A DNA stretch of 64,000 nt from Stappia sp. BW2 (GTDB lineage: Bacteria; Pseudomonadota; Alphaproteobacteria; Rhizobiales; Stappiaceae): the NCBI RefSeq assembly GCF_008107695.1, contig NZ_VIRG01000036.1, positions 310,001 to 374,000 on the forward strand, written 5' to 3'. The notes beneath the pieces are model-generated. The model did not search any database. It saw only the letters and a list, made by a program, of their open reading frames with translations, and had not been told where the DNA came from. A program made the translations under genes and the position numbers. Shown in pieces: positions 1-64,000 of the stretch; positions within the stretch are counted from its first letter, which is position 1; every line of letters starts with the position of its first letter.

Positions 1-1
1 C

Positions 2-286
2 ATTGGCGGGTGCGGCTTTGTCTGGCCGGAAGGCTGGCCAAGGCGGGAACTGACCTGGTGGCTGATGCCGCAGTCCCGCGGCACCGGTGCGGCGGTGGAA
101 GTCTCCGAGGTGGCGATCTGCCACGCTTACCAGGTGTACGGCTGGCCCTTGGTCGAAACGCATATGAAGGATGACAACGAGGCAGCGAAGGGGCTGGTGC
201 GCAAACTTGGCGGCGAACCGATTGCGCGCGACCTGTTTCCAGACGGCCTGGAGCGGACGGTCTACGGATTTCCGAAAGCTGACTGA
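2..286 (+). CDS. GNAT-family N-acetyltransferase, C-terminal part
   Basis: The reading frame is open from base 2 to a stop at 286, so the gene enters from the left edge and only about 94 C-terminal residues are seen. A GNAT-like stretch is visible: an aromatic-rich strand (GFVWPEGWPRREL), then RGTGAAVEV as an acetyl-CoA-loop-like turn, then the NEAAKGLVRKLGG helix typical of the C-terminal half of these acetyltransferases. The internal ATG at 65 lies inside the fold and is not the start. Substrate cannot be predicted. It converges on xerC with only a few bases between the two stops. Confidence 0.7.
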   Translation: MGGCGFVWPEGWPRRELTWWLMPQSRGTGAAVEVSEVAICHAYQVYGWPLVETHMKDDNEAAKGLVRKLGGEPIARDLFPDGLERTVYGFPKAD

Positions 287-289
287 CCT

Positions 290-1249
290 TTACCGGCGCG
301 GATGTGCCTTGTCGTAGGCGGCCAGCAGATGGGCGCTGTCGATTTCGGTATAGATCTGTGTCGAGGCAAGGCTGGCGTGGCCGAGCAGCTCCTGAATGGT
401 TCTGAGGTCGCCGCCGCCGGCCAGCAGATGCGTGGCAAACGAGTGGCGCAGGGCATGCGGGGTTGCGCTGTCGGGCAGTCCGAGTGCGCCGCGCAGGCGC
501 GCCATCGCCAACTGGATCATGCGCGGGTTGAGTGGTCCGCCGCGCGCGCCAAGAAACAGCGGCCCTTCGGGTGAGATCGCATAGGGGCAGAGCTTCAGAT
601 AATGCTCGACTGCCTGAGAAACCGCAGGCAGGATCGGCACGATCCGTTCCTTGCCGCCCTTGCCGACGACACGAAGCGTCTTTGCGCCGGTCTTCGGGGC
701 CATGGCACCGGTCAGCGACAGCGCTTCTGAAATCCGCAGGCCGCAACCGTAAAGCAGGGTCAGGACGGCAGCATTGCGGGCTTCCAGCCAGGGCTCGCTT
801 TCCATCGCCAGCTCACCGCTGGTCACGTCGATGGCATCCTTGGAGGAGACAGGTTTCGGCAGGGAGCGTGCCTGGCGCGGCGGCCGCACGGCAGCGGAAG
901 CTGCGGCGTTCACTTCTCCGCGCCGCTCCAGAAATCTCAGAAAGGAACGAATCCCGGCAAGGCCGCGGGCAAGAGACCGGCTCTGCACGCCATCCCGGCG
1001 GCGGCTTGCCAGAAAGCCCCGAAAATCGGCCGGCCTAAGCGTTGCAATCTCCTTGAGGTCCGGTGCCCCGCCCAGATGGTTGGTCAGGAACCGCAGGAAC
1101 TGCCGAAGGTCGCGCTCGTAGGCTAGCAGCGTCTTGTCTGAAAGGCGCCGCTCGTCGCAGAGGTGGTCCAGCCATTGGTCGACGCGCCGGTTAAGCTCCG
1201 GCTGGGCACAAACGAGAAGCGAATCGGACGTGGAAGATGCGGCGCACAT
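290..1249 (-). CDS. xerC: Tyrosine recombinase XerC
   Basis: Site-specific recombinase that, with XerD, resolves chromosome dimers at dif. The N-terminal SAM-like core-binding domain (about residues 20-110, LSDKTLLAYERDLRQFLRFL) is followed by the catalytic domain with all signature residues: Arg in YGCGLRISEAL, Lys in VVGKGGKER, HALRHSFATHLL, LLGH and the nucleophile in STQIYTEI. The start is set at the ATG at 1249, preceded by AAGGTGA at good spacing (319 residues). An upstream in-frame start at 1276 would add nine residues with a poorer ribosome site. Length is normal for XerC rather than a phage integrase, and the neighbours are housekeeping genes. Confidence 0.93.
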   Translation of the reverse strand: MCAASSTSDSLLVCAQPELNRRVDQWLDHLCDERRLSDKTLLAYERDLRQFLRFLTNHLGGAPDLKEIATLRPADFRGFLASRRRDGVQSRSLARGLAGIRSFLRFLERRGEVNAAASAAVRPPRQARSLPKPVSSKDAIDVTSGELAMESEPWLEARNAAVLTLLYGCGLRISEALSLTGAMAPKTGAKTLRVVGKGGKERIVPILPAVSQAVEHYLKLCPYAISPEGPLFLGARGGPLNPRMIQLAMARLRGALGLPDSATPHALRHSFATHLLAGGGDLRTIQELLGHASLASTQIYTEIDSAHLLAAYDKAHPRR

Positions 1250-1498
1250 GACATCACCTTGGCGCTTCATCCCCAACGGTTCGGTTAACGCGGTGCCGCT
1301 TTTGGGGTGTTTTTGGGCTCGGGCGGGCGTATTTCCGTACGTTGCCCCAACGTTCGCGTTGGCCGCGTCATCGAGACAAGCACCGTACGTTCAGAAGATT
1401 GCCGATGGGGCGCCGGTTTGCACGGCTGTCGCGCGTTCTTTCCCATCGGCGCTTCCCGGCAATCGAATCGTTCCGGAATTTGGAAAGACGGCAGTCTG

Positions 1499-1520
1499 GC
1501 GGCCCGGATATCCGGGCCGC
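1499..1520 (-). terminator. Perfect 22-bp palindrome downstream of the transaldolase gene
   Basis: GCGGCCCGGAT is followed directly by its exact reverse complement, an 11+11 palindrome beginning about 22 bases past the transaldolase stop on the minus strand. No clear T tract follows, so it is either a weak terminator or a 3'-end stabilising stem. It could also bind a protein as a DNA palindrome. Confidence 0.5.
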
Positions 1521-1542
1521 GCCTGTTCTGGCAGGGATGGGG

Positions 1543-2196
1543 TCAGAGAATGCTCTGGCCGGTCTTCTTCCAGTCGGCCAGGAAGGTTTCCAGGCCCTTG
1601 TCGGTCAGCGGATGCTTGACCAGTGCCTTTAGTGTTGCCGGCGGTACGGTTGCAACGTCGGCACCGATGATGGCGCAATCCTTGACGTGGTTCGGCGTGC
1701 GGATCGAAGCGGCCAGAATTTCCGTTTCGAAGCCGTAGTTGTCGTAGATCACGCGGATTTCGCGGATCAGCTCCAGCCCGTCGGCGTGAATATCGTCCAG
1801 ACGGCCGATGAACGGCGAAATGTAGGTTGCTCCCGCCTTCGCGGCGAGCAGGGCCTGGTTAGCCGAGAAGCACAGGGTGACGTTCGTCTTGGTGCCTTCC
1901 TCGGTCAGCTGCTTGCAGGCCTTCAGGCCATCGAAAGTCAGCGGCAGCTTGATGACGACGTTGTTCGCGATCGCGCTCAAAACGTGCGCTTCCTTGATCA
2001 TTGTGTCGAAATCGGTTGCAGCCACTTCAGCAGAGACGTCGCCTTCGGTGATGGCGCAGATCTCGGCGATGACTTCCTTGAAGTCCCGGCCGGATTTTGC
2101 GATCAGCGACGGGTTGGTGGTCACGCCATCGAGGAGACCGGTGGATTCCAGTTCCTTGATTTCAGCCGTGTCGGCCGTATCGACGAAGAATTTCAT
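1543..2196 (-). CDS. tal: Small transaldolase / fructose-6-phosphate aldolase family (TalC type)
   Basis: A 217-residue single-domain TIM-barrel aldolase of the short transaldolase family, acting on sedoheptulose-7-P/fructose-6-P in the non-oxidative pentose phosphate pathway. The N-terminus [16 protein letters not shown] and the GVTTNPSL motif are diagnostic, and the Schiff-base lysine is K83 in [16 protein letters not shown] and the C-terminal ADWKKTGQ segment are also typical. A GGGAG site precedes the ATG. Members split between transaldolase and fructose-6-phosphate aldolase activity and the sequence alone does not decide. It is divergent from priA, with the shared promoter region between them. 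Confidence 0.92.
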
Positions 2197-2473
2197 CTGT
2201 CTTTACTCCCTGTAGGGCTACCGGAGCGGCGCCGGAAACCTGGTCCCGCCGTGCGGGACAAAACGATTGCGTGGTCAGCTGAGCTCTCTTTACCTTAGGA
2301 TGATGACAAGAAGAACCCCTGATTCTCCGGTGGACGAAATTTTTGCGGTACGTACCTCAGGAATTGGGAGGCTTGATCCAAGAGGCCGGACGGGCAATGT
2401 CTCGCCTGGGTCCGGACCATGCTCGGCACATGGTTGCGTGCCTTTTCCCGGAGCGATGAGGACCTGACGTCCA

Positions 2474-4669
2474 GTGCTGTTCGACGATCCAGATTTCCAG
2501 GAAACCATTGCCAGCGTGCTGGTGCCGGTCGCGGTTGCGGGGGCCTATACCTACAAGGTGCCTCCCGGGAAATCCGTGGTTCCGGGCACCATCGTGAAGG
2601 TGCCGCTCGGCCCGCGAGAGGTGATCGGGGCGGTCTGGGACATCGAGCCGGATGCTGCCATCAATCCGAAGAAACTGAAGACCATTTCCCACGTCTACGA
2701 CACCACGCCGCCGCTTGATGCCGATCTGCGCCGGTTCGTCGACTGGGTGGCGAACTGGACGCTTGGCGCGCCGGGCATGGTGCTGCGTATGGTGCTGCGC
2801 TCTGAAGAAGCCTTGGAACCGGAAGCCCCCGTTCCCGGTGTCCGCCGTATTGAAGGCGCGGAACCGGAACGCCTGACGCCGGCGCGCGGACGTGTTCTGG
2901 CGACCATGGAAGATGGTTTTGCCTGGACGAAGAGCGGCCTTGCTCACGCAGCAGGTGTTTCCACCTCCGTCATCGACGGACTGCTGCAGCAGGAGGTTCT
3001 CGAAACGGTTCTGATGCCGGCGGCTCCCCCGCCGCCAAAACCGCAACTGGACTATGCGCAAAAACCTTTGACCCCGGCGCAACAGGTCGCGGTAGACGGG
3101 TTGACGGCCTGCTTTGGCAAGGGAAGCACCGTTGCCCTGATCGACGGTGTCACCGGTTCGGGCAAGACCGAAGTCTACTTCGAGGCGATTGCCGAAGCGC
3201 TGCGCCGGGGCAAGCAGACCCTGGTGCTGCTGCCGGAAATCGCGCTGACGGAGCAGTTTCTGCGGCGCTTCGAACAACGCTTCGGGGTCTATCCGGCCGA
3301 GTGGCACTCGCAGATTACGGTCAAGAATCGGTCCCGGGTCTGGCGCGGCGTTGCCTCCGGCGATGTCCAGGTCGTCATCGGCGCGCGCTCCGCCCTGTTC
3401 CTGCCGTTCAAGGATCTGGGCCTGATCATCGTGGACGAAGAGCATGACGCGGCTTTCAAGCAGGACGACCGCGTGCCCTACAGTGCGCGCGACATGGCTG
3501 TGGTTCGCGGTCATCTCTCCGGCTTTCCGGTCATTCTGGCCTCGGCAACGCCATCGGTGGAAAGCATCGTCAATGCGGAGGTCGGCCGCTACAAGCTGTT
3601 CGAACTGCCCGAGCGGGCCTCCGGTGCTGCCTTGCCGGAGCTTACGGCCATCGATATGCGCCAGGACGGACCGGAGCGGGGCCGCTGGTTGGCCCCGGGG
3701 TTGGTGCAAGGCATCGCCAGCACCTATGCCGAAGGGGGACAGTCCCTTCTGTTTCTCAACCGGCGAGGCTATGCACCGCTGACGCTGTGTCGTACCTGCG
3801 GTCACCGGTTCCAGTGTGCCCATTGCAGCGCCTGGCTGGTGGAGCACCGCTTTCAGAAAAAGCTCGTTTGCCACCACTGCGGCCATCAGGAGCCGGTCCC
3901 CAAGGCTTGTCCGTCCTGCCAATCGGTAGACAGTCTCGTTGCCTGCGGTCCCGGCGTGGAAAGAATCGCCGAAGAAGTCTCGGAGCGTTTTCCGCAGGCG
4001 CGGGTTCTGGTGCTCTCGTCCGACATTGCCGGCGGGCCGGACCGCTTGAAGCGGGAAATGAAGATTGTCGAGGAAGGCGGGGCCGATATCGTCATCGGCA
4101 CGCAGCTTGTCGCCAAGGGGCATAACTTCCCGCTGATGAAACTGGTTGGCGTGGTGGATGCGGACCTGGGCCTTGCCCATGGCGACCCGAGGGCCGCGGA
4201 AAAAACCTTTCAGCTGCTGGCCCAGGTGACAGGCCGAGCGGGCCGTGTGACCGGAGGCGGCAAGGGCTTCCTGCAGACCTACAATGCGGATCACCCTGTC
4301 ATCAGGGCATTGCTTTCCAGCGACAAGAAGGCGTTTTATCAGGCCGAAATCGAGGCGCGGCGGGCCGCGGGCCTGCCGCCGTTCGGCCGCCTTGCCGCTG
4401 TTATCGTGTCGGGTCCCGACAGAACCTTTGCGGAAGGCTTTTCCCGTGCCCTTGCCCGCGCTGCACCGCCCGATCAGGCCGTCACGCTGCTGGGGCCGGC
4501 GGAAGCCGCCCTAGCCATGGTGCGCGGGCGCTATCGTTTCCGCCTCCTGGCAATGGCGCCTCGCCAATACGATCTGCAGGCCTATCTGCGCCATTGGCTG
4601 AGCACGGGCCCCAAACCCACGAAGGGCTTGCGTCTGCAGGTCGACATAGACCCGCAGCATTTTCTCTAG
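2474..4669 (+). CDS. priA: Primosomal protein N' (replication restart helicase PriA)
   Basis: 3'-to-5' DNA helicase that reloads the replisome at stalled forks. The N-terminal DNA-binding domain (about 1-110) is followed by the helicase core with Walker A GVTGSGKTE at 225-233 and the DEEH box in LIIVDEEHDAAF. Eight cysteines of the zinc-binding insert are present (CRTCGHRFQCAHC, then CHHCG and CPSC), followed by helicase motifs V/VI (GTQLVAKGHNFP, QVTGRAGR). The 731-residue length is normal. An in-frame stop at 2465-2467 excludes the ATG at 2456, so the first usable start is this GTG, with GAGGAC upstream. Confidence 0.96.
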   Translation: MLFDDPDFQETIASVLVPVAVAGAYTYKVPPGKSVVPGTIVKVPLGPREVIGAVWDIEPDAAINPKKLKTISHVYDTTPPLDADLRRFVDWVANWTLGAPGMVLRMVLRSEEALEPEAPVPGVRRIEGAEPERLTPARGRVLATMEDGFAWTKSGLAHAAGVSTSVIDGLLQQEVLETVLMPAAPPPPKPQLDYAQKPLTPAQQVAVDGLTACFGKGSTVALIDGVTGSGKTEVYFEAIAEALRRGKQTLVLLPEIALTEQFLRRFEQRFGVYPAEWHSQITVKNRSRVWRGVASGDVQVVIGARSALFLPFKDLGLIIVDEEHDAAFKQDDRVPYSARDMAVVRGHLSGFPVILASATPSVESIVNAEVGRYKLFELPERASGAALPELTAIDMRQDGPERGRWLAPGLVQGIASTYAEGGQSLLFLNRRGYAPLTLCRTCGHRFQCAHCSAWLVEHRFQKKLVCHHCGHQEPVPKACPSCQSVDSLVACGPGVERIAEEVSERFPQARVLVLSSDIAGGPDRLKREMKIVEEGGADIVIGTQLVAKGHNFPLMKLVGVVDADLGLAHGDPRAAEKTFQLLAQVTGRAGRVTGGGKGFLQTYNADHPVIRALLSSDKKAFYQAEIEARRAAGLPPFGRLAAVIVSGPDRTFAEGFSRALARAAPPDQAVTLLGPAEAALAMVRGRYRFRLLAMAPRQYDLQAYLRHWLSTGPKPTKGLRLQVDIDPQHFL

Positions 4670-5134
4670 GGAGGACGCAAGGCATTCGGAAAGGGCCGCC
4701 TGTCATGGCCTTCTTGCGGAAAGAATCGGTCGCAGCCCGGAGGCAATGGTTGGCGGCTGGAACGAAGCTGAAGGTGGCGATAAATGGGAAGTCTGTGCAG
4801 TTGCGGCAAAAATGCTCTCGGCAACCGGCCCGAAAGCCCTTCAGAAAAGGCGTTTCCGGCGGATCGGCGGAAAACCGTCTAAAGGTTTATGACGGTGCGG
4901 ACACGTTGATCCAAAAGGCTTTTTATCGACCATTGGCAAAAAACACCTAGGAATCGGCAATAACAGTCTTTAGGCGAAGTTGCACACTGGGAAACCCTGT
5001 GCTAATTGAGGCGCGGCTTTGGGGGCAGCGGTTTAACCGTCATACCTTCTGACCTTGAAATCATTCATTTTTTCAATGCTTTGCAAGCGCTAGCCGTTTC
5101 GCGGGCATGAAAAACGTCAGAGAGCACGGACCTG
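4670..5134. other. Intergenic region upstream of the ATP synthase operon
   Basis: These 465 bases between priA and atpH hold no convincing gene. An open frame from 4704 to 4950 has no family resemblance and a basic, low-complexity composition. The segment probably carries the atp promoter. The only candidate is weak: TTGCAC at 4980, a 17-base spacer and TAATTG at 5003. No clear terminator for priA was found. Confidence 0.5.
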
Positions 5135-5695
5135 GTGACTGACAACGTATCTCTCGTATCCGGCGTGGCACAGCGTTATGCGTCCGCCCTTCTCGACCTC
5201 GCCGAAGGCGATGGCGTAACGGCTGACGTGGAGCGGGATCTGACAGCTTTTGAAGGCATGATTGCCGAAAGCGAAGATCTCGTCCGTCTCGTGAAAAGCC
5301 CGGTATTCAGTGTGGAGGAGCAGCTTGCAGCGCTTACCGCACTTCTCGACAAGGCAGGCATCAAAGGCCTGGCTGCTAATTTCGTGAAGCTGGCAGCCCG
5401 TAACCGGCGCCTCTTCGTTCTTCCCGACATGATCAAGGCATTCCGCTCCCTGCTTGCACAGCAGCGGGGTGAGGAAACGGCTGAGGTAACCTCCGCAGCC
5501 GCTCTGTCCGACGAGCATGTCACCGCCCTGAAAGAAGCCCTTTCGGCTTCCACGGGCAAATCCGTAAACATCGTGGCAAAGGTTGATCCTGCCCTGATCG
5601 GTGGCCTCGTGGTCAAGGTCGGCTCCCGCATGATCGACACATCGCTGCGTACCAAGCTCAATTCACTCAAGTTCGCGATGAAAGAGGTCGGCTGA
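5135..5695 (+). CDS. atpH: F1 ATP synthase subunit delta
   Basis: Peripheral-stalk subunit joining F1 to the b subunits. The N-terminal helical domain is recognisable ([19 protein letters not shown]) and the conserved C-terminal segment is present ([29 protein letters not shown]). It starts at GTG; the following residues ([15 protein letters not shown]) match the family N-terminus. Its TGA overlaps the atpA ATG by one base, indicating translational coupling. First gene of the F1 operon; F0 genes are absent, as is usual in alphaproteobacteria where F0 is a separate operon. Confidence 0.95.
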
Positions 5696-7224
5696 TGGAT
5701 ATTCGGGCCGCGGAAATCTCCGCAATCCTCAAGGACCAGATCAAGAGCTTTGGCCAGGAAGCCGAAGTTTCTGAAGTCGGTCAGGTGCTCTCCGTCGGTG
5801 ACGGTATCGCCCGTGTTTATGGTCTGGACAAGGTCCAGGCTGGTGAAATGGTCGAATTCCCGGGTGGTATCAAGGGCATGGCCCTGAACCTGGAAACCGA
5901 CAACGTCGGTGTCGTTATCTTCGGCTCCGACCGTAGCATTAAAGAAGGCGACACCGTCAAGCGGACCGGCGCCATCGTGGAAGTGCCGGTCGGCAAGGGC
6001 CTTCTGGGCCGCGTCGTTGACCCGCTCGGCAACCCGATCGACGGCAAGGGCCCGATCGAGGCGACCGAAAAGCGTCGCGTGGACGTCAAGGCACCTGGCA
6101 TTCTGCCGCGCAAGTCCGTGCACGAGCCGATGGCTACCGGCCTGAAAGCCATTGACGCCCTGATCCCGGTTGGCCGCGGTCAGCGCGAACTGGTTATCGG
6201 TGACCGTCAGACCGGTAAAACCGCGATCATTCTCGACACCTTCCTGAACCAGAAGCCGCTGCACGCTACCGACGACGAAGACGCAAAGCTGTACTGCATC
6301 TACGTTGCAATCGGCCAGAAGCGCTCCACCGTTGCTCAGTTCGTGAAGACCCTGGAAGACGCCGGCGCGCTGGAATATTCCATCGTTGTCGCTGCGACCG
6401 CTTCCGACGCTGCTCCGCTGCAGTACCTGGCACCGTTCGCCGGCTGCGCGATGGGCGAGTTCTTCCGTGACAACTCCATGCACGCCGTGATCGGCTATGA
6501 CGATCTGACCAAACAGGCCGTGGCCTACCGTCAGATGTCCCTGCTGCTCCGTCGTCCGCCGGGACGTGAGGCTTTCCCGGGCGACGTTTTCTACCTGCAC
6601 TCCCGTCTGCTGGAACGTGCGGCGAAGCTGAACGACGAACATGGCAAGGGCTCTCTGACCGCTCTGCCGGTCATCGAAACCCAGGGCAACGACGTGTCCG
6701 CGTTCATTCCGACCAACGTGATCTCGATCACCGACGGTCAGATCTTCCTGGAAACGGACCTGTTCTACCAGGGTATCCGCCCGGCTGTGAACGTCGGTCT
6801 GTCGGTGTCCCGCGTGGGCTCTTCCGCTCAGATCAAGGCGATGAAACAGGTTGCCGGCCCGATTAAGGGTGAACTGGCTCAGTACCGCGAAATGGCGGCC
6901 TTTGCCCAGTTCGGCTCCGACCTCGACGCCACGACCCAGCGCCTGCTGAACCGCGGTGCGCGTCTGACCGAACTTCTGAAGCAGCCGCAGTTCTCGCCGC
7001 TGAAGACCGAAGAACAGGTCGCGGTCATCTATGCCGGCGTGAACGGCTATCTGGATGCGATTGCGGTCAACCGCGTGAGAGACTTCGAAGAAGGTCTGCT
7101 TCTGTTCCTCCGTGGCGACCACAAGGCTCTGCTTGACGCCATTTGGGAAAAGAAGGCACTCGACGACGAGCTGACCGGCAAGCTGAAAGCTGCCATCGAC
7201 GCGTTCGCCAAGAACTTCGCTTAA
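5695..7224 (+). CDS. atpA: F1 ATP synthase subunit alpha
   Basis: Non-catalytic nucleotide-binding subunit of the F1 hexamer, 509 residues as expected. Walker [10 protein letters not shown] lies near residues 170-178. The characteristic segments [23 protein letters not shown] and [17 protein letters not shown] are intact, the latter carrying the arginine (SVSRVG) that contributes to the catalytic sites on beta. It is second in atpHAGDC, coupled to atpH by overlap and 31 bases before atpG. Codon use is strongly biased to a few codons, fitting high expression. Confidence 0.98.
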
Positions 7225-7255
7225 GACCACGCCGGGATAAGGAGCAGGGGCGGCC

Positions 7256-9590
<2,335 letters not shown>

Positions 9591-9604
9591 TCGGCGAATT
9601 GACC

Positions 9605-9625
9605 GGACGCCCGTCTCGGGCGTCC
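9605..9625 (+). terminator. Terminator-like hairpin between atpD and atpC
   Basis: GGACGCCCG, loop TCT, then the exact complement CGGGCGTCC form a perfect 9-bp GC-rich stem followed by GTCTTCTTC. It sits in the 92-base atpD-atpC gap and may act as a partial terminator or an RNA-stability stem that lowers epsilon relative to beta. Visible in sequence; function inferred. Confidence 0.6.
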
Positions 9626-9682
9626 GTCTTCTTCATGTTTGATGGCTTGCCATCAGAGTTAGACTGACAAGGAAGACGCCAA

Positions 9683-10090
9683 ATGGCTGAACTTTTCCAG
9701 TTTGAGTTGGTCTCGCCGGAGCGCCAGCTCCTCTCCGAACAGGTTGCCGAGGTTGTTGTACCGGGCTCCGAAGGCGAGTTTGGCGTTCTGAAGAACCATG
9801 CCCCGTTCATTTCCACCATTCTGCCGGGCATCCTGAAGGTGCGCAGCGAAGCTGGTGGCTGGGACGAATACTTTGTGCGCGGCGGCTTTGCCGACGTTGC
9901 CGCAGGCGGTCTCACCGTTCTGGCCGAACAGGCTGTACCGGTTGGCGAGATCAGCCGCGAGCAGCTCGATGAAGCTATCGCGAATGCGCAGGAAGATGTT
10001 GCCGACGCCAAGGACGATGCCTCGCGTCAGAAGGCCGAAATGACACTGGGTCAGCTGAAGGACGTTGTCGAGGCTCTCAAAAAGGCCTGA
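9683..10090 (+). CDS. atpC: F1 ATP synthase subunit epsilon
   Basis: Rotor-associated regulatory subunit that can inhibit ATP hydrolysis. The beta-sandwich N-terminal domain shows the usual motifs ([40 protein letters not shown]), and a two-helix C-terminal domain follows (residues about 90-135). Length 135. It lies 92 bases after atpD, the longest gap in the operon, and is followed by a clear intrinsic terminator. Confidence 0.96.
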
Positions 10091-10117
10091 TCCGACATCT
10101 CAAGCTCAAGTCAATTG

Positions 10118-10150
10118 CGCGGTCCGGAAACGGGCCGCGTTTTTGCTTTT
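10118..10150 (+). terminator. Intrinsic terminator of the F1 ATP synthase operon
   Basis: CGCGGTCCG, tetraloop GAAA, CGGGCCGCG: a 9-bp stem with one G-U pair, followed by TTTTTGCTTTT. It is 27 bases after the atpC stop and ends the operon. The convergent diguanylate cyclase gene stops beyond it. Confidence 0.85.
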
Positions 10151-10238
10151 GGGAAGGGGGAACGCGGGGCTGACGGGGTTCAATTTCCGCCAGCAAGCTG
10201 GCACGCAAACTGGATTGCGGGCAAGCACAGCGAAAGGC

Positions 10239-13200
10239 TCAGGCTCGGGCGAATTGAACGGAGCCATCCTCTTCGAAAAACTTGAAGCCGTTCCGGCCGT
10301 TTCTCTTCACCTCGTAAAGTGCGAGGTCCGCACGCTTCAAGACCGGGCTGGGATCGAGTTCGGCACCGGTGATAGGCGAAATGCCCACACTCACCCCGAC
10401 CGTGATGATGTTGTCGTGAACGACGAACGGTGCGCCGAGCTTGCGGACAATACGGTCGGCAATCTCTGCTGTTCCGGCATTGCCGGAGCCGGTTCCCGTG
10501 AGGATGATCCCGAATTCGTCGCCGCCAAGCCGGGCGACAAGATCTGAAGAGCGCACGCATTCGCGCAGTCGCTGGGCAACTGATTTCAGCAACGCGTCAC
10601 CGACATCATGGCCGAAGCGGTCGTTGACCGGTTTGAATTTATCCAGGTCAAGCATCATCAGATCACCGGCAATCCCGTTGTAGGCGGCGGCCGTGAGGGC
10701 TTCGTCGAGCTTGGCATTGAAAAGCGTGCGGTTGGCCAGGCCGGTGAGAGTGTCGTGATGCGCCGCGAACCTGATCTTCTCCGCAGCCTCCTCGCGCAAG
10801 GTGACGTCTTCATGGGTGCCGATCCATCCCCCGTCGGGAAGGGGGGCATGCACAGCGCTGATGATCCTGCCGTCGGGATGCTGGAATTTGGACCGGACGA
10901 CTTCACCTGCGGAAAGGCGGATCATCAGATCCATCACGTGTTCCTGAACATCTCCGTCGAATTCACCGCGTTCTTTTTCTGCCTGAAGCAGGGCAATCAA
11001 GCTGACGCCTTCCCGCACCTCGCTCTCAGGTTTCCTGAAGATTTCAATGTACTGCCGGTTCCACAGCGTCAGCTGGCCACGCACGTCGAAGACACTGACC
11101 CCCTGTCGCATGTTGGCGAGAATGGCTTCGAGTTCCTGGGTTCGGTGCCTGGCCAGCCGTTCGTTCGAGGCCAGTTGCTCTTCCATGTTCTTTCGGTCGG
11201 TGATGTCATAGAAATTATGGATCACGCCGCCGGAGGGCAGGGGCGTACTGCGGGTTTCGATGTAGGATCCGTTGGCGGCACGTCGCTCAAAAACCTGCGG
11301 CTTTTTCAAATCATATTGTTTGTACCGCTCCATGGCGAGCGTCTCTGGATCACCAGGACCGTAGTCACCTCTTTCGGCATTATAGTGGAAGAAGTCGTAG
11401 AGGCTCGGCTTGCGGTCAATCAGGTCCTGGGGATAATCCAGAAGGGTTAGGAACTGCTCGTTACTTGAGGCCAGCCGGTACGCTTCGTCATAGTGAACGA
11501 TCCCTCCTGGAAAGTTGTCGAAGATGCTTTGCAGCGTATCGGCCTGTTGCTTGGCCTCCGTGATATCGGTCAGCGAGACAACGACACCATCAAGATCGAA
11601 GTCCTGATCCACGTTGACGGGCCTGGCACTCAGGCGCAGCCATCGCCGTGGTTGCCCATTGGCTGGTATCAAGCGGGCAACGACGTCTCGCACTATCCCG
11701 GGGTCACGGGACGCCAACTCCAGGGGGGCGTGACATTCACGCTTGCCCTTGAGGCTGCACCGGAGCCCGAAATCGATGTCGGACACATTCAGGCCGACCA
11801 GGTCCGTGCCTGCAAAGCCAAGCAACTCGACAGCAGCGGGATTGGCCGACTGGATATCGCCGGTATGGGTTAGCAGAAGGATGCCTTCGCTGAGCGTTTC
11901 GAGTGTCGTCCGATGGACAGCCTCGGAATGACGGAGAACGTGCTCTGCCTGTTTGCGTTCCGAAATATCGAAGAAACTGCTGATAAGTCCCCCACTGGGC
12001 AGGGGAATGCCGCGCGCCTCCAGATGGGTCCCGTCAGGGCTGACATGTTCATAGATATGCGGTTTGGGATTGTCGAAATGCCTGAGCCTTTCTTCGAGAA
12101 GTTTACCGGGATCTCCCGGACCATAATCTCCTCGTTCGGCCAGGTAGGTCGCCACCTCAACAAGATGCGCCTTGCGATCAATGAACTCCTGCGGCAGTTG
12201 CAGAAGCCTCTGAAAGTCCCTGTTGCAAACTGCCAGTCGTCTTTCCGGATCATAGTAGACAAGGCCGCCCGGCAGATTGTCGAAGATGGCCTGAAGGGCG
12301 ATAACCTGTCGCTTGACGGCGCTAACGTCGGTCAGGGAAAGAACGACGCCATCAAGGCCAAAGGCATTCTGGTCGCCGATCGGCTTTGCATTCAGGCTCA
12401 GCCAGGTGGACCGGTCGACGCCGCGCCGGCTCACATTTGCGACCACATTGCGCACCCTCTCCGGATCTTCCGCCACCATTTGCAAAAGTGTGCCGCCGGA
12501 AACGTCGGTTTCTTTTTCGCAAAGGATGTCCAGCTCGAGATCCTGCAGCTTCCTGCCTTGCATGTCCGCGCCGCAATAGCCGAGCAGTGCGGCGGCTGCA
12601 GGGTTGGACGACTGGATCTTGCCGTCTTTGTTCAGGAGAAGAATGCCCTCGCTCAAGGTTTCCAGAGTGGTCCGGTGAACGGCCTCGGATTGCAAGATGG
12701 CCTCTTCGGACCGTTTGCGCTCGGTAATGTCCTGGAACGCGCCAACCAGACGCGTCGTGCGACCGTTTTCAACAACGGGCCTTCCTGCGGTCCGAACCCA
12801 TCTCTTGCGCCCTTTAGCGGTGATGAAGGGAAGTTCCAGGTCCCAGGGGACACCATCCCGAATGCATTTGACGACGGCATCGGAGATCTGGTGGCGGCAA
12901 TTCGGTGCATAAAAGGAAAGTGCCATTTCGACGGTTGGCATGAAGTCGCTGCCGACTTCATGAATTTCCCGCGTTTTGTCTGTCCAGGTCAACGTGTCTG
13001 TGTCGAGATCGAACTCCCAGCCTCCGACACCGGAAACCGTCGTGATCTCCTCCAGGAGGTCCCTTTTCCGTATGGCCCGCCGTTGCTGTTCCTCGGCTTC
13101 TGCAAGGGCAGCCTGTGTGTCCTTTTGGGCGCTATGAGATTTCATCAGGCCAAGCACGATGGTTCCCATCCGCCGCAATTGACGGAGCTGCTGTTCGCTT

Positions 13201-13613
13201 GGCTGCCGAGGTCTGGTATCGACAACGCACAGGACCCCGAGAATATGCGTGCCGTCCAGTGAAAGCGGATAGCCGGCGTAAAAGCGAATGTGAGGTGGAC
13301 CGTTGACGAGGCGACTGTTCCGGAAGCGGTCGTCTTCCAGAGCATCCGGCACAACCATCACGTCGCGCGAGAGGATCGCCTGATCGCAAAAGGTTCCGCT
13401 TCTGGGTGTGTCATCGAGAGTGATGCCGGTCCTGGCCTTGAACCAGAGATCGTCCTTTCCAACGATGGAAATGAAGGCGGACGGCGCCTCAAAGATCGTG
13501 GCAAGAGTCTCGACCAGGTCGTCATATTCCGGGAGGCGATCAGAATTTAGAATTGCGAGTGACGCGAGTGAATCCAGTCGGTCCTGTTCGTTATGTCCCT
13601 TCACAGGGTTCAT
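10239..13613 (-). CDS. GAF/PAS diguanylate cyclase (GGDEF)
   Basis: Soluble sensor enzyme predicted to make cyclic di-GMP. In order (1124 residues from the ATG at 13613): GAF 27-159; PAS of the WEFDLDTDTLTW type 186-299; a PAS plus PAS_7-like pair 307-550; a second, clearly duplicated pair 560-809; a PAS_7-like domain 824-939; GGDEF 949-1112. The catalytic motif LGGDEFG (1029-1035) is intact and RSSD lies five residues before it, the inhibitory I-site spacing, so product inhibition is expected. There is no EAL domain and no membrane segment. The ATG has GGAGAGG eight bases upstream; a TTG 26 codons earlier is the only alternative. Confidence 0.9.
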   Translation of the reverse strand: MNPVKGHNEQDRLDSLASLAILNSDRLPEYDDLVETLATIFEAPSAFISIVGKDDLWFKARTGITLDDTPRSGTFCDQAILSRDVMVVPDALEDDRFRNSRLVNGPPHIRFYAGYPLSLDGTHILGVLCVVDTRPRQPSEQQLRQLRRMGTIVLGLMKSHSAQKDTQAALAEAEEQQRRAIRKRDLLEEITTVSGVGGWEFDLDTDTLTWTDKTREIHEVGSDFMPTVEMALSFYAPNCRHQISDAVVKCIRDGVPWDLELPFITAKGRKRWVRTAGRPVVENGRTTRLVGAFQDITERKRSEEAILQSEAVHRTTLETLSEGILLLNKDGKIQSSNPAAAALLGYCGADMQGRKLQDLELDILCEKETDVSGGTLLQMVAEDPERVRNVVANVSRRGVDRSTWLSLNAKPIGDQNAFGLDGVVLSLTDVSAVKRQVIALQAIFDNLPGGLVYYDPERRLAVCNRDFQRLLQLPQEFIDRKAHLVEVATYLAERGDYGPGDPGKLLEERLRHFDNPKPHIYEHVSPDGTHLEARGIPLPSGGLISSFFDISERKQAEHVLRHSEAVHRTTLETLSEGILLLTHTGDIQSANPAAVELLGFAGTDLVGLNVSDIDFGLRCSLKGKRECHAPLELASRDPGIVRDVVARLIPANGQPRRWLRLSARPVNVDQDFDLDGVVVSLTDITEAKQQADTLQSIFDNFPGGIVHYDEAYRLASSNEQFLTLLDYPQDLIDRKPSLYDFFHYNAERGDYGPGDPETLAMERYKQYDLKKPQVFERRAANGSYIETRSTPLPSGGVIHNFYDITDRKNMEEQLASNERLARHRTQELEAILANMRQGVSVFDVRGQLTLWNRQYIEIFRKPESEVREGVSLIALLQAEKERGEFDGDVQEHVMDLMIRLSAGEVVRSKFQHPDGRIISAVHAPLPDGGWIGTHEDVTLREEAAEKIRFAAHHDTLTGLANRTLFNAKLDEALTAAAYNGIAGDLMMLDLDKFKPVNDRFGHDVGDALLKSVAQRLRECVRSSDLVARLGGDEFGIILTGTGSGNAGTAEIADRIVRKLGAPFVVHDNIITVGVSVGISPITGAELDPSPVLKRADLALYEVKRNGRNGFKFFEEDGSVQFARA

Positions 13614-13760
13614 GATGCTCTGTGCCTCTCCGACGACCGCGTCAATAGCCAGTTTCAAACCCGATAACTCTACGGCACAGAAACAAAACAAAGCATTAAT
13701 GTTCGAAATGGACTAAAATTGTCTACGTATGAACTATGGTATAAAATGACAGGAGAGTTC

Positions 13761-13808
13761 ATGTCTCTTTCTGAGAAATGTATATATGGTATTTCTATCA
13801 ATATTTAA
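13761..13808 (+). CDS. Possible 15-codon leader peptide ORF
   Basis: An ATG with AGGAGAG five bases upstream opens a 15-codon frame (MSLSEKCIYGISINI) in the AT-rich 369-base gap between the diguanylate cyclase and the GcrA-like gene. TATAAA lies about 20 bases before the ATG, but no good -35 element is seen. Nothing downstream on this strand could be its target gene before the terminator-like stem at 13900. The rest of the gap shows only AT-rich promoter-like sequence. This may be chance. Confidence 0.2.
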   Translation: MSLSEKCIYGISINI

Positions 13809-13895
13809 GTCGAAATACTTTATTCTTTTATTCGGAAGTTGCTTTCTATCAGGAGGCTGAAGCTTCCAAGGCGCAGCGGTCGGGAATTCCAGACA

Positions 13896-13925
13896 ACAAA
13901 AAACCCGGCCTGATGACCGGGTTTT
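13896..13925 (-). terminator. Intrinsic terminator of the GcrA-like gene
   Basis: On the minus strand AAAACCCGG, an 8-base loop and CCGGGTTTT form a stem followed by further Ts (TTTTTTG). It begins 58 bases after the stop of the small GcrA-like gene. On the plus strand the T run is shorter, so it could work weakly in both directions. Confidence 0.8.
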
Positions 13926-13982
13926 GAAGGTACGTGGTGTTCCACGAAATGACTGCTATTCGGTGAAAGCAGCTTGTATGCG

Positions 13983-14189
13983 TTACGCCGCGCGGCGGAA
14001 AGACAGGCTCATGCCACCACCGGAACGGTTACGGCGGCGCTCTTCCGGCGGGATGTAGACGATGGCACTGTGTTCGGTGCAATAAGAAACACCGGGCTCA
14101 ACGCGCGTGGTGCACGGAAAGATGTAGTTACCAGCATCGCCTTCTGCCCATTTGCAGCAGCCCGGACGCGGGAGAGAGAAGTCAGCCAT
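13983..14189 (-). CDS. Small GcrA-like cysteine/histidine-motif protein
   Basis: A 68-residue protein starting at ATG 14189, with AAGGA seven bases upstream. It resembles the C-terminal motif of the cell-cycle regulator GcrA: CKWAEGDAGNYIFPC, then VSYCTEHSAIVYIPP followed by a basic RRRNRS stretch. The N-terminal helix-turn-helix that defines GcrA is missing. Family membership is an inference from the C-W-x-GD...C...YC..H pattern; a similar short zinc-finger-like family is possible. It stands alone with its own terminator. Codon use resembles neighbours and the ribosome site is strong, so it is likely a real gene. Confidence 0.7.
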   Translation of the reverse strand: MADFSLPRPGCCKWAEGDAGNYIFPCTTRVEPGVSYCTEHSAIVYIPPEERRRNRSGGGMSLSFRRAA

Positions 14190-14480
14190 GACGTTTTCCT
14201 TCGTTCTTCTTTTAATCAAGTGACAAAAGCGCTCGAGCATCCTCGGGAGGGAGGATCCGAACAGCTTTCGACAGAAATCGGATGTAAGCGGCGCCCGGGA
14301 CGTCATCCGTAGTCCAACCCTGTTGGGTGCCCTTCAGCAAGCGCAGGCATTACATAAGCGGCGTGTCACAAAATTGCAATAGAATAGCTGGCAATTCCGG
14401 CCTGCACTGAGTGCATACCGGGTTAATGTAGTGTTATCGCTTGGCTTTATTGCTTCAGCTTACTTCGAAAGGCCAAAGTT

Positions 14481-16097
14481 TTAGCCTTCCGTACCAGGTA
14501 ACTTGCCTCCGGCCTGTTGCAGCGCGTCGGGCGTATCGAGATCCAGTCTTGCCGCTGCGCCAATCTCGACCTCGGCCACGAATCCCGGATTGTCGCCAAT
14601 GATATGGCGCGCACCGACGTCGCCGCTCAGCGATTTGAGGGCATCGAAGAACCGCCGGTCCCACAGGACAGGATTGCCCCGTTTGCCGTCCGCCGTGGCC
14701 GTGACGATCAGACTGTTGTCGTTTTCCTGGTAGGCGTCGATCAGCCTTTTCAGAACATCGCTGCCGATGCGCGGCATGTCTCCGAGCAGGATGATCACCG
14801 CATCGGTGTCTGCTGCAAGGGCATTCATGCCGGTGCGGATGGACCCGGCCATGCCATCGGCAAAATCGGGATTATGCACCAGTGTAATGCCCAGATCGTC
14901 TACCTGGGCCCCGATCTCCTCCGCCAGATGGCCAGTGACCAAGACGGTCTGTGCCAGACCGGCATCGGTTGCAGCTTCTGCCGCGTGCCGGATCAGCGTC
15001 TTTCCGTCCAGCGTCGCCAGAAGCTTGTTCGGCCCACCCATGCGGGACGATTTACCGGCTCCAAGGATTAGCGCGGCGATCTTGTCAGCCTTGCCCTTGC
15101 GTTTGCCCTCGCGCGGCTGTGGCCGTGTTCCGATCTCCATCAGCAGGCCTCCGACCCCCATGGCGGTAATATCGTCCGGGCGAACCTCCAGTCCGGCCAG
15201 CAGGCGATCGAGAACCCAGTCGAAACCGTTTTCCTTCGGACTGCGGGCACAGCCCGGTGCCCCCAGCACGGGAGTGTCGCCCAGACTGCCAAGCATCAGC
15301 AGATTGCCTGGATCGACCGGCATGCCCAGGTGATGGACGGTGCCTCCGGCGAGGTCCAGACCCGCAGGCAGAACGTCCTGCCGGTCGACGACGGCAGAGG
15401 CTCCGAACAGGATCAGAAGATCGGCACCTTCTTCCTTCAGCGCCAGCAGGGCATCGGCGACGGCGTTTTGGGTATGGGGAACCCTGTGCTCGCTCAGCAC
15501 GGTGGATCCGCTCGGCAAGAGCCGTTCCTCCAGCACACGGCGGGTCTTGTCCATGGTCGACGGCTTCAGATGCGGTAACTGCGTCGCCAAAAGGCCGATC
15601 TTGCGTGGACGGAAGCCGGCAACATGGACAGCGCCCTTGAGAGCGCTTTCGGCTGCCTGCAGCTGCGTCTGTGCCACGGCAAACGAGATGATCTTTGCGG
15701 TCGCGACCATGCGGCCGGCAACAACCCTTGTATAGTTTGGCAGCGTCGCGAAGGTGATGGCCGGGTCGATCCGGTTGGTCTTGGTCACGGCTTCCGCATC
15801 TACCACCAGAACACCGTTGGTGGCAGCATAAAGGTTCATGCGACCGGTAAAGGCGGTGTCGGTTTCAAGGCCCGTTCCTGCGGCGGCAGTGGCAAGCCGC
15901 TCGGCTGCCGCGTCCTCGCCGGTGTCACCGGCCTCTATTCGGGCAACCATCAGACTGTCGATCCCGGCGGCGGTCATGTCGGCACAGTCCTGTCCGCTCA
16001 GGCGGTGGCCTTTTTTCAGCACACGGTTCGGCAGGGCCGTTCTATGTGCGAGAATACAGCCTTCGGCTTCTTCCGGCGGACAGGGGCCGAATTTCAT
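14481..16097 (-). CDS. Molybdopterin-binding / MocA-like nucleotidyltransferase fusion
   Basis: A 538-residue two-domain protein. Residues 1 to about 330 are a MoeA/Mog-like molybdopterin-binding domain (MKFGPCPPEEAEGCILAH at the start; DLLILFGASAVVDRQDVLP; MPVDPGNLLMLG). From 336 a MobA/MocA-type nucleotidyltransferase follows (AALILGAGKSSRMGG, then the metal-binding LLGDMP near 437-442). It probably adds a nucleotide to Mo-molybdopterin to make the dinucleotide cofactor of xanthine-dehydrogenase-type enzymes. Its ATG overlaps the stop of the upstream xdhC-like gene by four bases. A longer open frame to 16418 is an antisense-like extension over that gene. Confidence 0.88.
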   Translation of the reverse strand: MKFGPCPPEEAEGCILAHRTALPNRVLKKGHRLSGQDCADMTAAGIDSLMVARIEAGDTGEDAAAERLATAAAGTGLETDTAFTGRMNLYAATNGVLVVDAEAVTKTNRIDPAITFATLPNYTRVVAGRMVATAKIISFAVAQTQLQAAESALKGAVHVAGFRPRKIGLLATQLPHLKPSTMDKTRRVLEERLLPSGSTVLSEHRVPHTQNAVADALLALKEEGADLLILFGASAVVDRQDVLPAGLDLAGGTVHHLGMPVDPGNLLMLGSLGDTPVLGAPGCARSPKENGFDWVLDRLLAGLEVRPDDITAMGVGGLLMEIGTRPQPREGKRKGKADKIAALILGAGKSSRMGGPNKLLATLDGKTLIRHAAEAATDAGLAQTVLVTGHLAEEIGAQVDDLGITLVHNPDFADGMAGSIRTGMNALAADTDAVIILLGDMPRIGSDVLKRLIDAYQENDNSLIVTATADGKRGNPVLWDRRFFDALKSLSGDVGARHIIGDNPGFVAEVEIGAAARLDLDTPDALQQAGGKLPGTEG

Positions 16098-16789
16098 GCG
16101 GCAGCTCCCGGGGCCGTTCGCAGCGCCTTGATGATGGCTCCCAGAACGGCGACCGCGATCTCCTCCGGCGACGCTGCACCGATATCGAGGCCGATTGGTG
16201 CGTCGATCCTGTCGAACAGCTCGGGTGCAAGACCGGCGTCTGTAAAGCGTTCCAGCCTCTTGCCGTGGGTCTTGCGGCTGCCGAGCGCCCCGACATAGAA
16301 ACAGCCGGTCTTCAGCGCTTCCATCAAGGGGAAATCGTCGATCTTCGGATCGTGCGTGACGGCGGCCACGGCCGTAAAGGCGTCGAGCGGCGTGTCCTTC
16401 AACACGTCCTCCGGCCATTCCGCCTTGAGCGTGCTGCCGGGAAACCGGTCGTCGGTGGCAAAGGCAGTGCGCGGATCTATCACGGTTACATCAAGCCCGG
16501 CAATCTCGGCCATCGGCACAAGCGCCTGACTGATATGGACGGCACCGATAACGACCAGCCGCGGGGCTGGCAGGGAGACGTTCAGAAAGACCTCGCCGTT
16601 CTCACCGGTGATCATGCCGGATTTTCCGGAGCGGAACCGCTTTGCAAGTTCCTCCGCCAGGGGATCGGCGGAAAAAACGTCGGATTTGCGGACAAGGCGT
16701 TGCCGCCCGTCCGTCATCTCCGTCACCAGGATTGCCGCACGGCGTGCGGCGCGGTCCTTGTTCAGCTCGCTGAGCAGAGAAATATCCAT
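16094..16789 (-). CDS. XdhC-family protein, C-terminal (Rossmann) domain
   Basis: A 231-residue protein corresponding to the XdhC_C Rossmann half: LVVIGAVHISQALVPMAEIAGLDVTVIDPR, VAAVTHDPKIDDF, YVGALGSRKTHGKRLERF and APIGLDIGAASPEEIAVAVLGAII. XdhC proteins bind and deliver sulfurated molybdenum cofactor to xanthine-dehydrogenase-type hydroxylases. The N-terminal CoxI domain of full-length XdhC is absent here and is encoded by a separate gene two positions upstream. It overlaps the downstream molybdopterin/MocA fusion by four bases. Confidence 0.88.
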   Translation of the reverse strand: MDISLLSELNKDRAARRAAILVTEMTDGRQRLVRKSDVFSADPLAEELAKRFRSGKSGMITGENGEVFLNVSLPAPRLVVIGAVHISQALVPMAEIAGLDVTVIDPRTAFATDDRFPGSTLKAEWPEDVLKDTPLDAFTAVAAVTHDPKIDDFPLMEALKTGCFYVGALGSRKTHGKRLERFTDAGLAPELFDRIDAPIGLDIGAASPEEIAVAVLGAIIKALRTAPGAAA

Positions 16790-16792
16790 GGT

Positions 16793-17419
16793 CTATGCGC
16801 GGTCCGTTGCCAGTTTCAGTCCAAGCCCCACCAGAAGCGATCCACCGAGCCAGCGTGTGAGACTCTGAAACCTGGAAGTCTTGGTCAGGCGTTTTTTCAC
16901 CTCGCTGGCAAACAGCACGGTGATGATATCCGCCGAGGTGAAGGCGCAGTTGACGATTGTGCCCAGGATCAGGAACTGCGCCCAGATCGGCAGTCCGGCG
17001 TCGGGGGTGACGAACTGCGGCAGAAAGGCGATGAAGAAGACGGCAACCTTGGGATTGAGAATTTCCACCAGGATGCTGTCGACAAAGGCCCGCTTTGCGG
17101 ATTTTTGAGGCAGGTTGGGGACCGGGGCTGCGGCCACGCGGGTGCGGATCATCTGGACGCCGAGAAAGACCAGATAGACACCGCCCACCAGCTTCAGCGC
17201 AAGATAGAGCGTCGGCACGGCGCTAAAGACGGCCGACAAGCCGAAGGCGGCCGCAAAGACGTGGGCGTAGCAACCAAGGTGAATGCCGGCGGCCGCCATG
17301 AAGCCGGCGCGATGTCCGCGGGCGATGGTCTGCGCGGCGGTGTAGAGCAGGGCCGGGCCGGGCATATAGGCAAACAGCGCTGTTGCGGCGATGAAGGCGA
17401 GCAGGGTTTCCGTGGTCAT
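16793..17419 (-). CDS. LysE-family amino acid/metabolite exporter
   Basis: A 208-residue inner-membrane protein with about six hydrophobic segments and the LysE/RhtB signature near the N-terminus (FAYMPGPALLYTAAQTIARGHRAGFMAAAGIHLG) plus the mid-protein NPKVAVFF motif. The start is set at MTTETLLAF (ATG 17419), where the family normally begins; the frame is open further upstream over the preceding gene. It lies between the two halves of XdhC with gaps of 16 and 3 bases, so it belongs to the operon. Its substrate is unknown. Confidence 0.88.
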   Translation of the reverse strand: MTTETLLAFIAATALFAYMPGPALLYTAAQTIARGHRAGFMAAAGIHLGCYAHVFAAAFGLSAVFSAVPTLYLALKLVGGVYLVFLGVQMIRTRVAAAPVPNLPQKSAKRAFVDSILVEILNPKVAVFFIAFLPQFVTPDAGLPIWAQFLILGTIVNCAFTSADIITVLFASEVKKRLTKTSRFQSLTRWLGGSLLVGLGLKLATDRA

Positions 17420-17435
17420 CAATTCGGATCCGGGG

Positions 17436-17771
17436 TCAACTGACAGGCTCGACGTAAACGCGAATGCGTCCGCCACAGGACAGGCCGACACGCCAGGCGG
17501 TCTCGTCGGCAACGCCAAACTCCAGCGTTGTCGGTTTGCCGGTCTCAATCACATCGATTGCCTCGGACACCACCGCCCCCTCGACACAGCCTCCGGAGAC
17601 GGAGCCTTCGAAGTTGCCTTCCGCATCAATGACCAGATGGGAGCCGACCGGACGCGGTGCGGAGCCCCAGGTCTCAACCACCGTCGCCAGCGCAACGGAA
17701 CGCCCGGAACCGCGCCAATTTTCGGCGGTTTTCAGAACATCTGGAATGGAAATCGTTTCTGTGGCCGTCAT
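17436..17771 (-). CDS. XdhC/CoxI-family protein, N-terminal domain
   Basis: A 111-residue stand-alone XdhC_CoxI domain: VALATVVETWGSAPRPVGSHLVI, then GSVSGGCVEGAVV and WRVGLSCGGRIRVYVE. The SGGC and LSCGG cysteines are those conserved in XdhC/CoxI. AGGGG sits at proper distance from this ATG. It is the first gene of a four-gene minus-strand operon (CoxI domain, LysE exporter, XdhC_C domain, molybdopterin/MocA fusion) for molybdenum cofactor handling. The client hydroxylase genes are not in the window. Confidence 0.88.
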   Translation of the reverse strand: MTATETISIPDVLKTAENWRGSGRSVALATVVETWGSAPRPVGSHLVIDAEGNFEGSVSGGCVEGAVVSEAIDVIETGKPTTLEFGVADETAWRVGLSCGGRIRVYVEPVS

Positions 17772-17955
17772 GACGTCGCCCCTTGAAGGTAGGACCTTCA
17801 ATATAGATCTTTCTGAATTTGATGAAAGGGAGCAACCGCTGGAAAGCAAAGGCCACATCTGCTTTTCGCGGCGAACGGCGAGCATTGGATGTTCTGAGCG
17901 TCCAGCCTGATGGCAGGCGGTCTCGCATTCACGCAGGCAGCATCGGTCGGACAAG

Positions 17956-17985
17956 AAAAAACGGCCCCTCACAGGGAGGGGCCGT
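17956..17985 (-). terminator. Intrinsic terminator of pckA
   Basis: ACGGCCCCTC and its exact complement GAGGGGCCGT flank a 5-base loop. On the minus strand the stem is followed by TTTTTTCTTG. It lies just past the pckA stop. Confidence 0.9.
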
Positions 17986-18014
17986 CAAGTTTGTGTGGGA
18001 TATTTTTTTCGGGC

Positions 18015-19625
18015 TTATTCGGCTGCCATGTGCACGGCGGGCGCTGCATTGAGCACCGCACCATCGACATGGTCTTCAAAAGTCTCGAAGTTTTTGACGA
18101 ACATTTCCACCAGCTTGGCGGCCTGTACGTCGTAGGCATCCTTGTCTGCCCAGGTTTCGCGCGGGGTCAGGATCTTATCGTCCACGCCTTCGACGGAAAC
18201 CGGAACATCGAAACCGAAATTCGCATCCGTGCGGAACTGGGCTTCTTTCAGGCTGCCGTTGAGCGCGGCGGTCAGCAATGTGCGGGTCGCCTTGATCGGC
18301 ATGCGGTGGCCGGTGCCGTACGCGCCGCCGGTCCAGCCGGTGTTGACCAGCCAGCAATCAACGTTGTGCTTGGCAATGAGGTCCTTCAGCAGGTTGCCGT
18401 ATTCGGACGGATGCCGAGGCAGGAACGGGGCACCGAAGCAGGTGGAGAAGGTTGCCTGTGGCTCGGTGACACCTTTTTCCGTGCCGGCCACCTTCGCGGT
18501 GTAGCCGGACAGGAAGTGATACATTGCCTGGGCCGGTGTCATACGCGCGATCGGAGGCATGACGCCGAAGGCATCGGCCGTCAGCATGATGATCGTCTTC
18601 GGCATCGGCGCGCAGCCGGTGTCGCTGGCATTGGAAATGAAGTGGATCGGGTAGGCGGCGCGGGTGTTTTCCGTCTTTGAACTGTCGTCGAAATCCGGCA
18701 CCCGGTTTTCGTCCAGTACCACGTTTTCAAGAACGGTGCCGAAGCGCTGGGTGGTGGAGAAGATTTCCGGCTCGGCTTCAGCGGAAAGCTTGATGGTCTT
18801 GGCATAGCAACCGCCTTCGAAATTGAAGACGCCGCTTTCGCTCCAGCCGTGCTCGTCGTCGCCGATCAGCGTGCGGGACGGGTCAGCGGAAAGGGTGGTC
18901 TTGCCGGTGCCGGACAGGCCGAAGAAAACGGCGGTATCACCGTCGTCGCCGACATTTGCCGAGCAATGCATGGACATGACGCCCTTGGCCGGCAGCAGGT
19001 GGTTGAGCATGGTGAAGACGGATTTCTTCATTTCACCCGCATAGGAGGTGCCGCCGATCAGGACGATCTTGCGCGTCAGATCACAGGCGATCACCGTTTC
19101 CGAGCGGCAGCCGTGCCGTGCCGGATCCGCCTTGAAGCTCGGCAGATCGATGATGGTCATGTCCGGAGTGAAGCCTTCCAGCTCGGCGCTTTCAGGCCGT
19201 AGCAGAAGGTTGCGGATAAAGAGCGAATGCCAAGCATACTCAGTAAAGACGCGCACCGGCAGACTGTGGGTCGCGTCGGCACCGCCGTAAAGATCCTGCG
19301 CAAACAGCTCCATGCCTTCCGCATGGGCCAGGAAATCGGCCAGGAGCACGTCGAAATTGGCTTGCGACATCTGCGCGTTGTTGTCCCACCAGACCGTGTC
19401 GCGGGTTTCTTCGTCGAGAACAACAAACTTGTCCTTCGGCGAGCGGCCCGTGTGGATGCCTGTTTCCGCGACAATGGCGCCACCGGCAGCCAGCTGCGTC
19501 TCGCCGCGCGATAGGGAAAATTCATAAAGAGCAGGCTCATTCTGGTTCCAATAGAGCGCTTTCAGGCCCTTGAAGCCGAAAGTTTCGCAACCGATTGAAG
19601 GATTCCTGACGCCTACTTCTTGCAT
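18015..19625 (-). CDS. pckA: Phosphoenolpyruvate carboxykinase (ATP)
   Basis: First committed step of gluconeogenesis: oxaloacetate plus ATP to phosphoenolpyruvate, CO2 and ADP. At 536 residues it is of typical length. Visible motifs are [25 protein letters not shown], the kinase loop [16 protein letters not shown] followed by LIGDDEHGW, and the C-terminal [17 protein letters not shown] region. The ATG opens [17 protein letters not shown]. It is divergent from chvI across a 503-base region; the pckA/chvI-chvG neighbourhood is typical of Rhizobiales, where ChvI-type regulators link metabolism and envelope state. Confidence 0.97.
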
Positions 19626-20128
19626 GTTCCCGCAGTCCTCGTGATGGGGGCTAGTTACTGGTCACGGCCAGAGAAAGTTAAGAAAAGCTAAATCTGGCTG
19701 TGAGGGCTGCGAACGTAGTGGAATGACCAAACGGCAGCAAGACTACAAAAGGGGCTATGTAATTGTTTAATCGATTGAAAATGACCAATAAATTGCCAAT
19801 GATTAATTTGGACACCAAACTAAAATCCGAAACTTTCGGAATGTTCGAATTGTCGGTCGAGACGAAAGAAAATGCGTCCAATTCGCGCCTGATGTGCAGA
19901 CTCGCCTGAACCAGACCGATGATATCGGAGACTTGACGTCCAATTGGTCTCTTGAAATCTTTTGCGCAGATCCCCACCAATGCAGCCGGCAGGGCGGTCT
20001 TTGCGTCCTGCAAGCTTACCTGCGGGCGGACTGCCTTAATTTATGCGCATTTAGCAGGCCAAAGGCTGTGTGTTACATTAATGCCGATGCGCGCCATCGG
20101 TGCGTTGCCGGAAATGGAAAAATAAAGC
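19626..20128. other. Divergent control region between pckA and chvI
   Basis: 503 bases with no credible gene (a 111-residue minus-strand frame has no family features). It is clearly richer in A/T than the flanking genes and must carry the promoters of pckA and chvI. Two adjacent dyads in its middle are listed separately. Confidence 0.6.
19803..19839. promoter_or_regulatory. Two adjacent inverted repeats upstream of pckA and chvI
   Basis: TTAATTTGG, spacer ACA, then CCAAACTAA (19803-19823) make a nearly perfect dyad. Four bases on, CCGAAA, one base, TTTCGG (19827-19839) make a second perfect one. They lie about 180 bases from the pckA start and 290 from the chvI start. Operator function is inferred from symmetry and position only. 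Confidence 0.4.
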
Positions 20129-20827
20129 ATGCCGACAATTGCCCTGGTCGATGACGACCGCAACATTTTGACTTCGGTCTCTATAGCATTGGAAGCGGAA
20201 GGCTATCGCGTTCAAACCTACACCGACGGTACATCGGCGCTCGACGGCCTGCAGAGCGACCCGCCGGAACTTGCAATTTTCGATATCAAGATGCCTCGTA
20301 TGGACGGCATGGAGCTGCTGCGCCGCCTGCGCCAGAACTCCGATCTGCCGGTGATCTTCCTGACGTCCAAGGACGACGAGATCGACGAGTTGTTCGGCCT
20401 GAAGATGGGCGCCGACGATTTCATACGCAAACCCTTCTCCCAGCGGCTTCTGGTCGAGCGTGTGCGCGCGGTGCTGCGCCGGGCGCAGCCGCGCGATGCA
20501 TCCGCACCGCGCGACGATGCCGACAAGCTTCTGGAACGGGGCCAGCTGGTGATGGACCAGGAGCGCCATACCTGCACCTGGAACGGCAAACCCGTCACAC
20601 TGACCGTAACCGAATTCCTGATCCTGTCCGCGCTCGCGCAGCGCCCGGGCGTCGTCAAGAGCCGCAACGCGCTCATGGATGCCGCCTATGACGATCAGGT
20701 CTATGTGGACGACCGCACCATCGACAGTCACATCAAACGGCTGCGCAAGAAGTTCAAGGTTGTGGACGACGACTTCGACATGATCGAAACCCTCTACGGC
20801 GTCGGCTACCGTTTCCGGGAAGTCTGA
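20129..20827 (+). CDS. chvI: Two-component response regulator ChvI
   Basis: OmpR/PhoB-type regulator, 232 residues. The receiver domain has the acidic pair D8/D9 (ALVDDD), phospho-acceptor D52 ([10 protein letters not shown]) and the KPFS lysine. A winged-helix output domain occupies about 130-230 ([53 protein letters not shown]). In Rhizobiales ChvI/ExoS-ChvG senses acid/envelope stress and controls exopolysaccharide, envelope and central-carbon genes. chvG follows after about 100 bases. Confidence 0.95.
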
Positions 20828-20929
20828 AGCGGGCTGCCCAAGTGTCAGGCCCGGTGAAGTCTGGAAACGATCGCTTCTGGCTGTTCAATCTGTTTGGATT
20901 GAGCAGCCTTTGATCTAATGTGAGTCCGA

Positions 20930-22747
20930 ATGGCGGTGGAAAGCGAGAGCGCGGAAGAGATTGGTGCCTCTGAACCTCAGAATGGTTCGGAACGTTCCCG
21001 TCTGCGCCGTCTCGGCAACAAGCGCATCCGCCGCCGCCTGCTCAACCAGTTGGGCCGAATCTTCGGGACCTATGTGCTGTCGTCGCTGACGCGGCGGATC
21101 ATCGCCATCAACCTCGTGGGTCTGCTGGCACTGGTGATCGGCATTCTCTATCTCAACCAGTTTCGCGCCGGTCTGATTGACGCCCGGGTGCAAAGCCTTC
21201 TGACCCAGGGCGAGATCATTGCCGGGGCCATTGCCGCTTCGGCCACCGTCGACACGGGCACGATCACCGTCGACCCGGAGCGACTGTTGCAGCTGCAGGC
21301 GGGCGAAAGCATCACTCCGACCCAGGAAGATCTCGACAGCCTCGATTTTCCGATCAATCCGGAACGGGTTGGTCCCGTGCTGCGCCGTCTGATCTCGCCG
21401 ACCAAGACGCGGGCCCGGATCTATGATCCGGAAGGCATCCTTATTCTCGACAGCCGCCACCTTTATACCAGCGCCCAGATCCTGCGCTTCGATCTGCCGC
21501 CTCCCACGGCGGAGGAGGAAGGCTTCTGGGATTCTGCCTGGCAATGGGTCAAGCGCTGGCTGCGCCAGGGTGACTTGCCGATTTATCAGGACGTCGGCGG
21601 CGGTGACGGCCGCGCCTATCCCGAAGTGGAGGCGGCGCTTGCCGGATCGCCGGCCAGCGTGACGCGGATCTCGCAGCGGGGCGAACTGATCGTCTCCGTT
21701 GCCGTGCCGATCCAGCGGTTCCGGGCGGTGCTTGGGTCCCTGCTGTTGTCGACGCAGGGGGGCGACATCGACGCCATCGTGCGCGCCGAACGCATCGCCA
21801 TCATCCGAGTATTCCTGTTTGCCGCGACCGTGACGATTCTTCTGTCGATCCTTCTGGCCGGGACCATTGCCGGCCCGGTCAGGCGCCTTGCGGCCGCGGC
21901 GGACCGTGTGCGGCGGGGCTCGACCTCCCGTGAAGAGATACCGGACTTCTCGGATCGCCAGGACGAGATCGGCCACCTGGCCCGCTCGTTCCGGGAAATG
22001 ACCCACGCCCTCTACAACAAGATCGATGCCATCGAGCAGTTTGCCGCAGACGTCGCGCACGAATTGAAGAACCCGCTGACATCGCTGCGCAGCGCGGTGG
22101 AAACCCTGCCGCTGGCCAAGTCGAAGAATTCGCAGGACCGGCTGATGGAGGTGATCCAGCACGACGTCCGCCGCCTCGACCGGCTGATCAGCGACATTTC
22201 GGACGCGTCCCGTCTCGATGCGGAACTGGCCCGGATCCAGGCCGAACCGATCGACCTTGCCGAACTGCTGCGCAACATGGCGGATGCGGCAAATCAGCGA
22301 TCGGGAGCGGATGAGGCGAGCGTCAAGCTGGCCGTCGCCGACGCTCAAGGCCCCAAACCCTATCAGATGCAGGGTCACGATATTCGCCTTGGTCAGGTGG
22401 TCAGCAATCTTCTCGACAATGCCAGGTCCTTTTCGCCTGCCACGGGCACGGTTCGGGTGGACCTCAGCCGGGACGGCCGGATGATCAAGATCATTGTCGA
22501 TGATGACGGCCCCGGCATCCGCGCGGAAAACACCGAGCGCATTTTCGAACGCTTCTATACCGACCGGCCGGATGGCGAGGGCTTTGGCAACAATTCCGGC
22601 CTCGGCCTGTCGATCACCCGGCAGATCATCGAGGCCCACGGCGGCACCATCGATGCAACAAATCGGTTGGTGCCCGGCAAGGACGGCAAACAGAAGATCG
22701 CAGGGGCCCGTTTCACGATCTATCTGCCGGCGGGACGGAGCAAGTGA
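20930..22747 (+). CDS. chvG: Sensor histidine kinase ChvG
   Basis: Membrane sensor partner of ChvI, 605 residues. Order: basic cytoplasmic N-terminus, TM1 about 55-78, a large periplasmic sensing domain (about 80-285), TM2 about 288-312, HAMP, DHp with His377 in DVAHELKNPLTSLRSAVE, then the ATPase with the N box NLLDNARSFSP, DDDGPGI and GLGLSITRQIIEAHGG. The last codons overlap the following HPr kinase gene by four bases (GTGA), so carbon/nitrogen PTS signalling is translationally tied to the sensor. Confidence 0.95.
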   Translation: MAVESESAEEIGASEPQNGSERSRLRRLGNKRIRRRLLNQLGRIFGTYVLSSLTRRIIAINLVGLLALVIGILYLNQFRAGLIDARVQSLLTQGEIIAGAIAASATVDTGTITVDPERLLQLQAGESITPTQEDLDSLDFPINPERVGPVLRRLISPTKTRARIYDPEGILILDSRHLYTSAQILRFDLPPPTAEEEGFWDSAWQWVKRWLRQGDLPIYQDVGGGDGRAYPEVEAALAGSPASVTRISQRGELIVSVAVPIQRFRAVLGSLLLSTQGGDIDAIVRAERIAIIRVFLFAATVTILLSILLAGTIAGPVRRLAAAADRVRRGSTSREEIPDFSDRQDEIGHLARSFREMTHALYNKIDAIEQFAADVAHELKNPLTSLRSAVETLPLAKSKNSQDRLMEVIQHDVRRLDRLISDISDASRLDAELARIQAEPIDLAELLRNMADAANQRSGADEASVKLAVADAQGPKPYQMQGHDIRLGQVVSNLLDNARSFSPATGTVRVDLSRDGRMIKIIVDDDGPGIRAENTERIFERFYTDRPDGEGFGNNSGLGLSITRQIIEAHGGTIDATNRLVPGKDGKQKIAGARFTIYLPAGRSK

Positions 22748-23211
22748 CCCCTCCGGCCGTTCACGCCAATTGCGTGATCGTGGGAACAGCCGGCCTCTTG
22801 ATCCGGGGCGGAGCGGGAAGCGGCAAGTCCTCCCTTGCAGACTATCTGGTCGAAGCGGCGCGTGCCAAAGGCAATCTCGGACAACTGGTGGCCGACGACT
22901 ACACCCACATTGCCGCGGTTGACGGACGTCTTCAGGCGCATGCGCCCCAGGCTATTGAAGGCCGGATGGAAGTGCGGGGCTTCGGTGTCGTTGAAGCGCC
23001 TTTTGCGCCAGGCGCGCAAATTCACCTGGCCATCGAGCTGACCTCTGCCGAAACCATCGAGCGGATGCCGGAACAGCCTCTGGGGCATGTCGTCCTTGAT
23101 GGCGTGCAACTGCCGGTGATCGTGTGCCCGCAAAACGATCCGGCGCATAGTCTGCGCCTGATCCGCTGGGCTTTGCGTACACTTTTCCCCAAAGGACCGG
23201 ATTATATTTGA
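22744..23211 (+). CDS. hprK: HPr kinase/phosphorylase (short alphaproteobacterial form)
   Basis: A 155-residue catalytic domain only, lacking the N-terminal domain of the Gram-positive enzyme, as known for alphaproteobacteria. The P-loop GGAGSGKSS lies at 22-30, with VADDYTHI and the segment EVRGFGVVEAP (HPrK signature-like) following. It should phosphorylate HPr on a serine (Ser51 of the HPr encoded downstream). Starts at GTG overlapping the chvG stop. The next gene follows after 136 bases. Confidence 0.9.
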   Translation: MTPPAVHANCVIVGTAGLLIRGGAGSGKSSLADYLVEAARAKGNLGQLVADDYTHIAAVDGRLQAHAPQAIEGRMEVRGFGVVEAPFAPGAQIHLAIELTSAETIERMPEQPLGHVVLDGVQLPVIVCPQNDPAHSLRLIRWALRTLFPKGPDYI

Positions 23212-23347
23212 GGTGGCAGGGGCGTTTTTTGCTTGCAACTGACGAAGCTGTTGAAGAGAGTGCATCAGACTGATAAACGCCCGGCTCTTCCCGGATCTCT
23301 TTTGGGGTCTTGAGCTTAACGCACTCGATAATCAGGCTAACTGACGC

Positions 23348-23752
23348 ATGATCGGACTTGTACTTGTTACGCACGGGCGCCTTGCCGAGGAATTCAAAGC
23401 AGCGCTCGAACATGTTGTCGGTCCACAGGAACAGGTTGAAACCATCTCCATTGGTCCGGATGACGACATGGAGCAGCGGCGCCAGGACATTCTGGCCGCT
23501 GTGGAAGCTGCCAATTCCGGCAAGGGCGTCGTACTTCTGACGGACATGTTCGGTGGCACACCTTCCAATCTCGCGATTTCCGTGATGGACAGCAAATCCG
23601 TTGAAGTGGTGGCCGGTGTCAACCTGCCGATGCTGATCAAGCTCGCCAGTGTGCGCGGCGACCGCGAATTGGCCGATGCCGTCGACGAAGCCCGCCAGGC
23701 TGGCCAGAAATACATCTCGGTCGCCAGCCAGGTCTTGTCGGGGCAGAACTAA
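23348..23752 (+). CDS. PTS EIIA(Man)-family component
   Basis: A 134-residue EIIA of the mannose class, with the phospho-accepting His9 in LVTHGRLAEEF and the TDMFGGTPSNLA segment of the fold. No EIIB or EIIC partner is nearby, so it is likely part of a regulatory phosphorelay (PTS-Ntr-like) rather than a sugar importer. It sits 7 bases before the HPr gene and belongs to the chvG-hprK-EIIA-ptsH run typical of Rhizobiales. Confidence 0.93.
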   Translation: MIGLVLVTHGRLAEEFKAALEHVVGPQEQVETISIGPDDDMEQRRQDILAAVEAANSGKGVVLLTDMFGGTPSNLAISVMDSKSVEVVAGVNLPMLIKLASVRGDRELADAVDEARQAGQKYISVASQVLSGQN

Positions 23753-23759
23753 AAAAATA

Positions 23760-24044
23760 ATGACAGCGCCGACCGTGTTGGAAAAAGACCTGACGATCGT
23801 CAACCGGCGTGGCCTCCACGCCAGAGCTTCCGCCAAGCTTGTAAAGCTGGTGGAAACATTCCAAGCCGACGTCCAGGTGTCCAAGGACGGTCAGACCGTT
23901 GGCGGGACGTCCATCATGGGTCTGATGATGCTTGCCGCCAGCCCGGGGTGCTATATCACGGTCAGTGTTACCGGCGCTGACGCGGACGACGCGATGACGG
24001 CGATTGCCGAGCTCGTCGAAAGCGGGTTTGGCGAAGAAGATTGA
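23760..24044 (+). CDS. ptsH: Phosphocarrier protein HPr
   Basis: A 94-residue HPr from the ATG at 23760; the frame is open further upstream inside the EIIA gene but family similarity begins with LEKDLTIVNRRGLHARAS. The active-site histidine is H20 and the regulatory serine S51 lies in GGTSIMGLMMLAAS, the target expected for the HPr kinase two genes upstream. EI (ptsP) is not in the window. Confidence 0.94.
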   Translation: MTAPTVLEKDLTIVNRRGLHARASAKLVKLVETFQADVQVSKDGQTVGGTSIMGLMMLAASPGCYITVSVTGADADDAMTAIAELVESGFGEED

Positions 24045-24149
24045 TCATGACGTTTCGCGCGGCAGCCAGGTAGCGCATATTTCCGCTGCGGTCGATCGAG
24101 TGAATTCCGGGCATCGGCCACACCTTTCCAAACCGAACGGGGAGCCGAT

Positions 24150-25460
24150 ATGGCGAGCCACACTCAGGACCGATTGATCTCCGCTGCGCGCACTGCACTG
24201 ACGCACGTCCATGAGGCGTTGGAACTTCAATTCGCTTTTGAACTCTGGGACGGATCCCGGGTGCCGGCCGATGCGCCCGCGGACGGGCTGCGGCTTGCTT
24301 TTTCGGAGACGGCCCTGACGCGTCTTCTGCGCCGTCCCGGACTCAAGACACTGATCGATCTTTACGCCAATGGCGACGTTGATCCGCGTGGAGGCAGTAT
24401 TTTCGACTTCGCGGAAAAGCGGCCAACACTCAAGAGCCGGGAGATCCGCAAGCGTCTCAACAAGATGCTGCTGTTGAAATCGGGGTTCTCCCTGTTGCGC
24501 GGATCGGGCCGCAAAGCTGATGCCAACCCCGACGGGCTGGATGCGGGCCAGACGGCAGATCGGAGTTCCGGTAGCCGCAAGGGCGATATCGCGTTCCATT
24601 ACGACGTTTCCAACGACTTCTATCGGCTCTTTCTCGATCCGGAGATGCTTTATACCTGCGCCTATTTTTCTGACTGGTCGAACGATCTGGCAACGGCGCA
24701 GAAGGACAAGCTCGACATGATCTGCCGCAAGCTGCGGCTGCAACCGGGCGACCGCATGCTGGATATCGGTTGCGGCTGGGGGGCTCTGATCTGCCATGCG
24801 GCGGAGCATTACGGCGTTAGCGCGCTCGGGGTTACGCTCGCCGAGGAGCAGCTTAAACTGGCTGAGGAGCGCATCCGTGAGCGCGGCCTTGAGGACAGGG
24901 TCTCGGTTCAACTCATTGATTATCGCGACCTGAAAAGCGGGCAATTCGACAAGATTTCGTCGATCGGCATGTTCGAGCACGTCGGCATCGACAATCACGA
25001 CGACTATTACCGTCATGTCCGCCGCCTGCTGAAACCGCGCGGGATCTACCTGCATCACGCGATCACGCGGCGGGGCAAGAAGGATCTGAAAAAGTTTCGC
25101 CGCAAGAAGGCGGAATACCAGACGCTCGTGCGCTACATCTTTCCCGGAGGTGAGGTCGATCATATCGGCTGGACGCTGACCAATCTGGAAGCCCACGGCT
25201 TTGAGGTTCACGATGTGGAAGCCTGGCGCGAGCACTATGCCCGCACGACGCGCCTGTGGGCTGAAAACCTGATGAAGGCAAAGGATGCGGCCGTCGCCGA
25301 GGTCGGTGAGCACAAGTATCGCCTGTGGGTGGCCTATCTCGTCGGCGTGTCGCTTGGCTTCGAACGCGGCACCATCGGCATCTTCCAGACGGTCGCGACA
25401 CGCCGCACCAAGGGGCCTTCGGGCATGCCACCGTCGCGTGCGGATCTCTATTGGTCTTGA
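24150..25460 (+). CDS. Cyclopropane-fatty-acyl-phospholipid synthase family methyltransferase
   Basis: A 436-residue SAM-dependent enzyme of the CFA synthase family, adding a methylene to unsaturated acyl chains of membrane phospholipids. The N-terminal domain (1-about 135) precedes DIAFHYDVSNDFYRLFLD, the catalytic-family signature, MLYTCAYFSDW, the SAM loop LDIGCGWGAL at about 202-211, and IGMFEHVG with the acidic catalytic residue. GGGGAG precedes the ATG. It produces S-adenosylhomocysteine, the substrate of the next gene ahcY, though AhcY serves all methyltransferases. Confidence 0.92.
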   Translation: MASHTQDRLISAARTALTHVHEALELQFAFELWDGSRVPADAPADGLRLAFSETALTRLLRRPGLKTLIDLYANGDVDPRGGSIFDFAEKRPTLKSREIRKRLNKMLLLKSGFSLLRGSGRKADANPDGLDAGQTADRSSGSRKGDIAFHYDVSNDFYRLFLDPEMLYTCAYFSDWSNDLATAQKDKLDMICRKLRLQPGDRMLDIGCGWGALICHAAEHYGVSALGVTLAEEQLKLAEERIRERGLEDRVSVQLIDYRDLKSGQFDKISSIGMFEHVGIDNHDDYYRHVRRLLKPRGIYLHHAITRRGKKDLKKFRRKKAEYQTLVRYIFPGGEVDHIGWTLTNLEAHGFEVHDVEAWREHYARTTRLWAENLMKAKDAAVAEVGEHKYRLWVAYLVGVSLGFERGTIGIFQTVATRRTKGPSGMPPSRADLYWS

Positions 25461-25471
25461 CCTGGGCAGGT

Positions 25472-25493
25472 GATATAAAGAATTCTTTATATC
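25472..25493. promoter_or_regulatory. Perfect 22-bp palindrome upstream of ahcY (candidate operator)
   Basis: GATATAAAG, spacer AATT, then CTTTATATC is fully symmetric over 22 bases. It lies about 175 bases before ahcY and 4 bases upstream of a good -35 element, and 12 bases after the CFA synthase stop. An ArsR-type SAH-responsive repressor (SahR class) or another methionine-cycle regulator is a reasonable guess; the protein is not identified here. Confidence 0.6.
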
Positions 25494-25497
25494 TTTA

Positions 25498-25526
25498 TTG
25501 CGTGATAACCCTGCTGACGCTATAAC
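25498..25526 (+). promoter_or_regulatory. Candidate ahcY promoter
   Basis: TTGCGT, a 17-base spacer and TATAAC, directly downstream of the 22-bp palindrome. Transcription would start near 25533, leaving a leader of about 130 bases before the ahcY ATG. Confidence 0.5.
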
Positions 25527-25666
25527 CCCATCCAACGATTTCCGGAGCTTTCCGGATTTCGGTTGCCGCTCGCCCCTGGCGCCACTATCGGCACCGGTTC
25601 ACGAGAAGGCGGCGGCACTCAAGGGGCCTTGCGCCTGAAGCTGGCTCAAAACAGCAGGACATATTC

Positions 25667-27055
25667 ATGACCGACTACATCGTTAAAGACATCGCGCTCG
25701 CAGACTGGGGCCGCACCGAAATCGAGATCGCCGAGCACGAAATGCCGGGCCTGATGGCCTGCCGCGCCGAATTCGGTGACTCCAAGCCGCTCAAGGGGGC
25801 CCGCATCGCCGGTTCCCTGCACATGACCATTCAGACCGCCGTTCTGATCGAGACCCTGGTCGCGCTGGGTGCGGAAGTTCGCTGGGCTTCCTGCAACATC
25901 TATTCCACGCAGGACCAGGCCGCCGCTGCCATCGCAGCCGCCGGCATTCCGGTTTTCGCCACCAAGGGCGAGACCCTGGAAGAATACTGGGATTATGCCG
26001 ACAAGATCTTCGACTTCCCCGAAGGTGCGAACATGATCCTCGACGATGGCGGCGACGCCACGCTCTACATCCTGCTCGGTGCACGGGTCGAAGCCGGCGA
26101 AACCGGTCTGATCGAGAACCCGAAGTCCGATGAGGAAGTGTGCCTGTTCGCGCAGATCAAGAAGCGCATGGCCGCCAACCCGGGCTGGTTCACCAAGCAG
26201 AAAGAGCTGATCCAGGGCGTTTCGGAAGAAACCACCACCGGCGTGCTGCGTCTTTATGAGATGCAGAAAAAGGGCGAGCTGCCGTTCCCGGCGATCAACG
26301 TCAACGACAGCGTCACCAAGTCCAAATTCGACAACCGTTATGGCTGCCGCGAGTCCCTGGTGGACGGCATCCGCCGCGGTACCGATGTGATGATGTCGGG
26401 CAAGGTTGCCGTTGTCTGCGGTTACGGCGACGTCGGCAAGGGCTCCGCGCAGTCTCTGGCTGGTGCCGGTGCCCGCGTGATCGTCACTGAAATCGATCCG
26501 ATCTGCGCACTGCAGGCATCCATGGACGGTTTCGAGGTCAAGACCATCGAACAGGCGCTTCCGGAAGGCGATATCTACGTTACCGCGACCGGCAACAAGG
26601 ACATCATCACTTTCGACCACATGCGTGGCATGAAGGACATGGCGATTGTCTGTAACATCGGCCACTTCGACAACGAGATCCAGGTTGCCGCGCTGAAGAA
26701 CACCCAGTGCCGCCCGGTCAAGGATCAGGTCGACATGTATGTGTTCCCGGACGGCAAGCGCATGATCCTGCTCTCGCAGGGCCGCCTCGTGAACCTCGGC
26801 AACGCCACCGGCCACCCGAGCTTCGTCATGTCCGCCAGCTTCACCAACCAGGTTCTGGCGCAGATCGAACTCTTCACCAAGGGTGATCAGTACCAGAACG
26901 AAGTTTACGTGCTGCCGAAGCATCTGGACGAAAAGGTTGCCCGTCTGCACCTCGAAAAACTGGGTGTCACGTTAACCGAATTGTCCGACGAGCAATCTCA
27001 ATATCTGGGGATTAATAAGGCTGGTCCGTTCAAGTCGGAGCACTACAAATACTGA
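25667..27055 (+). CDS. ahcY: S-adenosylhomocysteinase
   Basis: NAD-dependent hydrolysis of S-adenosylhomocysteine to homocysteine and adenosine, clearing the product of methylation. At 462 residues it has the expected length. Motifs: [40 protein letters not shown], the NAD-binding [12 protein letters not shown] near 251-262, and the C-terminal [10 protein letters not shown]-like [15 protein letters not shown] ending in KSEHYKY. It has its own candidate promoter and operator upstream and a strong terminator downstream. Confidence 0.98.
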
Positions 27056-27119
27056 TTTCGGTCAGGTGGCCCACTAGATGTGGTGATCGCTGCGATTCGC
27101 ATCTGTGAACAAAAAAATG

Positions 27120-27160
27120 CAGGACCCTTTAATTTTAAGGGTCCTGTTAACTTTTCAATA
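27120..27160 (+). terminator. Intrinsic terminator after ahcY
   Basis: CAGGACCCTT, a 7-base AT loop and AAGGGTCCTG form a perfect 10-bp stem followed by TTAACTTTTC. It separates ahcY from divL, so divL must have its own promoter between here and 27302. Confidence 0.85.
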
Positions 27161-27301
27161 ACGGACTCTTCTGCGCGATTCTCAAAAAGGTTATGGTTTA
27201 GGCGAATCAAAGGCCACGAGGCGGATGTCTTTGATTTGCTCCCAGAAACCGGGAGCTGCGGCCCGCAAGAACAGGGCAAAGCGGCACAAGGGGATCACAA
27301 T

Positions 27302-29812
27302 ATGCCGACAAGCGGCAGGGACGGCGCGCGGAAACGCGCGGCGTGGCGAGATTGGAGTCTGAAATCGGTGAAGCTCAGCGGAACGGCGCTGGCAGGCTGG
27401 AGCCTGTCCTGCGGTTCGGCGGCAGCCGACATGCTCGCCGACACGACTGCTGCCATTTCTCCCGATAACATGATTCTTTTCGGTGCGTTAGGCGGAATGT
27501 GCGCCTTTGCGGTCACCGCATCGGTCGCTCTCGTGCGCCATCGCAAACAGTCCGCTCAGCTGACGAACACGCTGGAAAAGGAAAAGAGCGATCTGAAATT
27601 CCGGGTCGATCGCCTGGAGGCAATGCTCAATACTGACGAGCAGCGCGTGATCGTGTGGACCGGCAACGGTGCCATGCCGCAAATCTGGGGCATTCTTCCC
27701 GAAAAATCCGGCGTGCCGCGCCCACCGGCACAGTTGCTGGCCTTCGGCAGTTGGCTGACGGCAAAATGCGCAGGTGATCTGGAACGACATCTGGACATGC
27801 TGTTCCGCACCGGCGAAGCCTTCATCGCCACCTTGAAGACCCGCACCGGCACCTATGTGGAAGCGCTTGGGCGCACCACCGGCGGCGCTGTCGTGCTGCG
27901 TCTGCGTGATCTGACCGGCGAGCGGCAGATGCAGGCGGAACTTGCTGCCCGCAACGCCAAGATCTCGGGCGAACTGCATATGCTGCACGCGCTTCTGGAT
28001 GCCATGCCGGCGCCTGCGTGGCAGCGTGATGCAGAAGGAAATCTGATCTGGGCCAACCAGGCCTATGCCGAAGCGGTCGAGATGACCGACGCCGATCTGG
28101 CGATCAAGGAGGGCGCGACCTTCCTTGATGCTGCCGCGCGCACTGCAATGGCCGTGCAGCGCACAGAAGATGGCTGTTTCAACGCACGCATCCCGATTGT
28201 CGCCTCCGGCGAGCGCCGGGTGTTTGAGGTGACCGATGTCAACGCGAATGTCGGTGGAGCCGGCATTGCCGTAGATATCAGCGAACTGGAACAGGCGCAG
28301 AAGGAACTCGGCCGAGCGGAGGAATTCCACGGCCGTACGCTTGATCAGCTGGCCGCGGCCGTTGCGATCTACAGCGCCGACCGCAAGCTACAGTTCTACA
28401 ATGCCGCCTTCCGTCAGCTCTGGGATCTCGATCCCGCATTCCTGGAAAGCCGGCCGGAAGACAGCGCGGTTCTGGATGCCCTGCGCGCGGCGCGCAAGAT
28501 CCCGGAACAGGCCGATTATCGCGTCTGGCGCAACAAGATGATGGAGAGCTACCAGTCGCTGGAAGCGCGCGAAAGCTGGTGGCATCTTCCCGATGGCCGC
28601 ACCTTGCGCGTCATCGCCAACCCGCACCCGCAAGGCGGCGTTACCTATATTTATGAAAACGTCACCGAGCAGCTCGATCTGGAAAGCCGCTACAATGCGC
28701 TGACCCGTGTTCAGGGCGAAACCCTCGACAATCTTTCGGAAGCCGTCGCCGTGTTCGGGTCCGATGGCCGCCTGCGGCTGTGGAACCCCGCGTTCGGCCG
28801 TATCTGGGGTCTGGAAGAGGAACAGCTTTCCGAACTTCCGCACGTCAAGGAAGTCGTCTCCGCCTGCACGCTCAGCGAAACCGAGCGCGATGCCTGGGAA
28901 CAGCTTGCCGGCAACGTGACGGGACTTCTCGACAATCGCACCCAGAAGGTCAGCCGTCTGGAACGCCACAACGGCGATGTCGTCGACTATGCCACCGTTC
29001 CGTTGCCCGATGGCGGCACGCTGGTGACCTTTGTAGACGTCACCGACAGCGTCAATGTCGAGCGGGCGCTTCTGGAAAAGAACGAGGCGCTGGAACAGGC
29101 CGACCAGATCAAGAACGCCTTCATCCAGCATGTTTCCTATGAGCTGCGCTCACCGCTGACCAACATCATCGGCTTTGCCCAACTGCTGGCCGATCCGAAA
29201 TTCGGCGAGCTCTCCGACAAGCAGAGCGAATACGCGGACTATATCCAGTCCTCCTCCTCGGCGCTGTTGGCGATCATCAACGACATTCTGGATCTGGCGA
29301 CTCTGGATGCCGGCATCATGGAGCTGGACCTGGGCGAAGTCGATGTCGCGCCGACGGTTGCGGCAGCCGTTGAAGGGCTGAAGGACCGGATCGCCGAAGC
29401 GCGCATCAACCTGCGCACCCATGTGCCGGACGATATCGGCATGATGGTTGCCGATGAAAAGCGCCTGCGTCAGGTTCTGTTCAATCTCATCTCCAACGCC
29501 GTGCGCTATTCCGAGCCAGACGGCGTGGTCGACGTTTCCTGCAGCCGCGAAGACGACAAGGTGACTTTTGTCGTTCAGGATCACGGTTACGGCATTCCCG
29601 CTGAAATCCTCACCCAGGTCTTCAACCGCTTTGTCGGGCATGACACCGGATCCCGCCGCCAGGGTGCGGGCCTCGGCCTTGCCATCGTCAAGAGCTTCGT
29701 CGAACTGCACGGCGGCACGGTCGACATTCAGTCCGCCGAAGGCAAGGGCACGACTGTGACCTGCGTCTTCCCCGCGCGGCCCGAATTGGCGGACCAGGCG
29801 GCTGCCGAGTAG
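27302..29812 (+). CDS. divL: DivL-type cell-cycle sensor kinase with tyrosine at the phospho-acceptor site
   Basis: An 836-residue membrane-anchored PAS kinase. A hydrophobic segment near residues 57-80 anchors it; several PAS regions follow (about 215-590), then a DHp and ATPase. The H box reads HVSYELRSPLTNI: Tyr613 stands where histidine kinases have His, the hallmark of DivL in Caulobacter. The ATPase retains the N box (NLISNAVRYSEP), DHGYGIP and GAGLGLA. The ATG at 27302 has AAGGGG upstream; the frame is open to 27080, but that includes the ahcY terminator. DivL controls CckA/CtrA signalling in alphaproteobacteria. The divL-tsaE order supports the call. Confidence 0.88.
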   Translation: MPTSGRDGARKRAAWRDWSLKSVKLSGTALAGWSLSCGSAAADMLADTTAAISPDNMILFGALGGMCAFAVTASVALVRHRKQSAQLTNTLEKEKSDLKFRVDRLEAMLNTDEQRVIVWTGNGAMPQIWGILPEKSGVPRPPAQLLAFGSWLTAKCAGDLERHLDMLFRTGEAFIATLKTRTGTYVEALGRTTGGAVVLRLRDLTGERQMQAELAARNAKISGELHMLHALLDAMPAPAWQRDAEGNLIWANQAYAEAVEMTDADLAIKEGATFLDAAARTAMAVQRTEDGCFNARIPIVASGERRVFEVTDVNANVGGAGIAVDISELEQAQKELGRAEEFHGRTLDQLAAAVAIYSADRKLQFYNAAFRQLWDLDPAFLESRPEDSAVLDALRAARKIPEQADYRVWRNKMMESYQSLEARESWWHLPDGRTLRVIANPHPQGGVTYIYENVTEQLDLESRYNALTRVQGETLDNLSEAVAVFGSDGRLRLWNPAFGRIWGLEEEQLSELPHVKEVVSACTLSETERDAWEQLAGNVTGLLDNRTQKVSRLERHNGDVVDYATVPLPDGGTLVTFVDVTDSVNVERALLEKNEALEQADQIKNAFIQHVSYELRSPLTNIIGFAQLLADPKFGELSDKQSEYADYIQSSSSALLAIINDILDLATLDAGIMELDLGEVDVAPTVAAAVEGLKDRIAEARINLRTHVPDDIGMMVADEKRLRQVLFNLISNAVRYSEPDGVVDVSCSREDDKVTFVVQDHGYGIPAEILTQVFNRFVGHDTGSRRQGAGLGLAIVKSFVELHGGTVDIQSAEGKGTTVTCVFPARPELADQAAAE

Positions 29813-29820
29813 GGCGCCGA

Positions 29821-31347
29821 ATGGCAGACCACCAGCTGCAGGCCCTGTCGGACGCCTTTCAGACAATCGACATCGCCGACGAACACGGCACGCGTCGCCT
29901 TGCCAACGACATCGCGATGGTCCTGAAGCCCGGTGATGTCATTTGCCTTTCGGGCGATCTGGGCGCCGGCAAGTCCACCTTTACCCGGGCCCTCATCCGC
30001 GCCTTTGCCGGCGAGCCCGAACTGGAAGTGCCGAGCCCGACCTTCACGCTCGTGCAGACCTATGAATTCGACCGTTTCGATCTTTCCCACTTCGATCTCT
30101 ACCGCCTTGAAGAGCCGGAAGAACTGGAAGAACTCGGACTGGACGATCTTCTGGAAACGGGCGCCGCGCTGATCGAATGGCCTGAGAAGGCGGATGATCT
30201 GCTGCCCGGCAATGCCCTCTGGATCCAGATCACCCAGCCGACAGAAGCTGAAGACCAGCGCCGGTTCAGCCTCTATTCGGACGATCCCCTCTGGCCGAGC
30301 CGCATCGGGCAAAGTCTTGCAACGCGGTCCTTTCTGGGCGCGGCAGGCGTACCGGAGGCCGAGCGGCGTTTTCTGGCGGGTGATGCGTCCCTGCGCACGT
30401 TTGAGACAGTCACGACAGGAACTTCGACGGCCGTTTTGATGCGCTGGCCGTTTAACGGAGACGCAGTGCCGGAAGCGGTCCGCTCCTACATGGAAAAAGT
30501 CCATCTGGCACGGGACTGCCGGGCGATTGTCGCCGTGGGAACGGAACTCCGTAACCATGGCCTTCGCGCTCCGGACCTTCTGGCAAGCGATCTGGACAAC
30601 GGGTTGATCCTGTCGTCCGACCTAGGCCGGGAAACCATCGTGGTAGACGGCAAACCGGTGCGCGAAAGATACCTTGCCGCTGTCGACGTTCTGGCGAAGA
30701 TGCATGGTGAGGTCTGGCCGAAAACGGTCTCGCTCGCCGATGGTGGGCATTATCAGGTGCCGGACTATTCATCCGACGCGCTTGTGGCCGAAGCAGCCCT
30801 GTTTCTGGACTGGTATGTTCCGAAGGTGACCGGAAAGCCCGCGGACGAGACCACGCGCTCGGAATTCGAACGGCTTTGGCGGAATGCGCTGGAAGGCATA
30901 AGGGATGCCCAGATGGGGTGGCTTTTGCGCGATTTCCATTCGCCAAACCTGCTGTGGCAGGAAGGGGCGCAAGGGACTGACAGGGTTGGCCTGATCGATT
31001 TCCAGGACACGGTCTATGGACCGGTTGCCTATGATGTTGCCTCCCTGCTGCTGGACGCCCGCACGGACATCGACATCGCTCTGGAAACCGAGCTTAACGA
31101 TGCCTATGTGTCGGCAAGAAAAATGCAGTCTGCAGAGTTCGACGAAGCAGGCTTCTCGAGGGCCTATGCGGTCATGGCAGCGCAGCGGGTTTCCAAGATC
31201 CTCGGCATCTTTGTTCGCCTGGCCGAGCGCGATGGCAAGTCGGCTTACTTGAGCCATTTGCCGCGCATGTTAGGCTATCTCGACCGGGCGCTTGACAGGC
31301 CGTTCCTGTCGGATTTGAAAGACTGGTACGCACGCTACCGGCACTGA
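29821..31347 (+). CDS. TsaE-AmgK fusion: tRNA t6A ATPase plus sugar kinase
   Basis: A 508-residue two-domain protein. The N-terminal 155 residues are TsaE, the ATPase that assists TsaB/TsaD in making t6A37 of tRNA (GDLGAGKSTFTRALI at 45-59, PSPTFTLVQTYE, HFDLYRL). The C-terminal part (about 165-508) is an APH-fold kinase like AmgK, which phosphorylates MurNAc/GlcNAc at the anomeric position: DFHSPNLLW with catalytic Asp373, and LIDFQDTVYGPVAYDVASLL for metal binding. murU follows, completing the MurNAc-1-P to UDP-MurNAc recycling pair. Both domains look intact. Confidence 0.93.
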   Translation: MADHQLQALSDAFQTIDIADEHGTRRLANDIAMVLKPGDVICLSGDLGAGKSTFTRALIRAFAGEPELEVPSPTFTLVQTYEFDRFDLSHFDLYRLEEPEELEELGLDDLLETGAALIEWPEKADDLLPGNALWIQITQPTEAEDQRRFSLYSDDPLWPSRIGQSLATRSFLGAAGVPEAERRFLAGDASLRTFETVTTGTSTAVLMRWPFNGDAVPEAVRSYMEKVHLARDCRAIVAVGTELRNHGLRAPDLLASDLDNGLILSSDLGRETIVVDGKPVRERYLAAVDVLAKMHGEVWPKTVSLADGGHYQVPDYSSDALVAEAALFLDWYVPKVTGKPADETTRSEFERLWRNALEGIRDAQMGWLLRDFHSPNLLWQEGAQGTDRVGLIDFQDTVYGPVAYDVASLLLDARTDIDIALETELNDAYVSARKMQSAEFDEAGFSRAYAVMAAQRVSKILGIFVRLAERDGKSAYLSHLPRMLGYLDRALDRPFLSDLKDWYARYRH

Positions 31348-31386
31348 ACGCGCCGCGTTCAACCGGCTGCACATTTGAGATTGAAT

Positions 31387-32121
31387 ATGACAGACAAGCG
31401 GTTTCGCCCTTCCAAAGCCATGATCCTGGCCGCCGGCCTCGGCAAGCGTATGCGCCCCTTGACGGCGACGACGCCGAAGCCGCTGATAGAGGTCAACGGC
31501 CAGGCGCTGATCGACCACGGCATGGACCGGCTCGCCGCTGCGGGTGTGGAGTCCTGTGTCGTCAACGTGCATTACCTTGCAGATCTGGTCGAGGTTCACG
31601 TCCGTCGCCGCCCCGATATGGAAATCCTGATTTCCGACGAGCGCGAACAGCTTCTGGAAACCGGCGGCGGCATCAAGAAGGCCCTACCACTGCTGGGTGG
31701 GGAGCCTTTCTTCCAGCTCAATGCCGATACCTGCTACTGGATCGAAGGCGTCAAGCCGAACCTCGAACATATGATCGAAGCCTGGGACGAGAGCCGCATG
31801 GACGCGCTGCTTCTGGTCGCCGAAACGGTGAAGGCGGTAGGCTATTCCGGCCGTGGCGATTTCGACATGGCCAAGGATGGGGCCCTGACGCGGCGCTTGG
31901 AAAAGGGTGTCACGCCCTTTGCCTATGCAGGCGCCACCATCCTGCACCCGCGCCTGTTCGAAGATGCCCCGGAAGGGCCGTTCTCCATGAACAGTCTTTT
32001 TGACAAGGCCATTGAAGCCGGGCGTCTTTACGGCGTTCAGATGGAAGGCCTGTGGCTGCATATCGGGACGCCGGACGCGATCCGCGATGCCGAATACGCC
32101 GTGCGCGAGAGTGCCGCCTGA
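31387..32121 (+). CDS. murU: MurU-type nucleotidyltransferase (MurNAc-1-P uridylyltransferase)
   Basis: A 244-residue sugar-1-phosphate nucleotidyltransferase with the signature MILAAGLGKRMRPLTATTPKPL and the metal site LNADTCYWIEG. With the AmgK domain upstream it would convert recycled MurNAc to UDP-MurNAc, bypassing de novo synthesis. The ATG at 31387 is chosen over a TTG at 31375. It stops 2 bases before addB, so the genes are co-transcribed. Confidence 0.88.
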   Translation: MTDKRFRPSKAMILAAGLGKRMRPLTATTPKPLIEVNGQALIDHGMDRLAAAGVESCVVNVHYLADLVEVHVRRRPDMEILISDEREQLLETGGGIKKALPLLGGEPFFQLNADTCYWIEGVKPNLEHMIEAWDESRMDALLLVAETVKAVGYSGRGDFDMAKDGALTRRLEKGVTPFAYAGATILHPRLFEDAPEGPFSMNSLFDKAIEAGRLYGVQMEGLWLHIGTPDAIRDAEYAVRESAA

Positions 32122-32123
32122 GG

Positions 32124-35100
32124 ATGGCCCGCAGCGCGCGCCTCTGGTCTGTCCCGCCGTCCGTCCCATTTCTGAAAACGCTGGTCGACACCCTGCTCGA
32201 CGGCACCTTGATCCCCGGCTTTCGTCCGCTGGACGATCCGCTGCTGCTGCCGTCGGTCACGCTGTATCTGCCGACACGCCGTGCAGCGCGCCTGCTGCCT
32301 GAACTTTTCCAGCAGCGGTTCGATGGCCGGCCGGTTCTGCTGCCTGCCATCCGCCCGGTGGGCGATGCCGATGAGGACGCCCAGAGCCTGACCGCCAACG
32401 CCGATCTGGAACCCTTGCCGCCAGCGATGCCCCTTCTGGAACGCCATCTGGCGATGACGCGGCTGGTGAAGGCCTGGAAGGGCATGCTGCGCCGGGAAGC
32501 CCTCAGCCTCAGGTCCGATGAGCCTCTTGGCCTTCCGGCCTCGACGGCCGACGCCGCCTGGCTGGCGGCGGATTTGCTGACACTGATGGACGAGGTCGAG
32601 ACGGAAGAAGCCGACTGGTCGGAGCTGTCCGGTCTGGTGCCGGAGGATCATGCCCGGTACTGGCAGATCACGCTCGATTTCCTCCAGATCGTGCGCGAGG
32701 CCTGGCCGGCGCATCTCGCCGAACTGAAGATGATGGACCCGAAGGCTCGCCGGTCCGCGCTGATCCGGCGGGAGGCCGAGCGCCTGGAAAGGACACCTCC
32801 GCACGGCCCGGTTATTGTCGCGGGCGTCACCGGCTCCGTTCCGGCCACTGCGGAACTGCTGAAAGTGGTGTCGAGGCTGGAAGCCGGTGTCGTTGTTCTG
32901 CCGGGGTTGGACCGGCATCTGGACAACCGCTCCTGGGCAGTTCTCGGACAGAGGACCGGCAAGGCGTCCACGCGCAAGGGTGTGGCGCCAGCGGGCACGG
33001 CAACCTTGCCGTCCCATCCGCAATATTCGCTGAAGCAGTTGCTTGACCGTTTGGGAGCTGCGCGGGAAGAGGTCGCAACGCTTGGGCCAGACCCGGACCA
33101 GGGCCTCCTGTTGCGCGAGGAACTTGTCTCCGAAGCGCTCCGCCCGGCCGACACCTCCGATGGCTGGACAGCTTATCTGGACAGCCGTTCGGAAACGGAC
33201 AGGGCGAAGGCTCTCGAAGGCGTCTCGATCATGACCGCCCGCAACGAGGCAGACGAAGCCTTGAGCGTGGCGATTGCCTTGCGTGAAGCCATCGAGCGTC
33301 AGGAAAGCGCAGCGCTGATTTCGCCGGACCGCATGCTGACGCGCCGGGTCGCAGCCGAGCTTGCCCGCTGGAACATCCAGGTCGACGACAGTGCCGGCCG
33401 CCCGCTCGATCAGACCGCACCGGCGATCCTTGCGATCCTGGCCGCGAAACTCGCGCTCGGTGGCTGCGAGCCGATCGATCTTCTGGCGCTGCTGAAACAT
33501 CCGCTGACACGGCTTGGCCTGCCGGTGAAGGACATTCGGTCTGCCGCCCGTGCGCTGGAGCGTGGTGTCGTCCGCGGGCCGCGCGCCCGGCCGGGTACCG
33601 CAGGCTTGCGTCTGGCTGTCGAGGCAAGCCGGGAAGAGGTGGGCAAGGCCCACACGCCGCGCTGGAAGAAGATCCACGACGAAGACTGGGACGTCATCGG
33701 GAACCTGGTCGACCGGCTGGCCCTTGCGGTGAAGCCACTGGAAGAGCTCGCCGAGGAAAGCGGAACGATCCTGTTGACCGATCTCGCCCGGCGCCATGTC
33801 GAGGTGATCGAAGCAATCTCGATTGACCACGAAGGCTCGGTGGCGGAACTCTATTCCGGCGAGGCGGGCGAGGCTTTGGCCCAGTTCCTGACCGGGCTTC
33901 TGGAAGCAAGCTCAAGCGGTCTGGAAATTCCTCCCGGCGAATGGCCATCCGTTCTGCCCGCGCTGATGTCCGGTCAAGCTGTGCGGCGCAGGCTGCCTGG
34001 CGACCAGAGGGTACAGATCCTTGGCCCCATGGAAGCACGGCTTCAGGCCTTCGATTTCGCCATCCTGGGCGGCCTCAACGAAGGGATCTGGCCGCAGCGT
34101 ACCCGGAACGACCCGTGGCTGAACCGGCCAATGAAACGCGACATGGGGCTGGAGCCGCCAGAACGCCGACTAGGTTCGGCTGCACATGATTTCGCGCAAG
34201 GCATGGGCGCGCGGCGTGTCCTTCTTTCACGTGCCGCCCGCTCCGACGGCGCGCCCACTGTTGCGTCCCGCTGGCTGCAACGTCTGACGACGCTTGCCGG
34301 GCCGGATCTGACGAAGAAGCTGGAAGCGCAAGGTCGGGTCTATTCCGCCCTGGCTGCCCAGCTTGACCGGCCGGAAGGCGCGGTACGGCCTGCGTCCCGT
34401 CCCCATCCGCGTCCTCCTCTGGCTGCGCGCCCGAAGTCGCTCTCGATCACGGAAATCGAGCGCCTCATCCGTGATCCCTATGCAATTTTCGCCCGTCATG
34501 TCCTTGAGTTGCAGCTGGTGGATCCGATTGGAGGGGAACCGGGGGCAGCCGACAAGGGCAATCTCGTTCACGACGCGCTCGCCGACTTCCTGCTGACCTG
34601 GACCGGCCCTTTTGACGACAGCGCCGTCAAGGCCCTGACGGAAATCGGTGAAGAGCTGTTCGAGCCGCTCGATGCCTTTCCGGCGATACGGGCCCTCTGG
34701 TGGCCGCGCTTCCAGAAGATTGCGGCGGGCTTCGTTGCCTATGAAGCAAGACGCTCACAACACGTCAATCAGCGGTTCCTGGAAATCGGCGGCGGTGTGG
34801 AGATAAAGCTGCCCGGCTTCGATTTCCGCCTGCGCGGCCGGGCGGACCGGATCGACCTTCTGACTGGTGGTGGGCTTTCGGTGGTCGATTACAAGACAGG
34901 CCAAGTGCCTTCGCAAAAGCAGGTCGACGCATTGCTGTCGCCGCAATTGCCTCTGGAAGCTGCGATGATCCGGCGGTTCGGGTTCAAGGATGTGCCAGCG
35001 GATGCACCGATTTCCGAGCTTTTGTATCTGCAGCTCAAAGGCGGCAGCGAACCGGTGATCGAAGCGCCGCGAAACCCCAAGGACACGGCGCTGGAAGATC

Positions 35101-35270
35101 TGGTGGAAGATGCCTGGAAACGGCTGGAACAGTTGATCGCCCACTATGTCAGGGAAGATATCGGCTACCTCTCCCGCGCCCGTGTCATGCGCGAACGACA
35201 GATGGGCGGTGATTACGATCATCTTGCCAGAACACAGGAATGGGCACTTGGATCGGAGGAGCCGTCATGA
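32124..35270 (+). CDS. addB: Double-strand break repair helicase-nuclease subunit AddB
   Basis: A 1048-residue partner of AddA in the alphaproteobacterial RecBCD counterpart. The start MARSARLWSVPPSVPFLKTLVD is typical of alphaproteobacterial AddB; there is no canonical Walker A in the first 100 residues, as known for this subgroup. The C-terminal PD-(D/E)xK nuclease is visible (SITEIERLIRDPYAIFARHVL, GNLVHDALADF, LRGRADRIDLL, VVDYKTG). The stop overlaps the addA ATG by four bases. Confidence 0.95.
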   Translation: MARSARLWSVPPSVPFLKTLVDTLLDGTLIPGFRPLDDPLLLPSVTLYLPTRRAARLLPELFQQRFDGRPVLLPAIRPVGDADEDAQSLTANADLEPLPPAMPLLERHLAMTRLVKAWKGMLRREALSLRSDEPLGLPASTADAAWLAADLLTLMDEVETEEADWSELSGLVPEDHARYWQITLDFLQIVREAWPAHLAELKMMDPKARRSALIRREAERLERTPPHGPVIVAGVTGSVPATAELLKVVSRLEAGVVVLPGLDRHLDNRSWAVLGQRTGKASTRKGVAPAGTATLPSHPQYSLKQLLDRLGAAREEVATLGPDPDQGLLLREELVSEALRPADTSDGWTAYLDSRSETDRAKALEGVSIMTARNEADEALSVAIALREAIERQESAALISPDRMLTRRVAAELARWNIQVDDSAGRPLDQTAPAILAILAAKLALGGCEPIDLLALLKHPLTRLGLPVKDIRSAARALERGVVRGPRARPGTAGLRLAVEASREEVGKAHTPRWKKIHDEDWDVIGNLVDRLALAVKPLEELAEESGTILLTDLARRHVEVIEAISIDHEGSVAELYSGEAGEALAQFLTGLLEASSSGLEIPPGEWPSVLPALMSGQAVRRRLPGDQRVQILGPMEARLQAFDFAILGGLNEGIWPQRTRNDPWLNRPMKRDMGLEPPERRLGSAAHDFAQGMGARRVLLSRAARSDGAPTVASRWLQRLTTLAGPDLTKKLEAQGRVYSALAAQLDRPEGAVRPASRPHPRPPLAARPKSLSITEIERLIRDPYAIFARHVLELQLVDPIGGEPGAADKGNLVHDALADFLLTWTGPFDDSAVKALTEIGEELFEPLDAFPAIRALWWPRFQKIAAGFVAYEARRSQHVNQRFLEIGGGVEIKLPGFDFRLRGRADRIDLLTGGGLSVVDYKTGQVPSQKQVDALLSPQLPLEAAMIRRFGFKDVPADAPISELLYLQLKGGSEPVIEAPRNPKDTALEDLVEDAWKRLEQLIAHYVREDIGYLSRARVMRERQMGGDYDHLARTQEWALGSEEPS

Positions 35271-38200
35271 GCTTTCAGATCCCCGAGGTGACCAGACAGC
35301 GGCAGGATCTTGCCTCCCGCCCGCGGGCCTCTGCCTGGGTGAGTGCCAATGCCGGGTCGGGCAAGACCTTCGTGCTGTCCCGCCGTGTGGTGCGGCTGCT
35401 GCTCGACGGCACTGATCCCTCCCGCATTCTGGCCCTGACCTTCACCAAGGCGGCGGCCGCCGAAATGGCGACCCGCGTCTTCAAGATCCTCGGCGAATGG
35501 GTCACCAAGGATGATGAAGCACTCGCAGGCGAATTGCAGGACATAGAAGGCCGCAAGCCCGATGCCGCGCGTCTGGCCATGGCGCGCCGTCTGTTTGCCC
35601 GCGCGCTGGAAACGCCGGGCGGGCTGAAGATCCAGACCATCCACGGCTTCTGCGAATCTCTTTTGCACCAGTTTCCGCTGGAGGCGAATGTCGCCGGCCA
35701 TTTTGCCGTGCTCGACGACCGGGTGGCGGCGGAACTCATGGCAGCTTCGCGCGCCACCGTGCTGCATGTTGCCGAGACCGAGCCGGACAGCGCTTTCGGC
35801 AGGGCGCTTGCGTCTGTCATCGATCTGATGAGCGACGGCGGCGCCCAGAAGGCGCTGGACGAATTGATCCAGAGCCGCGATGCCTTCCGCCGCTGGACGG
35901 TCGATGCCGGCGATCTGGAAACCGCTCTTGCGGAACTGGCCGAGCTTCTGGAAACCGATCCCGAGCTACGGTTGGCGGACTTCGACAAACAATTCCGAAG
36001 CGCTTGCCCGCTCGATCTGAACACCTGTCTTGCCTATGCCGAAGCCCTGCGCACCGGCACAAAGACCGATCAGGCGCGTGCGGACGATCTCGTTGCTGCG
36101 GCCAAGCTCACCGGCAGTGCCGCTTTCCGCGAAGCCTGGCAGGCGATCTTTCTGACCGCCAAGCTTGAGCCGCGCAAGTCGCTCGCCACCAAGAAGGTCG
36201 CTGAGGCGTTCCCCCAGATGCTTGAAGCGCTGGAAGCCGAACAACAGCGCCTGATGGAGCTGCTGGACCAGCGCCGCAAGGTGGCAACCTATGAGGGGAC
36301 CTCCTCGCTGCTGCGACTGGCCGATGCCGTGATCGGTCACTACGAACGTGCCAAGATTGCCCGCGGCTATCTCGACTTCGAGGATCTGGTGGTCAAGACG
36401 GCAACGCTGTTGCAGAAGTCGGACGCAGCGCTCTGGGTGCAATACAAGCTTGACCAGGGGCTCGATCATATCCTCGTCGACGAAGCCCAGGACACCAGCC
36501 CGCGCCAGTGGGAGGTGGTGACCTCGCTGGCCTCGGAATTCTTCGCCGGGACCGGCGCGAGAGACAGGGTGCGCACGTTGTTTGCGGTAGGCGACGAAAA
36601 ACAGTCGATCTACTCGTTCCAAGGGGCCGTCCCGGCCTATTTCGATGCCATGCGCCGGTCTTTCTCCGGCAAGGCCAAGGCGGCCGAACTGGAGTTCCAT
36701 TCGGTCAATCTGCAACTTTCCTTCCGCTCCACACCGGATGTGCTGGGGGCGGTCGACAAGGTGTTCCACGACGAAAGTGCCCACAGAGGCCTTTCACAGG
36801 ACGTGAAAGCACCGGTTCATGAAGCCATCCGGCGGGACCCGGGGATCGTCGATCTGTGGCCTCTGGAGGCCGAAGCCGAGATCGAGGAGCCGGACGACTG
36901 GCGGCAGCCGATTGACCATGTCGGCTCGGGCAGCCCGATGCTGAAGGTGGCAAGGCGTATCGCGGCCGAAATCGCCCAGTGGATGCGCGACGGCACGGCA
37001 GATCCCGGTGACGTGATGATCCTCGTGCGCAAGCGCGGACCTTTTGTCGAAGCGCTCAACCGCGAACTGAAGGAGCTGGACATTCCGGCTGCCGGCAGTG
37101 ACCGCCTTGTGCTGACGGACCATATCGCGGTTCAGGATCTCGCTGCCCTCGGCCGCTTCCTGCTGCTGCCGGAAGACGACCTGTCGCTTGCCTGCGTGTT
37201 GAAGAGCCCCCTGTTCGACCTGACGGACGACGACCTGCTGGAGGTTGCCCGGGAAACGCCGGAAAAGGTGCGGCCCGGAACGCTGTGGCAGATGCTGGTG
37301 AAACGGTCCGACACCTCTGACAAGTGGAAGGCTGTCCGCGCAAAGCTGGAAGACTGGCGCGCACGAGCCGACTTCGTGCCGCCTTACGAATTCTATGCCC
37401 GCCTTCTGGGGGCTGATGGCGGCCGGAAGGCCTTCCGCGCCCGGCTCGGGGTGGAAGTCGACGACGTTCTGGACGAGTTCCTGGCGCTCACCATCGCCTA
37501 TGAGCAATCCGGCACGCCGGGCCTGGAAGGCTTTCTTGCCTGGATGGCAGCGGCACCGACCGAGATCAAGCGCGAGCTGACCAACACCAAGGGCATGGTT
37601 CGCATCATGACCGTGCATGGATCCAAGGGGCTGGAAGCGCGGATCGTCGTCCTGGTCGATCCGGGTGCGCCCCCGGTCAGTGCGATCCACGATCCGGCCT
37701 TCCTGCCGCGCAAACGCCTGGAAAACGATCTGCTGCCTCCGGCTCTGGTCTGGCTGCCGCCCAAGGCAGACCGGACACCCTGGCACGATGCGGCGGTGGA
37801 AGCCCTGCGGGATGCGCAGGAGGAAGAGTATCGGCGCCTCTTGTATGTGGCGCTGACCCGCGCCGAAGACAGGCTGATCGTCTGCGGCTGGGAACCGAAA
37901 CGCGGCGCCCACGAGAACTGCTGGTACTCCATGGTCTCGCGGGCATTGAAACCCGAGGCACGTGAGCTGACCGAAAGGGATGGGTCCGTTTCCGCCTGGC
38001 GCTGGCAGAAGGAAGGAGCCACTGCTGAGCCGGAGACAGGTGGCGCCGTGCACAGGTCTGAAGAGCCGCCCAGCGAGGAACGTCCGCTGCCGGACTGGCT
38101 CTCCACCCCTGTCCGCCCACTTCCCAAGAAGAAGCGCCTTCAGCCCTCGAGGGCTTTTGAGGCGATGGAGGAAAAGGAAGGTATCGAGCCGGTGCCTGCG

Positions 38201-38773
38201 GTCTCCCGTCTGCAGGCCGGCAGGGACCTCGCGTCCTGGCCGCTGGAGCGTGGTCGTTTGATTCACCGCCTTCTGGAACTGTTGCCGGACATTGCCGAAG
38301 ACGAACGCATAGCCGCATCGGAGGCCTATCTGAAACAGGCCCTCAAACCGGAATTCGCGGACCGAAGTCCCCACCTTCTGCGCGAGGTGGCGGCGATCTT
38401 GGACATGCCGGAATTCGAGACCCTGTTTTGCGGTCATGCCCGCGCCGAAGTTCCGCTGGTCGGGACGATTCGGGCAAGCGATGGCACGGAAGTCGAGATC
38501 TCCGGCCAGATCGACCGGCTCGTGGTTGAGGATAACCGGGTGGTGATTGTGGATTACAAGACCAATTTCCATCCGCCGGCGACAGTTGCTGAAATCCCGC
38601 TCGAGTACCGCGCACAGCTTTGTGTTTACAGGGAAATGCTGAAGCAGATTTATCCGGGCAGGGAGATTTCCGCCCAGCTTCTGTGGACCGCGGTGCCGAG
38701 CCTGATGGAAATCCCCGAAAAGGTGCTCGAAGAAACCTTCGCCGGACTGCGTCCTGACGGCACATCGGGTTGA
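35267..38773 (+). CDS. addA: Double-strand break repair helicase-nuclease subunit AddA
   Basis: UvrD-like helicase with C-terminal nuclease, 1168 residues, that resects double-strand ends and loads RecA. Motif I SANAGSGKTFVLSRRV, motif Ia ALTFTKAAAAEM, Walker B ILVDEAQDTSPRQW, motif III VGDEKQSIYSFQGA, motif V MTVHGSKGLEA, motif VI LLYVALTRAEDRLIVCGW, and the nuclease GQIDRLV plus VIVDYKTN are all present. GGAGGA precedes the ATG at 35267, which overlaps addB. Confidence 0.96.
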   Translation: MSFQIPEVTRQRQDLASRPRASAWVSANAGSGKTFVLSRRVVRLLLDGTDPSRILALTFTKAAAAEMATRVFKILGEWVTKDDEALAGELQDIEGRKPDAARLAMARRLFARALETPGGLKIQTIHGFCESLLHQFPLEANVAGHFAVLDDRVAAELMAASRATVLHVAETEPDSAFGRALASVIDLMSDGGAQKALDELIQSRDAFRRWTVDAGDLETALAELAELLETDPELRLADFDKQFRSACPLDLNTCLAYAEALRTGTKTDQARADDLVAAAKLTGSAAFREAWQAIFLTAKLEPRKSLATKKVAEAFPQMLEALEAEQQRLMELLDQRRKVATYEGTSSLLRLADAVIGHYERAKIARGYLDFEDLVVKTATLLQKSDAALWVQYKLDQGLDHILVDEAQDTSPRQWEVVTSLASEFFAGTGARDRVRTLFAVGDEKQSIYSFQGAVPAYFDAMRRSFSGKAKAAELEFHSVNLQLSFRSTPDVLGAVDKVFHDESAHRGLSQDVKAPVHEAIRRDPGIVDLWPLEAEAEIEEPDDWRQPIDHVGSGSPMLKVARRIAAEIAQWMRDGTADPGDVMILVRKRGPFVEALNRELKELDIPAAGSDRLVLTDHIAVQDLAALGRFLLLPEDDLSLACVLKSPLFDLTDDDLLEVARETPEKVRPGTLWQMLVKRSDTSDKWKAVRAKLEDWRARADFVPPYEFYARLLGADGGRKAFRARLGVEVDDVLDEFLALTIAYEQSGTPGLEGFLAWMAAAPTEIKRELTNTKGMVRIMTVHGSKGLEARIVVLVDPGAPPVSAIHDPAFLPRKRLENDLLPPALVWLPPKADRTPWHDAAVEALRDAQEEEYRRLLYVALTRAEDRLIVCGWEPKRGAHENCWYSMVSRALKPEARELTERDGSVSAWRWQKEGATAEPETGGAVHRSEEPPSEERPLPDWLSTPVRPLPKKKRLQPSRAFEAMEEKEGIEPVPAVSRLQAGRDLASWPLERGRLIHRLLELLPDIAEDERIAASEAYLKQALKPEFADRSPHLLREVAAILDMPEFETLFCGHARAEVPLVGTIRASDGTEVEISGQIDRLVVEDNRVVIVDYKTNFHPPATVAEIPLEYRAQLCVYREMLKQIYPGREISAQLLWTAVPSLMEIPEKVLEETFAGLRPDGTSG

Positions 38774-38858
38774 CGGCAGGCCTTCGGCTTCCTACGTTCT
38801 TGCCAACTGACGCGCTTACATCGGGTAGGCGCGCTCCTGAGACCTACGAGATCTAGTT

Positions 38859-39179
38859 ATGGCTACCACACAAGTTACCGACTCTTCCTTCGAAGCCGAA
38901 GTTCTGAAATCCGACGCACCGGTCGTGGTCGACTTCTGGGCCGAATGGTGCGGTCCGTGTAAGATGATTGCCCCGGCTCTTGAAGAAATCTCCGAGGAGA
39001 TGGACGGCCAGGTGAAGATCACCAAGCTCAACATCGACGAGAACCAGGACATGGCCATGAAATACGGCGTCCGGTCCATTCCGATGCTGATCCTGTTCAA
39101 GGATGGTGAGCCGATGGCAACCCAGATCGGTGCCGCGCCGAAAGGCAAGCTCTCCGATTGGATCAAGAGCGCCCTTTAA
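38859..39179 (+). CDS. trxA: Thioredoxin
   Basis: A 106-residue cytosolic thioredoxin with the redox site WCGPCK (Cys31, Cys34), the cis-proline loop [10 protein letters not shown] and no signal peptide. It reduces protein disulfides with electrons from thioredoxin reductase. It lies 85 bases after addA, the usual position in Rhizobiales. Confidence 0.97.
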
Positions 39180-39229
39180 CAGCGACAAGAGTCTGCGGCT
39201 GACCGGCTGCGGTTCATATGAGCGCATCC

Positions 39230-39255
39230 GGCGGGTAAGCGAAAGCCTATCCGCC
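39230..39255 (+). terminator. Hairpin with GAAA loop between trxA and grpE
   Basis: GGCGGGTAAGC, tetraloop GAAA, GCCTATCCGCC: an 11-position stem with one G-U and one mismatch, followed by GATCCTCTTT. It is probably the trxA terminator, though the T run is poor. Confidence 0.5.
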
Positions 39256-39263
39256 GATCCTCT

Positions 39264-39291
39264 TTGAAAAATCCTCAACCGGTCGTATAAG
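39264..39291 (+). promoter_or_regulatory. Candidate grpE promoter
   Basis: TTGAAA, a 16-base spacer and TATAAG about 35 bases before the grpE ATG. It fits a housekeeping sigma factor; a clear heat-shock (RpoH) -10 is not evident. Confidence 0.5.
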
Positions 39292-39324
39292 CACCCGCAA
39301 ACAGTCTGAGCAAACGGATCATTC

Positions 39325-39948
39325 ATGAGCGACGAAAACAAAACCCCGGAAGAGCAGCCGGCAGAAGCAACGCCGGAAACTGCAGCAGCGGAACAGCCGG
39401 AAGCTGTAGAGGCCGCCGGTGTAGATCCGATCGAAGTTCTGCAAGCTGAAAACGCGGAACTGAAGGACCGTGCGCTTCGTGTCATGGCGGAAATGGAAAA
39501 CCTGCGCCGCCGCACGGAAAAGGAAGTCAAGGATGCCCGCCAGTACGCAGTGTCCGGCTTCGCCCGTGACATGCTGACGGTCTCCGACAACCTGCGCCGC
39601 GCGCTTGAAGCATTGCCGGAAGACGACCGCAAGAACGCCGACGCGGGTGTTGCTTCGCTGATTGAAGGCGTTGAGATGATTGAGCGCGATCTGCTCAACC
39701 AGCTTGAAAAGAACGGTGTCAAGAAGCTGGACCCAGAAGGCCAGAAGTTCGATCCGAACTTCCACCAGGCGATGTTCGAAGTGCCGAACACCGAAGTGCC
39801 GAACAACACCGTGGTACAGGTGATGCAAGCCGGCTACGTCATTGGCGAGCGCGTGCTGCGCCCGGCCATGGTCGGCGTTTCCAAGGGCGGTCCGAAGGAT
39901 GTAGCAGCAACGGCGGAAGCCGGGCAGACAGTCGACAAGAACGCCTGA
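39325..39948 (+). CDS. grpE: Nucleotide exchange factor GrpE
   Basis: Co-chaperone that releases ADP from DnaK, 207 residues. An acidic disordered N-terminus (1-about 40) is followed by a coiled coil ([26 protein letters not shown]) and the C-terminal beta domain with the signature [14 protein letters not shown] and [19 protein letters not shown]. It is a stand-alone gene with its own terminator; hrcA and dnaK are not adjacent. Confidence 0.96.
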
Positions 39949-39972
39949 GGTCAACCGGCCTTATTGCTTTTG

Positions 39973-40015
39973 AAGGGGCTGCTTTCGTATCGTGCGGAGC
40001 AGCCCCTTTTCTTTG
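39973..40015 (+). terminator. Intrinsic terminator of grpE
   Basis: AAGGGGCTGCT and AGCAGCCCCTT form a perfect 11-bp stem with a 14-base loop, followed by TTCTTT. Confidence 0.88.
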
Positions 40016-40191
40016 GGCGCACCATATCAGGCGGATCTCAAAGCCGGCCGGTCAGATCCCTTCCATGGTTTTAGCGTAATTTCTTTGTCTTCAAGGGGGC
40101 GGCGCCGATCACCGGTGCGACACGCCACGGGATGACAAAGATCCGGACCTCAGGTAATGCCTTCGAGAAGACCGTGGGGCAGGGGGACGGA

Positions 40192-40809
40192 ATGCTGCTG
40201 CAATTGCTGGATTATCTCGGAGTGGCGGTGTTCGCCATTACCGGCGGCATCGTCGCCTCGCGCAAGCAACTGGATATCGTTGCCCTGTTGTTCTTTGCCA
40301 CGCTGACAGGGATCGGTGGTGGGACCCTGCGTGACCTCCTGTTGGGCCTGCCGGTTTTCTGGGTGGAGAACGAAGCGTACCTGCTGGTGTGCTTCGTCGT
40401 CAGCGCGCTCGTCTGGTATTTCGCTGAATGGATCGAAAAGCTCAGCAAACCTTTGAGGTGGGCCGATGCTGTCGGGATCGCAGCCTATTCGGTCATGGGG
40501 GCGGCCAAAGCCTTGACGGTGGGGGACACGATCCTGGTAGCAATCCTCATGGGCGTTTCCACCGCAACCTTCGGCGGTATCCTGCGGGATACCATCGCTG
40601 ATGAGCCCTCTTCCATCGTAAAGCCTGAGATCTATGTGGGCGCGGCCTTTGCAGGGGCGGGCGGCTTCGTGGTGCTGATGCAACTGGGGGCGCCGCAATT
40701 GCTTGCAGCGATCATTGCCGCAAGCTTTGCGCTGATCCTGCGCGGAGGCGCTATCCTGCGTGGCTGGACCTTGCCGGGCCATCGCTCGGGAACGGGCCCG
40801 ACCAACTGA
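40192..40809 (+). CDS. TRIC/UPF0126-family membrane protein (YadS/YicG type)
   Basis: A 205-residue inner-membrane protein with about seven hydrophobic segments arranged as two repeats. Each repeat has the family glycine motif: TGIGGGTLRDLLLG and TATFGGILRDTIAD. Structural work on relatives shows trimeric cation channels; the ion and role here are not known. The ATG at 40192 has AGGGGG close upstream; an in-frame ATG at 40132 would add 20 polar residues with no ribosome site. Confidence 0.9.
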   Translation: MLLQLLDYLGVAVFAITGGIVASRKQLDIVALLFFATLTGIGGGTLRDLLLGLPVFWVENEAYLLVCFVVSALVWYFAEWIEKLSKPLRWADAVGIAAYSVMGAAKALTVGDTILVAILMGVSTATFGGILRDTIADEPSSIVKPEIYVGAAFAGAGGFVVLMQLGAPQLLAAIIAASFALILRGGAILRGWTLPGHRSGTGPTN

Positions 40810-40843
40810 TAGCTTTGGCGGAGGTGAGCGCCCCGAAACGACA

Positions 40844-40880
40844 AAAGCCGGTCCACGAGGAACCGGCTTTACGTTTTTTC
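40844..40880 (+). terminator. Bidirectional intrinsic terminator
   Basis: AAAGCCGGT and ACCGGCTTT flank a 9-base loop, followed by ACGTTTTTT on the plus strand and by TTTTGTCGTTT on the minus strand. It can serve both the TRIC-family gene and the small minus-strand ORF that faces it. Confidence 0.8.
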
Positions 40881-40973
40881 GGATTGTGTTTGGCGTCGTC
40901 AAAAGAACGCGCCAGCCCTTCCCAGCGGGCCGTACCTGCGTGCTGGCGCAAGCCGCCAGCATGGCTTCAAGGC

Positions 40974-41066
40974 TTAATAGACAAGCCCGGAGCAGGCTGA
41001 CACGTAGTAAATCAGCCCAAGTGCGATTGCCGGAAGGCTCGCCGAATAGGCAAGCGTCGTCAGCAT
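40974..41066 (-). CDS. 30-residue predicted single-pass membrane peptide
   Basis: An ATG with a near-ideal AAGGAG seven bases upstream opens a 30-codon frame encoding a hydrophobic peptide (MLTTLAYSASLPAIALGLIY, then YVSACSGLVY). Residues 8-26 could span the membrane. It is followed at about 100 bases by a good terminator and stands alone between two annotated genes. No family is recognised. The strong ribosome site and terminator argue for a real small protein; toxin-like or membrane-complex-associated roles are both possible. Confidence 0.6.
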   Translation of the reverse strand: MLTTLAYSASLPAIALGLIYYVSACSGLVY

Positions 41067-41207
41067 GTTAAACTCCTTCAAATTCAAATTGGGAAGCGAC
41101 CTCATAGTGGCCAGACCATCGTCCGGGCAACCCTCACGGGCACACTCTTTGGTGGTTTCCCACGACTGATCGTCGATATGGGTGCTTCTTGGCACAACTT
41201 CCAGTGA

Positions 41208-42116
41208 TCACGTTCTCAAAAAAACGTGTGCTGCCAGCGCGTAATCGGCAAGGCCTGTGTGCTGGGCGGGCAGAAACAGCGTGCGCTGTCCATAGTAGCG
41301 CCGCCCGGCCTTGCTGCCCTGGGTGAGGTCCTTCAGATCAGCGGCCCATTCCAGGTCCGGTCGCGGCGGCTCGCTCAGGTCGGTGGTGAACAGCCGGGCT
41401 TCCTGCAACAGCTCCGTTGGCAACTGCGCTTCGGGATCAAGCACATCGATATGACACCCGGCGGGAGGGTCGAGATAGGTGAGGGCGTGGTAGGTGCCCG
41501 TATCGCTTTCCGGCCCGGCGATGCAGATCATGTCCGCGCCTTCCTGCGCGGCGTAGATTTCGCTGGTGACACCGACATTCACCCCCTTCAGGGCAGGCAG
41601 GGCGGCCACCCGCTTCTGTATTTCCGGTGAGACGCCTGCCAGCAGGATTGATGTCAGATTGCGCACGGCGGCGTAGCTGCTCACCAGCCGGGGCAGTCTC
41701 GGGTCGTTGCCGATGATCAGCAGCCGTGTTGTATCCTCGCGGGAGAGATAGCTTGCGCCGAGCGCATGAAGACCGGAGGTTCGCCAGACGGTGAGGCGTA
41801 TCCCGTCCAGAAGGGCAATCGGTTGTCCGCCAGAGCCGGAAAACAGCAGATAGAGACTGGAGGAAAGTCCGGCCTGTTCCGGAAGATCCAGCGCCAGGGA
41901 ACAGCCGATGTAACCGCGCTTGACGTCACCCTGTGCGGTGAAGTCGGTCCACGCCGGCTGTACGGTGAGCGCGCCTTGCTGGTGGTTCAGCCGGCCGATG
42001 GCCAAGGGGGATGCCTGAGGCGCGACGGTGCTGGAGCGATAGGCCCGGCGCAGCGTTTCCAGGACGGCCCTGTCTTCCAGGCAAGCATCAATCTCGTCGC
42101 TGGAGATAATACGCAT
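41208..42116 (-). CDS. Ornithine cyclodeaminase/mu-crystallin family protein
   Basis: A 302-residue protein with the family layout: N-terminal substrate domain (MRIISSDEIDACLE, GYIGCSLALDL, ALLDGIRLTVWRTSGLHALGASYL), then a Rossmann region and a C-terminal TDLSE segment. The dinucleotide loop, normally GxGxQA, reads LLIIGNDPRLPRL here, so NAD binding or catalysis may be altered. Members act as ornithine cyclodeaminases, ketimine reductases or alanine dehydrogenases; substrate is not predictable. It follows lapA by 15 bases, where relatives usually carry trpF. Confidence 0.8.
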   Translation of the reverse strand: MRIISSDEIDACLEDRAVLETLRRAYRSSTVAPQASPLAIGRLNHQQGALTVQPAWTDFTAQGDVKRGYIGCSLALDLPEQAGLSSSLYLLFSGSGGQPIALLDGIRLTVWRTSGLHALGASYLSREDTTRLLIIGNDPRLPRLVSSYAAVRNLTSILLAGVSPEIQKRVAALPALKGVNVGVTSEIYAAQEGADMICIAGPESDTGTYHALTYLDPPAGCHIDVLDPEAQLPTELLQEARLFTTDLSEPPRPDLEWAADLKDLTQGSKAGRRYYGQRTLFLPAQHTGLADYALAAHVFLRT

Positions 42117-42131
42117 GTGAGTGTCGGCCGG

Positions 42132-42497
42132 TCAGGCGGCGTTGCGATTGCCCGGTCCTGCCAGACCTTTGATGCCGGACGCCGGCTGGGACGAGGTGTT
42201 CAATTCCCGCAGCTGGTCGGCTTCCTTGTGCCACTTCGCGGCTTCCCGGCGCTTCACGCGGGCTTCCTTGCGCCAGCGGCCCTGCTTGGCCCATGCGCCA
42301 AGTCCGCCGATGATGATGCCGACACCCAGACTTGCGAAGATGATCCAGAACAGTGGAATGTCCGGGATCGTCAGGCGCGGGTCCTGCGGGTCGAGGGGGT
42401 TGAGCGACAGGGACACCGTATGGCGGTTTGCCACCGACAATGGGATCAGGACCACCGCGATTGCGAACAAGATCACGTTTTTGAGGAAACGGGTCAC
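42132..42497 (-). CDS. LapA-domain (DUF1049) inner-membrane protein
   Basis: A 121-residue protein with two membrane segments (about 5-22 and 47-69) joined by a short loop, then a basic cytoplasmic tail rich in R/K/E (GRWRKEARVKRREAAKWHKEAD). This is the lipopolysaccharide-assembly LapA/YciS-like domain, found next to ihfB in many proteobacteria. Function in alphaproteobacteria is not established. Confidence 0.85.
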   Translation of the reverse strand: MTRFLKNVILFAIAVVLIPLSVANRHTVSLSLNPLDPQDPRLTIPDIPLFWIIFASLGVGIIIGGLGAWAKQGRWRKEARVKRREAAKWHKEADQLRELNTSSQPASGIKGLAGPGNRNAA

Positions 42498-42561
42498 TGG
42501 GTTCTCCCGGTTTTGGCCAGATCAGACGTCGATTTTAAATGGCGTGTCGTGGCGAGCGCAA

Positions 42562-42861
42562 TCAGTCGTCGCCGTGATCCACACCATCGTTCAACCGTAT
42601 ACGCATTTCCTTGCCGGTTTTGAAGAAGGGTACGAATTTTTCATCCACTTCCACCTTCTGGCCGGTGCGTGGATTGCGACCGACACGAGCGGGGCGGTTC
42701 TTGACGGAAAACGCGCCGAAGCCGCGCAATTCTACGCGGTCGCCACGCATGAGCGCCTCGGTGACCTCATCCAAGATGGCGTTGACGATGTTCTCAACGT
42801 CCCGTTGATAGAGATGCGGATTTTGTTCGGCAATATGCTGAACCAGCTCAGATTTGATCAT
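42562..42861 (-). CDS. ihfB: Integration host factor subunit beta
   Basis: A 99-residue DNA-bending HU/IHF protein; [32 protein letters not shown] at the N-terminus and the DNA arm signature [21 protein letters not shown] identify IHF-beta. The partner alpha subunit is not in the window. It is 15 bases downstream of sppA in the conserved (rpsA)-sppA-ihfB-lapA order. Confidence 0.94.
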
Positions 42862-42876
42862 GACGTGCCCCCTCGT

Positions 42877-43863
42877 TTACGGATTTTTGTCTGCCCCGCC
42901 AGAAGCCTGCCAAACGGATACGAGCCCGTCAAGCGTAAGCCCCCGTGGAATCAGCCCCTTAGCTTCACTAACCGGCTCCAGAAGAGCCGATCCGATGCCT
43001 TTTCCGAACTCTCGCGAGACTCGCGAGGAAAACGGCAGTTCTTCCAGATTATCGTTGGTGGTCCAGGTGACGATCGGAAGATCCTTCGCAACACCCTTTT
43101 CAGTTACCAGCCAGTCGATTGCTGCATCTTCGCCGCCAATGGCATCGACCAGCTTTTCCGTCTGGGCATCGTGGCCCGTCAAAATGCGGCCGTCGGCCAG
43201 TTCCTTGGCTCTGGGCAGGTCCATGGACCGCCGCTCGGCGACCAGGGACACGAACCAGTCGTAGGAGTTGTTGACCAGCTTCTGCAGCATGGCCCGCGCC
43301 TCCGGGGTTGTCTCTGAATAGAAGTCAGGCTCCGCCTTCAATGGGGCGCTCTTGACCGCATCCATCTCGACACCGACCGTTTCCATGAGTTTGCTGATAT
43401 TGCCAAACTGGAACAGAACGCCGATGGAGCCGGTGATGGAATTGTATCTTGCCACGATATGATCGGATGCAAGAGCGATCATGTAGCCTGCGGAGGTGCC
43501 GATGGTCCGGATTTCGGCAACCACCGGTTTCTTCTCGGAAAGCTTGCGCAGAGCCTCGTAGAGCGCTTCGCCGCCGGTCGTGCTGCCGCCGGGGGAATTG
43601 ATCGAGATCACCACACCCTTGACCGCGTCGGACTTGCCGATCTTGTCGATCATCTGCAAGGTTTTGCGGCTTTCGAGGATGACGCCTTCGATCGGAATGC
43701 GCGCGATATGTGCTGACCGTTTGGATAATTCCGAGCCGCCGGAGACGTATAGCATCCCTCCGATCAGGGCGGCGGCGATGACCACAAAGGTCGCGATCCG
43801 CCAGAAGGTAACTTTACGTCTGAGGCGCCGTCTGTCCACCAGCGCGTCAACATCTACCGACAT
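42877..43863 (-). CDS. sppA: Signal peptide peptidase SppA
   Basis: Membrane-bound serine protease that degrades cleaved signal peptides, 328 residues (short form). One membrane anchor at about 20-42, then the ClpP-like fold with INSPGGSTTGGEAL, the nucleophile Ser124 in TIGTSAGYMIA, SITGSIGV and the candidate general-base lysine in VKSAPLK (K171 or K176). Relatives have rpsA directly upstream; here rpsA is 13 kb away. Confidence 0.93.
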   Translation of the reverse strand: MSVDVDALVDRRRLRRKVTFWRIATFVVIAAALIGGMLYVSGGSELSKRSAHIARIPIEGVILESRKTLQMIDKIGKSDAVKGVVISINSPGGSTTGGEALYEALRKLSEKKPVVAEIRTIGTSAGYMIALASDHIVARYNSITGSIGVLFQFGNISKLMETVGVEMDAVKSAPLKAEPDFYSETTPEARAMLQKLVNNSYDWFVSLVAERRSMDLPRAKELADGRILTGHDAQTEKLVDAIGGEDAAIDWLVTEKGVAKDLPIVTWTTNDNLEELPFSSRVSREFGKGIGSALLEPVSEAKGLIPRGLTLDGLVSVWQASGGADKNP

Positions 43864-44279
43864 GAATACGAAGTCCCCGACAAGAGCTTATGAAAACCAA
43901 TAACATACATAGGGTGACCGTTGTAGGAAATGCAATCGTCTTAGACCACTTTGACATCACAATAAGGCAGATTCTGGCAAGCCGGCGCAGTTTCATGTTT
44001 TCTTCAACTTCAATCGACCGCTTGTCGGGGCTCGGTACGGCCATGAAATGCGGTCGGCGAAGAGCGGACACGGCGCAGGTTTTGGCTGGTCTTCGCCCTC
44101 TTGGAGCGTTTGTCTGCCGAACGCTGATGTTGCCGCTCTCTGCCACATGTTTGTGCGCTCCACGCGCTTTACAGCCAGCCGTAGCCGCAAAAAAAGCCCC
44201 GCGGCAAACCGCGGGGCTCTTGTTCAATTTAGCGTGCAGGTGCCGTTACGGCACGTGACGTCCTGCACCCTGCAGGGTC
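43864..44279. other. Intergenic junction between sppA and the FKBP gene
   Basis: 416 bases with no credible gene; a 122-residue plus-strand frame has no family features. It holds the sppA promoter region and, from 44189, the terminator of the FKBP gene. This is the left boundary of the block that separates sppA from rpsA. No transposon end or integrase remnant is visible. Confidence 0.55.
44189..44218 (-). terminator. Intrinsic terminator of the FKBP gene
   Basis: AGCCCCGCGG, a 4-base loop and CCGCGGGGCT form a perfect 10-bp stem; on the minus strand TTTTTTT follows. Confidence 0.92.
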
Positions 44280-44708
44280 TCAGTTGATCGACGTTAGCTG
44301 GATTTCGAACGTCAGTGCCTGGCCGGCCAGCGGATGGTTGGCATCCAGAATGACTTCGTTTTCGGAAATCTCCACAACGGTCACGGTCATCATCTGGCCG
44401 TTCTCTGTCTGCGCCTGAAGCTGCAGACCAACTTCCAGCGGGATGTTGTCCGGAATGTTGCTGCGCGGAACGGCCTGGCGAGCCCCCGGATTGTGGGCGC
44501 CATAGGCGTTGTCCGGTTCGATGCGGACCGTCTTCTCGTCTCCGACCTTCATGCCCGGGATAGCCTGATCGAGGCCCGGGATGATCTGGCCGGATCCCAC
44601 GGTGAATTCCAGCGGGTCGCGCCCTTCGGAGCTGTCAAAGACGGAGCCGTCGTCCAGTGTGCCTTTATAGTGAAGACGAACCGTGTCGCCGCTTTTGGCT
44701 TCGGTCAT
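44280..44708 (-). CDS. FKBP-type peptidyl-prolyl isomerase (SlyD-like)
   Basis: A 142-residue cytosolic proline isomerase with SlyD layout: FKBP core TVRLHYKGTLDDGSVFDSSEGRDPLEFTVGSGQIIPGLDQAIPGM, an insert-in-flap region (about 70-120), then VILDANHPLAGQALTFEIQL. The histidine-rich metal tail of E. coli SlyD is missing. It acts as a folding helper. Single gene with its own terminator. Confidence 0.92.
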   Translation of the reverse strand: MTEAKSGDTVRLHYKGTLDDGSVFDSSEGRDPLEFTVGSGQIIPGLDQAIPGMKVGDEKTVRIEPDNAYGAHNPGARQAVPRSNIPDNIPLEVGLQLQAQTENGQMMTVTVVEISENEVILDANHPLAGQALTFEIQLTSIN

Positions 44709-44943
44709 GATGCCTATCGCAATTCTGTCTATTGGGTGAGTTTTGAGGCCGCGTTTCTGTGGCGGGTGCTCGTCGTGTCCCCAAGCCTAAAGGACGGGCC
44801 GCAAAAGTAAAGGCTGGCGGTTCGATAGCTTCTGGATAGTCTTGCGTACAATTCACGCCGGAAATGGTGCAACCACGGCAGCGACCGCTTCAAACGGTGG
44901 GTCTGGTGCCGTGGTTCTACTTCGTTAGATGGTGCGGCCGCGC

Positions 44944-45942
44944 TTATTTCTTGCCGAAATTGGCGCCGAGCCGCATCTGGATGTAGTCATGTGCGGTCAT
45001 CGGCTCATATTTGCCTTCCGGACCGCTGAGGAGGGTGTCCATGTTCGCCTGGGCGAAATAGGCCATCGAGTAGCGCGGGCCAAGATATTCGTCCGGCTTG
45101 GGCATGCGCACCCGGTGCAGGTTGGACAACAGCTTGTCGTCCGACCAGCGCATCAGCATGTCGCCGATGTTGCAGGTGATCACGCCTTCCAGCGGCGGCA
45201 CGTCGGTCCAGGCAATTGCTCGGCCCTGGCTGTCCTTGCCCGGGCAAAGCTGCAGGCCGCCCTGTCCCGCCTTCTGATGCAGCAGGGTCAGACAATCGAA
45301 ATCGGTATGGGCACCTGCCCGCCAGAACTTGAAATCTTCCGGCTTGGCATCTTCCATGCCCAGATAGTGGATCAACCGCAGGGTCGACTGATATTCCGGC
45401 GTCAGCGGATCGTGCCCCTCAGTGAAGAAATCCGCCGGAAACGTCAGCTTGTCGGCAAAGCAGGACAGAACCTTCATCGCCAGCGCCCAGTTGTGCCGCT
45501 CGAACGCCAGCATGGTCGCCTTGAAGCCGGAGAGCTCTTCTCCGGTCGGCCAGAGGCCCTTCATGCGCGGCAGGGTGATCTGGTAGCTTTCCTTCTGGTC
45601 GGCCGTGCCGGTGGAGGGGCGAACCTGCGCCTTGAACTCCCAGCCGGCGTTTGTGCCGGGTCGAAGGGGGTATTTTTCCTTTGTTTCGGCAGGCAGGTCG
45701 AAGAAACCGGCGGACAGCCGGAAAGCTTCGTCGATCAGGTCCTGCGGAATGCCGTGGTTGCTGAGCTGGAAAAAGCCGATCTCGGTCGCCGCGGCCCACA
45801 GATCCTCGGTGATCTCGGCCTTGCGGGAAAAAAAGTCCGACATGTCGACCTGTGGAATGGCACGGTCGACCGTTTCGCCGACGCCGCCAAAGCCTTTTTC
45901 CTTTTCCAGTTCGACGAGACCATAAGATGCAGAGGTGCTCAT
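44944..45942 (-). CDS. Isopenicillin-N-synthase-like Fe(II)/2-oxoglutarate oxygenase
   Basis: A 332-residue enzyme of the IPNS/2OG-Fe(II) class. N-terminal DIOX_N-like part (PQVDMSDFFS, ATEIGFFQLSNHGIP) and the catalytic barrel with iron ligands His212, Asp214 (AHTDFDCLTLL) and His276 (NLHRV), plus the Arg290-x-Ser292 co-substrate pair (RYSMAYF). AAGGAGAACGG precedes the ATG at 45942. No beta-lactam genes are near; it lies about 110 bases downstream of a deaminase and importer operon on the same strand, suggesting oxidation of the same imported compound. Confidence 0.88.
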   Translation of the reverse strand: MSTSASYGLVELEKEKGFGGVGETVDRAIPQVDMSDFFSRKAEITEDLWAAATEIGFFQLSNHGIPQDLIDEAFRLSAGFFDLPAETKEKYPLRPGTNAGWEFKAQVRPSTGTADQKESYQITLPRMKGLWPTGEELSGFKATMLAFERHNWALAMKVLSCFADKLTFPADFFTEGHDPLTPEYQSTLRLIHYLGMEDAKPEDFKFWRAGAHTDFDCLTLLHQKAGQGGLQLCPGKDSQGRAIAWTDVPPLEGVITCNIGDMLMRWSDDKLLSNLHRVRMPKPDEYLGPRYSMAYFAQANMDTLLSGPEGKYEPMTAHDYIQMRLGANFGKK

Positions 45943-46052
45943 ATTTCCGTTCTCCTTGAGAAAGAGGTCCGGGAGCAATGACCCGTGCCGAACGGCACTG
46001 ACAGCTTCTACTCCACACAAGATTGCGCCTGCAGGGGGCAGGCGGTGTGCCG

Positions 46053-47456
46053 TCAGGCCAGGGCGGCGCGGGCCCGGTCAGGCGCCATCATGTCCTTTCT
46101 GCGTTCCATCAGTTTCCGGGTGACACGCCTGGCGTCCGCGCCGAGCCCGGCCAGATCCAATCCGGGGATCGAGCCGTCCCGGACGATCTGCCGTCCGCCA
46201 ACGAAGCTGTGGCGCAGGTGTGCGGCGCCTGTCAGCATCGGCGCCAGAGCCGGGTCGTGAAGGCCCATATTGCGGGGTGCCGAAATGTCGAAAATGGCAA
46301 TGTCGGCGATCATTCCGGGGCGCAGCACGCCGGTCTCTTCAAGGCCGAGCACCTTTGCGCCGCCTTCGGTTGCCCAGCTCAGCAGGGTTTCGGCACGCAC
46401 GGCCTCCACGCCCTTCGTGGCTCGGTGCAGGGCGAAGGCGCTGTAAAGTGCGGCCCCCATGTCGGCCGCCTCGTTTGCGCCTGCGCCATCAACGGCCAGG
46501 GATACATGGCCGCCGGCCTCATGAAGGGCGTCAGCCGGGGCAATACCCGAGCCGAGCCGCGCATTTGCCTGCGGGCAATGCGCCATGCCGGTGCCGGTTT
46601 CCGCAAGAAGCTGCACTTCGTCGCGGTCGCATTCCACCAGATGGGCGAACCAGACATCCGGCCCGAGCCACTCCTGCCCGGCAAGCCAGTCGACCGGCCG
46701 CTTGCCGTATTTCGCCAGGGTGAAGTCGACATAGGTCCGGTTTTCCGAAAGATGCGAATGCAGGCGCAGGCCCTTGCCGCGGGCAAAGCGGGCGATGTCG
46801 GCAAGCTCACCGGCATCGACGTTGAAGGTCGGTGTGGTCGGTGCGACGGCAACCCGCCGGACGGAAGCCGTAGACGGATCATGCCAACGGTTTGCCGTGC
46901 TCTCGATGCTTGCCAGAAAGGCGTCCAGTGTCTCGCAGGGGGATGGCGGCAGGCTTGGGTCGGGAAAGGACCGGCCCTTGGTACCGCCGCCGCGCGCCAG
47001 AACGAAACGGATGCCGAGGGCTTCGGCTTCTTCAAAAAGCACGTCGGCCGGATCGTAGTCGTAACGGTCTGAAAAGACGTAGTGATGATCGCAGACTGTC
47101 GTCATTCCGGTCAGGAGCAATTCCGCCAGCCCGATCCGGACGGATACACGAAGGGTCTCCTCATCGATCAGCGGCCAATAGCTGTAGGGAACGGTCATGA
47201 GCCAGTCATCGAGCGGCGCATTCATGCCTTCCGGCACAGCCTTCAGCACCGACTGGAACAGGTGGTGATGGGTGTTCACCAGACCGGGTGTAACCACACA
47301 TCCGCTCGCATCGACGAGCCGTTCGCCTTCCTGCGGCTGAAGGTGGCCGATGTCCGTAATCCGGCCGTCCTGAACCCTGACGGCACCGCTGAGGCGGGCT
47401 CCATCCCGGTTTCCGGTCAGGCCATAATCTATGTTGGTGATCAGGAAGTCGGTCAT
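46053..47456 (-). CDS. Amidohydrolase, 8-oxoguanine deaminase-like
   Basis: A 467-residue amidohydrolase-superfamily enzyme: metal ligands in NTHHHLFQ (H63-H65), HSHLSEN and HLVECD, and the catalytic aspartate in SLAVDGAGANEAAD. The LVNTHHHLFQSV and LDDWLMTVPYSYWPLID segments fit the 8-oxoguanine deaminase/TRZ-ATZ group that deaminates purine-like or s-triazine rings. Product and substrate are inferred. It overlaps the ABC permease gene by four bases, so it acts on whatever the importer brings in. Confidence 0.85.
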   Translation of the reverse strand: MTDFLITNIDYGLTGNRDGARLSGAVRVQDGRITDIGHLQPQEGERLVDASGCVVTPGLVNTHHHLFQSVLKAVPEGMNAPLDDWLMTVPYSYWPLIDEETLRVSVRIGLAELLLTGMTTVCDHHYVFSDRYDYDPADVLFEEAEALGIRFVLARGGGTKGRSFPDPSLPPSPCETLDAFLASIESTANRWHDPSTASVRRVAVAPTTPTFNVDAGELADIARFARGKGLRLHSHLSENRTYVDFTLAKYGKRPVDWLAGQEWLGPDVWFAHLVECDRDEVQLLAETGTGMAHCPQANARLGSGIAPADALHEAGGHVSLAVDGAGANEAADMGAALYSAFALHRATKGVEAVRAETLLSWATEGGAKVLGLEETGVLRPGMIADIAIFDISAPRNMGLHDPALAPMLTGAAHLRHSFVGGRQIVRDGSIPGLDLAGLGADARRVTRKLMERRKDMMAPDRARAALA

Positions 47457-48304
47457 TTCTGCCCTTTCGGCAGCGACCAGGGAAAGAAGATCCGCTGCGC
47501 GACGCTGACCAACTGGAACAGGACGAGCGACATGATCACCAGGATGACCAGCCCGGCCCAGGCTTGCGGCAGCTTGAACATCGACGTGGAAAACTGGATG
47601 AAGTAGCCGATGCCCTTATCGGCCGCGACGAATTCGGAGACGACAGCGCCGATGACCGACAGCGTGATCGAAATCTTCATGCCGGAGAAGATGTAGGGCG
47701 TCGCGAAGGGTAGACGGATCTGGGTGATTTCCCGGAAGGAGGGCGCGCGCAGCGACCTGGACAGTTCGATCAGTTCCGGCGGCGTGGCAGCCAGACCCGT
47801 CGTCATTGAGACGACCAGTGGGAAGAACGAGATCATGAAGGTGATCACGACACGCGGTGCATCGCCGGTGCCCAGCACCACGATGATGATCGGTGCGACG
47901 GCGACCACCGGAACAGACTGGATGACAACCAGCAACGGATAGAACGCACCGGAAAGAAGTCTGGATTTGGCAAGGCCGACGGCAATCGGAAGCGAGATGA
48001 CAAACGAAACCGCATAGCCGATGAGGGCGACCCGCAGCGTGGCCCAGACATGCTCCATCCAGCGCCCCGCCGAAACACTTTCAAAGCCACCCAGAATGCG
48101 GGACGGGGCCGGCAGCACGAAGGAGGGAACGGCAAACAGCCGTGTTCCGGCCTCCCAGACAATCAGGATCAGGAGAAAGGTGATCAGGGGAAGCACGGCC
48201 GGCATGCGGAGCAGCTTTTCGGAGATCGGCACTCGCTGCACCCGACGGTCCTGCGTTGAGGTGGTCTTGGCCATGGCGGGGTCTTGCGTCTCGCTGGCAG
48301 TCAT
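47453..48304 (-). CDS. ABC importer permease (SsuC/TauC/ThiX family)
   Basis: A 283-residue inner-membrane permease with six helices and the cytoplasmic coupling motif (ELSRSLRAPSFREITQIRLPFATPYIFSGMK; EAA-type loop with conserved G near 195). It belongs to the nitrate/taurine/sulfonate/pyrimidine group of importers. It is coupled on both sides: four bases overlap with the deaminase gene and one base with the ATPase gene. Confidence 0.92.
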   Translation of the reverse strand: MTASETQDPAMAKTTSTQDRRVQRVPISEKLLRMPAVLPLITFLLILIVWEAGTRLFAVPSFVLPAPSRILGGFESVSAGRWMEHVWATLRVALIGYAVSFVISLPIAVGLAKSRLLSGAFYPLLVVIQSVPVVAVAPIIIVVLGTGDAPRVVITFMISFFPLVVSMTTGLAATPPELIELSRSLRAPSFREITQIRLPFATPYIFSGMKISITLSVIGAVVSEFVAADKGIGYFIQFSTSMFKLPQAWAGLVILVIMSLVLFQLVSVAQRIFFPWSLPKGQK

Positions 48305-49083
48305 CAGGCGGCTTCCTTCCGGATGAGGAGCGAACGGAGTTCAGCCGAAAAATCCTGCATCTCTGGTGTCCTCAACGCGCTTTCGTCCCGTGGGCGGGCG
48401 GTCGGCACCTGAAGGTCCGCGATGATCCGCCCGGGACGCTCGCTCAGCACCAGGATCCTGTCTGCCAGCAGCGCGGCTTCCGGAATCGAGTGCGTGATAA
48501 AGAGCACGGTCTTCGGGCTTGCCTGCCACAGCCGCAGAAGCTCTATGCCCATGGCATCGCGGGTCAGGGCATCAAGCGCTGAAAACGGCTCATCCATAAG
48601 CAGAATGTCCGGATTGAGAAACAGCGCCCGGGCAATGCCGACCCGCTGCTGCATGCCGCCGGAAAGTTCCGACGGCAGGCGCTTTTCGAAGCCTTTCAGG
48701 CCGACAGTTTCAATGATCGCGCGCGCCTGGGCGCGGTCTTCGTTCGTCACCCGGCCGTATTTGTGGCGCACCGGGAAGACGACGTTGTCCTCGATGTTGG
48801 CCCAGGGCAGCAATGTCGGTTTCTGAAACACGATGCCGACATCGTCCCTTGGCATCGTCACTTCCTTGCCGAAGACGCTCACCGTTCCCTTGGAAGGTTT
48901 CATCAGACCGGCGGTCAGCCTCAGCAAGGTCGATTTTCCGCATCCGGATGGGCCGAGCACCGCAACAAACTCATGCTGTGCGATGGTGACGGTAACCCCG
49001 TCCAGGGCGGTAACGGACCCCGAGCCGGTCAGAAAAGTCTGACCGACCGAGGAAAAGCTGATCGCGTTGCTGGTGAGCGCCAC
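48304..49083 (-). CDS. ABC importer ATP-binding subunit (SsuB/TauB family)
   Basis: A 259-residue ATPase with Walker [13 protein letters not shown] loop [13 protein letters not shown], signature [15 protein letters not shown], Walker [13 protein letters not shown] and the H loop [16 protein letters not shown]. It energises the adjacent permease. Typical of nitrate/sulfonate/hydroxymethylpyrimidine-type importers. Seven bases follow the binding-protein gene. Confidence 0.94.
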
Positions 49084-49090
49084 TTGAGGG

Positions 49091-50089
49091 TTACTCCGCA
49101 GCCGGCAGGAACGAGCGGTTGACGGCGTCTTCAGGCTTCAGGGAGGCCGGGTCCAGAGCCTGCGCTGCGGCCACGCGGGACCATGTTGCCGCCAGCCGGT
49201 CAGCGTCGATGGTGCCGAGCGGGAATTTCTCCGTGACCTCGTTGAAGGCGAGCTTGGACGCATCCAGCCAGGACCCTTTGACGTCTTCCGCCGAAAGCTC
49301 GGGCACCTGAGCGGCAACAGCCGCTGCTGCCTTGTCCGGGTTTGCGTAGGCAAATTCGAGAGACTTCTTGAAGGCCGCCACGAAGCGCTTGGCAACGTCC
49401 GGGCGTTCTTCAAGGAACTTGTCACTGGCAACAAGCGATGCGGAATAAAGCTCAAGCCCTGCATCTGCCCAGGGCAGCACAACCAGTTCCTTGCCGGCGT
49501 CCGCCGCCTGGCCGGAGTAGCGCGACACATCGGTCAACCAGGCGATGATTGCGTCCGATTGGCCGGTCATCAGCAACGGCCCCAGCGCGCCGGGGTCGGA
49601 TTTGGTCAGGGTGATATCTTCTTCCGTCAATCCGTTGTCGGCCAGAACCAGCGGCAGGAAGACGTTGGAGGAGGTAAAGGGCGAGGTCGCGATCTTCTTG
49701 CCTTTGACATCCTTGATCGACGTGATGCCGGTGTCCTTGGTCGTGTAGAAAGCGTGCGGCCCCATGTTGAAGATGCTCATGACAGCCGTCACCGGCACAC
49801 CTTCGGTCGCCTTGGCTGCCATCAGGGCGCCCATGCCGGCGGACCCGATGTCCGATGCGCCCGTGGCGATCTTCGTGATGGCTTCCGAGGACCCGCGCCC
49901 AGGTTCGATCTTGACCTCAAGCCCGGCGTCTTCGCAGAAGCCTTCCTCAATGCAGACATAGATCGGTGCCTTGTCGCCGCCGGGCAACCAGTCGAGCTGA
50001 TAGGTCACGAGATCGGCCGCAGCCGCCGGAAACGACCCAACCATTGCCGCCATGGCAACAACCAACGACTTACCGTCAAACATGCGCAT
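49091..50089 (-). CDS. ABC importer periplasmic binding protein (NMT1/THI5-like)
   Basis: A 332-residue secreted protein with a signal peptide ([20 protein letters not shown], cleavage near PAAAA-DLV) and an NMT1/SsuA-type fold: [47 protein letters not shown]. Family members bind pyrimidines, sulfonates, nitrate or aromatic compounds. The [16 protein letters not shown]-terminus resembles the pyrimidine-precursor-type binders, and the linked deaminases point to a heterocyclic base. The ATG at 50089 is chosen; a second in-frame ATG lies two codons on. Confidence 0.88.
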
Positions 50090-50481
50090 CGGCACACCCT
50101 TTCGCTGTATTTTCTCTGGAAGGTTTTCGAGTGGCGGGAGCGTTTTGTTGTCTCTGGCCGGCATCGTCATCTCCTGCTTCTGGATGCAGGGCATCTTTGC
50201 CCTGAGCATCGTCGAAAACCTGAAAGATGAGCAATGTCGGAGCCGCTGGGCTCCACCGCTTCTACTCGTCACTTACGGGAAACCCGCGCGCGATTTTTGT
50301 CAAGAAAGCTCCAAGATGAAACGACAAGAAACGTGCCGGCCAGTACAATATTTCAGCATTTGCCTTTTAAATCGCCAGTCTTTTGATCGTTTGCTATTCA
50401 ATCCGATTGGCTGTTTTCAAGGTCTTGCAGCGTGAACGGGATCGTGCTCCCTTCGACTGGAAGAAATCAAAGGAGCCATGC
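50090..50481. other. Divergent control region between the importer operon and the deaminase
   Basis: 392 bases with no credible gene. It must hold outward promoters for the binding-protein operon and the nucleoside deaminase. No well-formed riboswitch aptamer or terminator pair was recognised. A minor dyad (CAATC, one base, GATTG) lies at about 50400. Confidence 0.5.
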
Positions 50482-50976
50482 GTGACCGATACTCCAGACG
50501 ACAAAGATATCGCGCTTTTGCGCCGGGCTTTCGAAATCGCGCGTCAGGCGCGGGAAACGGGCGATCATCCCTTTGGATGTCTGCTGGCGGGGCCTGACGG
50601 CGAGGTTCTGATGGAGCAGGGAAACGGCTATTCGGCCGAAGGGCAGGACATGACGGCGCACGCCGAAAGGCTGCTGGCAACACGGGCCAGCAAGCGCTGG
50701 CGGCCGGACTTCCTGGCAGGTTGCACCATGTACACTTCGGCGGAGCCCTGTGCCATGTGTTCGGGTGCTGTCTACTGGGCGGGCATCGGCCGGGTCGTCT
50801 TCGGCCAGACGGAAAAGGCTCTCAAGGAACAGACCGGCGACCACGAGGAAAACCCGACGCTTGATCTGCCTTGCAGGACGGTGTTTGCCGCAGGCCAGCG
50901 CAATGTGGAGGTTGTCGGGCCGCTTCTGGAAGAGGAAGCGGCGAGCCTGCAGGCAGATTTCTGGGCAGAGAAATAG
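50482..50976 (+). CDS. Nucleoside/nucleobase deaminase (CDA superfamily)
   Basis: A 164-residue zinc deaminase with H60-A-E62 (TAHAERL) and C90-x-x-C93 (AEPCAMCSGAVYW), the guanine/cytosine/tRNA-adenosine deaminase-like signature. The MCSGAVYWAGIGRVVFG stretch fits the guanine-deaminase-like nucleoside deaminase group. It starts at GTG, with AAAGGAG six bases upstream. It is divergent from the importer operon whose first enzyme is another purine-type deaminase. Confidence 0.88.
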   Translation: MTDTPDDKDIALLRRAFEIARQARETGDHPFGCLLAGPDGEVLMEQGNGYSAEGQDMTAHAERLLATRASKRWRPDFLAGCTMYTSAEPCAMCSGAVYWAGIGRVVFGQTEKALKEQTGDHEENPTLDLPCRTVFAAGQRNVEVVGPLLEEEAASLQADFWAEK

Positions 50977-51030
50977 GCTCTGCCGATTTCCGGCCTTTTG
51001 CCGGCCGGAGAGGGGAGGGGTACAGGCCGC

Positions 51031-51510
51031 TCAAGTCTTTTCAGCGGCCTTTGACGCGGAGCGCAGAGGTGCACGGCTGAGGCCATTGACTGCTTCTGTT
51101 GCCTTGTGCAGCAGCCGCATGAAGTCTTCGGCCTCTTGCCGGTCAAGCCCGCTCAGCATCACGTCCTGTGCCTTGTCCACCGCGGGTCTAAGCCGTGTCA
51201 GCGCCTCGTTACCCGTGTCGGTCATATGCAGCACCTTTGCCCGTCTGTCTTTTTCGCTCACCGCGCGTGACAGAAACCCTTTTTGAACCAACCGGTCGAC
51301 CACACCGGCAATGGTGGTCCGGTCATAGGCAATCAGCCCCGCCAGCGTGATCTGGTCGATGCCCGGATTTTCAGACACCCGCACCAACGCCGCAAATTGC
51401 ACCGGCGTCATGTCGAACCCGACAGCTTCCACCTCCGCGTGAAAGACCGCCACTGCGATCTGCTGCAGGCGGCGGATCAGGTGTCCTGGCATCTGGTCAA
51501 GGTCGTGCAT
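51031..51510 (-). CDS. MarR-family transcriptional regulator
   Basis: A 159-residue dimeric winged-helix regulator: MTPVQFAALVRVSENPGIDQITLAGLIAYDRTTIAGVVDRLVQKGFL is the recognition region and the wing carries SEKDRRAKVLHMTDTG. It is divergent from a flavin monooxygenase, the classical arrangement for an aromatic-responsive MarR repressor. A symmetric site lies between -35 and -10 of the divergent promoter. Confidence 0.93.
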   Translation of the reverse strand: MHDLDQMPGHLIRRLQQIAVAVFHAEVEAVGFDMTPVQFAALVRVSENPGIDQITLAGLIAYDRTTIAGVVDRLVQKGFLSRAVSEKDRRAKVLHMTDTGNEALTRLRPAVDKAQDVMLSGLDRQEAEDFMRLLHKATEAVNGLSRAPLRSASKAAEKT

Positions 51511-51556
51511 CGCTGTCTCCAGGCAGTCAGAGAAAAAGGGAGTATGCTGATTAAAA

Positions 51557-51584
51557 TTGACAGCATGCTGATTATCAGTATGCT
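51557..51584 (+). promoter_or_regulatory. Monooxygenase promoter with embedded MarR-type operator
   Basis: TTGACA at 51557, a 16-base spacer and TATGCT at 51579. Within it, from 51562 to 51584, AGCATGCTGAT and ATCAGTATGCT form a near-perfect inverted repeat with a one-base centre. A further direct copy of the half-site (AGTATGCTGATTA) lies at 51541. Repressor binding would cover the polymerase site; the MarR gene starts 31 bases away on the other strand. Confidence 0.65.
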
Positions 51585-51780
51585 TTCTAATTAATCGGTT
51601 GTCGATGTTTGTTTGGGCATCGCAGCGGGATTGTCAAATGCGAAAGACCCGCATGTCCGGCAATGAAGGTCGAGCCTGAACACGGACGTTCCTGCATGGC
51701 CCCGAAAGACCCGAGCAGGGGCGGATCAGCAGGCGGGTAGCGATAGCCGGACAGGCAGATACGGCGGAGGAGACGGTTTC

Positions 51781-53712
51781 ATGCAATTTCATCTCGAAGG
51801 GTTCAAAACCGGCGATCCGGTCATTCAACAGCCGAATCCGGACGCCTCTGCCCTCGCTGATAGCGACAGCCTGCCCGAAGAGGTTGATGTGCTGATCGTC
51901 GGCTGTGGCCCTGCAGGGCTGACGCTTGCCGCTCAACTGGCAGCTTTCCCGGAGATCCGGACGCGGATCGTGGAACAGAAATCCGGCCCGTTGCAGCTCG
52001 GCCAGGCGGATGGGGTTGCCTGCCGGACAATGGAAATGTTCGAGGCCTTCGGTTTCGCCGAGCGGCTGGAAAAGGAAGCTTACTGGGTCAACGAGACGAC
52101 CTTCTGGAAACCGGACCCGGTCACACTGGGCAAGATTGCCCGCAGTGGTCGTGTTCAGGATGTCGAGGACGGGCTGTCCGAATTTCCGCATGTCATACTG
52201 AACCAGGCGCGAGTGCATGATTTTTATCTCGAGATCATGCGCAATTCTGCCAATCGGCTGGAACCCAATTATTCCCGAAAGCTCGTCCATCTTGAAGTGT
52301 CAAATGAGGCGGGCCTGGAGCGGCCGGTGACGGTCCATCTGGAACGGACAGACGGCGGGCACGAAGGCGAGACGGAAACAGTGCGCGCCAAATATGTGGT
52401 TGGCTGCGATGGCGCCCGCAGTTCCGTGCGCAAGGCACTCGGCCGTGAGTTGAAGGGCGATAGCGCCAATCAGGCGTGGGGCGTCATGGATGTTCTGGCG
52501 GTCACGGACTTTCCCGACATCCGCTTCAAGTCATTGGTGCAGTCGGCCGGCGAAGGCAGTATCCTGATCATTCCACGCGAAGGTGGATATCTGGTCCGCA
52601 TCTATGTGGAACTCGACAAGCTGCGTCCGGACGAGCGGATCGCGAACCGGAACATCACGGTCGAGCATCTGATTGCCGCCGCCGGTCGCATTCTTCAGCC
52701 ATATTCCCTCGATGTGAAAGAGGTCGCCTGGTGGTCGGTCTACGAGATCGGCCAGCGGCTTTGCGACAAGTTCGACGATGTTCCGGCAGACGACGCGTCG
52801 GGCCGCCTGCCTCACGTTTTCATCGCAGGCGATGCCTGTCACACGCACAGCCCCAAAGCCGGACAGGGCATGAATGTCTCCATGCAGGATACGTTCAACC
52901 TCGGCTGGAAACTCGCGCACGTGCTGAAAGGATTAAGTGAACCGGATCTGCTGGCGAGCTATTCGGCCGAACGCCAGGCGATCGCTCAGAACCTGATCGA
53001 CTTCGACCGGGAATGGGCAAAGCTCGTCAGCGCGCCGGTAAAGTCGGACAGCAATCCGGATGGTGTGGATCCGGCGGCAGTGCAGAAATACTTCGTGCAG
53101 CATGGGCGCTACACCGCTGGAACAGCCTCACGCTACGTGCCCTCCGTCCTCACCGGCGACGGCACGCATCAGCACCTGGCTGAAGGCTTTCAGATCGGCA
53201 TGCGGTTTCATTCTGCCCCCGTCATCCGTCTCGCCGATGCCAGGCCGTTGCAGCTGGGGCATGTGAACAAGGCTGATGGCCGTTGGCGCATCTTCGCCTT
53301 TGCCGACAGAAGCGACCCGGCGGCGGAAACCTCGGCCATCCGCCGTCTGTGCGATTTCCTGCAAAATGACCCGTCCTCGCCAGTGTTGCGACACACACCT
53401 GAAGGCGAGGATATCGACGCGATCATCGATCTGCGCGCGGTTTTTCAGCAAGACCACCGCGGCCTGAGGCTCACGGCTATGCCTTCAATGCTTCTGCCTG
53501 CAAAAGGGCGCTACGGATTGAGGGACTATGAGAAGATGTTCTGCCCGGATCTCAAAAGCGGCAGCGATATTTTCGATATGCGGGGCATCGACCGGGACAA
53601 AGGCTGTGTGGTGATCGTCCGGCCGGATCAAGCCGTTGCCGAGGTGTTGCCTCTGGAGGCCTGCGAAGCTCTGTCCAGCTACTTCAGTCGCATTCTCAAA
53701 CGCAGAGCGTGA
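51781..53712 (+). CDS. FAD-dependent aromatic monooxygenase (phenol/3-hydroxybenzoate hydroxylase type)
   Basis: A 643-residue group A flavoprotein monooxygenase. The FAD loop GCGPAGLTLA lies at 41-50, followed by the DG motif VGCDGARSSVRKALG and the GD motif FIAGDACHTHSPKAGQGMN. The C-terminal third (about 440-640) is the thioredoxin-like domain of phenol hydroxylase and 3-hydroxybenzoate 4-hydroxylase. The QADGVACRTMEMFEAFGF segment is typical of that group. Uses NAD(P)H and O2 to hydroxylate a phenolic substrate; which one is unknown. Probably controlled by the divergent MarR. Confidence 0.92.
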   Translation: MQFHLEGFKTGDPVIQQPNPDASALADSDSLPEEVDVLIVGCGPAGLTLAAQLAAFPEIRTRIVEQKSGPLQLGQADGVACRTMEMFEAFGFAERLEKEAYWVNETTFWKPDPVTLGKIARSGRVQDVEDGLSEFPHVILNQARVHDFYLEIMRNSANRLEPNYSRKLVHLEVSNEAGLERPVTVHLERTDGGHEGETETVRAKYVVGCDGARSSVRKALGRELKGDSANQAWGVMDVLAVTDFPDIRFKSLVQSAGEGSILIIPREGGYLVRIYVELDKLRPDERIANRNITVEHLIAAAGRILQPYSLDVKEVAWWSVYEIGQRLCDKFDDVPADDASGRLPHVFIAGDACHTHSPKAGQGMNVSMQDTFNLGWKLAHVLKGLSEPDLLASYSAERQAIAQNLIDFDREWAKLVSAPVKSDSNPDGVDPAAVQKYFVQHGRYTAGTASRYVPSVLTGDGTHQHLAEGFQIGMRFHSAPVIRLADARPLQLGHVNKADGRWRIFAFADRSDPAAETSAIRRLCDFLQNDPSSPVLRHTPEGEDIDAIIDLRAVFQQDHRGLRLTAMPSMLLPAKGRYGLRDYEKMFCPDLKSGSDIFDMRGIDRDKGCVVIVRPDQAVAEVLPLEACEALSSYFSRILKRRA

Positions 53713-53879
53713 GGTCGAGCTTCGATAAGTCTTGTTTAAAAATAACTCTGCGTTAAATATCGGATAAAACGTAGAAAAATTTTATCACAATCAAAAATAC
53801 AACTAAAAAATGTAAAACCTAATAAAATCTCTTATTGAGAGAATCGCGCGTCTACTCCCCTTTTTGGGGAGGCGCGGGA

Positions 53880-54230
53880 ATGGGGTCCCAGGACATCGAC
53901 AAAGACCGGGGAGATCGGCTGACGCAGGCAATGCGCAGCCGCGGTCACCGGAAAGCCATGGCTCTGGCAGCGGAGCTGAACATTTCTCCTGCAGCCATTA
54001 CCAAATGGAAGCAGGGGCATGCAATGTCGATAGAGAACGCGTGCAATCTGGCAAATTCGCTCGATATTTCATTGGATTGGCTTTTGCTTGGCCGCAACGG
54101 ACCTGATTGGCTGTTGCCGAACACCATGAGCAGGCAAGAGCTGGAACTGATTGAAAAGCTGCGGGCCCGGCCAACCCGGGTCGTGAAAGTTCTGCTCAGT
54201 CTTGTCACCGAGATCCCTGAGCGAATTTAG
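53880..54230 (+). CDS. HTH (CI-repressor-like) transcriptional regulator
   Basis: A 116-residue protein with an XRE/CI-type helix-turn-helix in its first 75 residues (GDRLTQAMRSRGHRKAMALAAELNISPAAITKWKQGHAMSIENACNLANSLDISLDWLLLG). The SLDWLLLGR ending resembles phage CI repressor N-terminal domains; a cleavable peptidase half is absent. The ATG is preceded by GGGGAGG. It is flanked by very AT-rich DNA on both sides (about 53730-53830 and 54240-54420) and precedes an unassigned cluster, which it may regulate. Confidence 0.85.
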   Translation: MGSQDIDKDRGDRLTQAMRSRGHRKAMALAAELNISPAAITKWKQGHAMSIENACNLANSLDISLDWLLLGRNGPDWLLPNTMSRQELELIEKLRARPTRVVKVLLSLVTEIPERI

Positions 54231-54438
54231 CGGGAACAGTGGCCAAAAAGCAACCACAGGTAAATATCAAGAAGATTGTATAAACCGCCAGTAAACAACT
54301 AAAGATAGAAAATTTTTGAAATTCGCGGAAGATGGTCTTCGAGGGCGATGCATATGAACAAAGTGTTCCTGAAAAATAATTCTGAGTACGGAAAGTCATT
54401 TGCGGCCCTTTTTAAGATAAAATATGGAGACCGAGAAA

Positions 54439-55104
54439 ATGTCTACGCTTTTGACAATCAATGTAAAGAACCTGGAAAACGCCACCCAGGGATTTTATTT
54501 TTTCCAGCAGCCGGCGATCTATACCGGGGGTGGTCAGGTTTACAGCAACAGCCTGTATTCCCAGAGCCTTGGCAACTACGCTCAAACCGGGTCGATCCTG
54601 ACGTTCCAGGTCAACATGCAATATTACGCCGGTATTCAGGAGGCGCACAGCACACCGAAGGTCGGTCAGTCGTCCGGGTTTTCTTCTGCCAGTCGGGCAA
54701 TCGACCTTGCTCCCGCGTCTGGGACGGCAAACGACTGGGTCACGGCGTCCGTGAACCCGCTCGGTCTCACCCAGCCCACCTCCGGCAACGGTGTGCAGCC
54801 CGGGGCCTTCCGCATCACCACGCCGACCTATTCGCCGCCGGCGATCTACAACGTCGGCTCCGCGGTGGAAGTGAACGGTGGCATCACGCTGTCCAACTTC
54901 GTGGTTGCCAACCCGAACAACAACACGGACTGTCAGCCGATCCTGAAATACTACGTTCAGACCGGCGACTACACGCCGGGCACCGTGATGAATTTCACGG
55001 CTTCGAGCGTGGATGCAGCCGTCTGCGATTTCACCGGTGGTCATTCGATCATTGACGTCACGCTGAATGCCGACGGCACCTGGAATACATCCATCGTCAA
55101 GTAA
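54439..55104 (+). CDS. Unassigned protein, member 1 of a paralogous pair
   Basis: A 221-residue protein of no family I recognise. Rich in Ser, Thr, Asn, Gly and aromatic residues with few charges and probably all-beta. No signal peptide. Conserved with the next gene: FFQQPA near 21, LTFQV near 54, YYAG, IDLAPASG at 88-95, SVNPLGL near 104-110, NGGITLSNFV, the Cys165/Cys196 pair (DCQP and AVCDF) and LNADGTWNT at the end. GGAG precedes the ATG at 54439; an upstream ATG at 54424 has no ribosome site. A lectin-, coat- or inclusion-like structural role is only a guess. Confidence 0.75.
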   Translation: MSTLLTINVKNLENATQGFYFFQQPAIYTGGGQVYSNSLYSQSLGNYAQTGSILTFQVNMQYYAGIQEAHSTPKVGQSSGFSSASRAIDLAPASGTANDWVTASVNPLGLTQPTSGNGVQPGAFRITTPTYSPPAIYNVGSAVEVNGGITLSNFVVANPNNNTDCQPILKYYVQTGDYTPGTVMNFTASSVDAAVCDFTGGHSIIDVTLNADGTWNTSIVK

Positions 55105-55132
55105 CGACGGATCCTTTCAAGGTCCTTCAGCC

Positions 55133-55167
55133 TGTGAGCAGGTCTTTCGCCATCCGGCCTGCTCACA
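55133..55167 (+). other. Hairpin between the paralogous genes
   Basis: TGTGAGCAGG and its exact complement CCTGCTCACA enclose a 15-base loop, 28 bases after the first paralogue's stop. No T tract follows, so it is more likely an mRNA 3'-end stabiliser or processing site than a terminator; it could set a higher level of the first protein than of the genes behind it. Confidence 0.5.
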
Positions 55168-55284
55168 CCCCGCCATGGCTGGCAGCACGGGACTTTCCTT
55201 GTGCGATTGCCTCACCATGGTTCCGGCCTTCCCGTCACGGCGGTCGAGACCTGTCGGCGCGGAAGCAAACGAAGGCGCTGACCC

Positions 55285-55995
55285 ATGACCTCTCAGCACC
55301 AGATCATTATTAAGAACCTGTCGAAACAGACGATCAGTTTCTATGCGTTTCAGCAGCAGGCCGGTTTCACCAATTCCGGTGCGAAGCTGACGGTGCAATC
55401 GAGCAGTCTGGCGACGGGGGCACTGGCATCGTATGCCACTTCCGGGTCGCAGCTCACTTTCGGATTCGATACCCAGGTTTATGCGGGGGCGATTGAGCCG
55501 AACACCCAGGCCGCTGTGGCCAATTTCAGTGTGCGACTTTCGTTTTCAACCAACGAGATGGTGGTCAGCCAAACCTCGGCCATTCAACCAGTCGACCTGA
55601 CGCCGGCATCCGGCCAGAGCAACAATCATACGGTCCTGTCGCTCAACCCGCTTGGGCTGTCGGCGGCCAGCTATCAGACCGGGCCGCTGCCCGGAAGCTT
55701 CGGTATCCAGGTGCCGGCCTTTACTCCGGCGCCAACGCCGAACCTCTACTGTGGTAGCGCAGCCATCAATCAGAACGGCGGTGTCACCCTGTCGAGTTTC
55801 GTTGCGCCGCAGCCGAACAGCGATCTCGAGTGCGCTCCGCTCCCGGTCTACTTCGTCAAGGTCGGGTCCCACGCCGTGGGCGAGATCATCACCTACGACA
55901 CGTCGCAAGCTGCCAAATGCGATTTCTCGCAAGGCTATTCGGTCTTCAGCGTTGCCTACAACGCAGACGGAACCTTCACGACAAAAGGGAGGTAG
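55285..55995 (+). CDS. Unassigned protein, member 2 of a paralogous pair
   Basis: A 236-residue paralogue of the preceding product, similar over its whole length by eye: KNL near the N-terminus, FYAFQQQAGF, SYATSGSQLTFGF, VYAG, VDLTPASG at 103-110, LSLNPLGL at 118-125, NGGVTLSSFV, ECAPLPVYFV and AKCDF (Cys183, Cys212), and NADGTFTT at the end. An extra cysteine, C156, is present. No signal peptide or membrane segment. Its role is unknown; the pair probably arose by tandem duplication and may form a hetero-oligomer. Confidence 0.75.
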   Translation: MTSQHQIIIKNLSKQTISFYAFQQQAGFTNSGAKLTVQSSSLATGALASYATSGSQLTFGFDTQVYAGAIEPNTQAAVANFSVRLSFSTNEMVVSQTSAIQPVDLTPASGQSNNHTVLSLNPLGLSAASYQTGPLPGSFGIQVPAFTPAPTPNLYCGSAAINQNGGVTLSSFVAPQPNSDLECAPLPVYFVKVGSHAVGEIITYDTSQAAKCDFSQGYSVFSVAYNADGTFTTKGR

Positions 55996-56060
55996 ACATC
56001 AAGCAGCACCGGAAACTTGAAATATCTCTGTCTTTCAATGTGTTACTGAAAGGAAATGCC

Positions 56061-56468
56061 ATGTTTTCCATTCCCTTGGCCGATGCACCCCGTCCGGTTC
56101 ACAAGGCACGCAGGTCTCTCCTGGCCTTTGCAGCCGTAGCCTTCTGCAGCCTTGCTGCCGCGCAAACGGCGCAGGCGCAACTGGCCTTCTCGCCGGATTG
56201 CCGGAACCACCAGCAAATCCAGGTGAACCCGCCCAAAAATGCAATCCTGTTTTCGAAACATCCGGTGCCGCATCCCGCTGGAACCGCCACTGTGTTCGCG
56301 ATCAATGGTCTGAACAACTATGTCGTCCCCGCGGGCGTGAACTCCTGCGTAGTCGCCGCACCCGATCCTGACGACAACTATTGCTTCCAGGCCCGCAGCG
56401 ACGGGACCATCCTTCAGGTCGGTTTCCAGGCCATCACCAACCCGGGCGGGCTGCCAGCCTGTCAGTAA
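56061..56468 (+). CDS. Secreted cysteine-containing protein of unknown function
   Basis: A 135-residue protein with a Sec signal peptide: basic n-region (RPVHKARR), hydrophobic core (about 19-33) and a likely cleavage after AQTAQA at residue 39. The mature chain of about 96 residues has four cysteines (47, 96, 108, 134), enough for two disulfides in the periplasm or outside. AAAGGAAA precedes the ATG. No family recognised. It lies 65 bases behind the second paralogue, so is probably co-transcribed with it. Confidence 0.78.
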   Translation: MFSIPLADAPRPVHKARRSLLAFAAVAFCSLAAAQTAQAQLAFSPDCRNHQQIQVNPPKNAILFSKHPVPHPAGTATVFAINGLNNYVVPAGVNSCVVAAPDPDDNYCFQARSDGTILQVGFQAITNPGGLPACQ

Positions 56469-56564
56469 TGCCCGCCTGATATCCAGCGCGGTCACGCGCC
56501 AATTGCCCTTTGGTATCCGTCACAAGGGGCAGCTTTTCCTGAAACAGCAGAGGAAAGAAGAGCC

Positions 56565-56819
56565 ATGCCTTATATTTTGAAATCCTATGAAACCGGGGCA
56601 ACCCTGTCCCAGACCACTGACGCACCTCAGGCAACAGGGGGGTTCGAGGAATATGCGCAGGCTGGATGGGTGCCTGCCGCGGCAGGTCTCGGGCTCACAC
56701 GGGGCGGTGTCTACCGGTTGGATGATCCGATGCCGGGCGGCGTCAAGCGCAAGATAAAGGTGGTTGCGATTGGGGCCGGTTTGAATGCGTTCACCTATGT
56801 CCGTGACGGTGTCGCCTGA
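56565..56819 (+). CDS. 84-residue protein of unknown function
   Basis: A short soluble protein (MPYILKSYETGATLSQTTD at the start, GGVKRKIKVVAIGAG near the C-terminus) with no signal peptide or recognisable domain. AGAGGAAAG lies upstream of the ATG. It is last in the series of four same-strand genes following the CI-like regulator, and a strong bidirectional terminator lies about 200 bases on. The composition suggests a small beta-rich fold. Confidence 0.65.
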   Translation: MPYILKSYETGATLSQTTDAPQATGGFEEYAQAGWVPAAAGLGLTRGGVYRLDDPMPGGVKRKIKVVAIGAGLNAFTYVRDGVA

Positions 56820-57010
56820 TTGCAGATGGCTGGCCGGGCGCTAATGCAGATGACACGATTGTCTTCCAACACATTGTGCAGCTCATGCCGGTCGAACATG
56901 CTTTGGCGCCGGGGAGCTGAAGAACCGGAGGCGATTAACCACCGTAATTACTGCATTCCCCAAATGGGGGTATCGCAACGGCACGTTGATCGTACTGAGC
57001 CTGAGGCAGT

Positions 57011-57050
57011 GCAATAACAAAAGGCCCGGCATTGCTGCCGGGCCTTTCGC
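57011..57050 (-). terminator. Bidirectional terminator between the unassigned cluster and rpsA
   Basis: AAAGGCCCGGCA, loop TTGC and TGCCGGGCCTTT form a perfect 12-bp stem. On the minus strand TTTTGTTATT follows (rpsA side); on the plus strand TTTCGCTTTC follows (cluster side). Confidence 0.9.
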
Positions 57051-57079
57051 TTTCGGTTCTCGTGAGAGAAACGGAAATT

Positions 57080-58777
57080 TTAGTCGTCGGACTGCTGCTT
57101 CAGAGCCGCGCCCAGGATGTCGCCGAGAGACGCACCGCTGTCGGAAGAGCCGTACTGAGCGACAGCTTCCTTCTCTTCTGCGATCTCGAGAGCCTTGATC
57201 GACACGGTGACCCGGCGGGTCTTCTTGTCGAACTGGGTGATGCGGGCATCGAACTTGTCGCCAACGGAATACCGCTCCGGACGCTGTTCTTCGCGGTCGC
57301 GGGACAGGTCGGCGCGACGGATGAAGGCGGTCAGGTCGCTGTCTGCGATCTTGACGTCCAGGCCACCGTCCTTGATTTCGACGACTTCACAGGTCACGAC
57401 GGAGTTCTTGCGCAGTTCGCCAGCTGCACCCGATTCCATCGGATCGCCGGAAAGCTGCTTGATGCCGAGGGAGATACGCTCCTTGTCGACGTCCACATCC
57501 AGAACGACGGCCTTGACCATGTCGCCCTTCTTGAACTCTTCGATGACCTGTTCGCCCGGACGGTTCCAGTCGAGGTCGGACAGGTGGACCATGCCGTCCA
57601 CGTCGCCGTCGAGGCCGATGAACAGGCCGAATTCGGTCTTGTTCTTGACTTCGCCTTCGACTTCGGTGCCGATCGGGAACTGTTCAGCAAATGCATCCCA
57701 CGGGTTCTGCAGGGTCTGCTTGAGGCCCAGGGAGATGCGGCGCTTGACCGGATCGACTTCCAGGATCATCACTTCGACTTCCTGAGAAGTGGAAACGATC
57801 TTGCCCGGATGGACGTTCTTCTTGGTCCAGGACATTTCGGAAACGTGGATCAGGCCTTCGATGCCCGGCTCCAGTTCCACGAATGCACCGTAGTCGGTGA
57901 TGTTGGTCACGCGGCCGGTGAACTTGGCTTCGATCGGGTACTTGGCTTCGATGCCATCCCACGGATCGGTTTCAAGCTGCTTCATGCCGAGGCTGATGCG
58001 GTGCGTTTCCTGGTTGACGCGGATGATCTGCACCTTGACGGTCTGGCCGATGGTGAGAACTTCCGACGGATGGTTGATGCGGCGCCACGCAATGTCGGTG
58101 ACGTGCAGCAGGCCATCGATACCGCCGAGGTCGACGAACGCACCGTAATCGGTGATGTTCTTGACCACACCTTCCACGGTATGACCTTCTTCCAGGCTCT
58201 GGACCAGTTCCGAACGCTGTTCGGCGCGGGTTTCTTCCAGAACGACACGGCGGGACACGACGATGTTGCCGCGGCGCTTGTCCATCTTCAGGATCTGGAA
58301 CGGCTGCGGAGTGTGCATCAGCGGGGTCACGTCGCGAACCGGACGGATATCGACCTGCGAACGCGGCAGGAAGGCAACGGCGCCATCCAGATCGACGGTG
58401 AAGCCACCCTTGACCTGGTTGAAGATCTGGCCGGTGACCTTTTCGTTGGCTTCGAAAGCAACTTCCAGGCGGACCCAGCTTTCTTCGCGGCGAGCTTTTT
58501 CGCGCGACAGAACAGCTTCGCCAAGAGCGTTTTCAACGCGCTCCAGGTAAACCTCGACTTCGTCGCCGACCTTCATTTCGCCGTCACGGCCTTTTGCGCC
58601 GAATTCCTTCAGCGGCACGCGGCCTTCGACCTTCAGACCGACGTCGATGACAGCCAGGTCTTTTTCGATCGCAACGACGGTGCCTTTTACGACGGCACCT
58701 TCATACAGGTCGTTCTGAACGAAAGACTCTTCGAGAAGAGCGGAGAAATCCTCCATGGAGGGATTGTAATCAGACAT
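57080..58777 (-). CDS. rpsA: 30S ribosomal protein S1
   Basis: A 565-residue protein with six S1 (OB-fold) RNA-binding repeats; repeats carry the usual GAFVDL/GAFVEL turns (ITDYGAFVDLGGIDGLLHVTDIAW, ITDYGAFVELEPGIEGLIHVSEMSW). It recruits mRNA to the 30S subunit. Strong codon bias fits high expression. It lies 274 bases downstream of cmk, with a small stem (CCGCTTT/AAAGCGG) in the leader at about 58872-58888. In relatives sppA follows it; here the 13 kb accessory block does. Confidence 0.97.
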   Translation of the reverse strand: MSDYNPSMEDFSALLEESFVQNDLYEGAVVKGTVVAIEKDLAVIDVGLKVEGRVPLKEFGAKGRDGEMKVGDEVEVYLERVENALGEAVLSREKARREESWVRLEVAFEANEKVTGQIFNQVKGGFTVDLDGAVAFLPRSQVDIRPVRDVTPLMHTPQPFQILKMDKRRGNIVVSRRVVLEETRAEQRSELVQSLEEGHTVEGVVKNITDYGAFVDLGGIDGLLHVTDIAWRRINHPSEVLTIGQTVKVQIIRVNQETHRISLGMKQLETDPWDGIEAKYPIEAKFTGRVTNITDYGAFVELEPGIEGLIHVSEMSWTKKNVHPGKIVSTSQEVEVMILEVDPVKRRISLGLKQTLQNPWDAFAEQFPIGTEVEGEVKNKTEFGLFIGLDGDVDGMVHLSDLDWNRPGEQVIEEFKKGDMVKAVVLDVDVDKERISLGIKQLSGDPMESGAAGELRKNSVVTCEVVEIKDGGLDVKIADSDLTAFIRRADLSRDREEQRPERYSVGDKFDARITQFDKKTRRVTVSIKALEIAEEKEAVAQYGSSDSGASLGDILGAALKQQSDD

Positions 58778-59051
58778 ATATGCTCCTGGCGCCTTTAGGC
58801 GCGCCGCCGGCGGGTTGGTGTTGCACTCCGGATCTGTCCTTCTCCCGGGATCGCGGTTTCCGCTGATCCTGCCGCTTTTTTAAAGCGGGCCGGCGGGGCG
58901 AGAGGCGGAAAATCCGGTCTCGTCACAGGTCGCCGCAACGGGCGCCCTGCCGAAATTCTCTGGTCGTTCCATAAAAGAACTGATGGCCTGCGGCCACATG
59001 TGTTCCGGATGCACAAACAGGGGCGCACCGGTGGTGAACCCCTTGTCCTTA

Positions 59052-61354
<2,303 letters not shown>

Positions 61355-61747
61355 GTGGCAAAACCTGAACTTGGCACAAAGCGGCTTTGCCCGAGCTGCG
61401 GCGCCAAATACTACGATCTCAACCGTTCCCCGATCTCCTGCCCCAAATGCGGCACGGTGTTCGAGGCGGTCATGACCTCCCGTGCTGCGAAAGCTGCGAA
61501 GGTCGAAGAGACGCCGGAAGACGATGACGATGAGGAAGACGTCGCTGCTCCGGAAATCGTGACCTTGGAAGAGGCCGATGCGGAAGCAGAAGGCGGCGAC
61601 GATGATGTGCCGGATCTGGAAGATGCGGACGTCGATATCGAGGATGAAGAAAGTAGCGACGACGACGTCTTCATCGACGATGAGGACGAAGACGAAGAAT
61701 CCGTTCCGGGTATCCGCGTCGAAATCGACGAAGATACGGATCGCTAA
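61355..61747 (+). CDS. FYDLN-type acidic zinc-ribbon protein (TIGR02300-like)
   Basis: A 130-residue protein with an N-terminal zinc ribbon (LCPSCGAKYYDLN then ISCPKCGTVF, four cysteines) followed by a tail of some 80 residues in which about half are Asp or Glu. This matches the alphaproteobacterial FYDLN acid family, whose role is unknown. The GTG at 61355 begins AKPELGTKR, the usual family start, with AAGGGTGA upstream; a GTG three codons earlier is possible. It has its own promoter and terminator. Confidence 0.9.
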   Translation: MAKPELGTKRLCPSCGAKYYDLNRSPISCPKCGTVFEAVMTSRAAKAAKVEETPEDDDDEEDVAAPEIVTLEEADAEAEGGDDDVPDLEDADVDIEDEESSDDDVFIDDEDEDEESVPGIRVEIDEDTDR

Positions 61748-61753
61748 GCTATT

Positions 61754-61790
61754 GCCCGGACAGGCTTTTCTGCCCGTCCGGGCTTTTCCA
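61754..61790 (+). terminator. Intrinsic terminator of the FYDLN-family gene
   Basis: GCCCGGAC and GTCCGGGC form an 8-bp stem around a 14-base partly pairing loop, followed by TTTT. Confidence 0.8.
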
Positions 61791-61822
61791 CAAGCGGCGG
61801 AAAAGATCCTGGTATTTTCTGC

Positions 61823-61851
61823 TTGATCTTGTGTGGAGGTGTGACTATAAC
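61823..61851 (+). promoter_or_regulatory. tRNA-Ala promoter
   Basis: TTGATC, a 17-base spacer and TATAAC, ending 48 bases before the tRNA. The spacing and matches are good. Confidence 0.65.
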
Positions 61852-61899
61852 CCGCCTCCATCGACGCCGGACACCCAAGCCGGTGCGCATATGGAACAT

Positions 61900-61975
<76 letters not shown>

Positions 61976-62124
61976 TTCCTCTTTCGGACAGCTCCAGATA
62001 AATCTGCCTTATCCGCCAGAAGCATTGCCTCTGAGCTATTAGCCTATGCTGAACCGGCCTTTCTCTGCGACAGGGGCGAGCAACGGCAGAGCGGGGCGAA
62101 GCTGCCTCGGAACCGTAAGAAACT

Positions 62125-62721
62125 TCATCCGAAAGTCTTGCCCAGCATCCACGTCACCGCGATCACGAGTGCGAGGGCCATCGCACGGTTGAACAAACGC
62201 ATCCGGTTGGGCGTGATTTGAGCGCCGCCCCAGGCCCACATGGCCAGAGATGCCCAACAGATTGCGCCGAAGAGCGCGGCGAACACTGCCAGTCCTGTGA
62301 CGGGGTCGGCCAGCGGCAGCACAAAAGCCGAAAGCGACGAGACCACCGCAAGCCACGCTTTCGGGTTTAACCCCTGAACCAGCACCCCTGACCAGAAGCC
62401 TGGCGTACGGAGGAAGTTCGGGCGGTCTGTTACCCCGTCGTCGCGGAGGAGGCCCACTGCCATCCAGATCAGATAGGTGCTGCCGATCACGATCATCGGA
62501 ACTTGCAAAGCCGTGATCGACTCCGCCCCGCCGAGGAGGCCCGCGCCGCAGGCAAGGAGAATGAAGAGAAAACTCGCAGTGGCGCCAGTGACAAATATCA
62601 GAGCCTGCCCCATCCCATAGCGCGCGCCGGTCATCGCTCCGATGATGTTGACCGGTCCGGGCGTTGCCGATGCAGCGACGGCAAAGCCTGACATGGCCAC
62701 AATTGTTTCCAACGTAGGCAT
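62125..62721 (-). CDS. LysE-family exporter
   Basis: A 198-residue inner-membrane protein with six hydrophobic segments. The LysE-type N-terminal motif SATPGPVNIIGAMTGARYGMGQALIFVTGAT and GLNPKAWLAV are present. It is a different protein from the LysE member in the XdhC operon. Overlapping-strand neighbours DUF2000 and AraC read the same way, with 3 bases to the DUF2000 gene, so they form an operon probably regulated by the AraC protein. Confidence 0.9.
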   Translation of the reverse strand: MPTLETIVAMSGFAVAASATPGPVNIIGAMTGARYGMGQALIFVTGATASFLFILLACGAGLLGGAESITALQVPMIVIGSTYLIWMAVGLLRDDGVTDRPNFLRTPGFWSGVLVQGLNPKAWLAVVSSLSAFVLPLADPVTGLAVFAALFGAICWASLAMWAWGGAQITPNRMRLFNRAMALALVIAVTWMLGKTFG

Positions 62722-62724
62722 GGG

Positions 62725-63126
62725 TCAGCGCAACAGGGGCAGGCGGCCACAAATGCGATCGACCTTCTTTCTGGGTCCTCCAAGCAGGATCGCTTGCGGC
62801 GCATGGTCGGAGATTGGCCTGGACGCGATCCGGGCCGTGTAATCGGCATAGTCCTTCGCCTCGAAAGCGTCGCGCATGTAAGCCAACCGGATCGGTAGGT
62901 CCTCTGCGGCGAAGAACAGCGCAGGCAGATCGTCGGCAGGCGCACCCAGGACCGGAAGCGCTGTGTTGGTGATACCGGGAAGGCAAACGCCGTCGTGGGT
63001 TGGCGTCTCGGCTCCGATGAGGTCCGGGCGAAGATGCCCAAGGCTCATCCCCAGAACAGCGGCGAAATTGGCTTTCACTCCGAGGGGGAGTTCCTGGGAC
63101 AAAATGATAACAGGTTTGAATGACAT
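62725..63126 (-). CDS. DUF2000-family protein
   Basis: A 133-residue protein with the DUF2000 pattern: conserved VIILSQELPLGVKANFAAVLGMSLGHL at the start and GPRKKVDRICGRLPLL at the end. The fold is related to peptidyl-tRNA hydrolase II; function is unknown. It lies between the AraC-type regulator and a LysE exporter, 3 bases from the latter. Confidence 0.82.
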   Translation of the reverse strand: MSFKPVIILSQELPLGVKANFAAVLGMSLGHLRPDLIGAETPTHDGVCLPGITNTALPVLGAPADDLPALFFAAEDLPIRLAYMRDAFEAKDYADYTARIASRPISDHAPQAILLGGPRKKVDRICGRLPLLR

Positions 63127-63193
63127 GAACGCGCTCCTTTCGGAACGCTATTGGCATGGACGGATCCGGGAGCGATTGGACAAAAGTGAACCG

Positions 63194-64000
63194 TCAGTGC
63201 CGTTTCAGCGCGCCGGGTGTCACGCCATAATGGCGGCGAAACTGCCGGATCAAATGGGCCTGATCACAGAACCCCGCTTCGTGGGCAGCCTCAGCGGCAG
63301 GAACGCCATTCAGTAACAACCGTTGCGCATGATCCACACGGGCCTGGACGATCAGGGCGTGCGGCGTCATGCCGGTGGCGCGTCGGACACTTCGGATCAG
63401 ATACGACACGCTGAGATTGGCTTCGGCCGCCAGATCATCAAGGGTCAGAGGCTCGCCGGACTCGACCGCCGCCATCACTCGCGCCCGCACCAGACCGACT
63501 GCCGCAGGTTCGCGGCCGGCGGCACGCAGGTCCGCTCTGCCATAGCGAGTGAACGCGACGGAGAGAACATCGTGAACAGCCTCTTCCACTGCCAGGGTCC
63601 GGTCAGCCGACGCGGGCATGTTCAGAAAACGGGCAAGGCCACCGAGCGCTCGTGCCAGCCGAAGGCCGCGATCCCGGGGAGCGACCTGGTTGAAGCCGCG
63701 CAGCTCTTTCAGGTCGAGGATCGCGCGAACCGCCTGTTCGGACGCATAGAGCATATTGTAACGCACGTGGTTGGTCGCGGCATGCCCGGTATGGGGCTCC
63801 TCGGGATTCATGAGCGAAAGCGACCCCGCAGGAAGCGTCATGCTCTCTCCGCGGCAAATGTAACCGCCGGCACCAGCGGCGATGGCGCCTATGGCAAATC
63901 CTTCGTGCGCGTGCCGGGTGAAGGTCTGCCGACTGAACGAAGCCTCGAAGAGCTGAACCCCGTGATGCCAGTCGAGATGGTGATAGCGATTGCCCTGCAT
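63194..64000 (-). CDS. AraC-family transcriptional regulator
   Basis: A 268-residue regulator: an N-terminal cupin-like sensing domain (HHGVQLFEASFSRQTFTRHAHEGFAIGAI) and two C-terminal helix-turn-helix motifs (LTLDDLAAEANLSVSYLIRSVRRATG; PAAEAAHEAGFCDQAHLIRQFRRHYGVTPG). The first ATG is exactly at the right edge of the window, so the protein could begin a little further upstream. It likely controls the LysE/DUF2000 pair behind it; related AraC-LysE pairs handle amino acid efflux. Confidence 0.9.
   Translation of the reverse strand: MQGNRYHHLDWHHGVQLFEASFSRQTFTRHAHEGFAIGAIAAGAGGYICRGESMTLPAGSLSLMNPEEPHTGHAATNHVRYNMLYASEQAVRAILDLKELRGFNQVAPRDRGLRLARALGGLARFLNMPASADRTLAVEEAVHDVLSVAFTRYGRADLRAAGREPAAVGLVRARVMAAVESGEPLTLDDLAAEANLSVSYLIRSVRRATGMTPHALIVQARVDHAQRLLLNGVPAAEAAHEAGFCDQAHLIRQFRRHYGVTPGALKRH

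What the first reader, a model, noticed from the sequence alone, without database searches (positions are those of the whole stretch)
53880..56819. Unassigned cluster: CI-like regulator, two paralogous beta-rich proteins, a secreted cysteine protein and an 84-residue protein
Four same-strand genes with good ribosome sites (54439-56819) follow a CI-like HTH gene within accessory DNA bordered by AT-rich stretches. The two larger proteins are clear paralogues (shared FQQ, LTPASG/LAPASG, NPLGL, NGG-TLS-FV, CDF, NADGT), lack signal peptides and match no family I know. The third is secreted with four cysteines. Together they look like a self-contained module, perhaps a structural assembly or a secreted factor under repressor control. 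Function is not inferable from sequence.
Basis: partly seen in the sequence, partly recalled or inferred. Interest (0 to 1): 0.75.

Follow-up and report, generated by a model that had tools for sequence, protein, structure and literature searches.

The report
RhiA-family protein pair with exported partner
A small gene cluster in a marine bacterium belongs to the same protein superfamily as RhiA, an abundant root-zone protein of pea rhizobia whose job is still unknown, and comparing many genomes shows a repeated pattern of one or two such proteins plus a swappable small, usually exported partner.

Summary
R (HTH), A (221 aa), B (236 aa), C (135 aa, exported) and D (84 aa) are real, conserved genes; A and B are paralogues (39%). 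Profile comparison puts A and B in one superfamily with RhiA of Rhizobium leguminosarum, the highly expressed, cytoplasmic, quorum-sensing-controlled protein of unknown function (pairwise E 6.7e-12 over 208 columns; best of 40 shuffled controls 0.021). Two partner swaps support this. A C homologue follows two RhiA-type paralogues in Pantoea. One exported partner family follows A/B genes in some loci and RhiA-type genes in others. The recurring layout is a regulator, one or two RhiA-superfamily proteins, and a small, usually exported protein of several unrelated families, once a NucA/NucB DNase. A was found in 41 genome loci and 101 plasmid records. In 9 of the 41 a luxI gene lies just upstream; the annotated example L020 matches raiIR, for which no target is known. 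It is not the rhiABC operon itself: no collar-domain RhiB, no RhiC, no luxI/luxR found nearby. Biochemical function is inferred, not shown.

The parts
53880..54230 (+). R: 116-aa HTH (XRE/Cro-CI type) regulator, inferred repressor of the module
   Evidence: PF07022 E 2.5e-7 and PF01381 above cut-off; no paralogue elsewhere in the own genome at E<=1e-3; homologue near A in 31 of 41 loci and between two distant superfamily members in L096 (38% identity, 6e-26)
54292..54308 (+). conserved box TAAACAACTAAAGATAG in the R-A gap, candidate operator (TCAAC-N8-GTTGA dyad in some Rhizobium loci; dyad imperfect here)
   Evidence: box pattern found in 18 of 29 R-A gaps, 0.04 expected by shuffling; 0 of 30 stretches upstream of R. 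Pattern chosen after seeing the alignment; the loci are related
54439..55104 (+). A: 221-aa all-beta protein without signal peptide, RhiA superfamily, the most conserved member
   Evidence: AlphaFold2 pLDDT 94.3, pTM 0.88; A+B profile against RhiA-family profile E 6.7e-12; RhiA-family HMM finds A in the own genome at 1.4e-4; dN/dS 0.025
55285..55995 (+). B: 236-aa paralogue of A, RhiA superfamily
   Evidence: 39% identity to A; B rows form one side of a branch, support 99/90; B rows against RhiA family E 6.5e-9
56061..56468 (+). C: 135-aa small exported protein, four cysteines after the signal peptide, one of several interchangeable partners
   Evidence: 14-row alignment with all four cysteines invariant; within 1.8 kb of an A or B match in 34 of 35 plasmid records with both positions printed; homologue beside RhiA-type genes in Pantoea
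56565..56819 (+). D: 84-aa protein, optional extra gene
   Evidence: in L036, L037 and L046 only, 3 of 41 loci; no plasmid record; dN/dS 0.08 and 0.035

Best explanation
R-A-B-C is a regulated accessory module built on the RhiA superfamily. Shown by comparison: A and B are homologous to RhiA; they travel as a pair with R and a small partner; the partner is exchangeable between A/B-type and RhiA-type genes; in Rhizobium some copies lie beside a luxI gene. Inferred: R holds the operon off by binding a box in the R-A gap, and a density or host signal relieves it (in Rhizobium through a neighbouring AHL system, in this Roseibium through another input). A and B then accumulate in the cytoplasm as beta-sandwich proteins, probably as an A-B hetero-oligomer. 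C goes through Sec, folds with disulphides outside the cytoplasm and is the part that acts on neighbours or a host. What A and B do for C (storage, protection of the producer, release on lysis) is not shown. How likely: RhiA-superfamily membership of A and B about 0.95; one functional unit with C about 0.85; R as repressor about 0.7; C-like partners as effectors acting outside the cell about 0.4.
For: Homology: hhalign of the 43-row A+B profile (A3) against 6 RhiA-family rows (A5) gives a pairwise E of 6.7e-12, probability 97.5%, 208 columns; 2e-11 without the intermediate Variovorax row; reversed A5 0.32; best of 40 column shuffles 0.021; eight unrelated single proteins gave E 0.16 or worse with either profile. 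Intermediates: Variovorax protein against the A+B profile 1.8e-7; L096b matches A3 at 2.4e-12 and A5 at 2.8e-7. Linkage: in Pseudomonas L072 an A gene is followed by a RhiA-type gene (30% to RhiA, 4e-20); in Pantoea two RhiA-type paralogues precede a C homologue; partner type 2 follows A-B or A in 5 loci and RhiA-type genes in L090 and L093. From papers: RhiA highly expressed, cytoplasmic, of unknown function (PMC2275737, passages); rhiABC raised in three rhizospheres (PMC3333776, one passage). luxI beside the module in 9 of 41 loci, LuxI/LuxR 79-99% identical to those of L020, whose annotated layout matches the raiI/raiR-dadR-alanine context; the function of rai in R. leguminosarum is listed as unknown (PMC5977203, passages).
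Against: Single-sequence tests are weak: A against RhiA blastp E 1.0, B against RhiA 9e-4 on 22 residues, the A3 profile against RhiA alone only 5e-4 at probability 31%, the first 11-row A profile 0.026 at 1.9%, and A3 did not find RhiA in a whole-genome search at E<=10. The two Pantoea paralogues match the RhiA profile but not the A+B profile (0.14 and 0.12). hhalign E-values are for one comparison, not a database. Codon usage gives no sign of very high expression: A lies at the 62nd percentile of 47 window ORFs, B at the 30th, with rpsA as the only reference. No luxI or luxR was found with my queries in window 45-62 kb, so the control in this genome is unknown. C is truncated or broken in 5 of the 19 C-bearing loci (of 48 examined; L025, L028, L056-L058) while A stays open, so C can be lost without A. 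Only one partner has an enzymatic family match.
Confidence: 0.55

Rival explanations
1. Competition module with swappable toxins: the third gene is an antibacterial or anti-eukaryotic effector (nuclease in at least one case), and A and B are a common chassis that carries, stores or neutralises it.
For: Partners of at least six families not linked by blastp at 1e-5, at one position; one is a secreted NucA/NucB DNase, PF14040 E 7.5e-18 (L043); the roseobacter partner is annotated 'mAFB alternative' in one record.
Against: One clear nuclease among 48 loci examined (10 partner-set proteins were scanned); no PADLOC match for 10 proteins tried; window C, type 2 and type 3 find nothing in Pfam at cut-off or in solved-structure sequences; A hardly changes while partners do, so it is not a partner-specific immunity protein; type 6 and type 7 partners lack a signal-peptide-like start.
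Confidence: 0.25
2. A and B are an intracellular deposit: paralogous beta-sandwich proteins that co-assemble into inclusions or a storage lattice in dense or stressed cells, comparable to PUD-1/PUD-2 or to AidA/PixA inclusion proteins.
For: No signal peptide; RhiA described as highly expressed and cytoplasmic (PMC2275737, passages); weak structural likeness to the PUD-1/PUD-2 heterodimer (Z 3.9), itself an abundant homologous pair (PMC3683130, start of abstract in a listing).
Against: Z 3.9 lies in the range that the tool calls common; average codon usage; does not explain the exported partner. The AidA/PixA comparison is recalled and comes from no call.
Confidence: 0.2
3. Prophage or phage-derived cargo under a CI-type repressor.
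For: PF07022 HTH; RhiB has a tail-collar domain; Foldseek match of A to Mx8 p59 with probability 0.92.
Against: No match to A in 50,697 phage records, none to A or B in scans of viral contigs, none to a RhiA-type protein in phage records; the Mx8 match has E 0.042 and TM 0.23; no gene annotated as phage in the stretches (plasmid annotation is incomplete).
Confidence: 0.04
4. A metabolic or plant-compound utilisation operon, as once proposed for rhiABC.
For: A review passage suggests use of plant metabolites (PMC5793154); several copies lie beside catabolic or transport genes.
Against: A, B, C and D match no Pfam or NCBIfam family at cut-off; the flanking genes differ from locus to locus.
Confidence: 0.06

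Closest known systems
rhiABC operon of Rhizobium leguminosarum (RhiA, RhiB, RhiC; RhiR/RhiI control)
   Same: A and B share a superfamily with RhiA; short operon with a small exported protein; accessory and plasmid-borne in Rhizobium
   Different: two paralogues instead of one RhiA; no collar-domain RhiB; C unrelated to RhiC by blastp; XRE-type R instead of RhiR; here beside rpsA. Strain 3841 carries both systems on pRL10, about 33 kb apart, with C broken in the A-B one
raiI/raiR-dadR context AA of Rhizobium plasmids (PMC13133039)
   Same: the R-A-B-C module is the gene block next to luxI in L020; a closely similar luxI lies likewise in 9 of 41 loci
   Different: the paper's section 19, read whole, does not mention the module; no luxI/luxR found near the Roseibium copy
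RhiA-type pair plus C homologue, Pantoea sp. At-9b pPAT9B01
   Same: same three-gene order: two superfamily paralogues, then C
   Different: the pair groups with RhiA, not with A/B, and does not match the A+B profile directly; no R homologue found
PUD-1/PUD-2 of C. elegans
   Same: pair of homologous proteins forming a heterodimer (PMC3683130, start of abstract)
   Different: weak structural score only (Z 3.9); no sequence relation shown

Membership tests
RhiA superfamily | full-length sequence homology to RhiA | tested here: met
   A3 against A5 E 6.7e-12 over 208 columns; shuffled and reversed controls 0.021 and 0.32 at best; A5 HMM finds A at 1.4e-4 in the own genome. Single-sequence tests weak
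RhiA superfamily | cytoplasmic, no signal peptide | tested here: met
   A starts almost directly with the first beta strand (residues 4-11), B aligns from its first residue; cell location not measured
RhiA superfamily | same fold | not testable with these tools
rhiABC operon | RhiB with phage tail collar domain | tested here: not met
   PF07484 in RhiB, in none of the five window proteins
rhiABC operon | RhiC | tested here: not met
   C against RhiC blastp E 0.13
rhiABC operon | rhiI and rhiR beside the operon | tested here: not met
   no RhiI, RhiR or rai-type LuxI/LuxR hit at 1e-5 in window 45-62 kb
rhiABC operon | very abundant product | tested here: inconclusive
   only codon usage was available and it is average
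lambda-type CI repressor | HTH plus C-terminal cleavage/dimerisation domain | tested here: not met
   only the HTH matches, residues 29-89 of 131 from the TTG start; about 40 residues remain. That CI has such a domain is recalled
polymorphic toxin system | variable toxin with cognate immunity gene | tested here: inconclusive
   partner varies and one is a DNase; no immunity gene recognised, and A/B do not vary with the partner

The most novel reading that the evidence does not exclude
RhiA proteins are the shared chassis of a previously unrecognised effector system: one or two non-exported beta-sandwich proteins co-expressed with one effector, usually exported, taken from many unrelated families, spread by plasmids across Proteobacteria and switched by XRE or AHL regulators. 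The classic rhiABC operon would be one case, and raiIR quorum sensing would exist to switch another.
Probability: 0.25. Interest if true: 0.8.

Novelty: new variant of a known kind. Interest (0 to 1): 0.55.

Why it matters
[quoted passage not shown] leguminosarum in the rhizosphere (PMC5793154, passage) and still has no function. Placing it in a superfamily with a recurring layout gives comparative handles that a single operon could not: conserved A, paired paralogue, swappable partner, dedicated regulator R. It also names a testable target for raiIR, for which passages of two papers say that no regulated genes had been identified (PMC4149787) and that no phenotype beyond its own signal was known in R. 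leguminosarum bv. viciae (PMC5977203).

Tried and rejected
A-B-C as the rhiABC operon itself (my first guess, note): rejected when the annotation of pRL10 showed RhiA and RhiC as separate genes about 33 kb from the A-B pair, with a collar-domain gene between them, and direct blastp failed. Only the profile route then linked A and B to RhiA.

Fold search of A: Foldseek counted 396 PDB and 336 viral matches at E<=10 (50 of each shown), none at E<=0.001; VIA-align best Z 5.0, PepT2. The model of C is unusable (pLDDT 46.8) and was not searched. PDB sequence searches with A1, A2, A4, A6, A7, C, L043 and L063 gave nothing significant (best E 0.085).

Type 3 partner as a nuclease: its C-terminal motif reminded me of toxin RNases, but this is recalled, and neither Pfam at cut-off nor the PDB search supports it. 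L063's third gene looked HNH-like to me; Pfam gives nothing. Codon usage as a sign of high expression: not supported. Box upstream of R: none found. A test of R against PraR was planned and not done.

Rows dropped before counts: L013 and L014 (serine-rich frames, judged unrelated by eye) and L015 (9.6e-4 with a stop inside; no ORF hit); L070 (A broken) left out of the A alignment and of the 48-locus partner count; L026 and L027 also left out of that count; L046 and L061 left out of the R-A gap alignment (R not just upstream); L046, L057 and L075 left out of the distance correlation. That correlation (A-B 0.89, A-R 0.81, B-R 0.90 over 25 loci) is not used as evidence of contact, since shared ancestry explains it. 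In the tree the first 28 residues of two RhiA rows were cut and A/B rows were cut at 232 residues.
Full report
Where it is. The window lies on a contig of a genome whose genus is most likely Roseibium: G030, of the same genus and with an A 99% identical, has a contig of the same length as a Roseibium aggregatum IAM 12614 record (L036). The cluster sits between a phenol 2-monooxygenase family gene (51781-53712; NF006144, PF07976) and rpsA (57080-58777, minus strand; NF004955). The rpsA end was found in 45 of 45 genomes of the genus but A in only 4 of 45 (G000, G030, G069, G062). In G000, G030 and G069 the module lies next to rpsA; in G062 a lone A lies about 8 kb from rpsA, still beside the monooxygenase gene. 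It is therefore an accessory block at a shared site.

The genes are real and belong together. A and B are 39% identical. dN/dS against L036 is 0.025 (A), 0.19 (B), 0.21 (C), 0.08 (D) and 0.13 (R). Among 41 loci found with A in species genomes, R was found near A in 31 and B in 33. A was found in 101 of 72,556 plasmid records, 79 of the 101 predicted conjugative: Rhizobium 45, Serratia 29, Phaeobacter 21, Agrobacterium 3, three others. C was found in 46 plasmid records, 45 Rhizobium and one Pantoea. Of the 35 records for which both positions are printed, C lies within 1.8 kb of an A or B match in 34 (counted by eye; many strains are close relatives); the exception is NZ_CP030762. In evenly drawn samples the family is rare: 4 of 398 genomes of the phylum and 6 of 397 of the order, own genome included.

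What A and B are. Pfam gives no match and NCBIfam and PHROGs none worth naming for A and B. A folds as an all-beta protein with high confidence (pLDDT 94.3, pTM 0.88; the alignment held A and B rows), without a clear match in PDB or viral models. Single-sequence evidence for RhiA is weak: A against RhiA blastp E 1.0, B against RhiA 9e-4 on 22 residues, the A+B profile against RhiA alone 5e-4 at probability 31%, and that profile did not find RhiA in a whole-genome search. A Variovorax protein, itself 32% identical to RhiA (3e-26), matches A (1e-9 as a single comparison) and the A+B profile (1.8e-7). Profile against profile, A+B and the RhiA family align over 208 columns at E 6.7e-12, at 2e-11 with the Variovorax row removed; the reversed profile gives 0.32 and the best of 40 column shuffles 0.021. 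Eight unrelated proteins gave 0.16 or worse with either profile. These E-values are for one comparison each. In the other direction a RhiA-family HMM run on 289 genomes of the class found a match in one, A in the window's own genome (1.4e-4). In a tree of 53 rows the A, B and RhiA groups each lie on one side of a branch (support 85/39, 99/90 and 100/100; some long branches).

Partner exchange. In Pantoea sp. At-9b a C homologue (43%, 1.7e-20) directly follows two RhiA-type paralogues (33% to each other; 3e-14 and 2e-6 against the RhiA profile, but 0.14 and 0.12 against the A+B profile). A second exported family (type 2) follows A-B or A in L050, L051, L059, L060 and L075 and follows RhiA-type genes in L090 and L093 (alignment). 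In Pseudomonas L072 an A gene is followed by a RhiA-type gene (4e-20 to RhiA). Of 48 loci examined for the gene after A-B or A (40 of the 41 genome loci plus 8 plasmid loci), the C type was found in 19 (truncated or broken in L025, L028 and L056-L058), type 2 in 5, a 91-aa type without signal peptide in 5, a 300-aa type in 3, a roseobacter type in 2, a 52-aa type in 2, and single cases of others, including a NucA/NucB DNase with a signal-peptide-like start in L043 (PF14040, E 7.5e-18); in the rest I recognised none. In L024 a different signal-peptide-like protein lies between A and B. Serratia and a Planctomycetota MAG have A fused to a shared C-terminal extension. The layout is thus one or two RhiA-superfamily proteins plus a small, usually exported partner.

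Regulation. R is a small HTH protein (PF07022 and PF01381 above cut-off) without a paralogue in its genome at E<=1e-3. An R homologue also sits between two distant superfamily members in L096 (38%, 6e-26), but none was found in the six loci with RhiA-type genes tested (L072, L089, L090, L091, L093, L111). A conserved box lies 131-171 bases before A in 18 of 29 gaps (0.04 expected by shuffling); the pattern was chosen after seeing the alignment, and the loci are related. In 9 of 41 genome loci, and in plasmid locus L020, a luxI gene lies just upstream of R, pointing away from it. L020 also has the LuxR, Lrp, alanine racemase and D-amino-acid dehydrogenase genes that mark context AA, raiI/raiR-dadR, in PMC13133039 (section 19 read); the LuxI/LuxR of the nine loci are 79-99% identical to those of L020. 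The name raiI rests on that context, not on a sequence test. PMC4149787 (passages) says genes regulated by raiIR had not been identified; PMC5977203 (passages) says no other phenotype was known in R. leguminosarum bv. viciae, while raiI or raiR mutants of R. etli changed nodulation or fixation. The Roseibium copy has no such neighbour in 45-62 kb of the window.

What is known of RhiA. RhiA is highly expressed, cytoplasmic and of unknown function (PMC2275737, passages). rhiABC expression is raised in three rhizospheres (PMC3333776, one passage). RhiR induces rhiABC in response to the RhiI signal (PMC5977203). A 2026 survey reports a collar domain in RhiB and no Pfam domain in RhiA or RhiC (PMC13133039), which I also find. 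The original rhi papers of 1984-1999 were seen only as references (PMC206112 is not held). A search for 'RhiA-like', 'RhiA family' or 'RhiA homolog' found 0 papers in the library, and two further searches listed no title on this relation; that covers only the papers held.

Mechanism. Shown by comparison: superfamily, conserved gene order, exchangeable partner, accessory spread, luxI linkage in some Rhizobium. Inferred: co-transcription, repression by R, accumulation of A and B in the cytoplasm as a pair, action of the exported partner outside. The only enzymatic clue to a partner's activity is the single DNase. Codon usage does not point to high expression of A or B in Roseibium. I therefore hold the identity with high confidence and the mechanism with moderate confidence.

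Novelty. It is a new variant of a known but unexplained kind: related to RhiA, yet failing the defining features of the rhiABC operon (RhiB, RhiC, RhiR/RhiI).

Noticed in passing
L022:4001-4942, L069:6001-6939, L073:1607-2563: A homologues of two Serratia species and a Planctomycetota MAG share a C-terminal extension of about 80-100 residues (41-57% identity) not seen in the other A rows aligned.
   Followed up: partly
L043:7696-8241: The gene after B encodes a protein with a signal-peptide-like start and a NucA/NucB DNase domain; its 20 plasmid relatives are in Streptomyces, Rhodococcus and Mesorhizobium, some in RHS or PAAR-like proteins.
   Followed up: partly
L111:3375-5294: Pantoea pPAT9B01 carries two RhiA-type paralogues followed by a homologue of window C.
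   Followed up: yes
L096:6488-9647: An unnamed alphaproteobacterium has two distant superfamily members with an R homologue between them, followed by a 326-aa gene of unknown type.
   Followed up: partly
L025, L028, L056, L057, L058: C is truncated or broken in several Rhizobium loci while A stays open, and B too except in L057.
   Followed up: no
L093:3153-3839: A further 228-aa protein before two RhiA-type genes looks similar by eye but does not match either profile (0.15 and 0.39).
   Followed up: no
L072:7651-12511: Behind the A plus RhiA-type pair of a Pseudomonas lie an FHA-domain gene (PF00498) and a gene matching the TOMM system kinase/cyclase fusion model TIGR03903 above cut-off.
   Followed up: partly
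window A, model m89f08bc32a05: Foldseek gives Myxococcus phage Mx8 p59 probability 0.92 but E 0.042 and TM 0.23; unexplained.
   Followed up: no
window 53713-57080: The interval between the monooxygenase gene and rpsA seems to be a variable site in the genus: module in three genomes, a lone A plus about 8 kb of other genes in G062.
   Followed up: partly
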